From the IMG/VR virus record IMGVR_UViG_3300007351_000003, positions 1 to 64,000 of that record: a stretch of 64,000 bases of DNA. One strand, 5' to 3'. The position numbers were made by a program, and so were the translations under genes. Every line of letters begins with the position of its first letter. The stretch's first letter is position 1. Under the pieces are notes generated by a model, which saw nothing but the letters and a program-made list of their open reading frames with translations, did not search any database and was not told the origin of the DNA. The stretch comes from a virus. This document shows positions 1 through 64,000 of the stretch, one piece after another.

Positions 1-460
1 CAACGCTTTCTATGGGCTCAATTATCCCACGGCGAAGGGCGCTACTCTCCATCTCTTTGGAGGGTTTAAGGAAAGAACTTTCCTCAACGGTTTTCTCTGC
101 CCAATCGGATATTTTTGAAAGTGTCGGGGTTTCTTCGGGTGATTCACCGTGACGCGCTGCACGGGCATATCGTCCAACCGTTGTAACGGCTGCACGAGGA
201 ATTACGGAAAGGACATCACCTACGACCCCGCGGCTGGGAGCCTGTGCCTGTTCGGGCAGTGTCGCCGTCGATGCGAAAATGCTTCTGCGGGGCAAAACTC
301 CGGCTTCGGCGTCCATAGGATCGTAAGGAGGGATAAGCCCGGTATCGGGCTTCTGGACATTCGGCGCAATTGCGCCAGTATCAAACGGGTCAACAAATGG
401 CTTTCTGGCCTCGTTGGTCAAAATTTCAAACGGGTCAACAAATGGTTGTCTATCCGCCAT
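1..460 (-). CDS. virion-region hypothetical protein, partial (C-terminus outside window)
   Basis: Open frame on the minus strand from an ATG at 460 running off the left edge (about 153 residues visible). The ATG overlaps the TAA of the preceding gene (TAATG), with GGAGG just upstream, so the two are translationally coupled. The start carries two copies of the peptide PFVDPF, 15 residues apart, made by an exact 20-bp direct repeat (381-400 and 426-445). The rest is polar and Pro/Ala-rich with no domain I recognise. Its place at the end of the late operon suggests a virion or ejected protein; that is inference only. Confidence 0.75.
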   Translation of the reverse strand, partial: MADRQPFVDPFEILTNEARKPFVDPFDTGAIAPNVQKPDTGLIPPYDPMDAEAGVLPRRSIFASTATLPEQAQAPSRGVVGDVLSVIPRAAVTTVGRYARAARHGESPEETPTLSKISDWAEKTVEESSFLKPSKEMESSALRRGIIEPIESV

Positions 461-1809
461 TATTTTCCTCCGTAGCGTTTTTCATATTCAGCCGCGATTT
501 CATCATCTGTGTACCCCGGATTACTTTGTTTTGCCTTGGCAATAAATTGTTCGCGTGTGGGCTTTGCGGCGTTAGCGGCCTGAGCGGATTGCCCACCTCT
601 GCCTTTGGATTCTTCCATTTCAAGCAGTTGCCAAAGATTATCAACCTGTGCGCGTAAATCTTCCGTCCTCTTCGCGTTCTGTTCTTCGTCCAGCGTAATG
701 TCGGGCTTGGTCATTGCGTCCGTATACTTCACAATCATGTCGTGCAGCGTTTGACTACGCATATTTTTCGCCCGGAACGGCTGCGCTGCCGCCTCTGCAT
801 CATACTTCCTTGACTGCGCTTTGAGTGATTCTGTCTCAGCCTGTAGTTTCGGGAGGGTGGCCTGAAGCTCTGCGGCTTTGAGATCATAGCCCCATTTGTC
901 CTTGTACGCCTGGAAAGCCTTGTTTCTTCGATCAGCAATCAATGCTTGCATCCGTCTTGCCTGTGCAGGCCCGTGAGCCCCTTCCATCAAGTTGGATTCA
1001 TCAAGGGTTCGAAGATATGATTCCTGTGCCGGGAGAACTGCTGCTTGGCGCGCGGCAACGAGTGCGGCCGTCTCGGGGTCCATCTGGCCCTGAATAACCT
1101 GACCGCCTCCCGTTCCTTCCATGGATCGAAGCGAAGTTCTCTGCCCGGTTGCGGGGATGAAATCGCCTTCATCGTAATTAAGCTGCTTGCTGGCCGCACG
1201 AGTGGAACTTCCTGCATCAGGGAGCACGCTCATTTGTGCCGGACGAAGTGGAGCTATCGGACGACGAAACCCGCGCCATGGTTCCGCGCCTGGCTGATTA
1301 GTGAACAACGGTTCGCCCTTCTCGCCGCGGGCAATGACCCCGGTCGACGACGGCAATACCGCTCCTTCTCCCGGGACGCCTGCAGCACCCATCTTGAACC
1401 CCTCTACGTCGGTCGGGTCCGGGGTGTCCAGGGTAGCCGCATGTGCGGTCATACCCGGTTTATTTGCAGTGGGTGTGACTCCCGTACCTCTCGGCAAAAA
1501 CCACTCCCCGCCCTGCGGTTCAAGCTCGAGATCATCGACAGCCGACAGGTTCAACGTGTTTGCGGGCATGATTTTTTTGACTTTCCCGCCCCAGTAGTCT
1601 ATGGCATCAAGTCCCAGATCGACTATCCCTTGGCCAGGATATTTATATGGTCGCGTCCCTCTTCCGAGCCCTCGATCGATGTCCTGCATAAATCGCGTTC
1701 CTTCGGACGCCGGGGGAGGGGTATACATTTTGTCCGATTTGGATGCAGCTACCGACCCTGGGAGTACCTGATATTTATCAACGTCATCGTTCGTGTATGG
1801 CTTTACCAT
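460..1809 (-). CDS. late-region hypothetical protein, likely virion component
   Basis: A 449-residue protein, started by ATG behind GGAGGGGAAG. The first half is low-complexity, Gly/Pro-rich and likely disordered; the second half (about residues 240-400) is rich in Ala, Gln, Lys and Glu and predicted helical or coiled-coil. The extreme C-terminus resembles small helical modules (ending YEKRYGGK). No enzymatic motif is visible. In short-tailed phages such Ala/Gln-rich proteins at the end of the tail operon are often internal or ejected proteins; this is a positional guess. Confidence 0.7.
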   Translation of the reverse strand: MVKPYTNDDVDKYQVLPGSVAASKSDKMYTPPPASEGTRFMQDIDRGLGRGTRPYKYPGQGIVDLGLDAIDYWGGKVKKIMPANTLNLSAVDDLELEPQGGEWFLPRGTGVTPTANKPGMTAHAATLDTPDPTDVEGFKMGAAGVPGEGAVLPSSTGVIARGEKGEPLFTNQPGAEPWRGFRRPIAPLRPAQMSVLPDAGSSTRAASKQLNYDEGDFIPATGQRTSLRSMEGTGGGQVIQGQMDPETAALVAARQAAVLPAQESYLRTLDESNLMEGAHGPAQARRMQALIADRRNKAFQAYKDKWGYDLKAAELQATLPKLQAETESLKAQSRKYDAEAAAQPFRAKNMRSQTLHDMIVKYTDAMTKPDITLDEEQNAKRTEDLRAQVDNLWQLLEMEESKGRGGQSAQAANAAKPTREQFIAKAKQSNPGYTDDEIAAEYEKRYGGK

Positions 1810-1854
1810 CTTCCCCTCCGCAACTGCTTGTTCAGGAATTCTTACCTATAAAAA

Positions 1855-3147
1855 CTACTCGTTTGTTATCTGTTCGCCGCTTTTCCAACGCTGAATAACC
1901 GTGCCCAAACTGTCAAGAGCTGCCACGGCCTTTGCTGTTTTTATACTTGCAACCGCCGATTTCGCTTCAAGATTTATTTTCGACGCCCCGATGTAGGCTT
2001 TCAAATTTGTATCTGCGGATTCAATGAAATTTAAAACATTTGCCTTTTGTGCTTCAAGCGAAAGCAGTCCTTCCGCCTGCATGAGTTTTGATTCCTCGGC
2101 AGCCAATTCAATGCCGGTGCCGAATACATGGCCGTCTGTCCGGTATGTCTGAATATACCCATTGGACTTGGCAATGAAGCCTTCTATTTTTTTCCCGAGC
2201 TTTAAAAGCACGGAGGTATAACGATCGATTAGCGTTCTTCGTCTGTCTACTAGGGCCGCGACATCTGCCTTACCGGTGTCGAGTTGCTGCAGGGCAGACC
2301 GCAGTCTGTATTTGATCGCCTCAATATCCAATGATGTGACCGACATAACGGCTTCAAGTGCCCTCTGCGCCTTAGAGTCGTAGTATGCAATAATGAGTTG
2401 GTTGTAACTGATCCCAGCATCCAACGCGCGATATTTATTTTCCAGCGACAATTTTGACTGTGCTATCATGATGTCCTTGCTCAGGCCGAAATCATCCAAA
2501 CGATATTTTTCATTCACGGACAAAACTACGTCCATGTGATGGCCCTGCGGCATGGTGAACCCCCTGCCTGATTGCGCGGCAAAGCCTGCATCGATCGCTC
2601 GTTGCCGCTCAAACTCGCGCCTTGCCTGCCCTTTTTCATAGAGCGCTTCTTCTGCGGAATCAGAGTAGCCTTCCCCTCCCTTTGCAATTTCGGATTCGAT
2701 GATGTTTTTGAGAATTTGGTCCAGCGCGTTGTCTGTTTGATAGTCGCCTTCAACAAACGTCCAATCGCTCTCTTGGGGGATTACTACCGCGTCCGAAAGA
2801 CTTTTGAGTGTGGCAAGTTTCGTTTGAACATTATTTAAGGCACTGTCAAACGCCGTTAAATTGCGGTCCAAATCTACTTCATCTTCCTCCAAATCGGACA
2901 CTACTCCGTCAATCTTACCAAATTCTGCAACAGCACTCGCTATTCTGCCGACATCCGGGAGGCCGGGCGTCTCTATTGCCGGTGACGCCTCCGCATATTC
3001 AATATTGGCTGGGTTAAAAACTCCAGGATGCATATTCGAGACATCGGCAAACTGCTCTGCAAGGTCAGTCAATGCATTGTCTGCATCAGTGGCAATGGAC
3101 TCTGCCAGATTTATACGTGCAACAATTTTATCTTCAAGAGTAGCCAT
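1855..3147 (-). CDS. late-region helical protein, paralogue of the adjacent upstream gene
   Basis: A 430-residue, mostly helical protein. It is the same length as, and visibly related to, the protein at 3151-4443: both carry SGRGF followed by a Met-Pro or Leu-Pro pair around residue 200, then aligned stretches such as SLENKYRALDAGISYNQLII here and SIDNKQRAIAAGLRYDQILI there, and a G-Y-QTYRTDG/YMDAYQADG segment. The start lies four bases past the neighbour's stop. The pair appears to be an old tandem duplication. Function unknown; an internal, ejected or tail-tip role is plausible from position. Confidence 0.75.
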   Translation of the reverse strand: MATLEDKIVARINLAESIATDADNALTDLAEQFADVSNMHPGVFNPANIEYAEASPAIETPGLPDVGRIASAVAEFGKIDGVVSDLEEDEVDLDRNLTAFDSALNNVQTKLATLKSLSDAVVIPQESDWTFVEGDYQTDNALDQILKNIIESEIAKGGEGYSDSAEEALYEKGQARREFERQRAIDAGFAAQSGRGFTMPQGHHMDVVLSVNEKYRLDDFGLSKDIMIAQSKLSLENKYRALDAGISYNQLIIAYYDSKAQRALEAVMSVTSLDIEAIKYRLRSALQQLDTGKADVAALVDRRRTLIDRYTSVLLKLGKKIEGFIAKSNGYIQTYRTDGHVFGTGIELAAEESKLMQAEGLLSLEAQKANVLNFIESADTNLKAYIGASKINLEAKSAVASIKTAKAVAALDSLGTVIQRWKSGEQITNE

Positions 3148-3150
3148 GTT

Positions 3151-4443
3151 TTATGCTGTCACCTGTGCTTCTGTTTTCTCCCCGCTCAACATAGAGATAA
3201 CCGAAGTTACACTTCCCTTAGCGGCCGATGCAAGCGCTTTCTGCACCGCCGTTCCTGTTTTAATGGTTCCCATTCGGACATCAACGATGTCCATGAAAGC
3301 CTGCAGATTGTGAGGCAACACCCTAATTGCCTGTTCAATGTTCCACATAAGCGTTTCCATCTTAATCTTGTTTTCCGACTGGTCGAACTTCGGTACCTCT
3401 GCCGCCGCCCTCTGTGTAATGCCGTACACGTACCCATCGGCCTGATACGCATCCATATACCCGCCAGCAACGGAAATAATTGCATCAAGTTTCAGGGCAA
3501 ACGCTCTGGTTTTCTCCCGGAACTCTTCCATTGAGATCTTCCTGCCATCTGAAATCATACCGACATTCGCTCGTTGCATCTCGGTTCTGCCGTCAATGAC
3601 TGCTAATTTCAGGGCAGCAAGATCCTGCCCGAGTTTCAAAATGGTTTTTGCGATGGACAAGGCGCGGATCGCCTTACTCTGGAAGTAGCCGATCAGAATC
3701 TGATCGTACCTGAGCCCGGCTGCAATGGCACGCTGTTTATTATCAATCGAAAGTGCGTCCTGTTGCATTATGATTTCCCGATCTGCGTCTGCATCGTCCA
3801 TTGTCTGCCGTTGTCCGATATACGACGCTGCGTCTGCCAGAATGTCTGATGGGAGGCTGAACCCACGGCCGGAAAACTCGGCCATAACATCGGTCATTTC
3901 CTTCTGGTTTGCGGCATTACGTCTGCTTCGGTCATTCGTGTAATAAAAGGACTCTTTGGCTGTTGAACTTCCTGCGGCACTGGACAGGGAATTTTGTATC
4001 TGCGACTGTACGGATGCGATAAGATCAGCAATATACGATTGTTCATCGAACATATCATTCGCATTTGGGGTCGTGATCTCGTCCGTGGCGATCTGAAGGC
4101 TGTCCAGTCGGGCTTCGGCATCGCTTAATTTCCCTTGCATATCAGAGAGCAAGTCGTTTGTTTTGGCGTCCGGCGAAGGTATCTGGTCGACCGCAGTATC
4201 AGCGCTGGACAGTGCCGTATCGGAATCAGTCAGTTGAGTGAATGCAGGAATCTCCACACTCGAAAAGTTTGGAGTTGTTCCTGGATACGATACGGTCCCA
4301 GGCTGAAAATAAGGGGCCGCTTGAGCTGCGAGTTCGTTCAGCGTCGGCATGTACGCATTGATCGCATCGATGGCTGTTGTCGTACTATCGTCAAGAGTGT
4401 CAAGATTGCTGTCTACTGCAACTCTGATATCGCTGGTACTCAA
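3151..4443 (-). CDS. late-region helical protein, paralogue of the adjacent downstream gene
   Basis: A 430-residue protein starting at TTG, with GAGG seven bases upstream; the preceding gene stops at 4448, so spacing is tight. The first 150 residues are rich in Asp/Ser/Thr and predicted helical, followed by the conserved SGRGFSLPSD block and the long amphipathic helices shared with the 1855-3147 protein. No catalytic motif is seen. The duplication implies the phage needs two related long helical proteins, as in multi-protein ejection or tail-tip assemblies, but nothing in the sequence proves this. Confidence 0.75.
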   Translation of the reverse strand: MSTSDIRVAVDSNLDTLDDSTTTAIDAINAYMPTLNELAAQAAPYFQPGTVSYPGTTPNFSSVEIPAFTQLTDSDTALSSADTAVDQIPSPDAKTNDLLSDMQGKLSDAEARLDSLQIATDEITTPNANDMFDEQSYIADLIASVQSQIQNSLSSAAGSSTAKESFYYTNDRSRRNAANQKEMTDVMAEFSGRGFSLPSDILADAASYIGQRQTMDDADADREIIMQQDALSIDNKQRAIAAGLRYDQILIGYFQSKAIRALSIAKTILKLGQDLAALKLAVIDGRTEMQRANVGMISDGRKISMEEFREKTRAFALKLDAIISVAGGYMDAYQADGYVYGITQRAAAEVPKFDQSENKIKMETLMWNIEQAIRVLPHNLQAFMDIVDVRMGTIKTGTAVQKALASAAKGSVTSVISMLSGEKTEAQVTA

Positions 4444-4447
4444 TTCT

Positions 4448-5947
4448 CTACCTCGTTCTCTTTGGGTTTACGATGTCTGTACGGATAGTCAATGTCGTGA
4501 TATCAAAATCCGCGCCATCGGTATTTTCAAATTTAACCGCCACAAAACGTTCCTTATGACCCTTTGCAAACGGAATGCGTTCATCGCTTAAATTTGGCCG
4601 GTCCCCCTGAACATCATAGCCAGTCATATCGGATTCATCCTCATTTTCGATAATGGTCAGAACCCCGGTGCCGTCCAGCCTCCCAGATATCCAGGCATCT
4701 ACGAGCTTCTGTACCTGCGGGCTGTGAATATCCATGGTCCCGGTTTTGATATGAGCGTCGATTGCCGTGCCATCGTCGTCATCTCCCTCGACAAGATGCA
4801 CCCCGCTTGATGTCGCTCCGTATAGCCGATCGTTTAATATTGAAAAACTGTTGAACTCAAATCCTGTATATTTCGTAATTGCTTTATTCCGCATGTTTAC
4901 CGCAATGCCAAAATACTCCGGTGTCGCACGAACGGTACTACCTGCTGCATTAACGATCAACGCCGCAAGTAAGCCGTTACCTACTCCTACTGCGCCCGTT
5001 ATGCCATCTGCTTCTCCGGTTATGGCAGGGAGATCTGCTTCTCCGTCCCCGATGCTCCCGGAAACTCCCGTTCCGATCGAGTCAAGCGCAGGCAATAGCC
5101 CCTCGCCAACACCTACCGCTCCCGCCGACCCATCCCCAGCCGATGAAAGCGCCGGCAAAACACCTGCGCCTGTTCCCCCCGACCCCGTGGTCCCCGTGGC
5201 TTCAGATGTAAGAATAAGTGCCGGGAGAACCCCGGCGCCTACTGCGGGCGTTATACTCGAGCCGCTTGCATCCCCGGTCATGGCTGGCAGGACACCATAC
5301 CCCCACCCGGAAACCATCGTGTTGAGCAGATACCAGTTGACCCGATTATTCCCAGCGTCTTCAACCCACAGGAAATGGCTATCAACGGCACAGTTAGTTG
5401 GATAATTTAACTCTGCCGTTGACGGTCCATACCCAAATGATCCGAATTTGAAAATAAAGTTTCCATCATGGTCGAATATCTGGAACCGGTGGTTATTGTG
5501 GTCAACGACATAGACAAACCGTGAATCAGCAGCTATCCCCTTGGGGAAATCAAATTCCCCATCGCCATCGCCATATGCACCCCACTGTGACACATATACC
5601 CCATCCAGGGTAAACTTCTGGATGCGATGGTTTCCGGTATCCGATACATAAACATGCTCGCCATCATTAGAAACGCCGTGCGGAGAACTAAACTCTCCAT
5701 CCCCTGTTCCGTAAGATCCGAACGAAAAGAGCACATTTCCGTCATAATCCGTGACCTGAATACGGTTGTTCCCAGAGTCGCAGATATACAGATATGGGGT
5801 GCTGGTGGCGGATCCGGACACAACAACATCGCTGGCGCTTACATCAGGAATTAAAGCGTCTGGGGTAGCCCTTGATGGATCAACCGTCGATGATAATGCA
5901 GAACGGAACCACCATGGCCGTAACGGACCTTTGAAAAGAGGTGGCAT
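4448..5947 (-). CDS. NHL-repeat virion appendage protein
   Basis: A 499-residue protein. Residues about 45-215 hold four NHL-type beta-propeller repeats with the typical pattern SGNNRIQV, DGNVLFSFGSYGTGDGEF, then SSPHGV, repeated with small changes. Residues about 215-340 are a Gly/Ala-rich stretch with five copies of a roughly 25-residue unit centred on G-x-G-x-LPAL. The C-terminal third is a globular region (residues about 340-499). ATG start with AAGG upstream. NHL propellers bind protein, RNA or carbohydrate in cells; in a phage late operon a receptor- or glycan-binding appendage is likely. Gene is flanked by other virion genes. Confidence 0.8.
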   Translation of the reverse strand: MPPLFKGPLRPWWFRSALSSTVDPSRATPDALIPDVSASDVVVSGSATSTPYLYICDSGNNRIQVTDYDGNVLFSFGSYGTGDGEFSSPHGVSNDGEHVYVSDTGNHRIQKFTLDGVYVSQWGAYGDGDGEFDFPKGIAADSRFVYVVDHNNHRFQIFDHDGNFIFKFGSFGYGPSTAELNYPTNCAVDSHFLWVEDAGNNRVNWYLLNTMVSGWGYGVLPAMTGDASGSSITPAVGAGVLPALILTSEATGTTGSGGTGAGVLPALSSAGDGSAGAVGVGEGLLPALDSIGTGVSGSIGDGEADLPAITGEADGITGAVGVGNGLLAALIVNAAGSTVRATPEYFGIAVNMRNKAITKYTGFEFNSFSILNDRLYGATSSGVHLVEGDDDDGTAIDAHIKTGTMDIHSPQVQKLVDAWISGRLDGTGVLTIIENEDESDMTGYDVQGDRPNLSDERIPFAKGHKERFVAVKFENTDGADFDITTLTIRTDIVNPKRTR

Positions 5948-5955
5948 CGATTACC

Positions 5956-6507
5956 TTAGTTTAGTGCCACCACTTCATAGGTATGAACGGTTAGGGTATT
6001 GCCTGCATCATTTATGCTCCATGTGCCGAAAACATTGAGTGCCTGTGCCGCAGTAGAATCAAAGCCGGTACCCACTGCCGGAGCAGAAGCAGGAGCAACC
6101 ACGGTCACTGCGCCGGTTGCCGCCGCTGACACGCTTTCCGAGGTAATGCAACCCATGCCCATCAGGTTTGCGGATGTCCCGCTCCCAATTGCCCGGCAGG
6201 TCAATTCAAACTCTGCCAGAAATGATACGTTCGTCTTTGCCGTCGCGTTCAGTTGGATCGCCTGTGTGGTGAAGGCGATCACCGCACCGAGCCGAACATC
6301 AAGGGTCAGCGTCCCGGGGGTCGTAACGATGTTTGAAATTCTCCCCCCTACTTTAATACGGAGCTTTTTACCGATTTCAAAATAGTTCGCGGGGAGCGTG
6401 ATCACCGCTGCGGCTGGGATGATGCTTGTTGGAGTGACGGATGCGCCATACGCTGTCCCGTCTGCCTGCCCTACAATTAACGTCTCCATCCATTCTCTTT
6501 TTGCCAT
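5956..6507 (-). CDS. late-region hypothetical virion protein
   Basis: A 183-residue protein with a strong start (AGGAGGACATTGAAATG). It is rich in Ala, Thr, Val and predicted all-beta, with a repeated Gly/Thr/Ala pattern such as LPANYFEIGKKLRIKVGGRI that is common in small phage decoration or fibre-linked proteins. No enzyme motif. It sits between two appendage-like genes, nine bases from the next, so a beta-rich structural protein is the best reading. Confidence 0.7.
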   Translation of the reverse strand: MAKREWMETLIVGQADGTAYGASVTPTSIIPAAAVITLPANYFEIGKKLRIKVGGRISNIVTTPGTLTLDVRLGAVIAFTTQAIQLNATAKTNVSFLAEFELTCRAIGSGTSANLMGMGCITSESVSAAATGAVTVVAPASAPAVGTGFDSTAAQALNVFGTWSINDAGNTLTVHTYEVVALN

Positions 6508-6533
6508 TTCAATGTCCTCCTAAAAAATTGGTT

Positions 6534-7184
6534 TTATGTCAGTCTGAATACGATATTCCCCACATTAAGCGCAGTGCCTGCGGCCTTTGTGACTTCTGTC
6601 GTGAACTGCAGGTATCCAATAATTACATCTGCCGTCACGTCGTAGAACATGACCCCTGGTGTAGGGCCAATGGACGCACTCACCGCATTTATGGATACTG
6701 TTGGTGCCGTTGCATCGCATCGGTTATAGGTGTTATTTTGCGTCACCGTGACGGTTCCTATGGATTTTGAGTTTTGTGTGTATCCGCCCGATGCCGTTGC
6801 CAACTCATCATCTGAGGACAGTGTTTTGACCGCTGTTGAATTCACCACGGCTTCATTAAACGTGATCTTGGAAGCCGTTACCGTAGCAACTGTGAACGGC
6901 CCAGGGTTTAGCGTGTCGTTGGACGTGCATTTGTTATCCTGGACAAACCCATCGGAAATAAAAGACCCCCCATCTGTCCGCGACACGGAATTATCTGCCG
7001 CAGCCCATACAAGATTGATTGCCCCGGTATTCGTCCTTATATTCTTGAGTTGTGCATGGTTGTCCGTACTGAACACGAATCCAGATCTCATGCAGAGCAT
7101 CCGGATGGTGTCCGTAGATTCATTCACCAGTTTCTTTTTGAGTGCATACTTGTAGTAATTAGTGGGCGTAAAAACGTCTGCCAT
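6534..7184 (-). CDS. late-region hypothetical virion protein
   Basis: A 216-residue protein, start ATG with AGAGGATTAATTACT upstream. The N-terminus (residues 1-35) has a short basic helical segment, YYKYALKKKLVNESTD; the rest is predicted beta-rich with many Asn, Thr and Ala residues. No motif recognised. Short spacing to both neighbours places it in the late structural operon. Confidence 0.7.
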   Translation of the reverse strand: MADVFTPTNYYKYALKKKLVNESTDTIRMLCMRSGFVFSTDNHAQLKNIRTNTGAINLVWAAADNSVSRTDGGSFISDGFVQDNKCTSNDTLNPGPFTVATVTASKITFNEAVVNSTAVKTLSSDDELATASGGYTQNSKSIGTVTVTQNNTYNRCDATAPTVSINAVSASIGPTPGVMFYDVTADVIIGYLQFTTEVTKAAGTALNVGNIVFRLT

Positions 7185-7189
7185 AGTAA

Positions 7190-8362
7190 TTAATCCTCTC
7201 TTATGCGTACACGATCGATTTCCTGCGTGCCGTGAAGGACTGAGCAGGTTGTCGGCCGCCAGAATTTACCAAGAGCAGTGCCGAGCCCGCCGAATGTTTT
7301 GAGCAGTCCCCCGTTAACATTGTATATCTTCACCTGGTTCCCTTCAGTATCGACGATGAAATATCCTATTTGTCCCATGATGCTTTGAATGGTCGATCCC
7401 GGGGTCGAGCCCGCGGCTACTCCACTACTACCATCAAACACAATCGGAAGTGCGGTGGCAATAATCGTCATGTGATATGTATCAGAACCCTCCGCATTTG
7501 AGGCCGTGAGTTGCACGGTATAAATGCCTGCCGAACTGAACACGTACGTCGGATTCTGCAAAACCGAAAACTCGACTCCGTTTTTTTTCCACGACCATGC
7601 CGTAGGGGTGTTTGTGGAAGTGTCAGTAAAGTTCACCGTAAGCGGGGCCTGCCCCTGATAAACATCCACAGTGAACGATGCGTCCGGAGCACCTGCCAAT
7701 GTTGCCTCTCCGAGGCCCGTGGTGCAGGTAGCGGTCAAGAGTGTCGGCGCAGTGGGTGGCGGAGGCGGCTCTTCGAGGGAAACAAGCACTCCTATATTCG
7801 CCTCAACTACCTCAACGCATGTGCCAGTACCTGTATTCCCGCTGATCCCTTCCAAAAAACCATAACTTGATGAGATTGTTATGCGGCCTTGCCCATCGAT
7901 AAAGTTAGTCGGGATGGTATCTGTGAATATCAGATCTCCCACAGGAATACTAGAGTTTTCCCGATGCAAAAACGCAATGACATTTGCGCTTGATAGACCT
8001 GAAAGTCCGTCAAAAATACCACCTGCCAAAGCTGCATTTGAGCGTACTGTACTATCTATCAGCGCAGATGACGTAAATCCTGATATTCGGATCATTACGC
8101 CAGCAATGTTACTTCCTGCCGCATGTGTAAATGTATGTGATGCCGTTCCAGATGACGACACAAAACGATATGCCACTACTCCATTCAACGTTGCTCCGTT
8201 GGCTGTTTGATGAAGTTGCGTCCAACCGGCAGGTATGCCGATGGCAACATTGTCGTGAGCGGTCACAACGGCAAATTCAAAGGTGTTTAATGACGAAGCC
8301 ACGGTCAAAAACGTCAGGTCTCCGCTATCTGCTGTTGCTTTTTTTAATGTAGTAATGGCCAT
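7190..8362 (-). CDS. PKD-domain virion appendage protein
   Basis: A 390-residue protein. The first 200 residues are a beta-rich domain resembling carbohydrate-binding or fibre modules. Residues about 225-305 form a PKD domain, with the markers PLTVNFTDTS, AWSWKKNG and YTVQLTASNAEGSDT. The last 85 residues contain an NHL-like blade fragment (YFIVDTEGNQVKIYNVNGG). PKD domains are immunoglobulin-like spacers or binding modules. With the next two genes, the phage has a block of surface-exposed binding modules. Confidence 0.8.
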   Translation of the reverse strand: MAITTLKKATADSGDLTFLTVASSLNTFEFAVVTAHDNVAIGIPAGWTQLHQTANGATLNGVVAYRFVSSSGTASHTFTHAAGSNIAGVMIRISGFTSSALIDSTVRSNAALAGGIFDGLSGLSSANVIAFLHRENSSIPVGDLIFTDTIPTNFIDGQGRITISSSYGFLEGISGNTGTGTCVEVVEANIGVLVSLEEPPPPPTAPTLLTATCTTGLGEATLAGAPDASFTVDVYQGQAPLTVNFTDTSTNTPTAWSWKKNGVEFSVLQNPTYVFSSAGIYTVQLTASNAEGSDTYHMTIIATALPIVFDGSSGVAAGSTPGSTIQSIMGQIGYFIVDTEGNQVKIYNVNGGLLKTFGGLGTALGKFWRPTTCSVLHGTQEIDRVRIRED

Positions 8363-8372
8363 GCTTTACACT

Positions 8373-9233
8373 CTATACCCCGCACTGCACTGACGCTATA
8401 TTAGTATATGTGGAATTACCGCCTGCGTTATATGCCCTCACCCTGAAATAATTCAAAACCGTAGGGTCTACCGCGTGGAGGTTCTTGGTGACGAGAAGGG
8501 TATTTACTCCCGCCGCCGTTGTCGCAATTTGAGACCATCCAGACACACCGTTCAATGAATGTTCGACCTTAAATCCTGTCTCGTCGCCCGAATTATCCTG
8601 CCAGGAAAGCAATACCCCTGTGTCGATCGCCACTTGCTGAGATATGCTGGTACCTTCTATAGTGAGCGTAACCGTATACACCCCAGTCGAAGGGAACAGG
8701 TGGTGTGGATTAATTTCTGTTGACGTTGTGTTGTCCCCAAAGTCCCAAAGACGCGCGCCGGGCTTGGTTGACGTATCAGTAAATTGCGCCGAGATATCAC
8801 CGACCGTATACGAAAACCCGACCGTTTCCGATTCGCTTGTCACGGCCTGCGAGATTGTGATGGCCACGGTTTTTGACGATCCCCCGCTCTCGTTTATTAC
8901 CGTTAGTGTCACTTGGAAAACACCGGCACTATTGTACTGATGGAGTGGCGATGGGTTGTACGTAAATTCACCATCTCCAAAATTCCACCTGTATTGAGAT
9001 ATCAGACCTGTGGAATTATTAATAAACCCGACAATGGCGTTGGCATACACCACGTACGTGAAATCGGCATATGGCGCCGCTACTGATGTGGGCACTACCA
9101 CCCCGCCCCCAGGTATTGTCCCGGCTGTTGAACCCTCATAATTCGGGTCCAGTATCCACTGCCCGGGTTGATCCGGGTTTTCTATAAACCCTGCGAGCGG
9201 AGGCGGCCCGATGTAGCTGCTGGTTGGAGGCAT
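8373..9233 (-). CDS. protein with two PKD domains and a fibronectin-III domain
   Basis: A 286-residue protein from the ATG at 9233, five bases after the stop of the upstream gene; a longer TTG frame exists but overlaps that gene. Two PKD domains are seen (YRWNFGDGEFTYNPSP...YNSAGVF and RLWDFGDNTTSTEINP...FPSTGVY), followed by a fibronectin type III domain (SWQDNSGDETGFKVEHS...YFRVRAYNAGG). All are immunoglobulin-like beta sandwiches. No enzyme signature. Probably a virion surface decoration that helps adsorption to glycans. Confidence 0.8.
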   Translation of the reverse strand: MPPTSSYIGPPPLAGFIENPDQPGQWILDPNYEGSTAGTIPGGGVVVPTSVAAPYADFTYVVYANAIVGFINNSTGLISQYRWNFGDGEFTYNPSPLHQYNSAGVFQVTLTVINESGGSSKTVAITISQAVTSESETVGFSYTVGDISAQFTDTSTKPGARLWDFGDNTTSTEINPHHLFPSTGVYTVTLTIEGTSISQQVAIDTGVLLSWQDNSGDETGFKVEHSLNGVSGWSQIATTAAGVNTLLVTKNLHAVDPTVLNYFRVRAYNAGGNSTYTNIASVQCGV

Positions 9234-9235
9234 AA

Positions 9236-11215
9236 TTAACTCGCCATAAGGCAAAGACCGTTTATTCTCTGCACATGCCCTCCCCCATCATCTTTTTGCG
9301 GAGGGGTGATATCATTGATTTTTATTCCCGCCGTGTTAAACAGCCACCACTTCCTGTCTGTAACATCTGGATAGCAGGCGTCTGATGAAGGTGGGAACGC
9401 AATTACTGTTTCGTCAAAATTCAGGGACAAATTATTCTGAGCGTCATAAACGAGATCATGCCGGTAATTTACCGGGAACACATCGAATCCTATTAAAAGC
9501 ATCCCGCTTGCGCTGGACGTATCAATGCGCGTTACATGATAATTTTCTTCTCCTAGTGCCGCCCCGGAAGCGTCATAGCCCACATCCGCCCATGGTATCT
9601 GGACCACGTGCGAATGAACCGCAGAAATGGGAGGGCCGACATACGCCACCTTTCTCACGGTCAAGCGGTACTCGCGGGTGTAATGTTCATACGGGATATC
9701 GGTGATCACGCCGTTTACGGCAACGTGGTACGTGGTTATCGAACGAACCATTGTTTTGCGCACCTGGCACTGAGCCCCGACTGAAACGACATTCTTCGTA
9801 TACGGCAGCAACTCGTCGCTATGGCTGTCATAAACCGTCTTGCAGTAAACAACCGCTTTAAACCCGCTATCCATGTGCGAATGTAAAATCCGGTATCTTG
9901 TATTTCTGATAATAAGCGGCCCAAAGACTTCATTGTCGTGCGCTTTCGTAACTGCTTCCCATCCAGAGGATTCGATAAGTGCGTCCGCGCAGTAAAGTTC
10001 GGTCATCATAGAATCGAAGTCGCCGTTTTTCTGCACCCGGATATACGTCTGCTTTCCGTCGCTGTAAATTGCATACGGCATGCGGATGTCATCCGCTATG
10101 GTTGACGCCCCCGAGCTTATGTCTGAGTCTATGAAATAGCAGGTTTCATCCGCTGGATCTGAGCATCGACGATAAACATCGCCAGCCAGCATCGTACCTG
10201 TCGTAATATTATACGTTTCGCGCCTTGCCGGCTCAGCCATGAGCGACCCTAACCATGTATCTGTTCTGGACCGAACAAGGTTGACTTTATGCTCATATTC
10301 ATTGCTTGAGTTGAGTTGTCTGTATGCTGCCGCTCCTATTACCGTATCATTCGCCTCGCCGTAGTCGGCGACCTCTGTATAGGTTATTTCCCCATCTGCG
10401 AGTTTCACCCTGAATATTCTCCGCATCTTTGCCAGCGCGTCCCGAAAATTCTCAGACTGATACGCATCCCAAACAAATGTTGCCTCGTAACCTGTCCACG
10501 GAACTATCATGGTCAATACCGAATCCCCGAGGTACTGCGTGAAGAACGGTCGTGCTGCATAAATTGAGTACGGCGCAAACGTGAGACTGTTTATCTGCCG
10601 GACGAAATTATAAGTGTAATCATAAGGACCGGGGCCTCCCCATACCACCTGCCACGTGTACGCTTGAAAAGTTTCATCCTCAATAGCACTGTTTAGAACA
10701 TAACGGACAGCCTTTCCCCGTGACACACTCTTTGCCGAAATACCTGATCCGCAGGCTGGGATGCCAAGATGCCCGGGATTCCAAAGGTAAGTATTGTTGA
10801 ACGGATTTTCCGGGTCTAGTGTTAATGGCAACCCAGTTTCCGGGTCTGTGTCCGTTAGCGCGTAAAGCCCATCATCCATAAGACTCCAGCCGGGGGGACA
10901 CGCCGGGAATTCTTCCGTGTCCCGGCATATTTCCGCACCGGACATAGACAAAAACCGCTTGACTGAGTAATCGCCGGTCGTTGCGCCGGCATAACAAACA
11001 ATAAGAAACTCCGGCCCGCGGGCCGTAATACGGATCTCATCTTCACAATCCACGCCGGTTTTTAAAAATATCTCGACATCGTTAAGCGGCAGTAGTTTCG
11101 TCGCCCGGTCTTTGCCGGTATTCTCCACGTACCGTTTAAGAGCCGCCAAGCGGGCCTTTGCAAAACCCTCCATGGATGCAGCTTTTACAATGTCTCCGTA
11201 CAGTTTACGGATCAA
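9236..11215 (-). CDS. large late-region virion protein, possible tail or hub component
   Basis: A 659-residue protein beginning at TTG with AGGGGAAA upstream. It is beta-rich, with cysteines scattered (for example ICRDTEEFPACPPGW and IPACGSG). The N-terminal 40 residues are helical and basic, the rest a large globular beta structure. No motif identifies a function. Its size and place between the hub-like 300-residue protein and the PKD proteins fit a tail-hub or appendage subunit, by position only. Confidence 0.7.
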   Translation of the reverse strand: MIRKLYGDIVKAASMEGFAKARLAALKRYVENTGKDRATKLLPLNDVEIFLKTGVDCEDEIRITARGPEFLIVCYAGATTGDYSVKRFLSMSGAEICRDTEEFPACPPGWSLMDDGLYALTDTDPETGLPLTLDPENPFNNTYLWNPGHLGIPACGSGISAKSVSRGKAVRYVLNSAIEDETFQAYTWQVVWGGPGPYDYTYNFVRQINSLTFAPYSIYAARPFFTQYLGDSVLTMIVPWTGYEATFVWDAYQSENFRDALAKMRRIFRVKLADGEITYTEVADYGEANDTVIGAAAYRQLNSSNEYEHKVNLVRSRTDTWLGSLMAEPARRETYNITTGTMLAGDVYRRCSDPADETCYFIDSDISSGASTIADDIRMPYAIYSDGKQTYIRVQKNGDFDSMMTELYCADALIESSGWEAVTKAHDNEVFGPLIIRNTRYRILHSHMDSGFKAVVYCKTVYDSHSDELLPYTKNVVSVGAQCQVRKTMVRSITTYHVAVNGVITDIPYEHYTREYRLTVRKVAYVGPPISAVHSHVVQIPWADVGYDASGAALGEENYHVTRIDTSSASGMLLIGFDVFPVNYRHDLVYDAQNNLSLNFDETVIAFPPSSDACYPDVTDRKWWLFNTAGIKINDITPPQKDDGGGHVQRINGLCLMAS

Positions 11216-11242
11216 AAGATTTCCCCTATGCTTGCGTGCTCC

Positions 11243-12097
11243 TTACGATTCGGTCCCTGGCCATGTCAAAGAATACGTGTTCACGAATTTAAAGTCTCCT
11301 ACCACGAAGTTCGTGCCAGATGCAAAGTTTAAATCTCCGTTCGCCGTATTCACTGTCCCCTGAACTCGTTTTTGTGTGGTCGTAAGCTGGCCATCATCGG
11401 CATCGAGAATGAGCCTGTAATGAGTGGCTGTCCCGGCGGTCGCAACCGTACCTTTCCATTCCTGCGTGGAAAGTTTTTCAATTATCCCCTGGGAGATATC
11501 AGCGACGGGCTCAAACTGCAGACCGTAAGCATCGGCGGTAATGACTGACGTCGCCCATGCGCCCGTACCGGCACCTGCACCCGAAATCGATGCGGAATAG
11601 TCAAACGCCGTGCCTGCAACCGTAGCTTCAATGTCCAGCGTCCCGGTGTTGTCCGTAAAAGTAAATTTCTGGTAGACATCTGGGTTATTGATCGTGCAGG
11701 CTGGGGTCGTTACTGCGATCGCTCCCGAAGCCACCCGCCAAGCATTGTAAAGACCGGTGCAAATCTCTGCCGCCGTCGGCGTGCCGTCGTCCGTGAAGGT
11801 AACAAGTGTGCCGTTGAGAGTAATACCCCAGACCCCGCCATTGGCTGTACCCGGGGTCGGGGTAAACCTGATTTTTTGGGCCGCCTTGACCGATGCGCCT
11901 GACCCCGTTATTGTGCAAAGAAGCGTCCCCGTCTCGGCAAGGTCGGCTGCCGTATACCCGGCCGCAATTTGCGCTGCTGTGGGAGAAGGAGCTGTCCCGC
12001 CATACACTTTCAGCTTTGCGCATCCACGGTTGAAAATCGCACGAAGATCAAGCGTGTGGAGTGCATTGTTTCTAGCCCCGCTGGATAACGATATCAT
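11243..12097 (-). CDS. late-region virion protein, beta-rich
   Basis: A 284-residue protein with strong start GGAGGAACACTACAATG. It is Ala/Thr/Gly-rich and contains a module (residues about 75-170: GVWGITLNGTLVTFTDDGTP, then an Ala/Ile-rich helix and a beta hairpin) that looks like the small alpha/beta insertion modules found in many phage structural proteins. A related module appears in the 14316-15278 protein. No catalytic residues. Likely a fibre or tail structural subunit. Confidence 0.7.
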   Translation of the reverse strand: MISLSSGARNNALHTLDLRAIFNRGCAKLKVYGGTAPSPTAAQIAAGYTAADLAETGTLLCTITGSGASVKAAQKIRFTPTPGTANGGVWGITLNGTLVTFTDDGTPTAAEICTGLYNAWRVASGAIAVTTPACTINNPDVYQKFTFTDNTGTLDIEATVAGTAFDYSASISGAGAGTGAWATSVITADAYGLQFEPVADISQGIIEKLSTQEWKGTVATAGTATHYRLILDADDGQLTTTQKRVQGTVNTANGDLNFASGTNFVVGDFKFVNTYSLTWPGTES

Positions 12098-12110
12098 TGT
12101 AGTGTTCCTC

Positions 12111-13013
12111 CTATTCCTGTATTACTGATATGGCTTGGTAAAAACCTTTTCTGTTCTTTCGTAAAACGCTTGCCCCTGTAATGCCTTCTTGTGGAACAAC
12201 TTTAGTCAAGGCGAGATTAAGCATCATCCCCCCGGCAAAGCCGATGCACGGGCCTTTTTGCGACATCCAGAAAACAGCTTTCCCCTGCAGCGGCACCTTG
12301 CTGGAAACCAGCGAGGCATCGAACTTAAGCGATGTATATGGAATAGCCGCATAATCGGCTACTTCTTCAACAGCGAATTCAGACGGCTTTTTGCCGCGAA
12401 TAAATACTGTCTGATTCCTCCATGAGGCATAAATCCCATCTGCAACCGACTTCCACATCGTTATTTGCCCAGGGAACCAAAAAAATGCACTCCGTGGGAC
12501 CGCTCGCCCAAAATCCAGAGCTTCCGAATAGGCTACGCGGCCACCCTGTATCGTGTAGAGCCGATCATCATAGAAATCAACAATCTGGCCTGCAGGCATT
12601 GTGGAACTCGCCATTTTGGACACCGTAGGCAATGTACCGCCAGTATTATGCTCAATGATCCCGAGCACGTAGCCGTTTGAGTAAGAAATCTGGTTGTTAA
12701 TTTCATCGAAACTCATCTGCGCTCCGACTGTCAGGCCAGAGCGGATGATGATAGTGGGCATTGAAATATTTTGGGGATCGATAGAGACCAGTGTCCCACC
12801 GGTAACCCCAAGCATGAGATCCCGTGCGGCATTACTCCACAATGAATGGTAATCTCCCGCGATGATAGGTGCGCCAAACCCCTCACGCCTGGAAACGCGT
12901 TTTCCCTCATCATCCACGTCAACGTTATTCCCTTCGCGGAGATATGGGGGCTTGGTGGACGTAACATCCCCTTCATCCTTAATGCCAGCCCATTTTGTGA
13001 ATTTAATGGTCAT
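12111..13013 (-). CDS. possible tail-hub (nozzle) beta-propeller protein
   Basis: A 300-residue beta-rich protein. Repeated short blades are visible (VDVDDEGKRVSRREGFG, LVSIDPQNISM, DFYDDRLYTIQGGRVAYSE), a pattern seen in nozzle/hub proteins of short-tailed phages. It lies between the connector-side genes (13-15 kb) and the appendage genes (11 kb and below), the place a tail nozzle would occupy. The assignment rests on pattern and position, not on a clear motif. Confidence 0.65.
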   Translation of the reverse strand: MTIKFTKWAGIKDEGDVTSTKPPYLREGNNVDVDDEGKRVSRREGFGAPIIAGDYHSLWSNAARDLMLGVTGGTLVSIDPQNISMPTIIIRSGLTVGAQMSFDEINNQISYSNGYVLGIIEHNTGGTLPTVSKMASSTMPAGQIVDFYDDRLYTIQGGRVAYSEALDFGRAVPRSAFFWFPGQITMWKSVADGIYASWRNQTVFIRGKKPSEFAVEEVADYAAIPYTSLKFDASLVSSKVPLQGKAVFWMSQKGPCIGFAGGMMLNLALTKVVPQEGITGASVLRKNRKGFYQAISVIQE

Positions 13014-13043
13014 TTATGGTTCGACTTCCTCTGCGCGTCCCGA

Positions 13044-13283
13044 TTAATTCGCCGGTGTAAAATCGACGTAGAACTCCTGGCCCTCGGTGAACTTGCCGAT
13101 GAGCGCCGGATTCGTGATCGACATTTTCAGTTCCGCTGAAGGCGTCCATCTGGCGAACGTGTTGTTCTCGTCGCTGCCGTCTTCCGGGTATCCGTCGATT
13201 TTCGCAACGGCGCTGAACGACAGTTCCTCGGATGATCCATAATTCTTTACGCTTAATACTTTCATCTTTGCTCTCATTTGCAT
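13044..13283 (-). CDS. small conserved phage protein
   Basis: A 79-residue protein using the ATG at 13283 with AAAGGGGAAATACA upstream; a longer frame overlaps the preceding gene and is not needed. Text such as DGSDENNTFARWTPSAEL and GKFTEGQEFYVDFTPA belongs to a short, widespread phage protein of unknown function. It sits directly after the WDGH-type protein, a pairing often seen in phage genomes. Confidence 0.85.
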   Translation of the reverse strand: MQMRAKMKVLSVKNYGSSEELSFSAVAKIDGYPEDGSDENNTFARWTPSAELKMSITNPALIGKFTEGQEFYVDFTPAN

Positions 13284-13302
13284 TGTATTTCCCCTTTCGT
13301 TC

Positions 13303-13674
13303 CTAAAATGTTCCATCGAGGATCCAGTCCTCGAGGCGCTCCAAAACATCATTGCTTGTATGCCCGTCCCATGCGGGAGCGAACTTCTTTTCTTCGATTC
13401 CATGCAGCATGTGATACATCGATTCCGGGAGGTGATAGGTAATATCGCCTTTCGGCGTCCGCATGCCGGCTATGAACCAGCCCTCATGAAAACTGCCATC
13501 GTTATGCCGGAGTGACCGCCAGGACATCAACGGGTGGCTTTTCATCAGCGCGATGAAGATCAGGCACCTGTGCTGATAGAGTTCGCGGAACGTATGGCAT
13601 CCGTCCGAGACGTCCTGAGCATCGCCGACGACCTTCACCTGCTCGCCGTCAGGCATGAAAATCGTGTCGTTCAT
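13303..13674 (-). CDS. WDGH-domain phage protein
   Basis: A 123-residue protein with the family marks SDGCHTFRELYQHR near the start, WRSLRHNDGS and GWFIAGM in the middle, and WDGHTSNDVLERL near the end. The family is widespread in phages and its function is unknown. The start overlaps the stop of the upstream peptidase-like gene by four bases, so the genes are coupled. Confidence 0.9.
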   Translation of the reverse strand: MNDTIFMPDGEQVKVVGDAQDVSDGCHTFRELYQHRCLIFIALMKSHPLMSWRSLRHNDGSFHEGWFIAGMRTPKGDITYHLPESMYHMLHGIEEKKFAPAWDGHTSNDVLERLEDWILDGTF

Positions 13675-14102
13675 TCTGCGGTTACCGTGTCGACACCGAG
13701 ACCAGTGTAGAGATCAAGCCGTGAGGCGATTTCGATCGCCTGCTCTGCTGTGGCGCCCATCTCCATTGCGGCCAGCGCGTAATCGGAGCCAGAACCGATA
13801 GCCCAAAACGGTTTGTTTATCTTTATAGGGAAAAGACCCATTTCATAACGATAAATCTCTTCGTTTTCTATAATGATCCCGACAAACCCTTGGTCTTTTT
13901 CCATTGAGGGTTTCTTATCGTTAGGTCGTCCTTCCTGAATCCAGTCAAAAAATCGTTGCGTATTATCAAATCCGCCCGACCATCCGCAAAGCAATGCGCC
14001 TATCTTGTGTATCTTTATTCCAGGAACGGGAGTCCCTCCGACATCAAACAACTTGTCTCCCGCTAATATTTTTTCATCCTTGCGATACGCAATAGTCGTC
14101 AT
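13671..14102 (-). CDS. proteasome/HslV-like Ntn-hydrolase
   Basis: A 143-residue protein when started at the ATG at 14102, which overlaps the upstream TGA (ATGA). That start gives MTTIAYR, so removal of Met would expose Thr1, as in HslV and proteasome beta subunits. Further marks are ILAGDK after the first strand, KIHKIG with Lys, a central LLCGWSGGFDNTQRFFDW block, and AIGSGSDYALAAMEMGATAEQAIEIASRLD near the C-terminus, all typical of the HslV fold. A GTG three codons upstream would bury the Thr. It may be a phage protease for capsid or host proteins; no cognate ATPase is nearby. Confidence 0.85.
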   Translation of the reverse strand: MTTIAYRKDEKILAGDKLFDVGGTPVPGIKIHKIGALLCGWSGGFDNTQRFFDWIQEGRPNDKKPSMEKDQGFVGIIIENEEIYRYEMGLFPIKINKPFWAIGSGSDYALAAMEMGATAEQAIEIASRLDLYTGLGVDTVTAE

Positions 14103-14305
14103 AACAGCCACAAATCCTTTCTTGATTCAGTTTTATTGCATCGCTGGCACTTCCAAACCGACCGCATGCCGCCGCTGTACATTATTTGGTCTCCATACAG
14201 GTTGTAAGCATGCTTCCAAACATGCCCCTCTTGAAAACAGGTGACCCGATCAGCCAGCCATCTAAGGTTTGCCTTGACCAGATTTATCACCCTGCCCAAT
14301 CGCAT
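14099..14305 (-). CDS. small zinc-binding phage protein (DUF1660-like)
   Basis: A 68-residue basic protein with a Cys-His pair (TCFQEGHVW) and a C-terminal KCQRCNKTE, suggesting a small zinc knuckle. The pattern GHVW, G-x-x-SVW-C-x-x-C is that of short prophage proteins of the DUF1660 type. Its stop is coupled to the HslV-like gene by ATGA overlap. Function unknown. Confidence 0.75.
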   Translation of the reverse strand: MRLGRVINLVKANLRWLADRVTCFQEGHVWKHAYNLYGDQIMYSGGMRSVWKCQRCNKTESRKDLWLL

Positions 14306-14315
14306 GTCTGCTCCG

Positions 14316-15278
14316 CTACATCAGCCCCATAGGGGTCAAATTCGTTGTTTTTTCATGTGAGCGTTTTATGTGCTCACGCTTCCAGTCCTCGATCATCTTC
14401 TCATACTGAGTTTCGTGCGTAGTCGCCCGTGTAAGATCCCGAACTTCGACATCGTTCTTACGGTACGCCAGTTCCATCATCTTTTCGACCATTGTTTCAT
14501 GATGTTCTGACTTGATCTCCGGCAGGCCGTCCATGGAACTTGTCGACAGGTCGGCCAGAGGGAATCTGATAACGTCCTGCTCAATCAGTTCGATGGCGCT
14601 GGACGGTGGGCGCACAATTATTTCATTGCTTTCGTAGTCAGGAACGCCGTGGGATACCGTCCCGTTGGCTTCAGTTTCCCAGTCCGGAAACGAGGCGTCC
14701 ATGTCTTCCTTGGTAAACAGAAAAAGCGATCTGGTCTGGCTGTAGGGCTTGAACCGAGTTATCCGGATAACCTTCTCGTGTAGGGTGAGATGCCGCTGCC
14801 CGATGGAAAGAACGTGCCGACACAGGCCGGTGAGATTCGTTACCGCTGCGGCCATCCCGCCGCTTGCCGTAGCTGTCAGGCTGTAGCCGGTCGTTGGGTA
14901 TCCGGTTTGAGGGACCGCCTTGATAATGACCAATGTTCCACGTGAAACCGCGCGATAGTTCGGGGTGGAGGAATAGGCGGTGATATTCACTGCGAGGTTT
15001 GCGGCTGTGGTTGCCTCACTTGTGGCCCAGGGCACCGCTCCGGAGGTAATGGTCACGCCGGTCACGGACACGCTGTCAATCTGTCCGGCAGAGCCCGAAA
15101 GGTCGATGTACCCGATAGTGTCTGAGTCTTTAAGCAACTCGAGCCGACGCGCAATTTCACGCTCGGCACGGTTTGCATAGGAGACCAACTCCCACAACTG
15201 AAACCCTCTTTTACTGTCCGTGCCGCGCTCGTCGTCCATGCGCTTATAGAACAGATCACAAATGTCTTGTAGGTTCAT
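14316..15278 (-). CDS. putative head-tail connector/adaptor protein
   Basis: A 320-residue protein. The N-terminal helical part (LQDICDLFYKRMDDER, ELVSYANRAEREIARR) and the C-terminal helical part (ESNEIIVRPPSS, ETMVEKMMELAYRKNDVE, EKMIEDWKREHIKR) resemble phage connector or neck adaptor subunits. Between them, residues about 55-135 hold a Thr/Ala/Ser-rich beta module of the kind inserted in phage structural proteins. Its place between capsid and tail genes fits an adaptor. A parS-like 16-mer lies inside this gene (14934-14949). Confidence 0.7.
   Translation of the reverse strand: MNLQDICDLFYKRMDDERGTDSKRGFQLWELVSYANRAEREIARRLELLKDSDTIGYIDLSGSAGQIDSVSVTGVTITSGAVPWATSEATTAANLAVNITAYSSTPNYRAVSRGTLVIIKAVPQTGYPTTGYSLTATASGGMAAAVTNLTGLCRHVLSIGQRHLTLHEKVIRITRFKPYSQTRSLFLFTKEDMDASFPDWETEANGTVSHGVPDYESNEIIVRPPSSAIELIEQDVIRFPLADLSTSSMDGLPEIKSEHHETMVEKMMELAYRKNDVEVRDLTRATTHETQYEKMIEDWKREHIKRSHEKTTNLTPMGLM
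14934..14949. promoter_or_regulatory. parS-like ParB-binding site (15 of 16 match)
   Basis: The 16-mer TGTTCCACGTGAAACC matches the bacterial parS consensus TGTTNCACGTGAAACA at all but the last base. It lies inside the connector gene, so the codons are compatible with the site. A second near-perfect site is at 54673-54688. ParB-family proteins of most bacteria recognise this palindrome. Confidence 0.6.
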
Positions 15279-15370
15279 TTATGTCTCGCAGTTATGAACA
15301 TCGTTTCCAGACCGTCTCCGGTCTTCCTGCTTGTCCAGCCATCCACGGCCTGCTCGCCATGGGTCACCGT

Positions 15371-15970
15371 TTATGCGGCTTTCGGCTGCCAGTTAGGGTT
15401 GCCCTTTTTAAAATCAGCAAAGATCGATTCCCTTTCCGGTCCCTGGATGTCCATAAGCCCGGTAAGCCGTTGTAACGCCGCCACCGAGGGCATGGGGTTG
15501 ACCGGCGATTTGGTCATGTCGTTGACCGTCAGGCTGCTCATGGCGGTCATGATCATGTCGTACCGCTGGCTTGGGTTAATGGTTTCCGGAGCCTTGACTT
15601 CCGGAGCGGTCGGTTGTACCACTGTAGAAGTTGGTGCTGGCGCGACCGTCGATGCAGTCGCTTCCGACTTCGTTTCCGTTCCCGGTGTAGAAACTGCCGT
15701 AGGAGATCCTGCTTGGCTTGCCTTCCACCTCTCGAATTCTTCCCATTTGGCAATATCATCCGCCGATTTGCCCGCGCTTACGGACATCTGCTTTTGCCAC
15801 TCGGCCAGATTTACCCGGCCGTTTTTGGGGATGGGCGCCGTCCAGGGGATGAATCGGTTCCGGTAACGTTCGTCTGTCTCAATGACTTCCGTTGCTGCCT
15901 TGATAAACCCGGTCTGCATGTCGAGGTAATGCGAGTGCTTGACTTTATATGGTGCTTTTTGGGTGCTCAT
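15371..15970 (-). CDS. hypothetical virion-region protein
   Basis: A 199-residue protein, ATG with AAAGGAAAACCTCAGT upstream. The N-terminal 90 residues are globular (YKVKHSHYLDMQTGF, NRFIPWTAPIPKNGRVNLAEW), the middle is a low-complexity Pro/Thr/Ala/Val linker, and the C-terminus is a short globular tail (DIQGPERESIFADFKKGNP). No motif assigns a function. Lies between capsid-decoration and connector genes. Confidence 0.7.
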   Translation of the reverse strand: MSTQKAPYKVKHSHYLDMQTGFIKAATEVIETDERYRNRFIPWTAPIPKNGRVNLAEWQKQMSVSAGKSADDIAKWEEFERWKASQAGSPTAVSTPGTETKSEATASTVAPAPTSTVVQPTAPEVKAPETINPSQRYDMIMTAMSSLTVNDMTKSPVNPMPSVAALQRLTGLMDIQGPERESIFADFKKGNPNWQPKAA

Positions 15971-16051
15971 ACTGAGGTTTTCCTTTCAGAATTAGAATTT
16001 TAGAAAAGAGGCCGGAATGAAAACCGGCCCCAGGAGGTAGATTGGTTGTTC

Positions 16052-17365
16052 CTATGCGATCGTGATGCCGGTGGCGTTTTGGTTCAGAATTCGCGCGGTG
16101 AACGCACCAGTATGGTTGTCCGCACCGGCACCGCCACGGGTGATCGCAACCTTAATGGTGAATGTATTGGGATCGCCCACGGCGCCAGCAATGGCGCTGG
16201 CCGTTACAACAACGCTGGTGATCGCCTGACCGCCTGCGACGTTTGCAGCCGCACCGCCAATCGCCGACGAGACAGTGGCGACGGCATTGACGCCCGCCGT
16301 ACGCACAACAACGATCTGGTACTTTGAGTTGCGTGTCGCTTCACCCGCACCGATTGCGCCGCCCGCACCGAGTACCCCAAGGCAATCGACCTCGATGACT
16401 GCCGCATGCGCGGCGTTCGGGATCGTCACGGTAAACACGTCCTTCGCCACCGTGTCGCTGAACGCCGTGATTGCCTTGGTGAGTTCTGTCTGGACTGCGG
16501 CTCCGCCGGGGACGCCGGTTCCGCCGATGGTCCGGGACGTTGTTGCGCGAAGCGTATCCACGGCCTTGTTTGCATCAGCCACGACGGTTTTGGCTGCTAT
16601 GACCGTTCCGCCCGTCACGCCTGCGTTGACGTTCAGTTCTGCGGCCGTGGCTGTAACTGATGTTCCGGCACCAGCTCCGAGTTTCAGATCGGCAACGGCC
16701 AGCACGTCCACGTTCTTGTCTGCGCCGAGAGCAAGCGCTTTGCTTGCCACTGCTGTACCGGCAACCGATCCGTCGAGCAAGTTCAGTTCAGCCGCCGAAG
16801 CGGTCAGGCCGGTGATGGTGTCGGTTGCGGCTGATACATACCACAGGGTTGCAGACCGGCAGACGAATATTGCCATCTGGCCGGCGGTGATGGTGAACGC
16901 ATTGCCAGCGCCGAGAGCGTTGATCTGCGTACCCGCAGCATCCGGGTAAACCGGGAGGGCATTGCTTGCGTTGGAATTGATAACCATGACGATTTTGTTT
17001 ACAGCGGGAACGGGGAGAGAGACCGCCTTGGTGCCATCTGCGCCCGTAACGACCGTGGTATCTGCCGTGATATCCGCTGCAGTTGCAAGGCTGTTACCCG
17101 TTGCCGCTAGGGTCGCCGTGGTTCCGGTTTCCGCCGACGTGAACGTGCAGGACGTAATTGAACCTGTGTTGACGTAGACATTGCCCGTTGCAGTATCGAT
17201 CATCTGGCAGCCAACCGCATAACCTGCCAATGCGCTCGGCAAGGTCGTACATGTGCCCAAAAGCACATTCTGGTACTTATCGCGTATATAAACCGATACC
17301 GTTGAGTGACCGTTCGGGAGACCGTCAACCGTGATAACATTTCCTCTGAATTCATTTCTCTGCAT
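16052..17365 (-). CDS. head decoration or fibre-like virion protein
   Basis: A 437-residue Ala/Thr/Val-rich protein with strong start GCAGGAGGAACATCATG. It contains the phage structural motif ITGLTASAAELNLLDGS and a second copy (SVTATAAELNVNAGV), found in many phage decoration and fibre proteins. Beta-rich, without enzyme signature. It directly follows the decoration-like gene downstream of the major capsid gene, so a head fibre or decoration role is likely. Confidence 0.75.
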   Translation of the reverse strand: MQRNEFRGNVITVDGLPNGHSTVSVYIRDKYQNVLLGTCTTLPSALAGYAVGCQMIDTATGNVYVNTGSITSCTFTSAETGTTATLAATGNSLATAADITADTTVVTGADGTKAVSLPVPAVNKIVMVINSNASNALPVYPDAAGTQINALGAGNAFTITAGQMAIFVCRSATLWYVSAATDTITGLTASAAELNLLDGSVAGTAVASKALALGADKNVDVLAVADLKLGAGAGTSVTATAAELNVNAGVTGGTVIAAKTVVADANKAVDTLRATTSRTIGGTGVPGGAAVQTELTKAITAFSDTVAKDVFTVTIPNAAHAAVIEVDCLGVLGAGGAIGAGEATRNSKYQIVVVRTAGVNAVATVSSAIGGAAANVAGGQAITSVVVTASAIAGAVGDPNTFTIKVAITRGGAGADNHTGAFTARILNQNATGITIA

Positions 17366-17461
17366 GATGTTCCTCCTGCCCCGCGATAAGCGGGATTGCT
17401 ACCTGCTGGATTCGCCAGCAAACGAAAATTGCGGCAAGGGCTTTACCCCTGCCGCATAAGA

Positions 17462-18010
17462 TTAGTCGTTGAAGTCTACGATCTCGGCAATAACGTCGAT
17501 CACGACGGCACCAGCCGGGTTGGTAACCGTAACAAACGCAAGGTCGATGGTGTCGTCGGCAGCGTAATACTTGCCGCCCGAGGTAATGTACGCATCGGTT
17601 CCGTCAATGCCGTAGGTCCGGGTGCCAGCGGCGCCTTTGAGACTCATTGCGGCGTCAAAACTGGATGCGCCGTCGCCGTCGCCGATATTTGCCGTCAGAG
17701 CATCGCCGGTTGTAGGGGTTACCATGATGATATGAACCTGTTTCACCAGCCAACCTGCCTTAACGTTCAAAATCTTCACGATATCGGAAGCAACCTGCAG
17801 GGCAAGCGGGATCGTGATACGCTTGCGGATGCGGGTAGTCTTTCCGATCGCATTGGCCGGGTAACCCGTCTGGCTGTCCGTCAGGTCCGTGGTGGTAACG
17901 CCGAACAGCCCGAACGCAAGCGCCGGGGTGAGCGCGCCGAAGCTGGCCATGACCGCGACTACCGCGACGAATGCCAGCGCAAACTTGTGTTTCAAAATGA
18001 ATTTCTTCAT
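17462..18010 (-). CDS. capsid-decoration-like protein with N-terminal signal-like peptide
   Basis: A 182-residue protein, start ATG behind AGAGGAGACCAGGAC, so the N-terminus is secure. It begins MKKFILKHKFALAFVAVVAV and continues to a TPALA-FG site: basic n-region, hydrophobic h-region and an A-x-A type signal peptidase site near residue 32. The remaining 150 residues are beta-rich, with IPLALQVASDIVKILNVKAG, TANIGDGDGASSFDA and DDTIDLAFVT marks of small phage decoration proteins. It lies directly downstream of the major capsid gene. An export-type leader on a virion protein is odd; see findings. Confidence 0.75.
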   Translation of the reverse strand: MKKFILKHKFALAFVAVVAVMASFGALTPALAFGLFGVTTTDLTDSQTGYPANAIGKTTRIRKRITIPLALQVASDIVKILNVKAGWLVKQVHIIMVTPTTGDALTANIGDGDGASSFDAAMSLKGAAGTRTYGIDGTDAYITSGGKYYAADDTIDLAFVTVTNPAGAVVIDVIAEIVDFND

Positions 18011-18093
18011 GTCCTGGTCTCCTCTCTGCTTGAGAGATTTACCCGGCCCGGAGGCCGGGGTTAATGGTTATTGCCAAAAATCAACGGTTACGA

Positions 18094-19167
18094 TTAGCCC
18101 AGGCGAGCGTACAGGACGCCCAAGGATTCCGTCTTGATCACCTTCCAGTCGAAGACCTGGATACCGCGCATACCCTTGCCGGCCGTGTTTTCGAACTTAT
18201 CGAAATAGGTCATGTCGGTCAGCTGGGCCGCAAACGTCACGCCGGACTTGTGGCCGAACGTGATGTTGTAGCAGGAGTAGGTATCCGAAACCGCGGTGTA
18301 AAGGTTTGAGATGTAAAGGTCGAAATCGTACAGGCTCTTGAAGTACCCGCCGCTCACCATGAACGAAGAGGCGGCGCCGGTCACACCGACGTCCTTCAGT
18401 TCCGAGGTGTCGAGCAGATACTTCGCCCAGGTCGGAAGGACCATCCAGCGGCCTTCCTTGGGCCAGTTCTGCTCGTTCGCCACGGCCGCGCACTCGGCGA
18501 TCTTGTCCGTGATATTGCCCTTGGTCAGGGGGATGGATGAGCCCGTGGTGCCGAGGTTGTAGGAACCGCTTTTACCGGCGGTCGTGCCCTGGTTGTCAGC
18601 ATGCGCTTCGAGGTACACATCGGCCAGGAAGTCGGTATCGATGGCGATACGCATCTTCTCGCCGCCATGCTTGGTGTACTTGTCGAGGGTGCCCTTGTCG
18701 CCCAGCTGCGCGAGGGTCACATCATCTAGGCGGAGAGCGAAATATTTCGATCGGTCGACCTTGAGTTCAACCTTCCCGCCGGCCAGCACCTGCCAGTTGA
18801 TCGTGCCGTTTACCTCGTAATTCGAGATGTCGATGTCGGGCAGGGTGTTGATGACAACGGTATCGCCCTTCTTCTTGATCATGCCCTCATAGTCGCTATT
18901 GGCCACAAACGGCGCAACGCTGACGTCGTAGAACACTTCCACGGTCTTGTCCGCGAACAGGACCGGGATCTCACCAGAGCCGGAAGCATAGGTGTAGTCC
19001 GGGGAGCCGGGGGCGCCTGCGACAGTGCCGAACAGAAGGGGCAAGCCGAGACCGAACAGTGCGGTGGAGGCATCAGCCGTACCGCAGATACCGAGCGCAT
19101 AGAGCGCAAGTACAACTCCGAGCACGACAAGGTTGATCGTGCTGATTTTTTTGATAAACTTTTTCAC
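18094..19167 (-). CDS. major capsid protein with signal-like hydrophobic N-terminus
   Basis: A 357-residue protein starting at GTG with TAGGAGAA seven bases upstream. Residues about 60-357 carry marks of P22-type and related coat proteins (VELKVDRSKYFALRLDDVTLAQLG, AIDTDFLADVYLEAHADNQG, and a C-terminal FDWKVIKTESLGVLYARLG). It follows the scaffold-like gene with 11 bases between them, the usual scaffold-coat order. Residues 1-52 are unusual: MKKFIKKIS is followed by two hydrophobic stretches (INLVVLGVVLALYALGICG and ALFGLGLPLLFGTVAG) that look like a signal peptide or membrane anchor rather than a coat-protein arm. Confidence 0.85.
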   Translation of the reverse strand: MKKFIKKISTINLVVLGVVLALYALGICGTADASTALFGLGLPLLFGTVAGAPGSPDYTYASGSGEIPVLFADKTVEVFYDVSVAPFVANSDYEGMIKKKGDTVVINTLPDIDISNYEVNGTINWQVLAGGKVELKVDRSKYFALRLDDVTLAQLGDKGTLDKYTKHGGEKMRIAIDTDFLADVYLEAHADNQGTTAGKSGSYNLGTTGSSIPLTKGNITDKIAECAAVANEQNWPKEGRWMVLPTWAKYLLDTSELKDVGVTGAASSFMVSGGYFKSLYDFDLYISNLYTAVSDTYSCYNITFGHKSGVTFAAQLTDMTYFDKFENTAGKGMRGIQVFDWKVIKTESLGVLYARLG

Positions 19168-19178
19168 TTTGGGTTCTC

Positions 19179-20348
19179 CTAACCCCTAATCCTCCCTTCT
19201 GCGCGTGCCAATGCGAATTCATCAGACCAGTGCTGTTTTTCCTTCGCCAACTTTGCGGCTTCCTCCGCAGTCTTTCCGATCACGTTGTAGTAGCCGCTTC
19301 TGATCTTTTTGTTATGCGCATCTACGTCAGCTTGGGAGTAGATGGGTTTTTTGTTGGTATTCAGGTCCCCTGCACCCGTCTGAGAAGCGGGCATCAGGTG
19401 ACTTGGTTTTTTGTTTGGGTCTGCGACAGCCAGTGCTGCCTTGCCTTTCCATTCGACGAAAGACCTGTAGACTTCCGCCATTGTTACCGAATCTTTTGCC
19501 GCATGTGCTTCTTCCGCGATCTCCCGGATAGGTCTTTTGGTGCCCGCATCGATCATGGCCAGAAATTCAGGGAACTTCGGATTATTTACGATCGACAGCC
19601 TGACTGCCTCGCCTCCAACCAGTGCGTCCAGCGTTTCTATATACGAGGGGTCAACGCTTGGTGCCGCTGGTGCAGGTGGTGCTGCAGGTTGTGCCGGTGT
19701 TGCATGCACGGGAGCAGGAGCAGGTTGTTCTGCAGGCTTGGGGACCGTGGCAAGAACGGCGTCCACAATGGATTGTCTCCATGTGGCTACCTTTGCCGGG
19801 TCGGCTCCAAGTTCATCAGCCCAGTCCTTGTCGGCTTCGGTAATGGTTGCCTTCGTTACGTCTGCCTGTGCGGACTGAGGTTTCGCCTTCAACTCTGCTA
19901 TCTGTTTCTCGAGGTCGGAGACCGATGCTTTTAGCCGGTCATTCTCGGCCTTGAGTTCCCCTGTATTGGCGATTTGCCTTTTCAGGTCGGCGTTTTCCTT
20001 CATGAGCGGCTGGACTTCAGAGTTGTATTTCCCCTGAAGGATTCTGAGTGCCGCTGCCTGCCGGGTGATCGTGTCTACGGGGGATTCGCCCATCTTTGCG
20101 CCCTGGTCGTCCTTGGGAGCAGGTTCCGGGGTAATCGTGCCGCTGACCGGTGGTTTCGGTTCTGCGGGTGCCGGAGGAGCGGGTTGAGGTGCTGCCGGAG
20201 GAGTTGCCGGAGGCGGTTCTACGGGAGCCGGGGGAGCCGGTGGGGTATTCCCTGGCGGTGTTCCTGCATTCGCTTCAGCAATCTTCTTCTCGTTTTCCTC
20301 AATGCGCTTCTTAATGTGTTGCGGTAACGCTGCTTTCGGTGCTGGCAT
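19179..20348 (-). CDS. putative capsid scaffold protein
   Basis: A 389-residue protein from the ATG at 20348, which has AAGGAGACAGTCAGT upstream; a longer frame would run into the terminator hairpins. Residues about 20-90 are Pro/Ala-rich and disordered, residues about 110-170 form a coiled coil (ENADLKRQIANTGELKAEND and following), then a second Pro/Ala linker and a helical C-terminus (SQADVDAHNKKIRSG, EEAAKLAKEKQHW). This layout and its place immediately before the major capsid gene fit a scaffold. No protease motif seen. Confidence 0.8.
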   Translation of the reverse strand: MPAPKAALPQHIKKRIEENEKKIAEANAGTPPGNTPPAPPAPVEPPPATPPAAPQPAPPAPAEPKPPVSGTITPEPAPKDDQGAKMGESPVDTITRQAAALRILQGKYNSEVQPLMKENADLKRQIANTGELKAENDRLKASVSDLEKQIAELKAKPQSAQADVTKATITEADKDWADELGADPAKVATWRQSIVDAVLATVPKPAEQPAPAPVHATPAQPAAPPAPAAPSVDPSYIETLDALVGGEAVRLSIVNNPKFPEFLAMIDAGTKRPIREIAEEAHAAKDSVTMAEVYRSFVEWKGKAALAVADPNKKPSHLMPASQTGAGDLNTNKKPIYSQADVDAHNKKIRSGYYNVIGKTAEEAAKLAKEKQHWSDEFALARAEGRIRG

Positions 20349-20471
20349 ACTGACTGTCTCCTTCTGCGATCCCTTTCGGGTGTTCGCTACGACGCAGAGC
20401 CCGTCAGGGTGTTCTGCGTTAAAATTGGTTCCCGCCGAGCCCGGAGGTCCAGGTATTCGGTCGAGAGAAAA

Positions 20472-20523
20472 CAAAAAAAGGCCGGACAGAAAGAAACCCT
20501 TTCGGGAATCCTTCCATCCGGCC
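20472..20523 (-). terminator. intrinsic terminator or attenuator before the scaffold gene
   Basis: On the minus strand, GGCCGGA (20523-20517) pairs with TCCGGCC (20486-20480), with an inner CCC-GAAA-GGG hairpin, followed by seven T. It lies about 125 bases ahead of the scaffold ATG, so it would act as an attenuator unless read-through occurs. Confidence 0.75.
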
Positions 20524-20568
20524 TTCGATAGTTATTATCGGTGGTGCCTTTTGTGGGCTATTCAGTTT

Positions 20569-20578
20569 TCAAAGAGCA
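20569..20578 (-). promoter_or_regulatory. boxA-like antitermination element
   Basis: The minus strand reads TGCTCTTTGA and continues AAACTGAATA, close to the boxA antitermination sequence of bacterial rRNA leaders (TGCTCTTTAACA in E. coli). It lies directly after one terminator hairpin and ahead of a second. A matching tail, AAAACTGAATA, precedes the first hairpin. Confidence 0.5.
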
Positions 20579-20580
20579 AA

Positions 20581-20620
20581 TAAAAAAGGCCGCTTGATCT
20601 ACTTGATCAAAGCGGCCTTC
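20581..20620 (-). terminator. intrinsic terminator upstream of the boxA-like site
   Basis: On the minus strand, AAGGCCGCTTTGATC pairs with GATCAAGCGGCCTT, followed by a T-run. The long GC-rich stem and T-tract are typical of rho-independent terminators. It probably ends transcription from the upstream virion genes. Confidence 0.8.
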
Positions 20621-20841
20621 AGGACAACCTGGTGGTGCCGAGATATTCAGTTTTTGGTAGCGGGAGTGAGCGTTGATCTCACCGGTCCAGGCTTATGAGA
20701 CCCAGATAGGCACCGGCCTCCCCGCAATCATTTTAAGAGGCTGGCCCGGGTCTATCCCCGGGTCGCCCAAACTCAAAAAAATCAGATTACTTCATCAGAC
20801 TCAAGTATTGCACATTTAACAGGAAAGTCAAGAAAAAAAAT

Positions 20842-21051
20842 TCACAGTGTTAATATGGTTTCGTCATCCATCTCCCCAAACTGCCGAATTTTTTCATCAC
20901 GCACTTCACTTGCCACAAGCATGCGAAGAAGTTTAGAGGGAATGGTTATCTCTTCATCAGAACCTTCTTTCTTGATAAAAACTCCGCTTGTACCCCCACG
21001 GGAATACAACTTCCACTTCTTGTTCGGCAAATCATGTGACGTCCAACCCAT
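20842..21051 (-). CDS. small hypothetical protein
   Basis: A 69-residue charged protein with start ATG behind GAAAGGACGTGGT. No motif is recognised. The text MGWTSHDLPNKKWKLYSRGG and a C-terminal acidic tail suggest a small globular protein. It is the last gene before the capsid leader. Confidence 0.7.
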   Translation of the reverse strand: MGWTSHDLPNKKWKLYSRGGTSGVFIKKEGSDEEITIPSKLLRMLVASEVRDEKIRQFGEMDDETILTL

Positions 21052-21081
21052 ACCACGTCCTTTCTCGCCTATTCTGGCGCG

Positions 21082-21255
21082 CTACTCCACTATCTCTCGG
21101 AAAGCATGCGCCTGCTTCGACACATTCCCCTTGTGGAAGTTAAAGATCACGGGCCCGGTGTACTTCTTACTCCAGAGTTTATAGAACAGGACGATGACCC
21201 ACTTCACGTGATCATAATATGCCAGTAAATCCATTCTTTCCTGTGCATCCGCCAT
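21082..21255 (-). CDS. small hypothetical protein
   Basis: A 57-residue protein beginning MADAQERMDLLAYYDHVKWV, with GAGG five bases before the ATG at 21255. Residues about 14-32 are hydrophobic and aromatic but interrupted by Lys and His, so a membrane segment is uncertain. It fills the gap between the 292-residue virion protein and the 69-residue gene. Confidence 0.65.
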   Translation of the reverse strand: MADAQERMDLLAYYDHVKWVIVLFYKLWSKKYTGPVIFNFHKGNVSKQAHAFREIVE

Positions 21256-21280
21256 TCAATCCTCGCCAGTTGATAGAAAA

Positions 21281-22159
21281 TTACTGTCTCGTGTCCTGAG
21301 ATATTTCGAGTTTGCCTTCCCAGCACGTCAACGGGTTTGATGTCCCATCAGCATCTCTGCGTTCGATTTCTGCATAATAGGTATCGACTACGGCCAGCTC
21401 GTTGGCGGTGAATATAATGTTCATCGCGCAGTTGGCCGCATCGGTTACGGTCATTTCACGGTTTACTATCGCAGTTGAATTAGGCGAGTTCTGAGATTCT
21501 TTCGCGCAGAAGAAGTAGCGGCCTCCGGACTTGAAGAATGTCGCCCCGAGATTGAACGATGCGGTATCGACATCGCCGCGCTTTACCCGGATCGTCGCGT
21601 TATTCGATTTCACGACAATGCGCCTGAGTACGCCCGTGCCAACCTGGAGAGGTGAGACTGTGACGCCGGCAACGAGTTTTTCCTGCAAAGCCTCGAGGCT
21701 GTCCGTCGCGGGGTCGAACGTGCCGCCGATATCGGAGACGGCCGACGCGACCTTGGATGCCAGCGCGCGGACTGCGCCGAGAACCGTGTTTACACCGGTC
21801 CCGGTGAAGGCCCCGATCCGGGTAATAATGCTTGCTACACTGGCATCAACGGGGTATTCAATGATTTGTATCGTGGTGCCGAGTGCTTCGGCGGTGTTTG
21901 CGCTCTTGTAGCGGCCCTCAATGACGGAACGATCAGCGATATTGACCGCATCCTGAGTTAGTTCGGCGTAATACCTGCCGTTGCCAATCGCAACCAGAAC
22001 GCCTATCCCTGTGTTTGCCCAGGGCGGGCCATTTACGGCGATTTGGGGCTGTCCGCCTGCCTCGAGTGTCTCAGGGGTCATGCCGTCGGTTGCATCAACA
22101 CAGTGGAAATACATGCGTCTGAGTGCTGCGGTTGCTTCGTTCTTTTTTACCTGGATCAT
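21281..22159 (-). CDS. baseplate/fibre-like virion protein
   Basis: A 292-residue protein; its ATG overlaps the upstream TGA (ATGA). The first 115 residues are a beta domain (YFHCVDATDGMTPET, GNGRYYAELT) resembling N-terminal domains of fibre or baseplate-upper proteins. Residues about 115-165 are helical (GVNTVLGAVRALASKVASAV), and the remainder is beta-rich (VVKSNNATIRVKRGDVDTAS). It probably works with the adjacent DUF2341/propeller protein as part of the same appendage. Confidence 0.7.
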   Translation of the reverse strand: MIQVKKNEATAALRRMYFHCVDATDGMTPETLEAGGQPQIAVNGPPWANTGIGVLVAIGNGRYYAELTQDAVNIADRSVIEGRYKSANTAEALGTTIQIIEYPVDASVASIITRIGAFTGTGVNTVLGAVRALASKVASAVSDIGGTFDPATDSLEALQEKLVAGVTVSPLQVGTGVLRRIVVKSNNATIRVKRGDVDTASFNLGATFFKSGGRYFFCAKESQNSPNSTAIVNREMTVTDAANCAMNIIFTANELAVVDTYYAEIERRDADGTSNPLTCWEGKLEISQDTRQ

Positions 22160-24066
22160 GCCGCATGCCTCCGTAAAAGGGTTTGATAGTAGCTGCGTCC
22201 GCCCTGCGACTCTTCCGGCCCGATCTCATATGTGGGCTCAACCGTGGCATATTGGCCGACGGCGAATGAATAGATCCGGATTTTATGCGTTGATGCATAT
22301 GCCGCGCCGTAAAGCCCGAGCGGATTGGCGAGGTTCGGCACCTGCGCGCTCGTTTCTACCTCGCCCAAAAGTGCTCCGGCGGTGTCCCGCCAAATGGTTT
22401 TTGCATACCCGCTGCGCTTGACCAGCTCGATAATGCGGGTCGTGTTATACCAGGAGTTATACGCGATAGCCCCGACGCTACTGTCGCTGAGGCTGGTCGT
22501 GTAGGTGCTGAGCCGGGCGTTTGCTGCGCCGTAGCGCTGCCCGGTGAGTGCCCACGGGTTCGCGCCACCGGCATTGTCCGTGCCGCACTGGCCGACCATG
22601 AGATTGGTGTTTATTTCATCGACTAAAACCTGCGCCTTGCACAATATCCTCCAGCTGCCGCCTGCTGCCGGAGAGTAGCCGGACCGGGCGGATGAAAAAT
22701 AACCGGACTTCGGCAGATATTCTAATTTACCGTGTGATTTTGTGAGCGTGCCGTAGGTGTTGGTCCACGTCTTTTCCGCACGGGCCTGCAGTAATTCCCG
22801 GCGGTTTGCGCTTGTGGCGAGGCCGATCGCTCCATTAGTGCCGTCGCTGCCGGAAAAAAGCGTGTACCACGTGCCGCCGACGAGCGCCTGGGACGGCCAG
22901 AAACACCAATAGGAATCGAACTGGTCAATCTGTGTAACAAGCAGCGCGCCGTCTCGTGTCCACGGCCCTTCGGGCGCTGGCGCGCTCGCCAGGTTTACAA
23001 ACTCGTCGCTGGCAAAATAGGTGATGTAGTAGGTCGAGCCCTCTTTCCAGAATTCCGATGGAGAGATGTAGTTTGCTGCGTTGGTCCAGACATAATTGTT
23101 GCTGTACCGAGTCCACGGACCCTCGGGCGCGGGTGCCGTGGCATACATCATATTGTACTGCCCGCCGGCATTGTGACCGGTGTAGAGCATACGCCAGACA
23201 GCTCCGTCCTTGAGCACGGCGCAGGCATACAGGTCGAGCGAATCGTCGGCAGAGCCTTGTGAGAGAATCGGAGATACATCGCATGTCCACGGCCCGGTAA
23301 CGACCGAGGCAGAAGCATGCCCGATGGTTACGAAATCCGTTGCGGGGGGGTTGTCGCGGTTTGCCTCGAAAAATGCGTGGAATGTCGCGGTATCCGGATC
23401 ATAGACGGCGGTGATGACCACATGGTCGGCAGCATAATATGTTGCAGGCACAACAGGCATTACTGGATTGCTGCCGTAGCGCGTCCATGTTATTAAATCA
23501 GTTGACCACATGAGGCCGGTCTGGTCCTGGCTCCCGGATGATTGAACAGCGCCCCCGGCATAAAACGCCCAGTATTTACCGGAACCATCTTGGTATGCCG
23601 TGCCGTCGGCGTTTTTGATGATGCGCGGGACATACACCACATCCTTTTCCCAACCTGAGCCGGTTTTTGACAGAATGGGGTTTCCGCTGTAGCGGTCGAG
23701 CCCGCCGGTCCAGAGTATCCGATCATCAAACCACTCCCATACGAGGTCTCCGTCGGTCGTATTGTCGTGCGCGACTGAGGGGTTGCCGTAATACAGATAG
23801 ATTGTGGATTCGCCTGCGGGGATGGACGGGACTTTGACCGTGAGCCGGGTGGTTGCGGAGTTTGCTCCCCAGTCGAGCGTGTGCGGCAGGATTGTGGTGC
23901 CGTCGGCACCGGTGAACCGGATGTCGCCGCAGTCCGCGCGGAGCTTGCCTGCGGCAACGAGGGCGGCAGTGTTCATCTCGGTGAAATACTGGTAATTGGT
24001 CAAGAGCACATCAGTATTGGTGATGACTATCGGCTTTCTGTATGTCCAACCTGTGAGCCAGCCCAT
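22156..24066 (-). CDS. DUF2341 plus five-bladed beta-propeller glycosidase-like fibre protein
   Basis: A 636-residue protein. Residues 1-95 are a DUF2341 domain (WTYRKPIVITN, then ADCGDIRFTGADGTTILPH and STIYLYYGNPS). Residues about 110-425 resemble a glycoside hydrolase propeller of the GH43/GH130 type: repeated blades with SGKYWAFYAGG, DLITWTRYGSNPV, APEGPWTR and YWCFWPSQALVGGTWY. The C-terminal 200 residues are a further beta domain typical of DUF2341 neighbours. Together this looks like a capsule- or glycan-directed fibre. Catalytic acids cannot be fixed without a structure. Confidence 0.8.
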   Translation of the reverse strand: MGWLTGWTYRKPIVITNTDVLLTNYQYFTEMNTAALVAAGKLRADCGDIRFTGADGTTILPHTLDWGANSATTRLTVKVPSIPAGESTIYLYYGNPSVAHDNTTDGDLVWEWFDDRILWTGGLDRYSGNPILSKTGSGWEKDVVYVPRIIKNADGTAYQDGSGKYWAFYAGGAVQSSGSQDQTGLMWSTDLITWTRYGSNPVMPVVPATYYAADHVVITAVYDPDTATFHAFFEANRDNPPATDFVTIGHASASVVTGPWTCDVSPILSQGSADDSLDLYACAVLKDGAVWRMLYTGHNAGGQYNMMYATAPAPEGPWTRYSNNYVWTNAANYISPSEFWKEGSTYYITYFASDEFVNLASAPAPEGPWTRDGALLVTQIDQFDSYWCFWPSQALVGGTWYTLFSGSDGTNGAIGLATSANRRELLQARAEKTWTNTYGTLTKSHGKLEYLPKSGYFSSARSGYSPAAGGSWRILCKAQVLVDEINTNLMVGQCGTDNAGGANPWALTGQRYGAANARLSTYTTSLSDSSVGAIAYNSWYNTTRIIELVKRSGYAKTIWRDTAGALLGEVETSAQVPNLANPLGLYGAAYASTHKIRIYSFAVGQYATVEPTYEIGPEESQGGRSYYQTLLRRHAA

Positions 24067-24483
24067 CTATTCCCCTTTAGTCACAATGTCAGATTGCTTT
24101 GACGACATATCGTGCGTTCGCCACCAATTAAACCCGCCAACAAGCAGTGCGGCAACTACTATTGCCGCTACGCCTGCCAGAAATCCCTTATAGCCCCTCA
24201 CCCATTTCACGTCTGCGTGATCTGATATTCGAGCATCTAAACCGTATGCACCGATTTCTGTTTTGATGGCAACCATGTCTTGTTCCACTTTATTGAGCCG
24301 AGGGTGTATGATATCGGCTTGATCTTTTACGGCTTGCCGTATTTCCATGATTCTGTTGTCGAGGGCGTCGTAATGGCTCTGCATCAAGTCCTTGATATTA
24401 TGTATGCCTTGCTCTTGCGACCTGAGCATAGATGCTTCTACTTGTTTCGCAAAACATGAGACAGATCCGCATTCTGAAGCCAT
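24067..24483 (-). CDS. small protein with C-terminal membrane segment, possibly holin-like
   Basis: A 138-residue protein: residues 1-95 are charged and helical (coiled-coil-like), residues about 100-120 are one membrane helix (GFLAGVAAIVVAALLVGGF), followed by a short polar tail. The layout is like haemolysin XhlA or holin-accessory proteins, but the match is only architectural. Start ATG with GGGGG upstream. No endolysin is found nearby, so a lysis role is unproven. Confidence 0.65.
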   Translation of the reverse strand: MASECGSVSCFAKQVEASMLRSQEQGIHNIKDLMQSHYDALDNRIMEIRQAVKDQADIIHPRLNKVEQDMVAIKTEIGAYGLDARISDHADVKWVRGYKGFLAGVAAIVVAALLVGGFNWWRTHDMSSKQSDIVTKGE

Positions 24484-24507
24484 GCCATACCCCCTTACTG
24501 TAAAAAA

Positions 24508-25233
24508 TTAGCCGTTCTTCCTCAGAAGGATTGCAAATCCTCCTTCGGCAACCGTGTTGTTAGCCGTTGCGGTGAACTTGAGCTTTACGTCAGACTTCGC
24601 CGGGATCTCTTTGCCGAGGATCGGCAAAGGCTGCGGCAGGTGCTCCTGGAAGAGGTACATATCCCGGTACTTGATGAAAGCCCCGCCGAATTCCCGAACG
24701 TCTAGCGTCATGGTGCCGTCAAACGCTTTCTGCGTGTTGCCGAACCAGTCGGTCAGGATCCCAATATAGCCGTCAGGGATTGAATAGAACCCCTGCTTTG
24801 CAATCCCGCTTGCGGCAATAATTTTCGCCCTCACCTTGGCTGCGTCTCCGGGAACACCTGCAACGGGTACGAGGTCTTCATAGACATACACATCTCCGGC
24901 AGGGTTGGACGCGCTGGTGTTTTTCACCTCGTTTATCCTGATCCACGTGCCCGATATGGCCGTTTTCGTCTGCCCGACCAGGGTAACGGTAGTGGTTTGC
25001 ACGTCCCAGTTTGCATCGAGCCCGGTGACTCTGATCACCATGTCGTCGGCATTGTTTGAGCTTGATATATAAAGTGCCGCAGCAGCAGCCATGAACGTAT
25101 GATCGCCGCCGAAATCCCACACGTCTTCGGTCCCTGTGTCAACATCCGGGTTGATGCCTATTATTTCCACCCGTGAATACTGAGAGTCCCGCCCGAGAGC
25201 AATATCAACCATTTTTTCCTGTAGCATGTTCAT
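24508..25233 (-). CDS. virion structural protein
   Basis: A 241-residue beta-rich protein with strong start CTTAGGAGGAAACGACATG. It contains EDVWDFGGDHTFMAAAAAL and TMTLDVREFGGAFIKYRDMY, patterns common in phage structural proteins, but no domain I can name. Position between portal and fibre genes suggests a head or tail structural part. Confidence 0.7.
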   Translation of the reverse strand: MNMLQEKMVDIALGRDSQYSRVEIIGINPDVDTGTEDVWDFGGDHTFMAAAAALYISSSNNADDMVIRVTGLDANWDVQTTTVTLVGQTKTAISGTWIRINEVKNTSASNPAGDVYVYEDLVPVAGVPGDAAKVRAKIIAASGIAKQGFYSIPDGYIGILTDWFGNTQKAFDGTMTLDVREFGGAFIKYRDMYLFQEHLPQPLPILGKEIPAKSDVKLKFTATANNTVAEGGFAILLRKNG

Positions 25234-25244
25234 GTCGTTTCCTC

Positions 25245-25472
25245 CTAAGAATTTCGCGATTCGATGAATTGTTTTTTCAGATACAGATACCCGAGGGATT
25301 CACCCTGCAGCCACCTGGATGTTACGTTTTCGATCGCCGCTCTGCTCTGCTTGAGCGAGTCAATCTCCATTGCGTCCAGCAGTTCAACGAGTTTTTGCCC
25401 ATCCCCCCGGTTTGGAGAGTCAACCATGATCCGGGAGAGCAGTTTTCTCTGATCGTCCTTGAGTGTCATCAT
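25245..25472 (-). CDS. small hypothetical protein
   Basis: A 75-residue helical, charged protein (start MMTLKDDQRKLLSRIM). Its ATG overlaps the portal stop (TAATG), so it is coupled to portal synthesis. No motif recognised. Confidence 0.7.
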   Translation of the reverse strand: MMTLKDDQRKLLSRIMVDSPNRGDGQKLVELLDAMEIDSLKQSRAAIENVTSRWLQGESLGYLYLKKQFIESRNS

Positions 25473-27670
25473 TATGCGGCTACCCCTTTCTTTTGCTGCA
25501 TTGTAGAATAATCACGTCCTGCTACACGCTCACCAGATGGAGAAAGCGGCTGCATTGGTTTCATGGGGCGCTGCTCACCGCTCTGCGGCGTCATCTCGCC
25601 GTTTTCTCCGGTCAGTTGATCAATCTGTTCTTGTTCCTCGGGGAGGATTTTGTCACGGTCCAGCCCGGGGAGGCTTTTCATTGCATCCCTGAGCATGTGA
25701 CGGCGCCCGGTCATGCCGATGATTGCCATGTCGACAGGGTTATTTGTATTCCGGAGCATTTCATTCATGCGGATAATCGTCTGCTCACGCACGATCAGCG
25801 CAGATGATCCTTTTGCGACCGGCTTCATGTCCCCTGCGGGAGGCTCCGCAGAATCATCGTTATCCATGATGTAATAGGATTCGGCTTCAACCGAGGGTTC
25901 CGTCAGTCCGCGGTCAATGTGCTCAATCACAGCCTTAATACCCCTCGACGACTGCGACAGGAGCATGGATGTTGCCGAGGCTGTGTCTATGTTCGCCGGG
26001 GTTGATCCCCCGTGCGCGAACTTTGGCACTCCGGAGTCAAAATCAGCGAGGTTCATGAGGAAATCGTAGAAATCGGCGAGAGGGCCGACTATCAGCTGTA
26101 CTTGGTAGAACCGGAGGGCCGGCGCATTGGCCTGCATTTGGTTTGTCGTGACGTAGAACCGCTTGTACGGATGGAGCGGGCTTTTGTCCGGGCATCTTTC
26201 CTGGTCCTGTTCAATAATAGGACCGGATGCCATGGCCGCATTGATGCCGCATGCCCGGAATACCGCGTTTGCCGTGACCTGATGCGCCCAGAGAACGTCG
26301 GGAATAGCCTGACCCCAGAACTTGTCGGGATCTTCAATGAATGATGCCTTATAATAATTGATCTTTCCGTCTGCGTTCGGGTTGAGACGGGCCATAATGA
26401 CATGATTGCCGATGAGGATGCAGTAAACGCGATACCATTTGTCGAGGTCGGTAATAATCTCACCGCTTTTATTCATCCCCCACTCGACCAGTATGCTGCC
26501 CGGCGCCGTGCCCCAGTAAATGAGCGCGTCGACATTATCACCCATATACATCGTGTTCGTGGACTTGTTGTCCAGTGCGGCAACGCGGGAATCGATCGCC
26601 GTCCATTCCCGGAGGGCTCCATTCCCAGCTTCGCGCAGTACCGCTCGGATCTCGTTGTCGTCAAACCCGTCTACTCCAAGCATTCCTTGCAGGTCCAGCG
26701 GGGAGTACTGAGTTTTTTCAATCAGTCCGTCCTGACAACTTCTGGCTCCTACCAACGGATAAACGTTGATTGGGGAAACGCGCGAGAACTTCTCATGCAC
26801 CACATTTTCAAATGCGAACTTACGCTTCCCGGTTGCCGGATCGAACGGTCTGGTGCGCTTCACAACCATACGTTCTTCCGGTCCCTTGACGAAACAGGCC
26901 GGGAATGTCACGATATCATGGATAATCTCACGGATAGCGTTATACCACCCTCCCTCTTTCAGTTTGTCGTCTACCTTGACTTCAAACTTTTCCGTTAATT
27001 CCTTGGCCATCTGGAGCGTTTGGCGGTGTATTTCGTCAACTTTGGCCTTGAGCGCAGCCGCAACTTGTTGGGCCACCAACTCTTCTACCTCGGCGTCCAT
27101 GGCCTCGACGTCATAATTGCCCCGCGCCGTGTGCTTTTGGGCGACCATCTGGGCAACCTGACGGCCGAATGTCTGACGGACCTCTTGCTCGATCTGTTGT
27201 CCATATGCCATCTGGACCGTTTGTTCGATTTCTGGAGGGAGGTCGGGGTCCGGGGTGTTCTCAATGCCGAACGGTCGGGTACCGGCTTGGAAATATACGT
27301 CCATGATCCAGTCTTCCCCCGCACGGCACTTGGTTTCGATCACCGGCATGTACGGAGGCTCCCAGTCTTTCCCGTGCAGAATTGCGATTTCTGCCAGCTT
27401 CTTCGCATCGTACTCCAATGCTCTCGCCTGTTTTGCCCGGATCATCCGTTCTTCGATGCCAGAGGAAATTCGTTCCTGCTTGGCTCGATCGAATTGACCG
27501 CGGACAAACGACGCCAAACTGTTGATCAGGCCGGCATTGGTCTGAGGTGTCGGCACCGGGACGGGTGCTGCCTGAGCGTTTACGGCCGGCAACGTTGGGA
27601 GCGGTGCGCTCCCTGCCATCACCGGGATGATTCCTTTCTGCATTTCTGCGGGAGATATTGGAGTTATCAT
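25472..27670 (-). CDS. portal protein
   Basis: A 732-residue protein from the ATG at 27670, which has GAGG five bases upstream; a TTG ten codons earlier is less likely. The portal forms the dodecameric ring through which DNA enters and leaves the capsid. Marks include a long helical N-terminal half, GGWYNAIREIIHDIVTFPAC, the loop text DSGVPKFAHGGSTP, and NIDTASATSMLLSQSSRGIK, typical of portals of short-tailed phages. It lies in the expected order after the terminases. The C-terminus is Pro/Gln-rich. Confidence 0.85.
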   Translation of the reverse strand: MITPISPAEMQKGIIPVMAGSAPLPTLPAVNAQAAPVPVPTPQTNAGLINSLASFVRGQFDRAKQERISSGIEERMIRAKQARALEYDAKKLAEIAILHGKDWEPPYMPVIETKCRAGEDWIMDVYFQAGTRPFGIENTPDPDLPPEIEQTVQMAYGQQIEQEVRQTFGRQVAQMVAQKHTARGNYDVEAMDAEVEELVAQQVAAALKAKVDEIHRQTLQMAKELTEKFEVKVDDKLKEGGWYNAIREIIHDIVTFPACFVKGPEERMVVKRTRPFDPATGKRKFAFENVVHEKFSRVSPINVYPLVGARSCQDGLIEKTQYSPLDLQGMLGVDGFDDNEIRAVLREAGNGALREWTAIDSRVAALDNKSTNTMYMGDNVDALIYWGTAPGSILVEWGMNKSGEIITDLDKWYRVYCILIGNHVIMARLNPNADGKINYYKASFIEDPDKFWGQAIPDVLWAHQVTANAVFRACGINAAMASGPIIEQDQERCPDKSPLHPYKRFYVTTNQMQANAPALRFYQVQLIVGPLADFYDFLMNLADFDSGVPKFAHGGSTPANIDTASATSMLLSQSSRGIKAVIEHIDRGLTEPSVEAESYYIMDNDDSAEPPAGDMKPVAKGSSALIVREQTIIRMNEMLRNTNNPVDMAIIGMTGRRHMLRDAMKSLPGLDRDKILPEEQEQIDQLTGENGEMTPQSGEQRPMKPMQPLSPSGERVAGRDYSTMQQKKGVAA

Positions 27671-27690
27671 ATAGCCCTCAAGTACTTCAG

Positions 27691-27921
27691 TTAAACCCAA
27701 ACGATATTTATTCCCAAAACGGTTGTAATGCCTGCCTCAAACTGCTCGCGAAAATGCCGTTTTGATAATTTGACATACCTTCCTGCGCGAGGCATGCCTT
27801 TGCTATCGGCGTGTTTTACCCGTGGTAACATAATTTCAACCAGCGGCATTACAAGACGCACTTTCTCGTCGATCTCGCAAAGGGTACGCTCTAAGATTTC
27901 CATCCGGTCAAGAGTTGTCAT
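27691..27921 (-). CDS. small hypothetical protein
   Basis: A 76-residue protein (MTTLDRMEILERTLCEID) with an amphipathic N-terminal helix and a basic middle (GRYVKLSKRHFREQF). It overlaps the preceding Tat-signal gene by four bases and stops 20 bases before the portal ATG. Function unknown. Confidence 0.7.
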   Translation of the reverse strand: MTTLDRMEILERTLCEIDEKVRLVMPLVEIMLPRVKHADSKGMPRAGRYVKLSKRHFREQFEAGITTVLGINIVWV

Positions 27922-28229
27922 GCGTTCCCCTCATACTTCATCTTGAAACGAATTCGTGCATGTTCCGCAACTAACTCTCTCCAATTTGCAGGCGGTTCTG
28001 GCATTTCGTGCTTTAAAGCAAAGTAACAGGATTCGCCGTTCTTGTGCGTTGCCAGTCCACGGGTACCGTAACCGAAAGTCTCGAGTCTGAACGTTTCTAC
28101 ATAAAACACTGTAAACTCTTCAGGCTTTTCCTCTCTCCACCCAAGGGCTGGGACAGTGGGAACAGTAACCGCAACGACTGCACCTATCATTGCTTTCAGG
28201 AAGCCACGTCTTGAAATGTCATTCATCAT
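27918..28229 (-). CDS. protein with twin-arginine (Tat) signal peptide
   Basis: A 103-residue protein started at the ATG at 28229 (or 28226), which overlaps the upstream stop and has AAGGGG upstream. The N-terminus holds SRRGFLKAM, an exact Tat consensus (S-R-R-x-F-L-K), then a hydrophobic stretch (IGAVVAVTVPTVPALG) with a likely cleavage site after ALG. The mature part, about 70 residues, is polar with aromatic residues (FTVFYVETFRLETFGYG) and one Cys. A longer frame upstream is just the neighbour in another frame. A Tat-exported phage protein beside the portal gene is unusual. Confidence 0.75.
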   Translation of the reverse strand: MMNDISRRGFLKAMIGAVVAVTVPTVPALGWREEKPEEFTVFYVETFRLETFGYGTRGLATHKNGESCYFALKHEMPEPPANWRELVAEHARIRFKMKYEGNA

Positions 28230-28687
28230 GCGTTCCCCTTGATATGTTTTGAGCTGATGACGATGTTCGACGTCTGCAGCGGTATCATCATCTGCGGCAG
28301 CAACTGCCCGTTCTTCATCTTCCGATCCGGGAACGATACCAGCGGCTGATACTCCGGTTTCTTTCTCGGATCCGGGTTGTGGAGCACTTTCATGATCCAT
28401 GTGCCGGTCAGTTCCGGTTTCTTCCGAACGTTCACATGCAGGACCACGATGTTCATGAACTGCATGCGGCGCTTGAGGTCTTCCATGGGGAGGTTTAAGT
28501 CCCGGGCTCCGATCACCCCGCAGTGCTCCTCGAGGAATAACCTAACGTTGCCTTCTAAGTCCGCATGCGCCTTCGAAATCATCTTCTGCAACTTGGGACT
28601 GGCTAGGATGATCTGCTTCCCCTGCTCCCCGCGCAGTTCTTCGGGCAGGATCTCGACGCCGGTTAAAAGTCCGTTCTTGGCGGCCAT
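28226..28687 (-). CDS. hypothetical late-region protein
   Basis: A 153-residue basic, helical protein beginning MAAKNGLLTGVEILPEELRG. No motif is recognised. It ends in an ATGATGA overlap with the Tat-signal gene and starts three bases after the tiny gene upstream. Confidence 0.7.
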   Translation of the reverse strand: MAAKNGLLTGVEILPEELRGEQGKQIILASPKLQKMISKAHADLEGNVRLFLEEHCGVIGARDLNLPMEDLKRRMQFMNIVVLHVNVRKKPELTGTWIMKVLHNPDPRKKPEYQPLVSFPDRKMKNGQLLPQMMIPLQTSNIVISSKHIKGNA

Positions 28688-28689
28688 GG

Positions 28690-28773
28690 CTATACCCCAA
28701 TCCCAAACAGGCCCGTCGGTTTTCCGTTATTCATCGTTGTATTTGCTGTTAATGTGATCAAGAACTTTTTCAT
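28690..28773 (-). CDS. 27-residue microprotein (possible)
   Basis: ATG at 28773 overlaps the upstream TGA (ATGA) and has AAGGAAGGCGCA upstream. The peptide begins MKKFLITLTANTTMNNGKPT and has 27 residues. It fills the space between two secure genes with no gap, which argues for translation, but its size leaves real doubt. Confidence 0.45.
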   Translation of the reverse strand: MKKFLITLTANTTMNNGKPTGLFGIGV

Positions 28774-29687
28774 TGCGCCTTCCTTTCTGTGGAGGTCGAC
28801 CCGGATGCTTTCTCTGCGCTCGGAGTGCATTCGGCACATTTCCCAACCGTCTCGTTTGTGCTGCATGAGCATGGTACCGGCTCTGTCTTTCGAATGATAC
28901 TGGACGGATTGTCAAAGGGGTAATGCTTGAACGGTGTAGGGTCTTTAAATTCCATTGGCCGCCCCGGTTTCAAGTTCCCCAGATCGATCTTCGGAGCGCA
29001 CCCTTGTTTTTCTCTGACTTGATTACGAGCATACAGTGCCCGCTCGATTGCATATTTCGTTCGTTCTGCCGTTGATCTCCCTTGGTTACGCTCACATATT
29101 TTTTTGAATGTGGCATCCAGATCTCCAAGTCCATCGTAATAATCTCGCAATTCCTTCTCGTGCTCTTCACGAATAATGTCATCAAGGATTGCAACTGTTT
29201 CGGTTGATATAATGTTTCCTTCTGTCGCTGTCGGTTGCGGCGCGCAGGACTTGCAGTAGTAGGGAGTGACGATACGCTCCTCTCTGGTGGGTTCAAACGT
29301 ACCTGAAAGTGTCATAAATCCCGTCTTTTCCTCAATGAACGATTTACCCCTGACCGCCTTCTCTTGCTTCACCATGCAGCCGCAGGTGGCGCAGTCGATG
29401 GTATTGGTTGCGCCACTCTTAAATAATTCTTTTAGGAATTCAATCTCCTCTCTGGTCATCGGAGTCGGTTTCTCGGGAGTTGCAGCGCATGCGTCGGTAG
29501 CTGCACGTGCGAGGTTCGGAATACCAGACATACTTTCTGCCACGTCGTGCAGCATGCTCACTGTTTTCGCAAAATACTTTGCGGCCTGCATATGCTGTAT
29601 CCGCATGTACTGAATAAAATTAGTCGCCACTAACGTAGCCAGCAACACCCCCAATATCACGAGTACAACAATCGGTAATGTAATCAT
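28770..29687 (-). CDS. membrane-anchored zinc-binding protein
   Basis: A 305-residue protein. Residues 4-27 are a membrane helix (LPIVVLVILGVLLATLVATNF), residues about 30-50 a helix, residues about 97-150 hold a CATCGCM pair and a YYCKSCAP pair consistent with one zinc site, and near the C-terminus is a second Cys cluster (CSCSTNETVGKCAEC). The middle is acidic and helical. Function unknown; membrane plus zinc motifs suggest an envelope-located regulator or structural anchor. Confidence 0.7.
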   Translation of the reverse strand: MITLPIVVLVILGVLLATLVATNFIQYMRIQHMQAAKYFAKTVSMLHDVAESMSGIPNLARAATDACAATPEKPTPMTREEIEFLKELFKSGATNTIDCATCGCMVKQEKAVRGKSFIEEKTGFMTLSGTFEPTREERIVTPYYCKSCAPQPTATEGNIISTETVAILDDIIREEHEKELRDYYDGLGDLDATFKKICERNQGRSTAERTKYAIERALYARNQVREKQGCAPKIDLGNLKPGRPMEFKDPTPFKHYPFDNPSSIIRKTEPVPCSCSTNETVGKCAECTPSAEKASGSTSTERKAQ

Positions 29688-29707
29688 CTCAACTTCCTTT
29701 CCGCGCG

Positions 29708-29875
29708 TCAGCGCACTCGGTATCTTCCCAGGATTGTCTTTCTATAAAAATCTTCCAGCATCTTCCTTGATTTGATTTTTGGGTCCGGGTCAGGCGTTTT
29801 AATAAGCACTACTGCAACTGTGAATAACGTTGTTAGCGTTACTATAATGCACCATACTATTTCGAAAACATTCAT
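29708..29875 (-). CDS. small single-span membrane protein
   Basis: A 55-residue protein with ATG at 29875 and AAGGATAAGAG upstream. Residues 4-24 form a membrane helix (FEIVWCIIVTLTTLFTVAVV), then a polar tail with PDPDPKIKSRK. Could be a holin-like or other small membrane protein; the sequence does not decide. Confidence 0.6.
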   Translation of the reverse strand: MNVFEIVWCIIVTLTTLFTVAVVLIKTPDPDPKIKSRKMLEDFYRKTILGRYRVR

Positions 29876-29888
29876 CTCTTATCCTTTC

Positions 29889-30221
29889 TCAGCGCACCGG
29901 CACCCCGGTATTGGTTTTTACCTGCACGCAGCGGTCGTCCCAAATTTCATCAAACCGCATGCTTTTCTCGTTCGTGACCTCGAGATGCCCGATCCCCTGC
30001 TTGGACAGCCAGTCCTTGACAAACGGAACGGCATCAGGATTATCAGCGCGCGCCGTGAAAATAACGACCTCATGACCATGCTTGAGCCAGGCCTTAACTC
30101 TCCTGAGCATCCCCGGGACCGGAGCCCCGATGTGCTCAATGCCCATCCACCCGCCATATTTGGCGAGCGTACCGTCCAGGTCGACGGCATAAACTTTACG
30201 GTCTGAAAACAGGCTTTTCAT
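29889..30221 (-). CDS. HAD-superfamily phosphatase-like protein
   Basis: A 110-residue protein from the ATG at 30221, overlapping the terminase stop (ATGA). Motif I AVDLDGTLAKY gives the nucleophile Asp and acid Asp; motif II is VIFTARAD (Thr); the acidic C-terminal DDRCV fits motif III/IV. These are HAD phosphatases, and the small form resembles the phosphatase half of polynucleotide kinase/phosphatase enzymes. Substrate unknown, possibly DNA ends or nucleotides. Confidence 0.85.
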   Translation of the reverse strand: MKSLFSDRKVYAVDLDGTLAKYGGWMGIEHIGAPVPGMLRRVKAWLKHGHEVVIFTARADNPDAVPFVKDWLSKQGIGHLEVTNEKSMRFDEIWDDRCVQVKTNTGVPVR

Positions 30222-31975
30222 ACCAGTGCTCCAGCCGGCACCGTCGGGCCCATCGTGCTCCCGGACATCACTGCCCTGATCACGCTGGGGAGAGGTAGCC
30301 GCTTCCGAACCCACTGCCCGATCGCGTAGGATATCACCCGGTCGTCGAAACAACCGGACTCGGCGCCTATCGTCCCGTCATCGTTGTGCTTCATGGACAT
30401 CATTTCCCAGTACGTTTCTGGGCAGACGATGCCCTCGGCACCCTGATTAAAAAGCTCTACTAGGCCGTCAATAACGAGTGACTTCGCGTCTCCGTACTTC
30501 CCGCCCTTAGTCACCCATCCATAACGCTTAACGGGCATATGCGGAGGATTCGGCTGGGTTTCTGCGTAAATGTTCGGGTACGCCATCTCTACCAGCTTCC
30601 CGACCACGGCTGTACCATGATTGTTTCTCTCGGGCACCAACCAGGCTGTGTTATACCTGTACCCCAGATGTGCGAGCAAAATACCGAATTGCACGGCGTC
30701 AATACGTCCATGCCATTGAGCAACCTGTTTCCCTGTCAGTTGTTCAATCACATCGGCGTTTGAAAAATCCGCATGCTTGCTGGTGATCATGATGCCTTCG
30801 GCAACGTCTGCGGAAATCAAATAGGGCACCCCGGGCTTCGGTTCTTCCCACACCTGCAGCAGTTTATCGGTATCGCCGGCAAGCGGGTTCTTCGCTATGA
30901 ACTGGCCGATAGAGGTTAAACACTCGTAATATGCAACGGGCTTTTTGCATGCCTTCCGCCGGTCGTCGGCTTTTTCTGCGTCTACAATCGGACGCCCAGA
31001 GGCAAGGAAAGCCTCTTTCGCATTACTCGGATACTCCTGGCGGAAAATTCTTTCATCGCCGCGGCATTTGTTCTGGATCGCCCAGCGACGATATTGTAGA
31101 TGGCAATCGTTGATGCCGTATCTAACAACCATCTCCTGTTCATACGGCGTTCTGGTAAACCCGGGCTCGGGATCCATCTGGTATTTCGGGAACACGAACC
31201 ACGGGATAAACACGCTCGAGAATTCATTGTCTTTGTCGGCGTCGGGGTTGACTGTGCAGCGGAAGTCGGGGTTGCCGTCTCTGCCGATGAAAACCTCATA
31301 CCGGTACCGGGCCGCCCAGTAGTTGTCGTGGAACTCGCCGCCGGTCCCGGCTGCGGTGCTTTCTCCGATGATCTCAGTGTCTGGCTCGTCAGGAACGCAC
31401 TGAATAAGCGAAGTCAGCAGGGCTGAAACCGTGTGCTTCGGCCACTTGGCCAATTCGCTCAAATGCAGATAATGAATCAACTGGCCGGAACCGAGGTGTA
31501 GTTTCCCCGCCGTGCCCACGCGGATCGCGGAGTCGAGGCCGGTGCCTTCTTTGGTGTTGAATTCGAGGATTGATGTGTTATTGAATCGGGTCTTTGGTTT
31601 CAGAGGAGCATGGTCGTAATACCGCTTGACCATGCCGAAAATAAAATCAGTGGCGTCCGGCTCGTGGGTCACATGCATTGCATACCGGTTTCGTGCGTGG
31701 GTTGTTTTGTGATAGAAGCATCCCGTTGTGTCTGTAGATATTCCTTCGCGCCGGGCTTTCAATACCCACATGCGCAACAGCCTACCGTTATTAACAATGT
31801 CGCGCTTGATTTTGTGGAGAACCAACTGGACGGGGTTGAAAGTAAAGTCAATCAGGTCGCCTTCTGGGGTCTGAATCTTCAGGTTGGCGGGCGCATACTT
31901 TTCGAAATCAAGTCCAACCTCGATCATTTCGTCGGTGATTTCGAATTTACTATGTTGAGTTTCGGTATCGATCAA
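30218..31975 (-). CDS. large terminase subunit
   Basis: A 585-residue protein. It packages DNA into the capsid by ATP hydrolysis and cuts the concatemer. Visible marks: the adenine/Walker-A-like segment WVLKARREGIST, a Walker-B-like LHLSELAKW, coupling text ESTAAGTGGEFHDNYW, and the RNase-H-fold nuclease with ISADVAEG and DDRVISYAIG. It overlaps the small subunit by four bases and is followed directly by the HAD gene. Order and size are typical. Confidence 0.9.
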   Translation of the reverse strand: MIDTETQHSKFEITDEMIEVGLDFEKYAPANLKIQTPEGDLIDFTFNPVQLVLHKIKRDIVNNGRLLRMWVLKARREGISTDTTGCFYHKTTHARNRYAMHVTHEPDATDFIFGMVKRYYDHAPLKPKTRFNNTSILEFNTKEGTGLDSAIRVGTAGKLHLGSGQLIHYLHLSELAKWPKHTVSALLTSLIQCVPDEPDTEIIGESTAAGTGGEFHDNYWAARYRYEVFIGRDGNPDFRCTVNPDADKDNEFSSVFIPWFVFPKYQMDPEPGFTRTPYEQEMVVRYGINDCHLQYRRWAIQNKCRGDERIFRQEYPSNAKEAFLASGRPIVDAEKADDRRKACKKPVAYYECLTSIGQFIAKNPLAGDTDKLLQVWEEPKPGVPYLISADVAEGIMITSKHADFSNADVIEQLTGKQVAQWHGRIDAVQFGILLAHLGYRYNTAWLVPERNNHGTAVVGKLVEMAYPNIYAETQPNPPHMPVKRYGWVTKGGKYGDAKSLVIDGLVELFNQGAEGIVCPETYWEMMSMKHNDDGTIGAESGCFDDRVISYAIGQWVRKRLPLPSVIRAVMSGSTMGPTVPAGALV

Positions 31976-32556
31976 CTCTTTTTCCCCTGTGACTCTTTCC
32001 GCTTTTGCTCCAGCCGGTCGATGTACGCTGAGAAAGGATCCTCGACTACCACGGTGGAACGATAAATCCCCAGACGCTTGCCTTTCATGTCTAGGGCTTT
32101 CAGTTTGTCATAAACCTTCAGGTTGGTGACTTTGATGAGCGGCTTACTGCCATTACCCCCGCCGACCTGCGTATGCTCAATTTCGTGAATTATGGCCAGT
32201 TGCTCGTCAGTAAGCTCGCTGATGTCTTTGAGAGTTCCATCGGGCTTATAGAAATCATGATGCCCGCGGTAGAAAGCGATCATGTCAATTTCTCGGTCCC
32301 AATCTTCCGCAGTTTTAATGGCCTTATTTTCCACTTTGGCCATAAGCTCTTGAATTCGCTTCTGAACCTTTGCTAAAGCTAACCATTTGGCTGCGACCAC
32401 ATCTGGGTTTTTAGCCTTACTCCCCGCCCGCCTTGCGGCCTCGGCGCCTTTCCCCTTCATGCCGCCCAACTCCACGTATTTAAAGCAGAAAAACTCTTGA
32501 GCCTGAGTTAGTTTGTCACGCTTGGGGGTCTTCCTTTTCTCCCTAGCTTTTGCCAT
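31972..32556 (-). CDS. small terminase subunit
   Basis: A 194-residue protein with basic N-terminus and helical DNA-binding region (LTQAQEFFCFKYVELGGMKG, AEAARRAGSKAKNPDVV, RIQELMAK), matching the Terminase_2 family. It recognises the packaging site and regulates the large subunit. Its stop overlaps the large-subunit start (four bases). The C-terminus (VVVEDPFSAYIDRLEQKR) is the usual large-subunit contact. Confidence 0.85.
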   Translation of the reverse strand: MAKAREKRKTPKRDKLTQAQEFFCFKYVELGGMKGKGAEAARRAGSKAKNPDVVAAKWLALAKVQKRIQELMAKVENKAIKTAEDWDREIDMIAFYRGHHDFYKPDGTLKDISELTDEQLAIIHEIEHTQVGGGNGSKPLIKVTNLKVYDKLKALDMKGKRLGIYRSTVVVEDPFSAYIDRLEQKRKESQGKKS

Positions 32557-32579
32557 AACCTATTGCGTTCCTTTCGCCC

Positions 32580-32786
32580 TCAACCCCAACCCCTGCCCAG
32601 GTATTCCGGTTTTTCCGTAAACATTCGCGGCTCGTAAACAGGTACCTGTATGTCTGCAAGTGCCTGTATATCTTTCTTGAATTCACTGACCATATAAAGA
32701 GATCGCTCGATGATCCCTCGCAGTTCTATTGCCCTGCTTCTCCGTTTCCGGGTCTTTACCCGTCTGATGTTTAACTGGTTACTCAC
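32580..32786 (-). CDS. small hypothetical protein
   Basis: A 68-residue basic protein starting at GTG in a GTGA overlap with the upstream gene. N-terminus is very basic (NIRRVKTRKRRSRAIELRG), followed by a short helix. Could bind nucleic acid; no family recognised. Lies just upstream of the small terminase. Confidence 0.65.
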   Translation of the reverse strand: MSNQLNIRRVKTRKRRSRAIELRGIIERSLYMVSEFKKDIQALADIQVPVYEPRMFTEKPEYLGRGWG

Positions 32787-32983
32787 GCCTTCCGTCCCCT
32801 TGCCCCCACATGCTTCACGCTACCTTCTGCTGGAATTTGCCGTAGCAACCGCTTTGCCTGCATCAGTCCTGAAATAAATCCCTTCCTCCAACTCTCGGAT
32901 TTGGTAGGTGCCATATTCTTATTTGCTCGGCACCACTCTATTTCATCCTGCAGCACCCGTTTGGCGTTTTTTTTATTGATCAT
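32783..32983 (-). CDS. small hypothetical protein
   Basis: A 66-residue basic helical protein (KNAKRVLQDEIEWCRANKN, SWRKGFISGLMQAKRLL). It overlaps both neighbours by a few bases, as expected for a tight operon. Function unknown. Confidence 0.7.
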   Translation of the reverse strand: MINKKNAKRVLQDEIEWCRANKNMAPTKSESWRKGFISGLMQAKRLLRQIPAEGSVKHVGARGRKA

Positions 32984-33149
32984 CAGTACCCCACCTTTCC
33001 CGGAATATTTCCCGCCTCCTCTGCCTTCGTTCTTTCCGGTGAGTGAGATGCTTTCCGTATCTTCCCCAGGACCATGCTCCCCTGAGTCTGCGGCTCCAAT
33101 ACTCCCGGCCTAGATGACCTGCCCGCTCTGCTCGTTCGCCGTGTGTCAT
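32973..33149 (-). CDS. small Arg-rich conserved phage protein
   Basis: A 58-residue protein beginning MTHGERAERAGHLGREYWSR and continuing RYGKHLTHRKERRQRR, a style common to small phage proteins. The ATG at 33149 overlaps the upstream TAA (TAATG). Strongly basic, so nucleic-acid contact is plausible. A competing 30-residue frame in the same interval was not preferred. Confidence 0.7.
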   Translation of the reverse strand: MTHGERAERAGHLGREYWSRRLRGAWSWGRYGKHLTHRKERRQRRREIFRERWGTDDQ

Positions 33150-33499
33150 TACGGGCTGTTTCTTCGGCTGCGGATATATGCCTTCCTTGCTCCGCCCATC
33201 AGCCCCTGTTTAACCGCTTGCTCTCTGACTAATGACATCCATCCCCTGTGAGTTCTCAGACCATTAAGGTTATGGGCCGCCCATCGCGGCAAAACTGCCC
33301 AGAGATCCTTTATTTCAATTCTGCATGTGATAGTGGATATCTCTGGCCCGCTGACCATGATTGATTCACGATGTGTTCGGTCGATCTCGTCCGCTGTCAT
33401 GATGACCATTGGAATATGCCCGGAGGCGATTTCTTCGAGGTATTGCCGGTCTATAGCATCACGCAGTCCTTGGGCTGCTGCATCAATTGCCTTGGCCAT
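33149..33499 (-). CDS. hypothetical protein
   Basis: A 116-residue protein, beginning MAKAIDAAAQGLRDAIDRQY. It contains a mixed alpha/beta middle (VIMTADEIDRTHRESIMVSG, IEIKDLWAVLPRW) and a basic C-terminus. No family recognised. Probably first or second in the minus-strand late operon. Confidence 0.7.
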   Translation of the reverse strand: MAKAIDAAAQGLRDAIDRQYLEEIASGHIPMVIMTADEIDRTHRESIMVSGPEISTITCRIEIKDLWAVLPRWAAHNLNGLRTHRGWMSLVREQAVKQGLMGGARKAYIRSRRNSP

Positions 33500-33584
33500 C
33501 TAAGGGCTGAGGTAGATGATCTCTGCCATAGAAAGACAACACCTCTCCTGTTGGATCGGTGATACGTGAAATCAAGATGTTACG

Positions 33585-33704
33585 TTACGCCGATTGTGAT
33601 AAAACCCTTTCGCACTGCTTCCGCGTCTCTTCGTCCAGCGGCTGCGCAGTACGCAGGATTTGTAGGGCGTGCTCCCTGCTCTCTATTTGCTCCGTGCGGT
33701 CCAT
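33585..33704 (-). CDS. 39-residue possible protein
   Basis: ATG at 33704 opens MDRTEQIESREHALQILRTA and ends at a TAA at 33585. The helical, charged text looks protein-like, but there is no clear ribosome-binding site, so support is weak. Confidence 0.35.
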   Translation of the reverse strand: MDRTEQIESREHALQILRTAQPLDEETRKQCERVLSQSA

Positions 33705-33802
33705 AACTTATGAATAAATTCATTGAATAATTCCTCAAAACGGACCTTGTGCAACATATCTATACAGCCTCTATTATTTCATATACTTTGGAAAAACGTG
33801 AG

Positions 33803-33847
33803 TGGAATCACTGGAATATGTGGAATATTTGGAATACGTGGAATAAA
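33803..33847. repeat. five tandem 9-bp repeats (TGGAATNNN)
   Basis: TGGAAT occurs at 33803, 33812, 33821, 33830 and 33839, exactly nine bases apart, with the last three bases of each unit varying. It lies in a gene-free gap of about 200 bases upstream of the terminase operon. A sixth imperfect copy may sit at 33789. Fixed spacing suggests a protein-binding iteron array. Confidence 0.7.
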
Positions 33848-33904
33848 AACAGGCGTAATTACCCGTTTTAGTGGGTGGGTGTCTTGCTGGTGAGAATAAT
33901 GTTG

Positions 33905-34090
33905 TCACGCATAAGGCTTGCCGTACTTCTTTTCATACCGAGTGATGTTCAGTCTCCATTTGCCGCCTGGGGTTTTACGGAAAATTTCTTTGTCGGAGAT
34001 CCGATCAAGGAATTTCCGCTTCGCTACTTTGAAACAGCATTCGAAATACTTTTCAATTGGATCATTCCCGGTACGGATATCTTCTGCCAC
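33905..34090 (-). CDS. small hypothetical protein
   Basis: A 61-residue protein starting at GTG with AAGGGGGAGAAT upstream. Text DPIEKYFECCFKVAKRKFLD is a basic helix with a Cys pair, and the C-terminus NITRYEKKYGKPYA is basic. Function unknown. Confidence 0.65.
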   Translation of the reverse strand: MAEDIRTGNDPIEKYFECCFKVAKRKFLDRISDKEIFRKTPGGKWRLNITRYEKKYGKPYA

Positions 34091-34167
34091 ATTCTCCCCC
34101 TTTCAACTTAAGCCCGGGGATTTCCACCCCGGGCTCTCGTAACAAATGATCCGGCCGTGGCCGGCGC

Positions 34168-34260
34168 CTACATCATCTTTTTACCGCATTCAGGACAACC
34201 CTTCTTACCCTTCATGCCCTTCCCACTGCATGTGCTGCACTTCTTTTTCGGAACTGCCAT
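34168..34260 (-). CDS. 30-residue zinc-ribbon microprotein
   Basis: ATG at 34260 follows AAAGGAGGTGATCATTA, a near-perfect ribosome-binding site. The peptide starts MAVPKKKCSTCSGKGMKGKK and has a second pair GCPECGKK, giving C-x2-C ... C-x2-C, a complete small zinc ribbon. Basic, so nucleic-acid binding is plausible. Confidence 0.7.
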   Translation of the reverse strand: MAVPKKKCSTCSGKGMKGKKGCPECGKKMM

Positions 34261-34298
34261 TAATGATCACCTCCTTTCAACTTGTCGCTTATTAGAAA

Positions 34299-34724
34299 TT
34301 ACGGCACTTCAAAAAATCCAAGTGCCCCCTTGAACTTTTGAAACGGCAGTGGTTTGGTATCACGGAGAAGTAATGCGTAATCTCCCATAAACCAGTTCGA
34401 CAGCGATTCTTTTACGCAGTCGTATATCACCGACTGCCCGACTATGCCGCCCCGCGGCAGTTCATCGAATGTCGGTAGTTTGATGTTGGTAAATTCGGAA
34501 ATGAACCGTTGACAGAAATCATATTCGCTTTTTGTCATGCCGATGGATGCGTGAATTTTGAACGGTCCTCGAAATTGACGCCATCCGGGACAGCCTTCCC
34601 AATCGCGGTTTTCAAGCGGCTTTATTTCCTCGGCAGCAAAGGCCCGTGCTCTTTCTGACGGATCGGTAATATCAGGCCGGACAATCAGCCACGCCCACGG
34701 TTGCCGTATGGATAATGCTTTCAT
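34299..34724 (-). CDS. ASCH-domain protein
   Basis: A 141-residue protein beginning MKALSIRQPWAWLIV, with KPLENRDW, GPFKIHAS, GGIVGQSVIYDCV and KGALGFFEV, the full ASCH (PUA-like) pattern. ASCH domains bind RNA or modified bases, or hydrolyse modified nucleosides. In a phage this may protect or edit nucleic acid; the target is unknown. Confidence 0.85.
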   Translation of the reverse strand: MKALSIRQPWAWLIVRPDITDPSERARAFAAEEIKPLENRDWEGCPGWRQFRGPFKIHASIGMTKSEYDFCQRFISEFTNIKLPTFDELPRGGIVGQSVIYDCVKESLSNWFMGDYALLLRDTKPLPFQKFKGALGFFEVP

Positions 34725-34757
34725 AATTTTTATCTCCCCGTAAATTCCAACTAAGCG

Positions 34758-35069
34758 TTATAACCCATACCATGTACTCATCGACCTTTGAAATTCGATT
34801 TCATCCTGTTCGGTCCATCTCCCTTTCTTTGCTTCATGCTGTCGAATCAGGCGATACACCTGTGGATAATACGGTTCATCTATCGCAACACAGATAAATG
34901 GCTTTCCTTTTTTCAGGAGCTTTCCGGCACGAGTGGTATCAATAAGATGCTCCGCATTAAAAAGACGATCCATCATCTGCTTGTTTTGATCGGCCAAAAT
35001 ACGCTTCAAATCGGACTCGTCCTTCTTTGTCATTTTACCGAATGTCGGTTCTGGTCCACCTCTTGGCAT
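34758..35069 (-). CDS. hypothetical protein
   Basis: A 103-residue protein from the ATG at 35069, with GTGGAGGACTAT upstream (GTG at 35081 is an in-frame alternative). The N-terminal half is basic and helical, the C-terminal half polar (KPFICVAIDEPYYPQVYRLI, GRWTEQDEIEFQ). No family recognised. Confidence 0.7.
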   Translation of the reverse strand: MPRGGPEPTFGKMTKKDESDLKRILADQNKQMMDRLFNAEHLIDTTRAGKLLKKGKPFICVAIDEPYYPQVYRLIRQHEAKKGRWTEQDEIEFQRSMSTWYGL

Positions 35070-35340
35070 ATAGTCCTCCACAAAAAACGGATACGTTGTT
35101 CAACTGTTCGAGACAAAAATCATAAAATGGCCGAAACCGAGCGGCGTTATATGGATTCTCTTTGCCACTTAAAGGGTCGATTTCTCCGATGCTTTCCTGA
35201 ACGTGTACGCCGCGATTACCATCCTTATCCGCATAAGGGATAACTGACCGAATCGTATATATTTCTCCCATCACGGTCGGAGGAGAATGTCTTTGAATAT
35301 TTCGATCATCTATGCAAATTACCTTATCTCCTATTTTCAT
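35035..35340 (-). CDS. small conserved phage protein, beta-barrel-like
   Basis: A 101-residue protein (MKIGDKVICIDDRNIQ..., GEIYTIRSV, then NPYNAARFRPFYDFC) of the small SH3/KOW-like kind common in phages. ATG with GGGAGACGAT upstream. Overlaps neighbours on both sides. Function unknown. Confidence 0.75.
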   Translation of the reverse strand: MKIGDKVICIDDRNIQRHSPPTVMGEIYTIRSVIPYADKDGNRGVHVQESIGEIDPLSGKENPYNAARFRPFYDFCLEQLNNVSVFCGGLYAKRWTRTDIR

Positions 35341-35509
35341 ATCGTCTCCCGAAAAGAAGGCCCAACCAGTCAGTCCTGCCGTCCAAAAGGACGGCAGCTG
35401 ACTTCCCCGTTCCTGCCGTCGCTACGTAGAGGTGAAGTTGCGAAATTGCAATCGTTCCAACGCGGGCCATAAACTCTTTAGGCAAATCGCTTGCCTTATA
35501 CGCCCTCAC
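35324..35509 (-). CDS. small protein overlapping a dispersed hairpin repeat
   Basis: A 61-residue frame starting at GTG, in a GTGA overlap with the upstream gene. Its second half is encoded by the hairpin repeat at 35364-35404 that recurs at 52084-52125, so the C-terminus may have been created by insertion of the repeat. N-terminus VRAYKASDLPKEFMARVG is protein-like. Confidence 0.5.
   Translation of the reverse strand: MRAYKASDLPKEFMARVGTIAISQLHLYVATAGTGKSAAVLLDGRTDWLGLLFGRRYENRR
35364..35404. repeat. dispersed hairpin repeat, copy 1
   Basis: The 41-bp unit has arms CTGCCGTCC and GGACGGCAG around AAAA, extended by AGTCAG and CTGACT. A nearly identical copy with one extra A lies at 52084-52125. 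It overlaps the 3' half of a small reading frame. It could be a terminator-like or mobile miniature element. Confidence 0.75.
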
Positions 35510-35958
35510 TGGTATTCGAGAATAATTAGATTCCGTTTTTTAGTTCGTCCGACCTCGCGCCATCCACATTTTTTGAAACAACAACCCGGATTCGTGGATC
35601 GTATCTTTTTCTGATTAATGAACGTGTATAGCCGCTCTCCGGGCCATCGGCTCCCAGCTCGTGACATTGCCTCCCGGATCAGGCCGGACGATAGGCGCGG
35701 CCCCTCGTTTCGGAAGACGGCACAGTTGATTCCCTTGTTGCCTGATGCGTCGACGAATTTTCGCCAAATGAATATTGCATCGGCCTCCGGTGTGATGAGT
35801 GCCATATACTGCCCCGGTCCTGCCGTCTTTTTCGGCTGTCTGCCGTCCCGATATTGGTACGCCGAATAGTGCCGATTGTAGAGCGTCCGAAGGCGCGGAT
35901 CACCGTCCCTGATTTCTATCCATGAATCCACGCTTATCGGCATTTCAGTTTGAAGCAT
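35506..35958 (-). CDS. conserved phage protein, GNAT-like
   Basis: A 150-residue protein from the ATG at 35958 (GCGAGGTTCT upstream); an extended frame starts at 35994. The markers RHYSAYQYRDGR, GINCAVFRNEGPRLSSGLI and CCFKKCGWREVGRT match a family of small phage proteins with an N-acetyltransferase-like fold. Substrate unknown. Confidence 0.7.
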   Translation of the reverse strand: MLQTEMPISVDSWIEIRDGDPRLRTLYNRHYSAYQYRDGRQPKKTAGPGQYMALITPEADAIFIWRKFVDASGNKGINCAVFRNEGPRLSSGLIREAMSRAGSRWPGERLYTFINQKKIRSTNPGCCFKKCGWREVGRTKKRNLIILEYQ

Positions 35959-36042
35959 AGAACCTCGCCCAACCATCGTATCGACGGGTCGCAAGAACCA
36001 CGCCCGTCATCCGGGTGTTCTCTGCCCGCAAGGTGCATGCGG

Positions 36043-36288
36043 CTAATAGCTACAAAATATAATCATGCCGTGATCGAAATCTGCTTTTAGCGCATCGAGC
36101 AAGCTACACTTACGACACGCGCCGCATGGTTCGGGATAAAAGCGATTCGAGCGGGCAGAGAACGGGGGCGAGTTGAGAACCTGTCCCCTCGGCTCAGGAT
36201 TATGAGCTGGACATGTTTCTGGTTCAAGGCCGTCTATGCATCCAGAAAATAATAGTTTCCCGCAGTTTATATTATGGCATTCGCTCAT
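36043..36288 (-). CDS. Cys-rich small protein
   Basis: An 81-residue protein from the ATG at 36288 (CGGGAGT upstream). Nine cysteines, including SECHNINCGKLLFSGC and a second group PCGACRKCS, suggest two zinc sites. The tail contains DFDHGMIIFCSY. Function unknown. Confidence 0.6.
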   Translation of the reverse strand: MSECHNINCGKLLFSGCIDGLEPETCPAHNPEPRGQVLNSPPFSARSNRFYPEPCGACRKCSLLDALKADFDHGMIIFCSY

Positions 36289-36349
36289 ACTCCCGATCCT
36301 CTTCGCCCCGATCCACCGCAACTTTTACATTTCACCCAAACACTCATGG

Positions 36350-36652
36350 TTATTCCTCCTTATTCTCAGCGGCAAACTGTTCTTTCGTTTTTCCAAAGTG
36401 CTTTTCTGCGCACGGAAGGCAAAACCAGAAGGAGCAATACAAGCACTTGTACGCATTCGCCATTGAAACTTTACGACCGCATTGTTGGTGATCTTTACCG
36501 CTCAACCTTGCGGGGTGCGTTCCCTGGCAGGTCACATAGTCAGTAAATTCCGTGTCCATTCCGGTCCCGGTGATGGACTTGGTGCGCAGCTTCTCGACCT
36601 CGATGCACTGAACTTGATAGCGTTTTAGTACGGTCTGCTGTGATATTGGCAA
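36350..36652 (-). CDS. Cys-rich zinc protein
   Basis: About 100 residues from a TTG at 36652 with GGGAGGCAAC upstream. The C-terminal half has KCLYCSFWFCLPCAEKHFG, a likely zinc site, and HPARLSGKDHQQCG before it. Overlap with the upstream 58-residue gene argues against a longer form. Function unknown. Confidence 0.6.
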   Translation of the reverse strand: MPISQQTVLKRYQVQCIEVEKLRTKSITGTGMDTEFTDYVTCQGTHPARLSGKDHQQCGRKVSMANAYKCLYCSFWFCLPCAEKHFGKTKEQFAAENKEE

Positions 36653-36711
36653 GTTGCCTCCCTGACTAACCAGTCGTTCGTGTGGGATGCTTCGCACCCC
36701 ACAACTCAGCG

Positions 36712-36888
36712 TTATCGTCCTACTATCTCGCCCAAATTGGTCATTTCTTCGATTGACCATGCCGATTTTATAGTCGGCTGCATTGATGATTTCTTTGTGT
36801 ATGAGGACCATTTTTTGACGGCCTCACTTGCATTCCGAGCAATAATTATGCCTGTTGTCCAAGAGCTTCTTATCTGCCATGCAAACAT
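36712..36888 (-). CDS. small hypothetical protein
   Basis: A 58-residue protein from the ATG at 36888 with GGGAAAGGAGAAAATC upstream, a strong site. Text MFAWQIRSSWTTGIIIARNA is followed by a basic Lys/Ser stretch. Function unknown. Confidence 0.7.
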   Translation of the reverse strand: MFAWQIRSSWTTGIIIARNASEAVKKWSSYTKKSSMQPTIKSAWSIEEMTNLGEIVGR

Positions 36889-36927
36889 GATTTTCTCCTT
36901 TCCCGGGCGCGAATCAGAGCGCACGGA

Positions 36928-37395
36928 CTACCCTGTTGCCGCCGGCAATAGGTTTTTTGAATTAACAAAATCTATAACGCGCTGCCCAGATCCCAAAAGA
37001 ATATGCGGCATAAACACAGCATCAAAACTCATTGCGCCCATCTCGGCCGCTGTTATCTGCGCTTTGAGCATATCCCTGAGCATGGAACATACCGCGATTT
37101 TACCCTGTTCAAGGGCCATGGCATCATAATCTGCTTTTTTCATGCGTCGATGGCCGTTAAAAGGGTGTCTTTGCAGGTACATGGCCGCATACCCACGCCA
37201 GGACATGACGATAGAAACCGGCCGATCCCGGTGACGGAACTGTAGAATGGTTTCACCCTTGACGGTATCCTGCATGGTCCCGAACTGGGAGCAGCCAAAA
37301 TCGGAAAGAATTTTTTCAAGGTCTGCAATTGCCTCTTTCCCACTTCTGGCGTGCTCATACGGCAAACTTTTAACCTTCTTTTTACGCTGTATCAT
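36928..37395 (-). CDS. hypothetical protein in the replication-side operon
   Basis: A 155-residue protein (ATG with AAGAAAGGAGAATC upstream). Mixed alpha/beta with a basic N-terminus; SIVMSWRGYAAMYLQRHPF and QVITAAEMGAM-like text are not from a named family. Located between DnaB-side genes and small accessory genes, so a host-takeover or regulatory role is possible. Confidence 0.7.
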   Translation of the reverse strand: MIQRKKKVKSLPYEHARSGKEAIADLEKILSDFGCSQFGTMQDTVKGETILQFRHRDRPVSIVMSWRGYAAMYLQRHPFNGHRRMKKADYDAMALEQGKIAVCSMLRDMLKAQITAAEMGAMSFDAVFMPHILLGSGQRVIDFVNSKNLLPAATG

Positions 37396-37407
37396 GATTC
37401 TCCTTTC

Positions 37408-37605
37408 TTAAATTCCAGATCCCGCATCAGTCCTTGCCGTGTCTACTACAGTTTTTCTATCTACTGCCCGGATTATTCTCAATAACGGCTTCCGTAGTGG
37501 ATTTTCGTGAATATGGGAAAGTCCGACACACAAACTCTCCCGCTTCTCCTTGGGGAGTTTAATGCGACTGATGAGTAAATAAACATGATGGCCGAAGATC
37601 TTCAC
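37408..37605 (-). CDS. small hypothetical protein
   Basis: A 65-residue protein from a GTG at 37605 with AAAGGAGATTCCACCC upstream. Hydrophobic N-terminal segment (FGHHVYLLISRI) and basic body. Overlaps the 74-residue gene upstream by four bases. Confidence 0.6.
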   Translation of the reverse strand: MKIFGHHVYLLISRIKLPKEKRESLCVGLSHIHENPLRKPLLRIIRAVDRKTVVDTARTDAGSGI

Positions 37606-37826
37606 GGGTGGAATCTCCTTTCCCTCCTGAGCACACCATCAATCCCGGCCTCCGGGTATTTCCGGTGCAACTCCTCGTACCCTTCCCTCTCCCGGCAAAG
37701 CTTCTCCTGGTCGCTGTGTGTTGAACAGTACCGCAACACATGGGAGGTAAAGTCCCTAGCCTTCTGTATGTCACGGGGTACAGCCGGTTGATTGTATCCG
37801 AGGTCTTCGTGAGGTGATGTAGACAT
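37602..37826 (-). CDS. small hypothetical protein
   Basis: A 74-residue, charged, Cys-containing protein (MSTSPHEDLGYNQPAV..., YCSTHSDQEKLC). It starts two bases after the DnaB stop and is coupled to the next gene. Function unknown. Confidence 0.65.
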   Translation of the reverse strand: MSTSPHEDLGYNQPAVPRDIQKARDFTSHVLRYCSTHSDQEKLCREREGYEELHRKYPEAGIDGVLRRERRFHP

Positions 37827-37827
37827 A

Positions 37828-39216
37828 TCAATGCCCTCCGTATTTTTTTTCTGCGTTTTCGAACCGTGTGAACCTGTTCAGGAAAGTGAGATCCACCTTC
37901 CCAATGGGCCCGTTTCTCTGCTTCCCAATGATAACTTCTGCCCGGCCGCGCCTTTCACAAAGGCATTCACCGTCAATAGGACATTCACACTTGTTGTATA
38001 CTTCGGCCCGGTAAATAAACAGGATCACGTCTGCGTCTTGCTCTATGGCTCCGGATTCTCTCAGGTCGGCAAGCATGGGCCGCTTTTCCTTCCCCGGCCT
38101 GTTTTCCACTGCTCGGTTCAACTGGGAGAGCGCTATCACCGGTGTTTTCAGTTCCTTTGCCAGCGCCTTGAGTGATCGTGATATGTTTGATATTTCCTGT
38201 TCTCGGCTGCCCTCATTCCCCTTCCCGCGCATCAGCTGCAGGTAATCCACAATAACCAAGTCCAGCCCCTGATCCGCTTTTAATCTCCTTGCTTTTGCGC
38301 GCAGTTCGAGGGAGGAAATAGCTGCCGTATCATCGATATAAATTTCCGCATCCGACATTGTGCCGGCTGCATGGGAAAGGGGAGACCAGTCGCGTTCTGC
38401 CAATTGCCCGGTCCGGATTCGGTGCGCGTCCACCCTTGCCTGTGACCCCAGCATGCGAAGCACCAACTGCTCTTTCGACATTTCCAAACTGAACACTGCT
38501 ACCTTCTGCCTTTTCTCGATTGCTGCATATTCAGCAATATTGAGAGCGAATGCGGTCTTTCCCATGGACGGTCGGCCAGCAATAATAATCAAATCGCTCG
38601 GCTGGAGGCCAGACAGCATGTCATCAAGATCCACAAACCCGGTTGCCACCCCAGTGATCTTCTCTTTTCTTTCATACAACCTCTCAATCATCCCAAAGCT
38701 ATCCCCCACGATCTGGCGCATGGGGGAAAATGAATCCTGAGTCTTCTTTTGGGCTATTGTGAATATCTTCTCTTCTGCTTGATCCAGAAGTTCGTCAATA
38801 CTCATTGTGCGGGCATCGTCGTAACTCTGGGTGATGATGTCGGTAGCGGAGTGGATCAGTTGGCGCAGGACCGATTTTTCGCGTACAATCCGGGCGTGGT
38901 TTTTAATGTTCGCGGCAGTTGGGACCAAACTGACTAGAAACGCAAGATATGAGGCTCCGTCCACCTGTTCAAGGCCCACCTTGCCGCGGATCGCATCCGG
39001 GAGTGTAACCAGGTCAATTACTTCCCCACCCTCATACATTTCCGCCATGACACTATAGATTCTACGATGGGAGTCTTTATAAAAATCATCGGCGGTCAGA
39101 AGGTCGACAACATTTTCTATTGCGGAATTTTCAATGAGTATGGCGCCCAGCACCATCTGTTCGGCTTCAAGGTTTTGCGGCGGCAGTTTCTGAAGGCTGA
39201 TTTCACTTTGCGACAT
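37828..39216 (-). CDS. dnaB: replicative DNA helicase (DnaB family)
   Basis: A 462-residue hexameric 5'-3' helicase. N-terminal DnaB_N domain (QNLEAEQMVLGAILIENSAI), then RecA-like core: Walker A RPSMGKTAFAL, motif II VIVDYLQLMRG, ALSQLNRAVENRP and the arginine-finger region near RESGAIEQDADVI, ending in KQRNGPIGKVDLTF. It works with the initiator gene immediately upstream; their frames overlap by 14 bases. Confidence 0.95.
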   Translation of the reverse strand: MSQSEISLQKLPPQNLEAEQMVLGAILIENSAIENVVDLLTADDFYKDSHRRIYSVMAEMYEGGEVIDLVTLPDAIRGKVGLEQVDGASYLAFLVSLVPTAANIKNHARIVREKSVLRQLIHSATDIITQSYDDARTMSIDELLDQAEEKIFTIAQKKTQDSFSPMRQIVGDSFGMIERLYERKEKITGVATGFVDLDDMLSGLQPSDLIIIAGRPSMGKTAFALNIAEYAAIEKRQKVAVFSLEMSKEQLVLRMLGSQARVDAHRIRTGQLAERDWSPLSHAAGTMSDAEIYIDDTAAISSLELRAKARRLKADQGLDLVIVDYLQLMRGKGNEGSREQEISNISRSLKALAKELKTPVIALSQLNRAVENRPGKEKRPMLADLRESGAIEQDADVILFIYRAEVYNKCECPIDGECLCERRGRAEVIIGKQRNGPIGKVDLTFLNRFTRFENAEKKYGGH

Positions 39217-40348
39217 TGAATATCTCCATTTCTTTTGCTTTATATAATCGCTGTAGTTCCGTCCACTTCATGCCGAATTTTTTAAATTCTGTGTTTGCCT
39301 CATCCGACATAACTGGTTGGCTGGTGTAGTTTACATTGTCCAATTCTTTGGCGAGTTCTTCTTGTGCGGCATTATATGTATTGCCCTCGGGCTTTTTGGG
39401 CTCCTGCCATTCCACCCAATCCTGCCAGTTATTGAACCAAGTGGATCCGTTTTTTGGTTTCTTCCATGCATTTTCCTTCATGGCAAGGTGCGTGATGTAG
39501 TTGTCAAGTGCCTTATCAATCTTGGCCAATTCATCCAGGGTGTTTACTGTAGCCTTAAAATGGCGTAATGCCTCTTTTTTACCATCCTTGTTGGGGTACC
39601 GGTTCCATCGGACCATAAATTCATTTTCATGATTAATCGACTTTTCTTTTGTAGTTTCTTTTGTAGAGTTTTCTTTTGTATGTCCTGTTTTCGGTAATGA
39701 CTCTTTACCTTTTTCGGTAACACTCATTTCCTTTTTCGGTAAGGCCGTGCTTTTTCTTTTTTCGGTAATCATACTTCGCAAAAAAGTTGACATGGCTGTC
39801 CTATTAGTGTGTGACTTCCCGTGACAACTTTTACATAATGTGATTAAATTATCATCCGTGTTATTTGTCTGATTAAAATCAATATGATGGACAGGTAAAA
39901 ATTCTTTCGTAATATGCCCTTCATATCCACAAACCATACACGCGTTACCATCGGTCACCCTTATCTTGTTTTTTATTTCTGTTATACTTACACGTCCTTT
40001 TAATATTTCCTTTTTCGGTAATGGTTTCCATGTATGAAAATCTTTATTGAAACAGTATGTTGAACACCATCCGTTTCCTTTTTCGGTAACGTTGTTTCCT
40101 TTTTTGGTAATAAGATTCATCGAAGTCAATTTATTGATGGCTTGGCACACCCGTGTCTTTGACATGCCCGTACCATCTACAAATTGAGAAAGGGAAATAT
40201 CATCTTCCTTTTTGTGCCATCCATATGTTTTCCTGAAAATGAAATCGAGAACTTGACGCGCTTCTCCAGGTATTCTTGTTTTGGCGAGCGCATCCATTAT
40301 TTCATTTGCAATATCTGTATGGCCGTTTTCTGCTTGTGGATTTGCCAA
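39203..40348 (-). CDS. replication initiator (lambda O-like) with embedded HNH domain
   Basis: A 381-residue protein from a TTG start (GAGAGGTAGAAATT upstream). Residues 7-80 match the phage replication O N-terminal domain (NGHTDIANEIMDALAKTRIP, winged helix with SKTRVCQAINKL). Residues about 137-180 are an HNH nuclease (CMVCGYEGH, VHHIDFNQ, CKSCHGK). Residues about 240-325 carry the helical C-terminal part (FMVRWNRYPNKDGKKEALRH). The nuclease sits in the linker, which also contains seven DNA repeats used in two reading frames. Followed by DnaB. Confidence 0.85.
   Translation of the reverse strand: MANPQAENGHTDIANEIMDALAKTRIPGEARQVLDFIFRKTYGWHKKEDDISLSQFVDGTGMSKTRVCQAINKLTSMNLITKKGNNVTEKGNGWCSTYCFNKDFHTWKPLPKKEILKGRVSITEIKNKIRVTDGNACMVCGYEGHITKEFLPVHHIDFNQTNNTDDNLITLCKSCHGKSHTNRTAMSTFLRSMITEKRKSTALPKKEMSVTEKGKESLPKTGHTKENSTKETTKEKSINHENEFMVRWNRYPNKDGKKEALRHFKATVNTLDELAKIDKALDNYITHLAMKENAWKKPKNGSTWFNNWQDWVEWQEPKKPEGNTYNAAQEELAKELDNVNYTSQPVMSDEANTEFKKFGMKWTELQRLYKAKEMEIFNVAK
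39685..40110. repeat. seven iterons inside the initiator gene (candidate replication origin)
   Basis: Plus-strand copies of CCTTTTTCGGTAA or close variants start at 39685, 39708, 39730, 39756, 40009, 40077 and 40098. Adjacent spacing is 21-26 bases, about two helical turns. On the minus strand the repeat encodes LPKK/LPKT in one frame and VTEKG/ITEKR/ITKKG in another, so the conserved feature is the DNA, not the peptide. Lambda-like phages place origin iterons inside the O gene. Confidence 0.8.
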
Positions 40349-40391
40349 AAATTTCTACCTCTCCAAGCCCCTCATCAGGCAGTGCATTACA

Positions 40392-41147
40392 CTACGACAG
40401 GTTCACCCCTGCCGCCTCGAGCAGGTCTTTTTTGAACATGTGCTTCTTCCCCAAATGCTCCATGAGGTTCTTGGCGTCCTGGTAGAACTTTCCCCAGTCG
40501 ATTTCTTCCGCCCGAGGATCGTGGTTCCACTTGCCGATTTTGAATTCATCGACATACGGCGCCGCGAAGTACATGGCCCTCAGTGATTCCTTGGGACTAA
40601 TTACGGGCTCTATAGAGGCCCACGTCGATATACCGGCGTCCTTTGCCCGGGAAAGCATCTGTAATCGGTCGTCAGGTAATGCGGCTTTTGGTTCCCATTT
40701 TCTGGATAGGTCGTTATCCATGAAAGTCAGGGTGGCGCCGATTTTGTTCCGGGGATCCTTCACCAGGAGGTCGAAGTCCTTTACCGCCCGGGTGCCGCCC
40801 TTGGTTAGAATGTTCACGGCGTTGCCGGAATCGGTTATGATCTTGAGTATGGACCGGGTGAGGCCATGGACATCGTGGTTGGCCGGGTAGACGTCGCATA
40901 GAAAGCAGAGAAATATCGGGTCCGGTATTTTCTCCGCGCAGTCTTTTGACATCCGAGCGAAAAGGTCAGGGACGGCCGTTACTGAAGCATGAAATTTTAC
41001 TTTTCCTTCTGGGCCCTTCATCCACTTGGCTGCCGGCGCATAGCAGTAACGGCATCCGTGATCGCATCCCGAGAAGATGTTCGCAGCATAGCCTTTATCC
41101 TGGTATTCTCCTGCCCTTCCTGATGGCGTGTAAAGTATCGGTCTCAA
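40392..41147 (-). CDS. radical SAM protein, spore-photoproduct-lyase-like
   Basis: A 251-residue protein from TTG (AAGGAGCCACACC upstream). Cluster motif GCDHGCRYCYAP (C-x3-C-x2-C) binds the 4Fe-4S cluster; later text such as LFLC-type CDVYPANHD, NILTKGGTRAVKDFDL and IGATLTFMD matches the SPL-like radical SAM group often found in phages. It may repair or modify DNA bases, or act on another target; the substrate is not visible. Adjacent to DNA methyltransferase genes. Confidence 0.8.
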   Translation of the reverse strand: MRPILYTPSGRAGEYQDKGYAANIFSGCDHGCRYCYAPAAKWMKGPEGKVKFHASVTAVPDLFARMSKDCAEKIPDPIFLCFLCDVYPANHDVHGLTRSILKIITDSGNAVNILTKGGTRAVKDFDLLVKDPRNKIGATLTFMDNDLSRKWEPKAALPDDRLQMLSRAKDAGISTWASIEPVISPKESLRAMYFAAPYVDEFKIGKWNHDPRAEEIDWGKFYQDAKNLMEHLGKKHMFKKDLLEAAGVNLS

Positions 41148-41162
41148 GGTGTGGCTCCTTCC

Positions 41163-42341
41163 CTATAAAAGCAATCCTACTTGTGCTGTTCTCTCTTTCT
41201 GTAGGGGCTCATACGCCCGCTGGATCTCGCAGCCGATCCATTGCCGCCCCAGCTGCTCGGCAACTTGGCCGGCGGTCCCGCTTCCGAAAAACGGATCAAG
41301 AACAATGTCGCCCGCCCGGGACCCTGCGAGGATGCAAGGTTCGATTAATTTTTCTGGGAACGTCGCAAAGTGTGATCCGCTATACGGTTGCGTCGCCACT
41401 TTCCAAACGGATCTTTTATTTCTCATCTCAACTACGTCTCGGACTGCGTTAGAAAAACTTGCATTCTGTTTACTTCCCTTGGCATTCATTGCGGCTTTCG
41501 GGTTGACACCCGCTTTTACCATGTGATCTAAAGAACGCGCTATCGTCTGGCCTCCGGGCCCTCCGTCGGCATATTTGTGGCTGTCGCTTCGGCCCCGAGC
41601 ATACCGGGCGTGCGTGTCAAGGGAGGCTGGTTCCATAATCGCCGCCGCATCGTAGTAGTAGCGTTCCGTCTTGGAAAGAAGAAAAATATATTCATGCGAC
41701 TTCGTTGGGCGATCCTTTACGGACTCTGGCATACACTGCGCCTTCTCCCATACAATGTCACACCTGAGATACCAGCCGTCAGCACGCAGGGCAAAGGCCA
41801 CCATCCACGGAATGCCGACGAGGTCTTTCTGTTTCAGCCCAGGCGGTACGGTATGCCCGAGCGTGTTCCCGACGTCCTTATACTTGTTGTCCGGCACTTG
41901 GTATGATCTCGCGGCCGCGTATGTATCCCCAAGATTCAACCACAGCGTTCCGTCATCGGCCAAAAGATCCCGCACAAATCTGAAAATCTCAACTGAGTGC
42001 TCAACGTAAAGTTGCGGAGTAGGCTCAAGCCCGAAGCAGCCGAGCCATGCACCGCATTTCTGGCACCACGTATGACTTGAATCAAAGCGTGACCCGAGCG
42101 TATGGTTCGGATCGCTGGCCGTAGTGCTTCCAGCGTTTCCCTTTGTGGAGTTTTTGAAACCCGTTTCCTGCGGACCCCATTCGTGGTCACACTCAGTATC
42201 TCCACCCCACACTGTCGGGTTATTCCCATAATCCCGCAGCCCCCAATATGGCGGACTCGTGACGCAGGTTTGTACCTTCACGCCGTCCACTATCAGGCGC
42301 TTCATTGTTTCCCTGCAATCTCCGAAAAAGCACTTATTCAC
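41163..42341 (-). CDS. DNA methyltransferase (N4-cytosine or N6-adenine)
   Basis: A 392-residue protein from a GTG start. Catalytic motif IV is TSPPYWGLRDYG (SPPY type), motif I is VLDPFFGSGTAGQVAEQLG, ending WIGCEI. Amino-methyltransferases of this beta group methylate N4-cytosine or N6-adenine. Residues about 65-100 include CDHEWG...CQKCGAW, an inserted zinc-like segment. Probably guards phage DNA from restriction. Confidence 0.9.
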   Translation of the reverse strand: MNKCFFGDCRETMKRLIVDGVKVQTCVTSPPYWGLRDYGNNPTVWGGDTECDHEWGPQETGFKNSTKGNAGSTTASDPNHTLGSRFDSSHTWCQKCGAWLGCFGLEPTPQLYVEHSVEIFRFVRDLLADDGTLWLNLGDTYAAARSYQVPDNKYKDVGNTLGHTVPPGLKQKDLVGIPWMVAFALRADGWYLRCDIVWEKAQCMPESVKDRPTKSHEYIFLLSKTERYYYDAAAIMEPASLDTHARYARGRSDSHKYADGGPGGQTIARSLDHMVKAGVNPKAAMNAKGSKQNASFSNAVRDVVEMRNKRSVWKVATQPYSGSHFATFPEKLIEPCILAGSRAGDIVLDPFFGSGTAGQVAEQLGRQWIGCEIQRAYEPLQKERTAQVGLLL

Positions 42342-42361
42342 CCTTCAAACTCCTTCAGCCA

Positions 42362-42814
42362 TTATTTATTCTGCGCTTCTCTAAGTTTCATGTATTCACT
42401 GTTTGCCGGTATCTTGATATCGCAGCCAATGCTCTGGGCCCAGTCAAGTATTTCCGTGGTGTATTGGTATGCCTCTCCGACATCAAGTGCGGCAGTCGGT
42501 CTCAATACTTCATGGACTGTCTTTTTGCCGGTTACAACATCGGTGAATTCTCTCTGCACCCAGCCGAGAAATTTATTTTTCAACATATCTTTTACCCACT
42601 CAGGCGAACAATCAGTCCTGCCTTTGTTGATCAGGTATTTACTAATCTCCTGGTATATGACATGCTGAAATGCGTTTTGCGAAAGGGACCTATGCTCTCT
42701 CCATGGGGTAAAGGTGATGCGCCATCCTTCTTTCGGGATGCTCACTTTTAGCAACCGGGAGCATTCATCTATTTGCTCTGCGGTTGTTGCTCTGTATGAT
42801 TGAGGAGTTGACAT
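42362..42814 (-). CDS. NinB-like recombination protein
   Basis: About 150 residues (ATG 42814; a TTG nine bases upstream is possible). Marks of the NinB/Orf family: WRITFTPWREHRSLSQNAFQHVIYQEI and CSPEWVKDMLKNKFLG. In lambda, Orf (NinB) binds single-stranded DNA and helps recombination. The gene order with RusA and an HNH gene repeats the ninR logic. Confidence 0.85.
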   Translation of the reverse strand: MSTPQSYRATTAEQIDECSRLLKVSIPKEGWRITFTPWREHRSLSQNAFQHVIYQEISKYLINKGRTDCSPEWVKDMLKNKFLGWVQREFTDVVTGKKTVHEVLRPTAALDVGEAYQYTTEILDWAQSIGCDIKIPANSEYMKLREAQNK

Positions 42815-42823
42815 ATTGACCAA

Positions 42824-43753
42824 CTATCCGCACAACCCGTATGCCGATTGACATTCCGATGAATCTATCAAAGCCATCATGTCCTGCTGCTTGCCTCCGT
42901 GCGTTGTCCGGGACCAGCGCACTACATCGCGTATGCCCCGGCCCATGAGATCGCCCCGGCTGTCGTCCGGCGACGGGAAAAAAGAAGATTCCTGACGCTT
43001 GCTCGCCAGCGCAACCATGCTTTCCCATTCGGCTATACGTTCAATCTGCTCTGGAAACCGTTTTGAAATTTCCCGGATTTCCCCCTTCGCGGCATTGATG
43101 CAAGGCATGCAGCCCACTCGATTCATTCCCATCGAATAAAGCGGGTTTGGCTTTATGCCGTGCCGAGCGTGTATCTTGAAACAGTCCTCGGCGGTCCAGT
43201 CCAATATCGGTCGGTAATTATACAGTCTGCCGTCGTCCACGCGCTCAAGAGGAAGGAGACGAGCCCGGCTCTCTGATTCGCTTGCTCGCACTCCCTGCCA
43301 CGAGAAAACCATAAACGCCTCGTTGTCCAGTAGGTCAATATTGTATTCAAGTAGCGGCATGGTCTTCAAGAACTGTGTACAGAACTGGGCCTTTCGTGAC
43401 GGGAAGCGCCCTTTCCAGATGCAAAGATCAAGGTACGGGTTCCCGGTCGGGACCAGTGCTTTTGCGGCCCGCTCGATCACGCCTTGCGGCACACCCTTAT
43501 CCGCCCACTTCGACAGCACGTACTCTTTCTTTCCCGCGATCTGCAGGATAAAATCCCGTTTCAGCCGGTCGATCTTGATTCCCAACTTGTACTCTAAATA
43601 TTCCAGGTACTCGTAAACGATAGGATGCTCGTTCCCTGTGTCGGCAAAGACAAACCGGCACTCATCCATGTTGTACTGCTCAATGGCAAGCAGTGCCGTT
43701 GCCGTTGAATCCTTCCCACTACTCATCGATACCACGCGCAAAACTTTCAACAT
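42824..43753 (-). CDS. PP-loop ATPase of the PAPS-reductase family
   Basis: A 309-residue protein from the ATG at 43753. PP-loop SMSSGKDSTAT binds ATP; later FADTGNEHP, SWQGVRASESESRARLLP and GCMPC follow. Such phage proteins resemble PAPS reductase and DndC-like enzymes and activate a substrate for sulfur or other chemistry. The target is unknown; its place among DNA-modifying genes makes DNA or nucleotide modification plausible. Confidence 0.8.
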   Translation of the reverse strand: MLKVLRVVSMSSGKDSTATALLAIEQYNMDECRFVFADTGNEHPIVYEYLEYLEYKLGIKIDRLKRDFILQIAGKKEYVLSKWADKGVPQGVIERAAKALVPTGNPYLDLCIWKGRFPSRKAQFCTQFLKTMPLLEYNIDLLDNEAFMVFSWQGVRASESESRARLLPLERVDDGRLYNYRPILDWTAEDCFKIHARHGIKPNPLYSMGMNRVGCMPCINAAKGEIREISKRFPEQIERIAEWESMVALASKRQESSFFPSPDDSRGDLMGRGIRDVVRWSRTTHGGKQQDMMALIDSSECQSAYGLCG

Positions 43754-43873
43754 GAAAATCACCCCTATCTAACTACACATTTTAAAATGATTCGATCCAT
43801 TGGTTTCCCCCGGCTGCCATACTGCGGTACGTGACCTACCGGCTTATTTGTGGGCTGGCCGGGGAAGATTTAT

Positions 43874-44224
43874 TTACTCAAACTCAATTTCAATAATCGT
43901 TTGGTCTTCCGCTCCTCTTTCTTGCGAGTACGATACTTCTTTGATGATGCTGGCGTTATCGTCTGCAAGTATTCCTGCTTTTGTAATCCCGTCCAAGACA
44001 GCTTTAATACTCGCTCCGTCGGGATCTGTGAGATGTTTTCTGATGCTATGCACTCTGATACGGCATGGTGTATGGCATCCCGTACTTTCTTTCTTTGCCA
44101 TGGGCTCATGGCGAGAAGCGCGTTCCATGTCGGCAGCCTGAACGGGAGTGCCAACACTATTTTTTTGACAGGCACCACAGATGAGCTTATTTCCTTTCCA
44201 TTTACATCCATTAATGCAAGCCAT
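43874..44224 (-). CDS. RusA-like Holliday-junction resolvase
   Basis: About 116 residues from the ATG at 44224 (AGGCAAAGAG upstream). The catalytic core LTDPDGASIKAVLDGITKAG followed by DDNASI and KEVSYSQ matches RusA endonucleases, which resolve recombination junctions. The N-terminal 45 residues include a Cys cluster (CINGC, CGACQ) not usual for RusA. Overlaps the HNH gene. Confidence 0.8.
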   Translation of the reverse strand: MACINGCKWKGNKLICGACQKNSVGTPVQAADMERASRHEPMAKKESTGCHTPCRIRVHSIRKHLTDPDGASIKAVLDGITKAGILADDNASIIKEVSYSQERGAEDQTIIEIEFE

Positions 44225-44636
44225 CTCTCTTTGCCTTTTCTTCAAGTTTTTCTTTATATTCGATCAATAACTGTTCATACACATCCTCGAAATCCAACAT
44301 ACATATCGCCCGGGCCAGCTGCCAAAGCCTGTCATAAAGCCCCGGAGATCTCTTCTCAATCCATGCCTTGAAAGCATTCTCGTTCGAGTGTGCTTCTGCA
44401 TGGCATCCTACACACAGAGGGATCAAGTTTTCTTTCAAAGTGCAGGTGTTTCCATATTTCCGGTGAACAATATGGTGCGGGTGCAGCGCCATGGACGGGC
44501 TGTCCGGCCGGTTGCACTTCGCACACCGGGCATCCAGGAGTACGATCTTGCAGGCGACGGCAATGGCTTTATCCTGCCATTCCTTCTGGGGTGTCTGTCG
44601 TTCTGGTTTCGGGACCGGCTTTGTAAAAACGCTCAC
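44211..44636 (-). CDS. HNH endonuclease
   Basis: A 141-residue protein from a GTG at 44636 (GTGA overlap with the upstream stop; GGAGG upstream). HNH motif: CAKCNRPD, LHPHHIVHRKYGNT, NLIPLCVGCHAEAH. By position beside NinB and RusA it may fill the NinG role, but any phage HNH nuclease is possible. Confidence 0.85.
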   Translation of the reverse strand: MSVFTKPVPKPERQTPQKEWQDKAIAVACKIVLLDARCAKCNRPDSPSMALHPHHIVHRKYGNTCTLKENLIPLCVGCHAEAHSNENAFKAWIEKRSPGLYDRLWQLARAICMLDFEDVYEQLLIEYKEKLEEKAKRDGLH

Positions 44637-44917
44637 GCCACCCTCCAATAGAGGTATTTATTAGGACCTGCGCTCGGCACAGCCTTCCTGTCCAATAACC
44701 CCATATCCCGCATTTCCCGGAGCGCCTGGGCCGCTGTTGTCTGTATCATGTCGTGCTGACTCGCCAGTTCGCGGGATGAGATGCAAGGGACTTTACGGAG
44801 TAGGTTGAAAATTCTCTTCTGCGTAGGTGACAGTCCTCGGATAAGCACGGCATTCATGTCCGGGGCTATCTGCGGGTGCTTCTTTTTCAGGCGTATGAGG
44901 TCTTTGAGGGAAATCAC
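44633..44917 (-). CDS. winged-helix DNA-binding protein
   Basis: A 94-residue protein from a GTG in GTGA overlap with the upstream gene. Residues about 25-80 are a winged helix-turn-helix (LSPTQKRIFNLLRKVPCISS, RELASQHDMIQTTAAQALREM) with the wing LLDRKAVPSAGPNKYLYW. Probably a regulator of the middle genes. Confidence 0.75.
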   Translation of the reverse strand: MISLKDLIRLKKKHPQIAPDMNAVLIRGLSPTQKRIFNLLRKVPCISSRELASQHDMIQTTAAQALREMRDMGLLDRKAVPSAGPNKYLYWRVA

Positions 44918-45282
44918 GCCTTCACCGCCTTGAAATAGGATATGAGGTCCTCCAGTGAATGAAACACCGGTATCCCGAGAGAATATGCGCGTTCCAGTTC
45001 CTTCTGTGCCCCGCGGCTGTTTTCCCAACCTTCCACGAGTAAAATTGCGTCACTTACTTCCATCCACGCTAACGACTGCGCCTGTATCATCTCAATCGGG
45101 ATAGACTCGCCTTCGCGGAGTTGGAAAAATAAACTGTAATCAATAAACGGGGAAAATACCGCAAAACCTTCTAGGAGCAGCTGGGTGGATATCCGCATGC
45201 CCTTCCGGAGATTGTCGAGGAACTTGATAGGGTTGGGGTCGCTCATCGCGCCAGCACAATAGATACGCTTCTTGGTATTCAA
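44914..45282 (-). CDS. DUF4406 nucleotide-deoxyribosyltransferase-like protein
   Basis: A 122-residue protein from a TTG at 45282 with GGGAGGAATCA upstream. Family marks: RIYCAGAMSDPNPIKFLDNL near the start, PFIDYSLFF, WMEVSDAILLVEGWENSRGA and GIPVF. DUF4406 proteins share the fold of nucleoside 2-deoxyribosyltransferases and may salvage or change deoxynucleotides. Confidence 0.75.
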   Translation of the reverse strand: MNTKKRIYCAGAMSDPNPIKFLDNLRKGMRISTQLLLEGFAVFSPFIDYSLFFQLREGESIPIEMIQAQSLAWMEVSDAILLVEGWENSRGAQKELERAYSLGIPVFHSLEDLISYFKAVKA

Positions 45283-45292
45283 TGATTCCTCC

Positions 45293-48283
45293 CTATGCGT
45301 GGGCATAAACCGCATGATTGGCGTAATTTGCCTTCACCAGTGCTGCCGCGATCCCTGGGCATACCGAATTACCGCACAGTCTTACCTGTGCTGTTTTGGT
45401 GAATGGCTTACCGTGCATATCGTGCTCGATAATATAGGTGTCGTAGAATCCCTGAGCACGGAATATTTCGCGTGGCGCGAGCATGCGGAGACCTATATCA
45501 ATGATTTGGTAGTCTTCCCCGTGGACCTTTACTAAACCGAAACGATCTCTTGTTGAAATTGTATTAATTGGCTTCCGTATGTCATGGGATTCACTGGCTG
45601 CATGGTATTGCAAGAGGAATGCCCGGACTTCTCCGAAGTGAAGGCCGCCAGCCGTGATTGTCTGCAGCGGTTCACGTGAGTCCTGACCGATATTCGTACC
45701 CTTGAGCTTAACCAAGTGTGACGTTACAAGGCTGTCTTTGTCACGTTGAGTAACCGTCCGCACTGGTTCGTCGGCAGCATATCCTATGCTCGATCCCATG
45801 TATCGAACAAGACTCGCGGCTACCAGGGAATGATGGTCTACTGACGTGACCGTGCCGAGCGGCATTTCAACCTGCGAGCCCACGACTCCGCCGTAGTGTT
45901 TGGCGAGGAAGGCAGAAACGAGGGCATGCCTTTGAGTTGCGGTAATTGTTGGTAGTGGATCATCGACAGGATGGCAACGGTCCTCGTCACCTTTTGAAGA
46001 ATAGAGTGAAGACAAAACAGGAGATACCAGCGCCAGCTCTCCCCGGTGCGCAGCGGTTATCGTCGGAAATGGGTCTTTAATATCATTGGTCCTATCGCCT
46101 CCCTGATGGGTCAGTGGAATAAGATGTGGCATGACGAGTGCGCTGTCTGCCTTTGCCGTAACCGTTGCAACAGGTTCCTCTATATGCCTCGGCCTTGACT
46201 GTCCTGCCCGTCCGCCAACTCCTATTATATGGGGCGCAACGAGCGCAAAGTGTCCGCCCTTTGTCTCCGCACAGATAGTTCTGAGCGGTTCATCAATGGG
46301 CATAGAACGCGGCGATGATCCGTTGGCGTGCTCAGTAATATACGGGACTACCAGTCCGTGCCGGTTCTCCGTAGTTTGCGTTGCCAGCGGATCGCCAACA
46401 GATTGCCCGCGGAACTCTCCGCCCTTATCGCCATAGTACGTCACGATAAACGGCTCAGTCGAATCTGTGACATACCGCTTAATACCCATGGCAATGCGGC
46501 GTTGCGTGGCTTCGGCCAGCGGTTTCTTGCGCTCGAATATAGACGGCGCGGGAATATCCCATTGGATGCACTCGGCCGCAGTTCTCCAAGGCAGGAGTTT
46601 TCCACTCTTTACGGCTGCGCTTTTCGGGTCACCATGTGTCGGCTCGGGCCACACAATAGGCTGTCCGTCTGAGCGGGCAATGAGAAAGAGACGCTTCCGG
46701 ATGGTCGGGTCGCCATAATCACAAGCCCTGAGCATTTTATGGTCAACTTCGTAACCATTTTTACGGAGGGCATTGAGAAACGAACGGAAGGTTCGGCCCT
46801 TGCGTTTCGGACACGGGTACTGCTTGCCGTCCGTTTTGGTGATCAGCGGTCCCCAAGTGATGAATTCCTCGACGTTCTCGAGCATGATTACCCGTGGTTT
46901 TACCGTAGCAGCCCAGCGGAGAACTACCCAGGCAAGCCCACGGATCTTCTTACTGACAGGTTTCGTGCCCTTGGCCTTAGAGAAATGTTTGCAATTATGA
47001 ACGACAATACCTTCAACAATGTAGCTTTCATCGTCCTCGACGCCAATATTAAAAACATCGGTTTCAACAACTGCGGGTTCCTGGCTACGAATAGGACACC
47101 ACTCAAGGCCACTCTCGGCAATAGTTTGACTATGACCATCAACAATATTTTCTCGCCATCGAAGCAGGTAAATTGGCCTCGCGTTGACAATTCGGCCTTG
47201 AATTTCATTGCTGTTTTGTAAAAGATGAACTGTGACTGTTTTCCCAAGAGAATTCAGGAGGGCTTTGATTCCGAAAGCGAGGTGTTTGGATACCGTGCGG
47301 CATTCGGTAAATTGTTTTCCTGCCCATCCATCCGCAGAAAGGTATCCGTCAAGCAAAGACTGTTTAAAGGCTGGTCCGATACCGAGTGCCCAAGCTGGAA
47401 TTCGTTTTGACTCGGCCCTGTGCCCAAAGTGTTCTCGTAACCATTCCACTAAACCACGGTGGTTTGTACTGAATTGATATGCTGTACCAGTCTCCCGCTC
47501 GTGCCACGCCAACTCATTAAAACCGGCACGTTCTCCTTCACGCATCCATGTGTTGATTGTCTGGCGAAGTTTTTCTACCTCATGCTTACCGCAGGTGAGA
47601 ACCAATTCAGCGCGTGTATCTGTGAGGCGTGTCCAGCCGTCTCCAAGGTAACGACCAACAAGCCACATAAAGCGGTTGTCTGCAACCATGCCGCGACCCA
47701 ACACAGGAGGTATTGTTGACGCCGGGAAGGTCGTAGGAGTTGCCCAATACCACCCTTTTGTGAGAAGCGATGCTGGTGCCCAGCCAGCGTCTCCCAGAAC
47801 ACGCCCATATCCTCGAGGTTCGGTACACCATACGCTTTTACGATGACGAACATAGAATGGATGCTCAGGACTCACAAGTAACCCGGGATGCCCATGTCCC
47901 TTAATTGACATCAACGGCTTGCGTGTATGAGATACCTCTGTTACCCGTCCCCAACGCAGTTTATGTGTGAGTACTTCATCGCCAACTTCGATTTCTTCAA
48001 TGGCTTGATAGCCCCGGCGCGTGAGTACCAGTGTTCCTGCCGGGAAACAGTCCGGGCTGAACCATGCCAGGCCGACGGGCCTGCCGGCGCATTCAACCAT
48101 CGGGTTGACTTTCCACACGTCTTCCCGGAGATGCTTTGTGAACGGGTGATTTACCTGATGCATCCGGATCGCGTCCGCATCGTGGTTTACAGCGATATCG
48201 ATCGGGCGCCCAAGGGCCCGCTCTATCCCCGTTGATGCTCCGCCGCCGCCCGCAAAATTATCGACTACGATTTCTCCTGTCAT
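45293..48283 (-). CDS. cytosine-C5 DNA methyltransferase interrupted by an intein
   Basis: A 996-residue precursor. N-extein: motif I VDNFAGGGGASTGIERALG. The intein is residues 79-430. C-extein: CKHFSKAKG supplies the catalytic Cys (the SPD-C motif IV), LENVEEF is motif VI-like, CDYGDPTIRKRLFL is motif VIII and RLCGNSVCPGIAAAL is motif X. Residues about 630-920 hold nine repeats of about 30-40 residues with D/E-P-x-x-T-x-x-A and LV/VP text, in place of a usual target-recognition domain. ATG start. The enzyme should be inactive until the intein splices out. Confidence 0.9.
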   Translation of the reverse strand: MTGEIVVDNFAGGGGASTGIERALGRPIDIAVNHDADAIRMHQVNHPFTKHLREDVWKVNPMVECAGRPVGLAWFSPDCFPAGTLVLTRRGYQAIEEIEVGDEVLTHKLRWGRVTEVSHTRKPLMSIKGHGHPGLLVSPEHPFYVRHRKSVWCTEPRGYGRVLGDAGWAPASLLTKGWYWATPTTFPASTIPPVLGRGMVADNRFMWLVGRYLGDGWTRLTDTRAELVLTCGKHEVEKLRQTINTWMREGERAGFNELAWHERETGTAYQFSTNHRGLVEWLREHFGHRAESKRIPAWALGIGPAFKQSLLDGYLSADGWAGKQFTECRTVSKHLAFGIKALLNSLGKTVTVHLLQNSNEIQGRIVNARPIYLLRWRENIVDGHSQTIAESGLEWCPIRSQEPAVVETDVFNIGVEDDESYIVEGIVVHNCKHFSKAKGTKPVSKKIRGLAWVVLRWAATVKPRVIMLENVEEFITWGPLITKTDGKQYPCPKRKGRTFRSFLNALRKNGYEVDHKMLRACDYGDPTIRKRLFLIARSDGQPIVWPEPTHGDPKSAAVKSGKLLPWRTAAECIQWDIPAPSIFERKKPLAEATQRRIAMGIKRYVTDSTEPFIVTYYGDKGGEFRGQSVGDPLATQTTENRHGLVVPYITEHANGSSPRSMPIDEPLRTICAETKGGHFALVAPHIIGVGGRAGQSRPRHIEEPVATVTAKADSALVMPHLIPLTHQGGDRTNDIKDPFPTITAAHRGELALVSPVLSSLYSSKGDEDRCHPVDDPLPTITATQRHALVSAFLAKHYGGVVGSQVEMPLGTVTSVDHHSLVAASLVRYMGSSIGYAADEPVRTVTQRDKDSLVTSHLVKLKGTNIGQDSREPLQTITAGGLHFGEVRAFLLQYHAASESHDIRKPINTISTRDRFGLVKVHGEDYQIIDIGLRMLAPREIFRAQGFYDTYIIEHDMHGKPFTKTAQVRLCGNSVCPGIAAALVKANYANHAVYAHA
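45524..46396 (-). repeat. nine-unit repeat region in the C5 methyltransferase
   Basis: Encodes nine related units of about 30-40 residues (for example DEPLRTI, EEPVATVTA, DDPLPTITA, EMPLGTVTS, DEPVRTVTQ, REPLQTITA), each followed by a short hydrophobic segment such as ALVMPHL. It lies between motif VIII and motif X, where the target-recognition region should be. Confidence 0.75.
46994..48049 (-). mobile_element. LAGLIDADG intein within the C5 methyltransferase
   Basis: Residues 79-430 of the precursor. Splice block A is CFPAGTLVLTRRGYQAIEEI, block B VSPEHPFYV, block F DVFNIGVEDDESYIV, block G EGIVVHN followed by Cys+1. The homing endonuclease part has two LAGLIDADG-type helices (WLVGRYLGDGW and LLDGYLSADGW). 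The +1 residue is also the methyltransferase catalytic cysteine. Confidence 0.9.
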
Positions 48284-48295
48284 GCCATACCTTTC

Positions 48296-48769
48296 TTAAA
48301 ACGGCAATTCCATTTCCTTCCCGAACTTCACGCGCCACCAGGAGCGCAACCTGTACCCCCAGATTTTCCACCGGTACAGCGCACGCTTGATGCTTTGCCA
48401 GATCGGGTGCGTCAGATAGCGCATGAACATCCCGACATCAAATAAGGCCATCAGGATAACGACCGCTTCCCATGCCTTTTCGTTGTCAACAGCCTCGTGC
48501 TTGATCAGGCTGTTGTACTGGGTCACCGGGGGATGGATCAGGATCGGCAGTGTGTGTGTCGGTGTAAGTTTTTTCTTGATATTTATAAAACCATGCCCGC
48601 CCCGTTCCATCGCACGACCAACAAGGCTTGGTTATCACCTGCTTATCATACCCATCCTGCACCCCGTACCTGCGGAGGATCTTGTCCTTGAGCTGGTAGA
48701 ACCATCCCTCTTTCCGGGATAGGTGCCGTTATTGGCAAGGATGAGCAGATTGAGGATGGACGGGTGCAT
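48296..48769 (-). pseudogene. phage zinc-protein gene with two compensating frame breaks
   Basis: The ATG at 48769 (TAACATG after the upstream gene) begins MHPSILNLLILANNGTYPGK, typical of a phage protein that continues EGWFYQLKDKILRRYG, GYDKQVITKPCWSCDGTG. That continuation is only in another frame, entered near 48706-48716 where one A of an expected A-run seems missing; the original frame is regained near 48548-48565 inside an ACAC repeat. The final 65 residues (EAVVILMALFDVGMFMRYL, IWGYRLRSWWRVKFGK) are protein-like. Either two sequence errors or a decayed gene. Confidence 0.65.
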
Positions 48770-48770
48770 G

Positions 48771-49301
48771 TTATGGCCTCTCCCCAATGATTTCCTCGAT
48801 ACACCTGATAAGTTTCTCAACATCCCCACTCTCGGCCCGGATGGTGTAATCGCAATCGATGGAATCAACAAACCGTTCGCTGTCATGGGTGGTCCCGGCC
48901 GTTTCATCTGTGTACCCGATGCGCTCCACCTTGATCAGGACACCGCCGAGGTCGCGGATGCGCTTGGCCTCTTCGGGGAAACGGACATCATCGACAACAA
49001 CGTGCTTCTTTTCTTCGCCCATGATCCTGCAGATTTCGTCCTCGCAGCGGTTGACCCAATAAAGCGGGTCTACCTGCTTCCGGAATATCTCGGTTCCGAC
49101 CTTCTGCATCAGCCATCTGGAACGTTCGGTTTTTGCTCCGTAACATTCTTCATGCGTACACATGCCGGCGGTAATGAGCATCTTCTTTAGCGGGTCCGCG
49201 AAGGCCACACGTGCGTAATCGAAATTAGCAGTGAGATGATCGCCGATGGTTGTCTTGCCGACATATGCCTTGCCTACTATGCCGAAGAGATGGAGTTTCA
49301 T
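48771..49301 (-). CDS. deoxynucleoside monophosphate kinase
   Basis: A 176-residue protein from the ATG at 49301 (coupled to the upstream gene by ATGA). P-loop GIVGKAYVGKTTIGDHL, then FADPLKKMLITAGM, WLMQKVGTEIFR and VVDDVRFPEEA follow the pattern of phage dNMP kinases such as T4 gene 1 product. These enzymes phosphorylate normal and modified deoxynucleotides. It suggests the phage manages its own dNTP or modified-base supply. Confidence 0.85.
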   Translation of the reverse strand: MKLHLFGIVGKAYVGKTTIGDHLTANFDYARVAFADPLKKMLITAGMCTHEECYGAKTERSRWLMQKVGTEIFRKQVDPLYWVNRCEDEICRIMGEEKKHVVVDDVRFPEEAKRIRDLGGVLIKVERIGYTDETAGTTHDSERFVDSIDCDYTIRAESGDVEKLIRCIEEIIGERP

Positions 49302-49576
49302 GCCGTTACCGCCGCATTCCGGTACTCGTTCATCAGGCTTTTCGGGATGTTTATAATCTGCTTCTTGATCTCCCTTTCCACCCCTCCGCAATCAGCCAGA
49401 CACCAAGCATGTTGCTTTCCCGGAGTTACCCTGAGCACCCGGAGCACAACCGCCTTGGGCTTCGGCCTTGACGGTGATCCTGCGAACGCAAATGCTCTCT
49501 TCGCCACAGCCACGGCAACGGCCATCATCGAAGCCAGCCGATAATATTTATTGCTCACCAGATTTACCTTGCTCAT
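49298..49576 (-). CDS. small hypothetical protein
   Basis: A 92-residue protein (GGGAGGAAGC upstream of ATG). It has an Ala/Val-rich helix (ASMMAVAVAVAKRAFAFAG), then basic and beta segments with a Cys pair. Coupled to the dNMP kinase gene. Function unknown. Confidence 0.7.
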   Translation of the reverse strand: MSKVNLVSNKYYRLASMMAVAVAVAKRAFAFAGSPSRPKPKAVVLRVLRVTPGKQHAWCLADCGGVEREIKKQIINIPKSLMNEYRNAAVTA

Positions 49577-49659
49577 GCTTCCTCCCTTGAAATCTCCCGC
49601 CCTTCCCCGGGCCAGTGCTTCCCGACACTGGTTGTTCCGGGGTCAGGGGGAAGGTTTGA

Positions 49660-50493
49660 TTACTGATTATTGCTGCTGAATTTCCCGTTCAGAAATACCC
49701 ATCCGGGCAGTTTGGTTTTCAGTGTTGCGATTTCCTGGGCGAGAGCATCGCGCTCGGTCCGCTCGTGCTTGACGTTGATGATCTTGAACACGGGCTTTTC
49801 GTCCTGGCTCTTGGGCATCTCGACCTCAAAGTCCGCTTCGATCCTGATTTTGTTTTCCGACCCTTCATAGAACGGCAGCGTCAGCGTAAGTTTCTTGGGC
49901 AGATTGCTTATCTGCGCCCCGTTCTTATCTGCAAACATTAAGGTCGTATTGTCCGGATCAAGGTCGCTCTCGAATTTCAATTCGCGGTCCATCTTGATCA
50001 GGGCAATGTTGCCGCGCAGGAGTCCGGAATTCTGGAAGCATTCCGGGTAGGTATCAAACAGTTTGAGCAGGGATTTTTGGTCAAATTCGCCGATACCGGG
50101 TTCCCCCCTCCTGTTTAAGAAGATCGCTTTCATTTCGAGAGAGATGGCCAAGGGGAGGGCGATTCTCTCCTGCCGCGTTTTTTCGTCGAAGAACATGGTG
50201 ATCTTGGTGTTGTTTCTGCCATACTCCCCGACGTAAAAAATCACTCCCTCTTCAGGCTTGGCGCCGCACTTATTGATCGCATTGACGAACGCCTCGGAAT
50301 CATTCGCCGTGTAAAGCCGGTCGTTGTGCCGACGGATCGGAGTGATCGGATCCTTGGTGACTTCTGTGTACCCCACTCCACCCCGCAAAAAATGCCGCTC
50401 CTGATTGGTGGTGGTGTCTTTAAAACTGATGTGGTCGTCAGGCAGTGCGGTTTTGCCGACGGTCAGTTGTACTTCCTGCGTGTTTTTTTCCAT
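49660..50493 (-). CDS. DUF2303-like phage protein
   Basis: A 277-residue protein; ATG overlaps the upstream TAA (TAATG). Family-type text: FLRGGVGYTEVTKDPITPIR, DRLYTANDSEAFVNAINKCG, EEGVIFYV, and a later acidic/aromatic region with LTLTLPFYEG. DUF2303 proteins (YfdQ-like) are common in phages near recombination genes; function unknown. Confidence 0.7.
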   Translation of the reverse strand: MEKNTQEVQLTVGKTALPDDHISFKDTTTNQERHFLRGGVGYTEVTKDPITPIRRHNDRLYTANDSEAFVNAINKCGAKPEEGVIFYVGEYGRNNTKITMFFDEKTRQERIALPLAISLEMKAIFLNRRGEPGIGEFDQKSLLKLFDTYPECFQNSGLLRGNIALIKMDRELKFESDLDPDNTTLMFADKNGAQISNLPKKLTLTLPFYEGSENKIRIEADFEVEMPKSQDEKPVFKIINVKHERTERDALAQEIATLKTKLPGWVFLNGKFSSNNQ

Positions 50494-50843
50494 TACGATG
50501 CCGCTCCTTCCCTGTGTGCCGTTGTGATTGACCGAACCTTGTCGGAATCTGTGAATTCAAATCCCGGCTGCTTGGCGTTGTCGGACGTGGTTTCGATCTT
50601 GATCTTTTCGTCCTCGATGACCGCTATCGCCTTAGACGATCTTTTCGGGACTTTTGCCTCGCAATCGAACGTGATAATTACGCTTCCACCGTCCAGATCA
50701 ACCGTGATGTCGATCGAGATTTTCCGCTTTCCTGGGATGTCGTTCTCAAAAATAACGGATTGCAGCACTTTCGCCATCTCGTTATTATAAAGCGGAAGTA
50801 ATTTTGTATCCTTCAGGTTTGCCAATGACAATTCTTTCAGCAT
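50493..50843 (-). CDS. hypothetical protein
   Basis: A 116-residue protein from the ATG at 50843 with AGGAGGTGAGACAT upstream. The N-terminus MLKELSLANLKDTKLLPLYN and central ISIDITVDLDGG are mixed alpha/beta. It overlaps the DUF2303-like gene and probably works with it. Confidence 0.7.
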   Translation of the reverse strand: MLKELSLANLKDTKLLPLYNNEMAKVLQSVIFENDIPGKRKISIDITVDLDGGSVIITFDCEAKVPKRSSKAIAVIEDEKIKIETTSDNAKQPGFEFTDSDKVRSITTAHREGAAS

Positions 50844-50873
50844 ATGTCTCACCTCCTCTCTCTACTGCTGTTG

Positions 50874-51290
50874 TTATTTTTCTTTTGCCATCTGCATGAG
50901 TCGCGCAGCTACAACGACCTCATCAACTTGGTATCGTTTCGCAAAAAATGACACAACATCCGGTCGATCCTTGTATTTTTCCCAGTCGGGAAGAAACAGG
51001 CTATCCGGCATCAGTAAGTGCAGCGCAAATTCATTCGCTTCTTTCTCGTCTCGATCTTCTAGTATCGTGGTCATATTTACCCTTGTTATCGTGTCTTGCG
51101 CTCGCTTATTCCATAGCCCAATCGCGCCTCTGCGTGATTTCTTCGGATAAGTACGAACTAGGCATTTTAGGCATTCGATCTGCCACCATTTATGATTGAC
51201 CATCGTGCTTTCATAGTTATCAACCCGCGCTTTACCGCCGCAGAATGGACACGATAACAAAACGGTCGAATCAGATTTCGCTTTGCTCAA
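50874..51290 (-). CDS. Lar-like zinc protein fused to an ImmA/IrrE-like C-terminal region
   Basis: A 138-residue protein from a TTG with GGAGGTGAACAG upstream. Residues 10-55 are a Lar-type zinc region (LLSCPFCGGKARV, WWQIECLKCLV). Residues about 75-138 (EKEANEFALHLLMPDSLF, then FAKRYQVDEVVVAARLMQM) match the C-terminal half of ImmA/IrrE (M78) metallopeptidase proteins, but the HExxH zinc site is absent. Lar proteins relieve type I restriction. This fusion is unusual; see findings. Confidence 0.75.
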   Translation of the reverse strand: MSKAKSDSTVLLSCPFCGGKARVDNYESTMVNHKWWQIECLKCLVRTYPKKSRRGAIGLWNKRAQDTITRVNMTTILEDRDEKEANEFALHLLMPDSLFLPDWEKYKDRPDVVSFFAKRYQVDEVVVAARLMQMAKEK

Positions 51291-51305
51291 CTGTTCACCT
51301 CCACG

Positions 51306-51502
51306 TTGGTGCGGCGCTTCGCGCCGGAAACCTTTTACGTCTGGGCGGGCTGGTAGGGACTTTCGGTTCTGCCACCATCACCCGACGATCGGGAGTCCTC
51401 CCGGCGAAGGGATTCTCATCCACGGTACGGTATCGTTTTAGCGACAGCCGCCGCCAGTTCCCGCCCAGACGTAAAAGCTTTTTATATTAAGCGCCGCACC
51501 AA
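51306..51502. repeat. nested perfect inverted repeats, unit 1
   Basis: TTGGTGCGGCGCTT (51306-51319) pairs with AAGCGCCGCACCAA (51489-51502), enclosing a 17-bp pair TTTTACGTCTGGGCGGG (51333-51349) and CCCGCCCAGACGTAAAA (51460-51476). The enclosed 110 bases carry further hairpins (CCCGA-CGA-TCGGG and TCCC/GGGA). No gene is supported. Likely a structured RNA or miniature mobile element. Confidence 0.75.
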
Positions 51503-51621
51503 TGGGGCCGTTAAGTCGTGACCGGCAAGCATTGGTTGATGCGTCGCACACTACGCGCCGCACCAACCAAGCCGTTCAAGACCGACCGCCCCTAACGGGG
51601 CGGCGACTTAACGGCCCCATT
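51501..51621. repeat. nested perfect inverted repeats, unit 2
   Basis: AATGGGGCCGTTAAGTCG (51501-51518) pairs perfectly with CGACTTAACGGCCCCATT (51604-51621). Inside are TTGGTTG/CAACCAA with GCG/CGC extensions and a CCGCCCC-TAA-CGGGGCGG hairpin. It starts where unit 1 ends and touches the stop of the nuclease-like gene. A third copy of GCGCCGCACCAA lies inside. Confidence 0.75.
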
Positions 51622-52066
51622 AAATTTCTTCATGCCTCACGAAGACGGCGGTTGATAGTTCCAACCTCCGCAAAACTGAGACAAGCATCACTACTTCGGC
51701 GCTCTTGTTCGCAGCGGTATACGTTGCCTCTTTTGCCGTTCGCACTTGTTTATCGTATAACTCAAGCAAGCCCCACGAGTCAGGCAATTCATCGGGCTTG
51801 ACGAGTTTCGCGGGAACTAGAAAATAACGGTGATCCCCCATACCGCGCTCTTGTTCCCGGCGAAATATTTTATTCTTATCCGAGAGAAAATCTGCTCTCG
51901 ATGCCTTGCACTCCACAAGGATGCTAGCTCCACCAGAAGCATAGAAGCCTATCGCGTCTGGAGTTTCGGTGTTGTGTGTAGTGGCAAGTTCGGCCAAAAT
52001 GATTGTGCAACGCCGATTATTTGCAAGCCATGCCTGAGCTTTTTTGACCAACTCTTTATGAGTCAA
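51620..52066 (-). CDS. PD-(D/E)xK nuclease-like protein
   Basis: A 148-residue protein from a TTG (AGAGGTCGGT upstream). The core DAIGFYASGGASILVECKASRAD has the D...E-x-K pattern of PD-(D/E)xK nucleases; a helix follows (FLSDKNKIFRREQERGMG). It may be a phage nuclease or a nuclease-fold binding protein. Its stop lies at the edge of the inverted-repeat block. Confidence 0.7.
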   Translation of the reverse strand: MTHKELVKKAQAWLANNRRCTIILAELATTHNTETPDAIGFYASGGASILVECKASRADFLSDKNKIFRREQERGMGDHRYFLVPAKLVKPDELPDSWGLLELYDKQVRTAKEATYTAANKSAEVVMLVSVLRRLELSTAVFVRHEEI

Positions 52067-52083
52067 ACCGACCTCTGAAATTT

Positions 52084-52125
52084 AACCAGTCAGTCCAGCC
52101 GTCCAAAAAGGACGGCAGCTGACTT
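52084..52125. repeat. dispersed hairpin repeat, copy 2
   Basis: A 42-bp hairpin nearly identical to 35364-35404 (one extra A in the loop). Arms GCCGTCC and GGACGGC, flanked by AGTCAG and CTGACT. It lies in a gap of about 60 bases between two genes. Confidence 0.75.
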
Positions 52126-52130
52126 CTGCG

Positions 52131-52343
52131 TTATGGTTCCAACCTCTTCATGAATTCTGCATTGCCATCCTCATGGCACCTGCTGCAGATATATCTTTTT
52201 GTCTTGATCGTCTTGTATGCCCTCGGTGCCTTATCTCGTGGCGGGTATGTGGTGCGGTTATCTGTATTGAATGCCTCTATGCCGAGGAATATCAATCCAA
52301 GAGTGAGAGCGATGCTGACTATTGTGAGTCCGGGATTGGCCAT
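52131..52343 (-). CDS. small membrane protein with a Cys pair
   Basis: A 70-residue protein (GGAGATTAGAAC before ATG). Residues 6-24 form a membrane helix (LTIVSIALTLGLIFLGIEAF); the tail is basic with ICSRCHED. Function unknown. Confidence 0.65.
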   Translation of the reverse strand: MANPGLTIVSIALTLGLIFLGIEAFNTDNRTTYPPRDKAPRAYKTIKTKRYICSRCHEDGNAEFMKRLEP

Positions 52344-52346
52344 GTT

Positions 52347-52497
52347 CTAATCTCCACTGTCGTCGGTCTGGTTTATGTCTTTCGGAGTAACCGCCATTTG
52401 TATCCTGTGCAATGCGCTGTATACCGCTTCCCGGTTCTTCGGGTCGTTGTAGTTCTCAATTGCAAAATCAATATCTTTCTTTATCGTTTCGATCATT
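52347..52497 (-). pseudogene. small helical protein with a one-base frame break
   Basis: ATG at 52497 begins MIETIKKDIDFAIENYNDP. One extra base near 52440 (GG where one G is expected) shifts the frame; the protein-like continuation, KNREAVYSALHRIQMAVTP to a TAG at 52347, lies in the other frame and ends just before the next gene. Total span is 151 bases, not a multiple of three. A sequencing indel or a decayed gene. Confidence 0.55.
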
Positions 52498-52581
52498 CGT
52501 CACCACCTTGGTTAAGTTTGCAGGGCGACCCCGGACCAGGAGCCGCCCTGCATATGTAAAGGAGGTCCACTCCCCATGAGT

Positions 52582-52627
52582 GGCAAAAGAAACCCTGCCA
52601 GTAAGGAGAACCAGAAACCCGGCAGGG
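52582..52627 (-). terminator. possible terminator after the 52.6-kb gene
   Basis: On the minus strand CCCTGCC (52627-52621) pairs with GGCAGGG (52599-52593), followed by TTTCTTTT. It lies just downstream of the 52636-52854 gene. A second hairpin, TGCAGGGCG/CGCCCTGCA (52519-52552), follows without a T-run. Confidence 0.5.
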
Positions 52628-52635
52628 CAAATCAT

Positions 52636-52854
52636 TTATTCGTCTCCGTCTTGAGTGGGGTAAAGTATGTCATACGGTTTAAATGTTGCCTCGTGGATCG
52701 CCCTCGCTACTTCAACTCGCATACGCTCGTAGGCCCTGATACGAATTTCTTTCGGGAGGCTGTCGAATTGTTTTTTTACGTCCGGGTGGACACGAAAGGA
52801 AACTGGGGGGCCTGTTTTTTCATACTGCTGCAGATCGTCGCAATCTTTAGCCAT
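52636..52854 (-). CDS. small hypothetical protein of the immunity region
   Basis: A 72-residue protein from the ATG at 52854 with AAAGGAATGACACAT upstream. It contains VSFRVHPDVKKQFDSLPKEI and ERMRVEVARAIHEA, basic helices that could bind DNA, but no family is clear. It follows the Cro-like gene and likely belongs to the same early transcript. Confidence 0.6.
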   Translation of the reverse strand: MAKDCDDLQQYEKTGPPVSFRVHPDVKKQFDSLPKEIRIRAYERMRVEVARAIHEATFKPYDILYPTQDGDE

Positions 52855-52921
52855 ATGTGTCATTCCTTTCGTAAATAGTGAACCAATGTAGACAGTGACA
52901 AAGAAAAAAATATATGTATAC

Positions 52922-53143
52922 TCAGGACGCTTTCCCCATGCGCTTGCCGAGTGACGGATTTTCAGCGAGGTGATATTTTCGAAAACCTTTTCGCTTGCTG
53001 AGAAAATAAATCGGTTTTTTACCGGCGAAGATGGCAAGGTCGATCGCAAGGGGGATGATGGTAGTTTTTTTATCCCCCCGCAGGAGTGGGGTTAGGAAGC
53101 TCGGCTCGACGCCGTGCTTATTGGCAATCTCAATCTTTTTCAT
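52922..53143 (-). CDS. Cro-like DNA-binding protein
   Basis: A 73-residue protein with a helix-turn-helix (KKIEIANKHGVEPSFLTPLLRGDKK) and a basic tail. It is read away from the repressor at 53249 from a promoter overlapping an operator. In temperate phages this position is held by Cro, which turns down the repressor and opens lytic growth. Confidence 0.75.
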   Translation of the reverse strand: MKKIEIANKHGVEPSFLTPLLRGDKKTTIIPLAIDLAIFAGKKPIYFLSKRKGFRKYHLAENPSLGKRMGKAS

Positions 53144-53151
53144 TAGGCTTA

Positions 53152-53180
53152 ATTGTACTTTAGTACAAGTTAAAAGTCAA
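53152..53180 (-). promoter_or_regulatory. sigma70-type promoter of the Cro-like gene
   Basis: On the minus strand TTGACT (53180-53175), a 17-base spacer and TACAAT (53157-53152). The 16-bp operator TTGTACTTTAGTACAA covers the -10 box, so repressor binding would block it. Confidence 0.75.
53153..53168. promoter_or_regulatory. repressor/Cro operator, palindromic
   Basis: TTGTACTTTAGTACAA has perfect 7-base arms (TTGTACT/AGTACAA). It sits in the divergent promoter region. Related copies lie at 53188, 53865 and 53901. Confidence 0.7.
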
Positions 53181-53187
53181 CATAAAA

Positions 53188-53198
53188 TTGTACTATAG
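53188..53198. promoter_or_regulatory. repressor operator, half site
   Basis: TTGTACTATAG repeats the operator half-site exactly as at 53865. It lies just upstream of the -35 box of the repressor promoter, so it may control repressor synthesis. Confidence 0.55.
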
Positions 53199-53202
53199 TT
53201 TA

Positions 53203-53230
53203 TTGACGTAGCTTTGAGGATGCATATAAT
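53203..53230 (+). promoter_or_regulatory. sigma70-type promoter of the repressor gene
   Basis: TTGACG (53203-53208), a 16-base spacer and TATAAT (53225-53230). The transcript would start near 53237, just ahead of the repressor ATG at 53249. Confidence 0.75.
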
Positions 53231-53248
53231 GAATGGATGGAGAACTCC

Positions 53249-53527
53249 ATGAAGGTTTTAGGGCGGCATATAAGAGCTTTGCGTAAATCCAGAGGATTAA
53301 AGGCAAAAGACATTGCAGAACGTGCCAATTTGACACCTACTTATATAAGCAGGGTAGAAAACGGGAGAGTTGATGGCGTTTCGGTCGAGGTAATCATGAG
53401 GATCGCCCAAGCCATGTCTGTACCCACGGCAGCTTTGTTTAAAGACGATGAGATCGTGGAAGAATTAATAAAACATGCGGAACTAATGAAGAAATTTTTT
53501 AAGGAAGAAGGCAAAAAAGACAAATAA
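53249..53527 (+). CDS. XRE-family repressor
   Basis: A 92-residue protein from the ATG at 53249, with TGGAGAACTCC upstream; the earlier ATG at 53237 would be at the transcript start. The helix-turn-helix is at residues about 7-60 (IRALRKSRGLKAKDIAERAN, YISRVENGR), followed by a short charged tail. Divergent to the Cro-like gene and flanked by the operators, it is the likely immunity repressor. It lacks a LexA-like cleavage domain. Confidence 0.85.
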   Translation: MKVLGRHIRALRKSRGLKAKDIAERANLTPTYISRVENGRVDGVSVEVIMRIAQAMSVPTAALFKDDEIVEELIKHAELMKKFFKEEGKKDK

Positions 53528-53563
53528 TACCCTGAAAATACCCTGAAAGTATTAGATATGAGG

Positions 53564-53592
53564 TTGACAAATAATCCTTTCTTATGTTTAAT
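53564..53592 (+). promoter_or_regulatory. sigma70-type promoter for the small Cys protein gene
   Basis: TTGACA (53564-53569), 17 bases, then TTTAAT (53587-53592). A direct repeat TACCCTGAAA occurs twice just upstream (53527-53550). Confidence 0.6.
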
Positions 53593-53621
53593 TGGCTTAT
53601 TAAATCAAGGAGGATTAAGGA

Positions 53622-53798
53622 ATGAAAAAAGAAGAACCCTGCAACAATCTGAGGAACAACCTGTGCAAGCGATGCAGATCCAGCCGTATTGTTGTGGTGC
53701 CACGGGCCGCATTTGTGAAATATCTGAAACAAGGAAACGCCCTGCTATCGAAGTCGTTTTGCCCTCCCAACTCCATCCATAAACTACCGAAACAATAA
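53622..53798 (+). CDS. small Cys-rich protein
   Basis: A 58-residue protein, ATG after AAGGAGGATTAAGGA, beginning MKKEEPCNNLRNNLCKRCRS and containing one more Cys in FCPP. Its own promoter and a strong terminator make it a separate transcription unit between operator clusters. Function unknown. Confidence 0.7.
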   Translation: MKKEEPCNNLRNNLCKRCRSSRIVVVPRAAFVKYLKQGNALLSKSFCPPNSIHKLPKQ

Positions 53799-53820
53799 AA
53801 AATAATAATACTTTGACTTA

Positions 53821-53848
53821 AAAAAGGCACCCTTGGGTGCCTTTTTTA
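53821..53848. terminator. bidirectional terminator
   Basis: A-run, GGCACCC-TT-GGGTGCC, T-run: the hairpin works on both strands. It ends the small Cys-protein transcript and shields the second operator cluster. Confidence 0.85.
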
Positions 53849-53864
53849 TTGTCCGAAAAATAAT

Positions 53865-53875
53865 TGTACTATAGA
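53865..53875. promoter_or_regulatory. repressor operator, half site
   Basis: TTGTACTATAG, identical to the copy at 53188. Confidence 0.55.
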
Positions 53876-53900
53876 TATATTTTTTACTTGCATTGTTAGT

Positions 53901-53916
53901 TGTACTATGGTACAAT
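53901..53916. promoter_or_regulatory. repressor operator, palindromic
   Basis: TTGTACTATGGTACAA, with perfect arms TTGTAC/GTACAA. With 53865 it forms a second operator cluster 700 bases from the first. Confidence 0.65.
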
Positions 53917-54347
53917 TCAACCATGCTTAATTTGCTGCGTTAGTTTCACCCTCTGCCCCTTCTTACGAAGCAGGGCGTGAGGGTTCTAATAGCAACATGG
54001 TACATCCACCAGCATCGGGATGGTTTCAAAGGCGGATTACAATCGGCCAAAGGTAATTGAGCTTCTTACCGCACCGCAGTACCAGTAGGTAGTTCTTGGA
54101 GGGGGTTGAGCTACGGAGGGCCAAACCGGTAGCGCAAATCGAAAACGACACAGTGCGTACCCTGATCCCGGGGTCTGAAGCGCACGAGAGATACAGGAAG
54201 GGGCCGCTTGCTGGTCGTCGAAGCAACGCGTTGGTCTGCAGGCAACAGACACTCTTCCTGCCTCGCCAAGAACTACTTACTGGACACCACGAGCGCAGCA
54301 CCAGCGATTTTAAGAATCGCGCCATTCTCCAAGAAAGGAGGGGCACT
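53917..54347. other. leader region between operator cluster and second XRE gene
   Basis: No gene is convincing in these 430 bases. A plus-strand frame from 54096 runs into the XRE gene but has no family text or good ribosome site. The region may be a transcribed leader. Confidence 0.5.
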
Positions 54348-54581
54348 GTGAGCGCATTAGCGGAAACACTCAGCAAAGCCAGAACGCGCCGTAAGTTGTC
54401 GATGAACGACGTATCCAGGCAGTCCAGCATCGCCAAAGATCACCGCGGCAGGATCACTCAGGGCTACATCTCCCGCCTTGAGTCTGGCAAAGAAACAAAC
54501 CCATCATTCCTGAAACTGCAGACGCTGTGCAATATTTACCGGATCAATCCGGGGACACTCTTTAAGCAAACGGTGAGATAG
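54348..54581 (+). CDS. second XRE-family DNA-binding protein
   Basis: A 77-residue protein from a GTG at 54348 with AAGAAAGGAGGGGCACT upstream. Helix-turn-helix text LAETLSKARTRRKLSMNDVS and TQGYISRLESGKETNPSF. Its last codons overlap a tRNA gene by ten bases. It may be a second regulator of the rightward operon. Confidence 0.75.
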   Translation: MSALAETLSKARTRRKLSMNDVSRQSSIAKDHRGRITQGYISRLESGKETNPSFLKLQTLCNIYRINPGTLFKQTVR

Positions 54582-54655
54582 ACTTGTACGGCGCAAGAGC
54601 GGACTGTAAATCCGATCCGAAAGGCCAGGAGGTTCGATTCCTTCTCTCACCACCA
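54572..54655 (+). tRNA. tRNA-Tyr (GTA)
   Basis: 84 bases. Acceptor GGTGAGA pairs with TCTCACC, discriminator A and encoded CCA. Anticodon loop CTGTAAA gives GTA (Tyr). Stem GCGGA/TCCGA has one mismatch. A long variable arm (TCCGAAAGGCCA) fits the Tyr class. T-arm GGAGG-TTCGATT-CCTTC is complete; the D-arm is CTT/AAG around a loop with GG. Overlaps the end of the XRE gene. Confidence 0.85.
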
Positions 54656-55038
54656 TCACGCTCGATCATGATAGTTCCACGTGAAACATCGGTGCAAAAT
54701 CCTCAACCGGAGGTGATTGCCCTATGAAGTAGGAAAAACACTTATTTTATCACTGTTCCTTATTGAGAGTACCAAAAGCAAAGTTTTACGTTCTTTCACA
54801 TCAAGATCCACATCCAGAATTACATCAAGTTAAAAAGGGCGGGCAGAGCCTCTTGCACCCGTGAGATAGGGTTCAGCTCCAATAAAACTTCGCGGCTTTC
54901 AGATACTCTGAGCCGCACACTAATCGAGCGATGGGGAGAAATAAAAAATTACCCGACGCAAAGCTCTGCCGCCCTCACCTACGAGCATCCTATATCGGAA
55001 TCATATTTTTATTTTATTCAACGTCGAAAGGTGAACCC
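54656..55038 (+). other. gene-poor leader with parS-like site and a two-codon minigene
   Basis: No larger gene is supported. GGAGGTGAT (54709-54717), a perfect anti-16S match, precedes ATG-AAG-TAG at 54724-54732, a Met-Lys-stop minigene. A parS-like site is at 54673. The rest is AT-rich with no clear hairpin terminator. Confidence 0.5.
54673..54688. promoter_or_regulatory. parS-like ParB-binding site (15 of 16 match)
   Basis: AGTTCCACGTGAAACA matches the parS consensus TGTTNCACGTGAAACA at all but the first base. It lies in non-coding DNA 18 bases after the tRNA. The partner site is at 14934-14949. Confidence 0.65.
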
Positions 55039-55230
55039 ATGTCAGAATCAAAATATGAGTCATTTTCGTCAATCAGCGAACTGAAGCCGGGAATGATCGT
55101 TCGCGGAAAGTCAACCGGACAAACGTTTATGGTCCTCGTAAGCTTTGGGGACCGCGTGACTGCCGTAAGCACGGCAGACATAACGAATCCCGATGAGTGG
55201 GAAGTTTTAAAAAAAATAACGCCAAGCTGA
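55039..55230 (+). CDS. small conserved phage protein
   Basis: A 63-residue protein from the ATG at 55039 (GAAAGGTGAACCC upstream). Text LKPGMIVRGKSTGQTFMVLV and VTAVSTADITNPDEWEVL marks a short beta-barrel-like protein found in many phages. First gene of the rightward operon. Function unknown. Confidence 0.75.
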   Translation: MSESKYESFSSISELKPGMIVRGKSTGQTFMVLVSFGDRVTAVSTADITNPDEWEVLKKITPS

Positions 55231-55244
55231 CCCGCAGCCGAGGA
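55218..55244. repeat. 27-bp direct repeat, copy 1
   Basis: AACGCCAAGCTGACCCGCAG plus seven more bases is repeated exactly at 62193-62219; the likeness continues a few bases further with a 3-base deletion. This copy overlaps the end of one gene and supplies the ribosome site of the next. Confidence 0.7.
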
Positions 55245-55252
55245 GGAGAAGC

Positions 55253-55444
55253 ATGAGCATGTGTCGAATACCAGACTGTGGATATTATTTCAAGGGATGC
55301 TGTAAAAAGAAAGATGGAACTATTTGCACTGCTCAGGCTTCGCCGTCTCGAACGAGTGGTTCTCCGACCGCGTCGCGGTCGGACTCGGTCGAGGCGGCTG
55401 CCTCTCAACTCGCCGCCATTCCAGCGGTCACAATCGAAAGTTGA
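55253..55444 (+). CDS. small Cys-rich protein
   Basis: A 63-residue protein (GAGGAGGAGAAGC before ATG) beginning MSMCRIPDCGYYFKGCCKKK. Five cysteines in the first 25 residues suggest a zinc site; the remainder is Ser/Ala-rich and low complexity. Function unknown. Confidence 0.6.
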   Translation: MSMCRIPDCGYYFKGCCKKKDGTICTAQASPSRTSGSPTASRSDSVEAAASQLAAIPAVTIES

Positions 55445-55455
55445 GGAGCGAGTCT

Positions 55456-55620
55456 ATGCAAAAACTTACAGTAAAGGAACTCAGAGACGCACTGCAAAAG
55501 GCAGACGATAATGCAGATATCATTATTCATACTGCCAAAGAGATTTCGACAGCGAGGCAAGTAGTGATAGGCAGAGAACCGTTCATCATGATAATCGCAA
55601 GCGACGAAACTTGTCCTTAG
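55456..55620 (+). CDS. small hypothetical protein
   Basis: A 54-residue protein from the ATG at 55456 (GAGGAGCGAGTCT upstream): MQKLTVKELRDALQKADDNA, helical then beta. Function unknown. Confidence 0.65.
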   Translation: MQKLTVKELRDALQKADDNADIIIHTAKEISTARQVVIGREPFIMIIASDETCP

Positions 55621-55723
55621 AAGCGTGACCGCTGGAATGCTTGCGTAACTCGCAGGCGTAGCCAGTCGAAGTTGACGCGATTGTTACGATTGTTATGATT
55701 GCGTCTAAAGGTGGTAATTGAAA

Positions 55724-55861
55724 ATGGACGAAAAAGTTTACGATCTTTCATTAGAAGATATCAGACCATTGATTGACCTACCTGCCGAATATGAATTGGT
55801 TCGCGCAGATAGCAACGGAAACGGAACAGGCGTGATTGTCAAACTGGTCAAGCGATCATAA
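55724..55861 (+). CDS. small acidic protein
   Basis: A 45-residue protein, ATG after AAAGGTGGTAATTGAAA: MDEKVYDLSLEDIRPLIDLP. Mixed acidic and hydrophobic. Function unknown. Confidence 0.6.
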   Translation: MDEKVYDLSLEDIRPLIDLPAEYELVRADSNGNGTGVIVKLVKRS

Positions 55862-55936
55862 TGCGGCGGTAAGCCTCGGCACGCGAAGCGACGGGTTCGA
55901 CCCGTTTGGTTAAGACTTTTTGGAGGGCTGATATAT

Positions 55937-56245
55937 ATGCCAAGAAAATTATCTGAACCCGTTATGCGATACGCGAATGCCATGCAATTGAAATTGAACA
56001 AAAACGCGCACAAAGGCGGCTGGATTCGCTATGACAATCGGGGCCGACGAATATGGGCTCCTGAAGACGTGCGTTTTTTGCTCAACAAACTTAAAGAAGA
56101 GCACGACGAACTGATTGCAGAGGTGGAAAAGTATTTGTCTAATCCATGCATGTATCAAGGGAACAATCTGCTGAAAGAAGCTGCGGATAATGGAAATATT
56201 TCGATGATGCTTGCGGATGTATGTAGGCAATTGAAAAAAGTATAA
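55937..56245 (+). CDS. MazG-like nucleotide pyrophosphatase-fold protein
   Basis: A 102-residue protein (TTTTGGAGGGCTGATATAT before ATG). MazG-type helices: RYANAMQLKLNKNAHKGGW, LLNKLKEEHDELIAEVE (E-E-x-x-E), and EAADNGNISMMLADV (E-x-x-D-like). MazG proteins remove dNTP or ppGpp-like nucleotides. Metal ligands look mostly intact, but activity is untested. Confidence 0.75.
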   Translation: MPRKLSEPVMRYANAMQLKLNKNAHKGGWIRYDNRGRRIWAPEDVRFLLNKLKEEHDELIAEVEKYLSNPCMYQGNNLLKEAADNGNISMMLADVCRQLKKV

Positions 56246-56320
56246 CGCGCCGGATGAACGGCGCAGCGGAAGCGGAATGTCGGTCCGCTGGTTGAAAACG
56301 GCGATATCAGGAGGCCCACC

Positions 56321-56569
56321 ATGAAGAAACAGAAATTGCTCTGCGGAAAGTGCAAAACGGAACTGGACGAAAGCATGCTCTGCTCGGTAACTGATACTGT
56401 CGGCGAGGTTTACCGGGAAAGAAAGGCTTTGTGCTGCAATAATCCAGATTGCTCGGCACCGATCCATGTAATTTCTATGACCGAGGGGCCGATTGAGAAA
56501 CCCAAAACGTTTTTTGGCCGCTCCTGGCTCCTCGCTCCTATTGGCCGGCTGCTCATGGGGAGGACATAG
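56321..56569 (+). CDS. zinc-ribbon small protein
   Basis: An 82-residue protein (ATCAGGAGGCCCACC before ATG): MKKQKLLCGKCKTELDESML, then ALCCNNPDCSAP, two Cys pairs likely forming one zinc ribbon. C-terminus basic and hydrophobic. Function unknown. Confidence 0.65.
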   Translation: MKKQKLLCGKCKTELDESMLCSVTDTVGEVYRERKALCCNNPDCSAPIHVISMTEGPIEKPKTFFGRSWLLAPIGRLLMGRT

Positions 56570-56571
56570 TC

Positions 56572-56682
56572 ATGGAGATAACCTATTGCTCCTGGATTCG
56601 CGTGATCGAACAGGCACAGCGGGAAGCCCCTGTCTGGCTGGAAGAAGCATTCGCTCGGATCAAGCAGAAAGAAGTTGCGTAA
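56572..56682 (+). CDS. 36-residue small protein
   Basis: ATG at 56572, two bases after the previous stop, ending TAA that overlaps the next ATG (TAATG). MEITYCSWIRVIEQAQREAP. Tight packing supports it; function unknown. Confidence 0.55.
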   Translation: MEITYCSWIRVIEQAQREAPVWLEEAFARIKQKEVA

Positions 56683-56879
56683 TGACCGAAACCGCACCCA
56701 TACACAACTTGGCCGACGCCCTGCCATATCTGCAGGAACTGATGAAAGTCACCTGCACCTGTCAGCACAAGCACACAAATCCGAAATATCATAAAGCCGG
56801 GTGCCCCTACCCGGAAGAAGCATATAAACTTTGTCCAATGTTGAAGGAGACCACCGATGAACCCGAACGCAACAGTTGA
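56682..56879 (+). CDS. small Cys-rich protein
   Basis: A 65-residue protein (ATG in TAATG overlap). Cys/His-rich TCTCQHKHTNPKYHKAGC may bind zinc. Overlaps the next gene's start. Function unknown. Confidence 0.65.
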   Translation: MTETAPIHNLADALPYLQELMKVTCTCQHKHTNPKYHKAGCPYPEEAYKLCPMLKETTDEPERNS

Positions 56880-57033
56880 TCAGCAGTGCAGCAATGCCCA
56901 TGGAACCAATACCTGTGGAGCTGGCTGGAAGCAGTGCCCCTGCCCTCAGTCGATCGACCACATCAAAAAGGTACGGCGCCGGGGAGATCCCGGGCCCCTG
57001 CCGCCGAGAGAAGAAAGCGAGGAATACCGATGA
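56857..57033 (+). CDS. small Cys-rich protein
   Basis: A 58-residue protein, ATG after GAAGGAGACCACCG. QQCSNAHGTNTCGAGWKQCP is Cys-rich, followed by a basic tail. Overlaps the ATPase start by ATGA. Function unknown. Confidence 0.7.
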   Translation: MNPNATVDQQCSNAHGTNTCGAGWKQCPCPQSIDHIKKVRRRGDPGPLPPREESEEYR

Positions 57034-59009
57034 AAAAGATCAGCCTGAAGAAACTGGTGCTCAAGGACTTCCAGGGCGGGAATTTCACGCTCGAATCGAA
57101 CGGACAGGATGTTCATATCAGCGGGGATAACGGGGTAGGCAAAACGAGGCTTATCAGCGCCTTCACGTGGCTCCTGTTCAATAAAGACTCCCTCGGCCGC
57201 AACGACTTCCAGATTAAGAACCTTGACGCGACCGGCGAAGCCGCGCACGGGCTCGAGCATACCGTCGAAGCGGTACTGGATGTAAACGGCGACCTCGTAA
57301 CACTCAAGAAGGTCTACGTGGAAAGATGGACCAAACAGCGCGGCCGAGCGCACGCGGAATTCTCCGGCCATACCACGAACCATTTTATCGATGAGATACC
57401 CGTATCCGAAAAAGACTACAAGGCCCGAATCGCCGAGATCACCGGGGATGAGGCACGGTTCCGCCTTCTGACCTCCCCTACCACATTCCCCGCCCTACAC
57501 TGGAAGGAAATGCGGTCCATCCTGCTTTCGGTCTGCGGAGATATCAGCGACCAGGATGTGATCAACTCCGACGAGAAGCTTTTCGCCCTTACCGCAATCC
57601 TCGGGAAGAGAAAACTGGACGACCACAAGAAGGTCGTTGCAGCCAGAAAAGCTGAGATCAATGGGGAACTCGGGAAGATCCCCGTCCGGATAGACGAGGT
57701 GCGCCGGTCCCTGCCTGACATCGCTGGATTGGACAAGGACGCGCTTTGGAACGAGCAGTTGCGGCTCGAGGGCGCCATCTCTGACGCCAAACTCCGGAAG
57801 CAGGGTGTGGACACCGGAGGGGCCATTGCGGACCTGACCAAACAACTGAAAGCCATCGACTCCGACCTGTACCGGATGGAGCGCGCGCACAGCGACGAGA
57901 TCGGAAAAACAGTGGGCAGACTGAGCGGAGAAGTCACGGAAGCCTATGAAAAACTTCGTGCCAGCCGCAACCGTCTGGATGCCATTGACGGGGAAATAAA
58001 TCGCAAGAAGTCCTCTGTAAGCGCCCTTGAAAACGATCTGGACCGATACCGGTCCCAGTGGGGCGGCATTGAAGCCGAACGGTTCCAGGACACAACAGCC
58101 GAAGCATGCGCTGCCTGCGGCCTGTCCCTTCCCGCTGGTCGTGTTCAGGAAGCTCGGAATAAAGCCCTGAAATTATTCAACGATACCAAGGCGAACCGAC
58201 TGGCAGAGATCACAAGGAAGGGCGTACAACTTAGTGACGAGCGGGACGGGCTGCAGTCCCAGATTGCAGCACTTGAAACAGAAAAACAAGGTCTTACCGT
58301 GACCATTCCGGAGGCAGAAAAGCGGCACCAGGAACTTACCGCCGAGCGCGATGCGGTCAAGAAGCAAGCAGAGGACTATTCCGCGATACCGGGCAGGGCC
58401 GCACTGCTCGCCCAGAAGACCGATATCGAACAGAAGATTACGGCCGCCAAGGGCTCGGTAGCCCAGGACACCGCCAAGATCGAGCAGGAAATCGACGGCA
58501 TGGAAACTACCCTGAAGGGCGTCAAGGAGAAGCACGGCCGGTTCGAAACACGCGAAAAGGCAGAGAAGCGGATCGAAGAACTGAAAGCCGAGGAAAAGAA
58601 ACTGGCGTCCGAGTTTGAACAGCTCGAATCCGAACTCTTCCTGTGTGAACAGTTCATCAGGACCAAGGTGAGCATGCTGACCGACCGGATCAATTCCCGG
58701 TTCGAGATCGTGCGCTTCAAACTGTTCAATGTTCAGGTCAATGGCGGACTGGATGAGTGCTGCGAGATCACCGTCAATGGGGTGCCTTATAACGGCGGTC
58801 TGAACAATGCGGCCCGGATCAATTCCGGCCTTGACATTTGCCGGACCCTCTCCCAGCACTACGGCCTTCTGGCGCCGGTCTTTGTAGACAATGCCGAATC
58901 CGTGACCAGTTTGGTAAAAATGGACGCCCAGGTTATCCGGCTGGTCGTGAGCGCGCTGGACAAGACGCTCCGGGTGGAGATGGCAAACAGGAAAATGGTG
59001 GCAGCATGA
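57030..59009 (+). CDS. SMC/Rad50-like ATPase
   Basis: A 659-residue protein from the ATG at 57030 (ATGA overlap). Walker A GDNGVGKTRLISAF near residue 32, long coiled coils (residues about 180-560) with a central zinc-hook-like ACAACGLSL, and a C-terminal head with LNNAARINSGLDICRTL (signature-like) and PVFVDNAESV (Walker B). Such phage ATPases work with nucleases and annealing proteins; RecT lies close downstream. Confidence 0.85.
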   Translation: MKKISLKKLVLKDFQGGNFTLESNGQDVHISGDNGVGKTRLISAFTWLLFNKDSLGRNDFQIKNLDATGEAAHGLEHTVEAVLDVNGDLVTLKKVYVERWTKQRGRAHAEFSGHTTNHFIDEIPVSEKDYKARIAEITGDEARFRLLTSPTTFPALHWKEMRSILLSVCGDISDQDVINSDEKLFALTAILGKRKLDDHKKVVAARKAEINGELGKIPVRIDEVRRSLPDIAGLDKDALWNEQLRLEGAISDAKLRKQGVDTGGAIADLTKQLKAIDSDLYRMERAHSDEIGKTVGRLSGEVTEAYEKLRASRNRLDAIDGEINRKKSSVSALENDLDRYRSQWGGIEAERFQDTTAEACAACGLSLPAGRVQEARNKALKLFNDTKANRLAEITRKGVQLSDERDGLQSQIAALETEKQGLTVTIPEAEKRHQELTAERDAVKKQAEDYSAIPGRAALLAQKTDIEQKITAAKGSVAQDTAKIEQEIDGMETTLKGVKEKHGRFETREKAEKRIEELKAEEKKLASEFEQLESELFLCEQFIRTKVSMLTDRINSRFEIVRFKLFNVQVNGGLDECCEITVNGVPYNGGLNNAARINSGLDICRTLSQHYGLLAPVFVDNAESVTSLVKMDAQVIRLVVSALDKTLRVEMANRKMVAA

Positions 59010-59254
59010 CACAGAACAACGATACCAAAATCCCTTTGATGCAGGAAGTCGAATCCAGCAACATTGCCTCCATCGGACACGATGAGGAAGAAAACGCACT
59101 GCACGTTCAGTTTAAGAACGGCGGGCACTATGTCTATTCCGGCATCGCGCGTGATGCATTCAATGAAATCCTAAAGGCCAAAAGCGTGGGCGGCTATATC
59201 CACAAGCACGTGAAAGGCCAGTGTGCCTGCAGGAAGATCGAGATCAAGAAATAG
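59006..59254 (+). CDS. KTSC-domain protein
   Basis: An 82-residue protein, ATGA overlap with the ATPase stop. Marks: MQEVESSNIASIGHDEE, LHVQFKNGGHYVYSGI, SVGGYIHKHV. KTSC domains are small and found in phage and lysyl-tRNA-synthetase contexts; function not firmly known. Confidence 0.8.
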   Translation: MTQNNDTKIPLMQEVESSNIASIGHDEEENALHVQFKNGGHYVYSGIARDAFNEILKAKSVGGYIHKHVKGQCACRKIEIKK

Positions 59255-59280
59255 GAAGATAGTAAATAGAAAGGCGAAAC

Positions 59281-59586
59281 ATGAAAACAGTATCGATTTG
59301 CAAAGCTCAGGGTATTCCACGGGTGAACAGCATCGAACCCGTGACAATAGTGATTGAACGGGAATTCCCGGAGTACAAGGCCCTGAGCCAATCTGCCGAG
59401 CATTTTGAAAAGGATGCAGATGCCCTTGTGGGCGCCATCTTAACCACTCTACCGGGTGGGACGATTGACAGATTGATATGCAAACTTCTTCAGAAGAAGG
59501 CGTCACTTTTCGTTGTACCGTTATTTAATGAAAAAAAACCAGACGAAGGAGGCATCACCCATGGCAACACAGACAGCAACAGATAA
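59281..59586 (+). CDS. hypothetical protein
   Basis: A 101-residue protein (AAAGGCGAAAC before ATG). MKTVSICKAQGIPRVNSIEP, then a helical Leu-rich centre (ADALVGAILTTLPGGTIDRL). Overlaps the start of recT. Probably a partner in the recombination operon; no family recognised. Confidence 0.65.
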   Translation: MKTVSICKAQGIPRVNSIEPVTIVIEREFPEYKALSQSAEHFEKDADALVGAILTTLPGGTIDRLICKLLQKKASLFVVPLFNEKKPDEGGITHGNTDSNR

Positions 59587-60559
59587 GGCCCCGGCAAAGC
59601 CCGGGAACGTACCGGCAACACAAAAGGCAGCAGCCCCGACAATTTCGGGCACATCCAAGAGCATCACCGATATGGTTGAGTCCAGCATCAGCCAGATGGT
59701 CATGGCCGGGAAACTCGTTCTCCCTCCCGATTACGCAGTGGCGAACGCCCTCAAATCGGCCTACCTGATGCTCCAGACGGTGGAAAATCGGGATCACAAG
59801 AAGGCCCTTGAGGTTTGCACCAGGGAGAGCGTGGCAAACGCTCTACTGGATATGGTGGTGCAGGGCCTGAACGTCGGCAAGGACCAGGGATATTTTATCG
59901 TCTTCGGCAACCAACTGGTGTTTATGCGCTCTTACATGGGCGCCATGGCCGTCGTAAAGATGGTCAACCCGGCCGTTAAGGACTTCGCCTTTGCCGTGGT
60001 ATATGAGGGAGACGTGTTTAAATACTCCCTCAAGAACGGTCAAAAAACCGTCGTGCAGCACGAGCAGGAACTGGCAAATATCGACAAGGCCAATATTCTC
60101 GCGGCCTATGCCATCGCCCTAGACAAAGACAACAACCCGATCAGGACCGAGATTTCCACGATCGACGAGATCCATCAGGCATGGAAGCAGTCCAGAAACA
60201 ACCCGTTTGATGATAAGGGCGATGTTAAGGAATCGAGCACGCACGGCAAATTCGCGTCAGACATGGCCCAAAAAACCGTGATCAATAAACTGTGCAAGTT
60301 CATTATCAACTCATCATCCGACAACACCCTGCTGAAAGAAACAGTCAACAAGACGTATGAAGTCGTGGATGCCGCCGCGGTAAAGGCGGAAATCAGCGAT
60401 GCGGCAAACGCTGGTCCGGTGCTGGAAATCCCCGCGGAGACCATCACCGAGACTGCCCAGGCAGCCGAGCAGTCAACCCAGCCCGAGAAGTCCCCGCCGC
60501 CGGCAGGAGACGGGCAGCTTCCGCTTACGGGAGCAACGGCAAGGAAACCGGGATTTTAA
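59561..60559 (+). CDS. recT: RecT-family single-strand annealing protein
   Basis: A 332-residue protein from the ATG at 59561 (GAAGGAGGCATCACCC upstream). Core text ALLDMVVQGLNVGKDQGYFI, FMRSYMGAMAVVKM, and KTVINKLCKFIINSSSDN matches RecT. It pairs complementary single strands during recombination. The C-terminal 60 residues are Pro/Glu-rich and likely disordered. The following exonuclease-like role may be filled by the MBL-fold gene downstream. Confidence 0.9.
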   Translation: MATQTATDKAPAKPGNVPATQKAAAPTISGTSKSITDMVESSISQMVMAGKLVLPPDYAVANALKSAYLMLQTVENRDHKKALEVCTRESVANALLDMVVQGLNVGKDQGYFIVFGNQLVFMRSYMGAMAVVKMVNPAVKDFAFAVVYEGDVFKYSLKNGQKTVVQHEQELANIDKANILAAYAIALDKDNNPIRTEISTIDEIHQAWKQSRNNPFDDKGDVKESSTHGKFASDMAQKTVINKLCKFIINSSSDNTLLKETVNKTYEVVDAAAVKAEISDAANAGPVLEIPAETITETAQAAEQSTQPEKSPPPAGDGQLPLTGATARKPGF

Positions 60560-60607
60560 ACCTTCGGCGAAGGGCTGCCTGACAGAAATGCAGGACAGCA
60601 GCCGATC

Positions 60608-60646
60608 ACTCCCGGTACCGGTGTAATCCGGACCGGGAGTTTAATA
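60608..60646 (+). terminator. possible terminator after recT
   Basis: ACTCCCGGT (60608-60616) pairs with ACCGGGAGT (60632-60640), followed by TTAATAAAA. The T-run is weak, so read-through is likely. Confidence 0.5.
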
Positions 60647-60654
60647 AAAAAATT

Positions 60655-61227
60655 ATGAATGAAATTTGGAAAGACATACCTGAGTTTGAAGGTGTTTATC
60701 AAATCTCAAATCATGGTAGATTGAAAAAACTAAAATGCGAAAGAAGACCGCATTCCTATCCTCGGATTGTATCGGTTAAAAACGGGAATGGGTGGTATCT
60801 CACGATTATTTTGCAGTTCGAAGGGAAAAAGAAAACTGCGAGAATACACCGTCTTGTGGCAGAGGCATTCATTCCTAATCCAGAAAATAAGCTAGAGGTA
60901 AACCACAAAGATACGAATAAACAAAACAACCACTGGAGCAATTTAGAGTGGGTCAGCCGAAAAGAAAATCATGCTCATGCGGTCAAGAATACAGATATCG
61001 TAAAGGGCATGAATCATTACAACAAGTTTGTCAGGCCAAATATCATAGTGCAAGTTTCTCCTGAAGGAGATGTAATTAAAGAATTCCCAAACGCATGCGA
61101 AGCTGCGCGAACTACAGGCGTATGTAACAGAAATATTCTCCAAGTTGCTCATAAGACGCAATATAAGCCTGGGAAAATCAGGAAGCAAGCGGGTGGTTTT
61201 ATCTGGAGGTTTAAGGATGCAGTTTGA
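60655..61227 (+). CDS. HNH homing endonuclease with NUMOD4 domain
   Basis: A 190-residue protein. NUMOD4 text EIWKDIPEFEGVYQISNHGR, HNH core RIHRLVAEAFIPNP, EVNHKDTNKQNNHWSNLEWV. It is AT-rich compared with its neighbours and sits between recT and the MBL-fold gene, a typical free-standing homing endonuclease insertion. Its last codons contain the next gene's ribosome site. Confidence 0.9.
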   Translation: MNEIWKDIPEFEGVYQISNHGRLKKLKCERRPHSYPRIVSVKNGNGWYLTIILQFEGKKKTARIHRLVAEAFIPNPENKLEVNHKDTNKQNNHWSNLEWVSRKENHAHAVKNTDIVKGMNHYNKFVRPNIIVQVSPEGDVIKEFPNACEAARTTGVCNRNILQVAHKTQYKPGKIRKQAGGFIWRFKDAV

Positions 61228-61922
61228 GTCATTGGCGTCATCCAGTAAAGGAAATGCTTATATCGTTACAGCGGAAGGGGCAGCGCCGTTGCTCATCGAA
61301 GCAGGTATGCCAATCCGCACTTTGAGAGAACGCCTAGGTTTTGGCGTTACGGGTCTCGCGGGGTGCCTTGTATCCCACGAGCATCTTTGACCACGCCAAA
61401 GGCGTCAAGGACTTGCTTAAAGCAGGCGTAGACTGCTGGATGAGCGCAGGGACCGCCGAGGCACTTGGAGTATTCGGCCATCACCGGCATTGCCTGCTTT
61501 TGCCTGACGATACTGCGACACTAGGAAATGGATGGACGGTAAAGCCTTTTGATCTACAACACGACGCCTCAGAGCCGCTCGGCTTCCTCATAGGCCACAA
61601 AGATGAAAGGCTTCTGTTCGTTCCAGATACCGCATACGTCGAGAACCGCTTCGCAGGTGTCACCCTGGCCGCGATCGAATGTAACCACGTGGAGTCCATC
61701 CTGTCGCAGAATATCGTAAGCGGCCGGGTGGATCCTTCTCTCGGGAAGCGGATACGCAGGAATCACATGAGCCTGGAAACCGCAATCGCCATGCTCAAAG
61801 CCAATGATCTGAGCAAGTGCCGGAAGATTTTTTTGCTTCATCTCTCAGACGCTAACTCGGATGAGCAGCGCATGAAACTTGAGATCCAGCAGGCCACAGG
61901 AATACCGACTGAAATATGCTGA
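61217..61922 (+). pseudogene. metallo-beta-lactamase-fold nuclease-like gene with a frame break
   Basis: ATG at 61217 (GGAGGTTTAAGG upstream). MQFESLASSSKGNAYIVTA and the metal motif S-H-E-H-x-D-H are split by one extra T near 61387-61390: the first frame ends SHEHL-stop, the second continues DHAKGVKDLLKAGVDC and FVPDTAYVENRFAGV to a stop at 61922. Total span is 706 bases. If one T were removed, a normal 234-residue MBL-fold protein results. Such proteins accompany RecT in some phages. Confidence 0.7.
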
Positions 61923-62167
61923 AACTTGAATTCAACAAACCATCCATTAATTGTATGTATTTCCGGGAGAAACTTTCCGGGGTTGGGGAGAATGTCTGCA
62001 TCCATAAATTCGATACTTGTACACCAGTAGACTGTGAAGATAAGGCGCCATATCCTGCAGCGGAAGATATCCGACAAGAAAATTGGAAGCGCAACTACGA
62101 AGAATGCCCAAGCATGGACTGTGAGCTATGCGAGGATAGAGAAATCTGTGAAGGAAGTGAAGTGTAG
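61916..62167 (+). CDS. small Cys-rich protein
   Basis: An 83-residue acidic protein, ATG overlapping the upstream stop. Many Cys: NVCIHKFDTCTPVDC, then CPSMDCELCEDREIC, probably zinc-binding. Function unknown. Confidence 0.65.
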   Translation: MLKLEFNKPSINCMYFREKLSGVGENVCIHKFDTCTPVDCEDKAPYPAAEDIRQENWKRNYEECPSMDCELCEDREICEGSEV

Positions 62168-62192
62168 AGCAGCCCGCACCACGCGGGCAGAG

Positions 62193-62219
62193 AACGCCAA
62201 GCTGACCCGCAGCCGAGGA
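62193..62219. repeat. 27-bp direct repeat, copy 2
   Basis: Exact copy of 55218-55244, about 7 kb away, again just before a gene with a GGAGAA-type ribosome site. Confidence 0.7.
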
Positions 62220-62244
62220 GAAGCTATCGGAAAGGAGAAATATC

Positions 62245-62646
62245 ATGGGCATGCCTGACAGAACGGTTGATCCGAACGGAATTGAAGAAGACGACGCATA
62301 TATGACCATCTTCGAAGAGGCACGCAAGGAGAAAATGGCCGATATGGACGTATGGGTTGCCTGGAAGATGGGTCTTGCAGCATATCAGCAGGCGCGGAAA
62401 CTCGACGTGAAGTTTCCACACGACACACCGGAACCGATTGATACCCCGGACCACATGACCATCGCGGATATGAAAGTTGAAGTTGCCGACTACGAACCGC
62501 ATTATAACATGATTGATGCCGAAACCATCCGCGAATCATCATGTCCGGCTTGCAAGGGCCCGCTTATGTACCGTGGATTCAAGCATGGTGACTCATACCG
62601 TGCGTTTGCCGTATGCAAGAAATGCAATCGAGCGGACGAATTTTAA
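62245..62646 (+). CDS. hypothetical protein with C-terminal zinc ribbon
   Basis: A 133-residue protein (AAAGGAGAAATATC before ATG). Acidic helical N-terminus and a zinc ribbon CPACKGPLMY and VCKKCNRADEF at the C-terminus. Function unknown. Confidence 0.7.
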   Translation: MGMPDRTVDPNGIEEDDAYMTIFEEARKEKMADMDVWVAWKMGLAAYQQARKLDVKFPHDTPEPIDTPDHMTIADMKVEVADYEPHYNMIDAETIRESSCPACKGPLMYRGFKHGDSYRAFAVCKKCNRADEF

Positions 62647-62756
62647 AGCGTCCAACGCGGTCGATAGGATAGATGGCGCTGAAATCGTACTGGAAAATAA
62701 AATAGCCCAGGCAATCCCCGGCCCGGACGGGAAGTCAAGATGGACTGCCAACCCTT

Positions 62757-63134
62757 ATGTATGGAGCATTTACTTTAAGAGAATACCTAACCATGACACA
62801 TTTTGAAGACGGACCCGCAAAAGGGGAAACCCTGATGCTGAAACGTTCTCCCATCTTTCTCCGTGTGGTAGAAGTTAACGGACAATGGGACGCTCTTGAT
62901 CAGTTGGATGACGAACCAGCCCCCCATGAGAAGATATACGCCTATGAACGCATAGGCGAGCCCGGCATGGTGCATATCAATGCAGGGCGTAAGGGCAACA
63001 GTGGGTGGTATCCGATGGCAGCTTACCGGTTCATAACTGATCAACCAACCGATTCTGCAATGCTCGACAGCGAAGCCTGGCGGCAGTGGTGCCGGAATAG
63101 AGTAAAACCGAAATCTACAGAGGTCTTAAAATAA
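62757..63134 (+). CDS. conserved phage hypothetical protein
   Basis: A 125-residue protein. The start MYGAFTLREYLTMTHFEDGP keeps the common TLREYL-HFE text; the ATG at 62793 is another option. Later LKRSPIFLRVVE, WDALDQLDDEP and AYERIGEPG match a widespread phage family of unknown function. Confidence 0.7.
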   Translation: MYGAFTLREYLTMTHFEDGPAKGETLMLKRSPIFLRVVEVNGQWDALDQLDDEPAPHEKIYAYERIGEPGMVHINAGRKGNSGWYPMAAYRFITDQPTDSAMLDSEAWRQWCRNRVKPKSTEVLK

Positions 63135-63595
63135 TGGTCATCCTTGCCTTTCTGCAAAACATGTGGGTTCGGGAGCCCGAGAAGGTCCGGGCTTGGCTGG
63201 ACAAGAATCCGCATCTCTGGAACCGTGCCGTAACCGGCTTTTTGTTCTCGGGCTGTCTGACCGGCCGGAGGATTAAAGCCTGCTTCGGTGACCTGGTCGA
63301 GAAGATGACATTCGAGGAATGTACAAGGGAGATCGCCGGCGATTCCCGAACCATCTGCCCACCGAACACCGCACACATCGAGGCTTGTATCGAGAAGTAC
63401 AAACCGACGGTTGTGGTCACGTTCGGGAGGATCGCAGCTGAGGCGGTACGACCGATCTGGCATGCCTGGTCCACATTGACGCCTGAATATTTTATCGCAT
63501 TGCCTCACCCAGCAGCCAGGCAGGTCGACACGATCAGCAAACTGAAGTCTGCAGCCAATAAGATCAGGAGGCTCTGTGGAAACTACATCAGTTAG
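63134..63595 (+). CDS. uracil-DNA-glycosylase-like protein
   Basis: A 153-residue protein. AFLQNMWVREPEK, GCLTGRRIKACFGDL, FEECTREIAG, VVVTFGRIAAEAV and ALPHPAARQ follow a small phage branch of the UDG superfamily. Such enzymes may excise modified bases or bind DNA; activity is not certain. Confidence 0.75.
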   Translation: MVILAFLQNMWVREPEKVRAWLDKNPHLWNRAVTGFLFSGCLTGRRIKACFGDLVEKMTFEECTREIAGDSRTICPPNTAHIEACIEKYKPTVVVTFGRIAAEAVRPIWHAWSTLTPEYFIALPHPAARQVDTISKLKSAANKIRRLCGNYIS

Positions 63596-63755
63596 CGGCG
63601 AAATCAAAAAAGAAACCGACCTCGCCATACTGTTCTTTGACGGGGAAAAGGAAGTCTGGATACCGAAATCACAGATCGAATCCCGGGTGAATTACAGCGA
63701 TAGCGTGGAGATTGAGATTCCGGCCTGGTTAGCAGAAGAAAAGGAGTTGGTATGA
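63576..63755 (+). CDS. small acidic protein
   Basis: A 59-residue protein from a GTG with ATCAGGAGGCTCT upstream, overlapping the UDG-like gene. EVWIPKSQIESRVNYSDSVE is beta-rich. Function unknown. Confidence 0.65.
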   Translation: METTSVSGEIKKETDLAILFFDGEKEVWIPKSQIESRVNYSDSVEIEIPAWLAEEKELV

Positions 63756-64000
63756 GCGACGTTATTAGAGACATTACAGATTACTCCATGAGCGAAGACT
63801 ATGAACTGCTTTGGGACTTGGCACAAAAGCAGTCAGTCGTGTGCGAGGTGGACTATGATTCCAGAAACAATGATCCATCCAAACCTATCCGGGACATAGC
63901 AGCCACTCGATCTCACAAGCATCGTGATGAAATAGTGGTCGAGGTTGAAGTCAGAGGGTACGGGTATATCTATGCCACTGATAAAGAAGATTTCCTGATG
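63752..64000 (+). CDS. hypothetical protein, partial (continues beyond window)
   Basis: ATG overlaps the upstream TGA. Begins MSDVIRDITDYSMSEDYELL and runs in frame to the right edge, 83 codons visible. Acidic; function unknown. Confidence 0.6.
   Translation, partial: MSDVIRDITDYSMSEDYELLWDLAQKQSVVCEVDYDSRNNDPSKPIRDIAATRSHKHRDEIVVEVEVRGYGYIYATDKEDFLM

Follow-up and report, generated by a model that had tools for sequence, protein, structure and literature searches.

Membrane contact in the assembly of known phage heads

Head assembly of the HK97 type is viewed as a cytoplasmic process, in which the membrane is contacted via the portal at most. To our knowledge, the coat protein of T4 has no membrane segment, and it is the portal that serves as the anchor. 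A major coat that is made with a signal peptide and inserted into the membrane before assembly is found in the filamentous phage M13 (pVIII). The pVIII protein is, however, an unrelated, small helical coat that is assembled by extrusion, as opposed to the icosahedral HK97-type head considered here.

In T4, the prohead starts to form at the inner membrane (portal gp20, gp40, YidC; PMC9958956). Head assembly at the inner membrane is also what we propose below, with the difference that the anchor would be the coat instead of the portal. In an engineered T7, the PhoE signal peptide was fused to gp10A, and the resulting phage is viable and picks up phospholipid (PMC5157022). Like the phages of this study, it bears a signal-type leader on the major coat of a tailed phage; its leader is man-made, whereas the one described here is natural, is found in two lineages and is accompanied by a signal on the neighbouring gene. 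In the literature we found no natural signal peptide or N-terminal membrane segment on a tailed-phage capsid or virion protein, the engineered T7 being the only case.

The coats of phrog_267, among them those of Rhizobium phage RHph_TM3_14A, of Che8 (gp6, PDB 8e16) and of Pseudomonas and Halomonadaceae prophages, resemble the coat of the present phage from about residue 62 on, and many leaderless relatives share the gene order of the leader-bearing phages, a scaffold-like gene followed by the coat. The coats just named nevertheless have a short, mostly polar arm, and none has the hydrophobic leader of 45-52 residues that marks the leader-bearing phages. The other relevant group is that of the Ig-like trimeric cement proteins of Ralstonia phage GP4 (gp1), cyanophage Pam1 and KHP30, which bind the outer capsid surface (PMC9698820) and are the best structural matches of a 182-residue protein whose gene adjoins the coat. 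GP4 gp1 was traced from Ala2 and a signal peptide is not mentioned (PMC9698820), in contrast to the leader on the cement-like protein described here.

The coat protein and its leader

The window, by which we mean the whole stretch of DNA analysed here (bases 1-64,000 of an 83,217-bp virus record), carries on its minus strand a gene with a GTG start for a coat protein of 357 residues (18094..19167), with AGGAG 8 nt before the GTG (ribosome-binding region 19174..19182, minus strand). In profile searches the protein matches the phrog_267 major head protein (E=1.2e-29, residues 62-353) and, in the PDB, Che8 gp6 (8e16, 1e-37); by tblastn it matches the major capsid protein of RHph_TM3_14A (2e-46) as well as marine podophage coats. 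The top Foldseek matches of its model (pLDDT 79) are phage major capsid proteins and encapsulins (E 4e-12 to 1e-8, TM 0.4-0.5; 8e16 at 3.6e-12). By family profile and predicted fold, then, the protein is an HK97-fold major capsid protein. It is encoded in a single copy, and the 83-kb record holds no second, leaderless coat gene.

The original prediction was that this coat and the protein encoded next to it both start like exported proteins. This is borne out: both N-termini are rich in lysine and strongly hydrophobic, have good ribosome sites and lie where they had been placed. The coat begins VKKFIKKISTINLVVLGVVLALYALGICGTADASTALFGLGLPLLFGTVAGAPGSPDYTY, and its leader (residues 1-52; 19012..19167, minus strand) consists of a basic n-region and two hydrophobic segments, residues 10-28, which are transmembrane-like, and residues 35-53, with the short polar turn GTADAS between them. 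Leaders were scored by simple hydropathy (octanol sums) together with the (-3,-1) rule; the 19-residue Wimley-White octanol sums of the two segments are -6.7 and -3.3. In the AlphaFold model, a low-confidence linker (residues 28-64) lies between the leader helix and the body.

Of the 106 genes called mechanically in the window, the coat and its neighbour have the strongest basic-plus-hydrophobic N-termini. An equally strong stretch is held by 5.5% of the open start-codon segments of the window, and a single leader-like stretch by itself is not beyond chance. What is beyond chance is the recurrence of the coat leader in seven phages, as an extension found in no leaderless relative.

The cement-like protein and the surrounding head genes

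The neighbouring gene (17462..18010, minus strand; ATG start, with AGAGGAGACC upstream) encodes the 182-residue protein, which has no family match in profile searches. Its AlphaFold model (pLDDT 68) has its best PDB matches in the GP4 capsid (chain J, 5.8e-4), Pam1 (chain H, 1.1e-3) and the KHP30 cement protein (2.8e-3). Since these are all Ig-like cement proteins of the outer surface, the label of decoration protein given in the original prediction is reasonable but unproven: the predicted fold looks cement-like, with matches of the strength just quoted to a model of that confidence. The protein begins MKKFILKHKFALAFVAVVAVMASFGALTPALA followed by FGLFG, and its first 32 residues (17915..18010, minus strand) resemble a signal peptide, with the n-region MKKFILKHK, the h-region FALAFVAVVAVMASFGAL and a predicted cleavage at ALA/FG (the slash marks the cleavage point), where A-L-A satisfies the (-3,-1) rule; the model places a helix at residues 5-23 within this leader. 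The leader is thus predicted to be a cleavable Sec signal peptide of the signal peptidase I type, of which it bears all the sequence marks.

The remainder of the region is that of an ordinary head module, as judged from a scaffold-like ORF, an SU10-type adaptor and a portal/head-tail-adaptor-like protein near the coat, the latter two recognized by profile matches. The scaffold-like coiled-coil protein (19179..20474, minus strand) is encoded immediately before the coat and has a weak match to Pfam Phage_scaffold (E=0.0081, below cut-off); in L015, L019, L041 and L042 an analogous ORF, proline-rich and coiled-coil, stands before the coat. After the cement-like gene comes a repetitive protein of 437 residues (16052..17365, minus strand), an order that is kept in L006, where a relative of the cement-like protein (66% identical) directly follows the coat. 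Neither the scaffold-like nor the repetitive protein has a signal leader, and the portal and the terminase have none either.

Some other genes of the window deserve a mention. Near the portal-like gene, a 103-residue protein (27918-28229) carries what resembles a twin-arginine signal (SRRGFLKAMIGAVVAV); its Pfam match to TAT_signal (E=0.0014) is below cut-off. A DNA methyltransferase of 996 residues (45293-48283) has its methyltransferase matches on either side of residues 76-436; these residues match a profile of a ribonucleotide-reductase family and may be an intein or another insertion. In a single ORF at 39203-40348, a Replication protein O-type domain is followed by an HNH endonuclease domain.

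Distribution and evolution of the coat leader

About 120 distinct coats were read, at loci from viral and cellular collections. The leader is present in only seven uncultured tailed phages (that of the window, L006, L015, L019, L041, L042 and L121) and absent from more than 110 homologous coats, which begin with short, mostly polar arms (MAGPTRAAGHP, MAFPVGTPW), just as the original prediction had supposed for HK97-fold coats in general. The protein families are known ones; we found no HK97-type major coat with a natural membrane leader, either among isolates or in the literature, and the best isolate coats (RHph_TM3_14A, HMO-2011, HTVC115P, MQM1, CHOED and MaAM05) are all without it. Alignments of the homologous coats with that of the window phage set in at about residue 46-67 of the latter, and the homologous coats begin 30-55 residues later, approximately at the leader end, which makes the leader an added segment. 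From the start to the conserved N-x-D-Y-E-G motif there are 28-59 residues in the leaderless coats whose start is readable, compared with 83-91 in the five leader coats measured (window, L006, L015, L019 and L042; L041 is of equal length by inspection). The closest leaderless coat, that of L016, begins MPIARSADNPAVYG at the very position at which its leader-bearing sister coats read ISADNPAVYG, a contrast that speaks for a discrete leader having been gained or lost rather than for a different protein. In L121, and in the near-identical L122, the same leader sits on a 5' coat exon that is severed by a LAGLIDADG-bearing insert.

At L121 3816-5898 (also in L122) and L004 1-4161, the coat gene is interrupted, within or next to the NTDYEG motif, by a homing-endonuclease insert, with LAGLIDADG ORFs at L121 4159-5073 and L004 1136-2125. 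The L004 coat also holds a group I intron (RF00028, 3051-3886).

Homologues that start well downstream had been regarded beforehand as telling against the leader. Nearly all of them do start at the leader end; the leader stands all the same, because the leader-bearing relatives keep both the leader and its own ribosome site, and because the L042 coat has no ATG, GTG or TTG anywhere between codons 2 and 75, so that its leader must be translated. The other leader-bearing coats have no start with a ribosome site at the start of the body. A mis-called coat start is ruled out by the ribosome sites of the leaders and the lack of an internal start in L042.

In the coat tree, the leader falls into two separate supported clades, one of the window phage and L006 and the other of L015, L019, L041 and L042, which L121 joins in a second tree. 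At least two leader changes are forced by this tree, and a single clade is weakly rejected (AU test, p=0.027). The leaders of the two clades share a residual similarity when composition and block structure are controlled for (block-permutation p=0.0002), so that the leader may have been transferred, or may be ancient with later losses.

The leaders are only 26-41% identical, compared with 70-89% for the coat bodies, and in most pairs it is the third codon positions of the leader that vary most. Hydrophobicity is retained nevertheless: the best 19-residue octanol sum is between -5.8 and -11.0 in all seven coats, so that segment 1 scores as transmembrane throughout. Judged from these sequences, fast divergence with hydrophobicity kept is the pattern of a targeting signal, not that of a domain that contacts the lattice. 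The second segment is of membrane grade only in the window phage (-3.3) and L006 (-7.1), and a hairpin is therefore proposed for their lineage only. With sums of +2 to +4, segment 2 of the L015 lineage is too polar for a hairpin, and either the topology would differ between the lineages or the leader would be cleaved. Candidate cleavage sites are ADA/S and TVA/G in the two-segment leaders of the window phage and L006, and ISA/DN, at the body start, in the coats of the L015 lineage (ITG/DN in L121).

Pairing with a predicted signal peptide downstream of the coat

Of the 120 distinct genes that follow a coat directly, 8 have signal-peptide-like starts. They accompany six of the seven leader-bearing coats (L041 is without that gene) and only two of about 113 leaderless ones (L022 and L054), a co-occurrence with a Fisher p of 5e-8, uncorrected for relatedness. 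Each of these eight leaders conforms to the (-3,-1) rule and has Ala at -1. In the two exceptions, the gene that follows the coat has a signal peptide although the coat itself is leaderless (L022 5004-5414, L054 1843-2232), which means that the two leaders are not strictly coupled. No homology was detected between the cement-like protein of the window clade and the next-gene protein of the L015 clade, so the pairing is not the simple inheritance of one cement gene; the L015-lineage protein has an FCCH domain, and its cement role is putative. A need for disulfide bonds was considered as a reason for export and rejected: the window protein is without cysteine, and the others have none in the mature part except for a single one in L019.

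A proposed membrane-docked coat and its alternatives

Taken together, these observations suggest that the heads may be built from parts that are first sent to the cell membrane. The reading that we prefer, with a probability of roughly 0.4, is that membrane-targeting leaders were added to an ordinary HK97-type head module, such that the coat would be docked at the membrane and its neighbour exported. The host SRP/Sec/YidC route would direct the nascent coat and cement-like chains to the inner membrane, where host signal peptidase I would cut the cement-like protein after ALA32. The leader would hold the coat at the membrane; in the phage of the window it would most likely form a hairpin of two helices, so that the capsid domain would stay on the cytoplasmic side, beside the scaffold, portal and terminase. 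Head assembly would then be membrane-associated and, in spirit, like that of the T4 prohead, with the coat itself as the anchor. The cut cement-like protein would end up beyond the membrane and, being on its far side, could join the heads only once the membranes open at lysis, unless its processing is incomplete. This export away from cytoplasmic heads is mechanistically awkward and counts against the membrane-targeting reading. A more far-reaching version, in which the coat is a membrane-targeted precursor, the outer head proteins (in relatives, tail proteins too) are Sec-exported, and the virions are put together at the inner membrane or across it, are completed at lysis and may carry host lipid, is tentative and rather doubtful.

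An unlikely alternative is that the leaders remain part of the virion proteins, where they would attract phospholipids of the host and make the tailed-phage head a naturally lipid-dressed or lipid-associated one. It is compatible with the coat and cement-like leaders alike, and the T7 with the PhoE-signal coat assembles, has a normal burst size and contains phospholipid (PMC5157022); a coat-borne signal peptide therefore need not force export and can bind lipid. What it fits less well are the next-gene leaders, all eight of which end in near-canonical signal-peptidase sites, and the position of the cement N-terminus in KHP30 and Pam1 at the trimer/MCP interface (PMC9698820), where an extra hydrophobic helix would be poorly accommodated.

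The position of the coat leader is that of the delta-domain of HK97, and the low-confidence linker to the body in the AlphaFold model is in keeping with an assembly leader, a hydrophobic analogue of that domain, that would be cut by a phage protease at maturation, the cement leader being independent. We consider this improbable. A scaffold-like gene lies separately before the coat, the leader of about 52 residues is hydrophobic and not a polar, scaffold-like domain, domains with a specific assembly role usually show more conservation than 26-41%, and the paired signal on the next gene is left unexplained. The window phage does encode, downstream of the head genes, an HslV-like peptidase of the proteasome fold (13671-14111; phrog_1040, E=2.8e-34), which would suit such a maturation step. 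A search of the other leader-bearing records (mostly fragments, with the 55-kb L042 included) did not turn up this gene, and the peptidase was rejected as the leader protease, having been found in the window phage alone. No head protease was found among ten structural-region proteins scanned, and no phage-encoded signal peptidase (PF10502) in 11 records.

Alternatively, the virion may be made in two compartments: the outer parts (the cement and, in some relatives, tail-fibre-like proteins) would be exported on purpose and join at lysis, and the coat leader would be a weaker by-product of shared module evolution. Such a reading, which we regard as equally improbable, draws on the textbook signal peptides of fibre- or spike-like genes of 335-720 residues near the coat in L012, L016, L019, L042, L070, L078 and L088, and on the next-gene signals of L022 and L054, which occur with no coat leader. 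It leaves the coat leader itself, present in all seven phages, unexplained, and the fibre-like assignments rest on size and position alone. Genes of this kind near the coat include L016 3267+, L019 5835-7988 and L042 10896+, and their signal peptides suggest that exported virion-type proteins may be commoner in the family of the window phage.

It is very unlikely that the leaders are neutral or unused, either with the true start downstream or as an N-terminal extension tolerated as drift. The downstream starts of the homologues, the fast evolution of the leader, and the chance occurrence of transmembrane-like stretches in about 5% of the open segments of the window speak for it. Yet every leader has its own ribosome site, L042 offers no internal start, hydrophobicity is kept across seven phages in two lineages, and the leaders of the two lineages retain the residual similarity described above. 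Finally, that the leaders are docked in the membrane for host takeover (Sec jamming, holding of lysis proteins, superinfection exclusion) and not for head assembly is most improbable, since a dedicated small protein would be cheaper, even if high-copy late proteins with signal sequences might be inferred to load the translocon.

Implications

When genes of uncultured phages are annotated, a signal peptide on a virion protein should be retained and not trimmed away to match homologues. For the phages themselves, a natural membrane leader on the coat together with a signal peptide on its neighbour, in two lineages, points to another site of assembly or to a lipid-associated head. If true, this would be a head-assembly route new for HK97-fold viruses.
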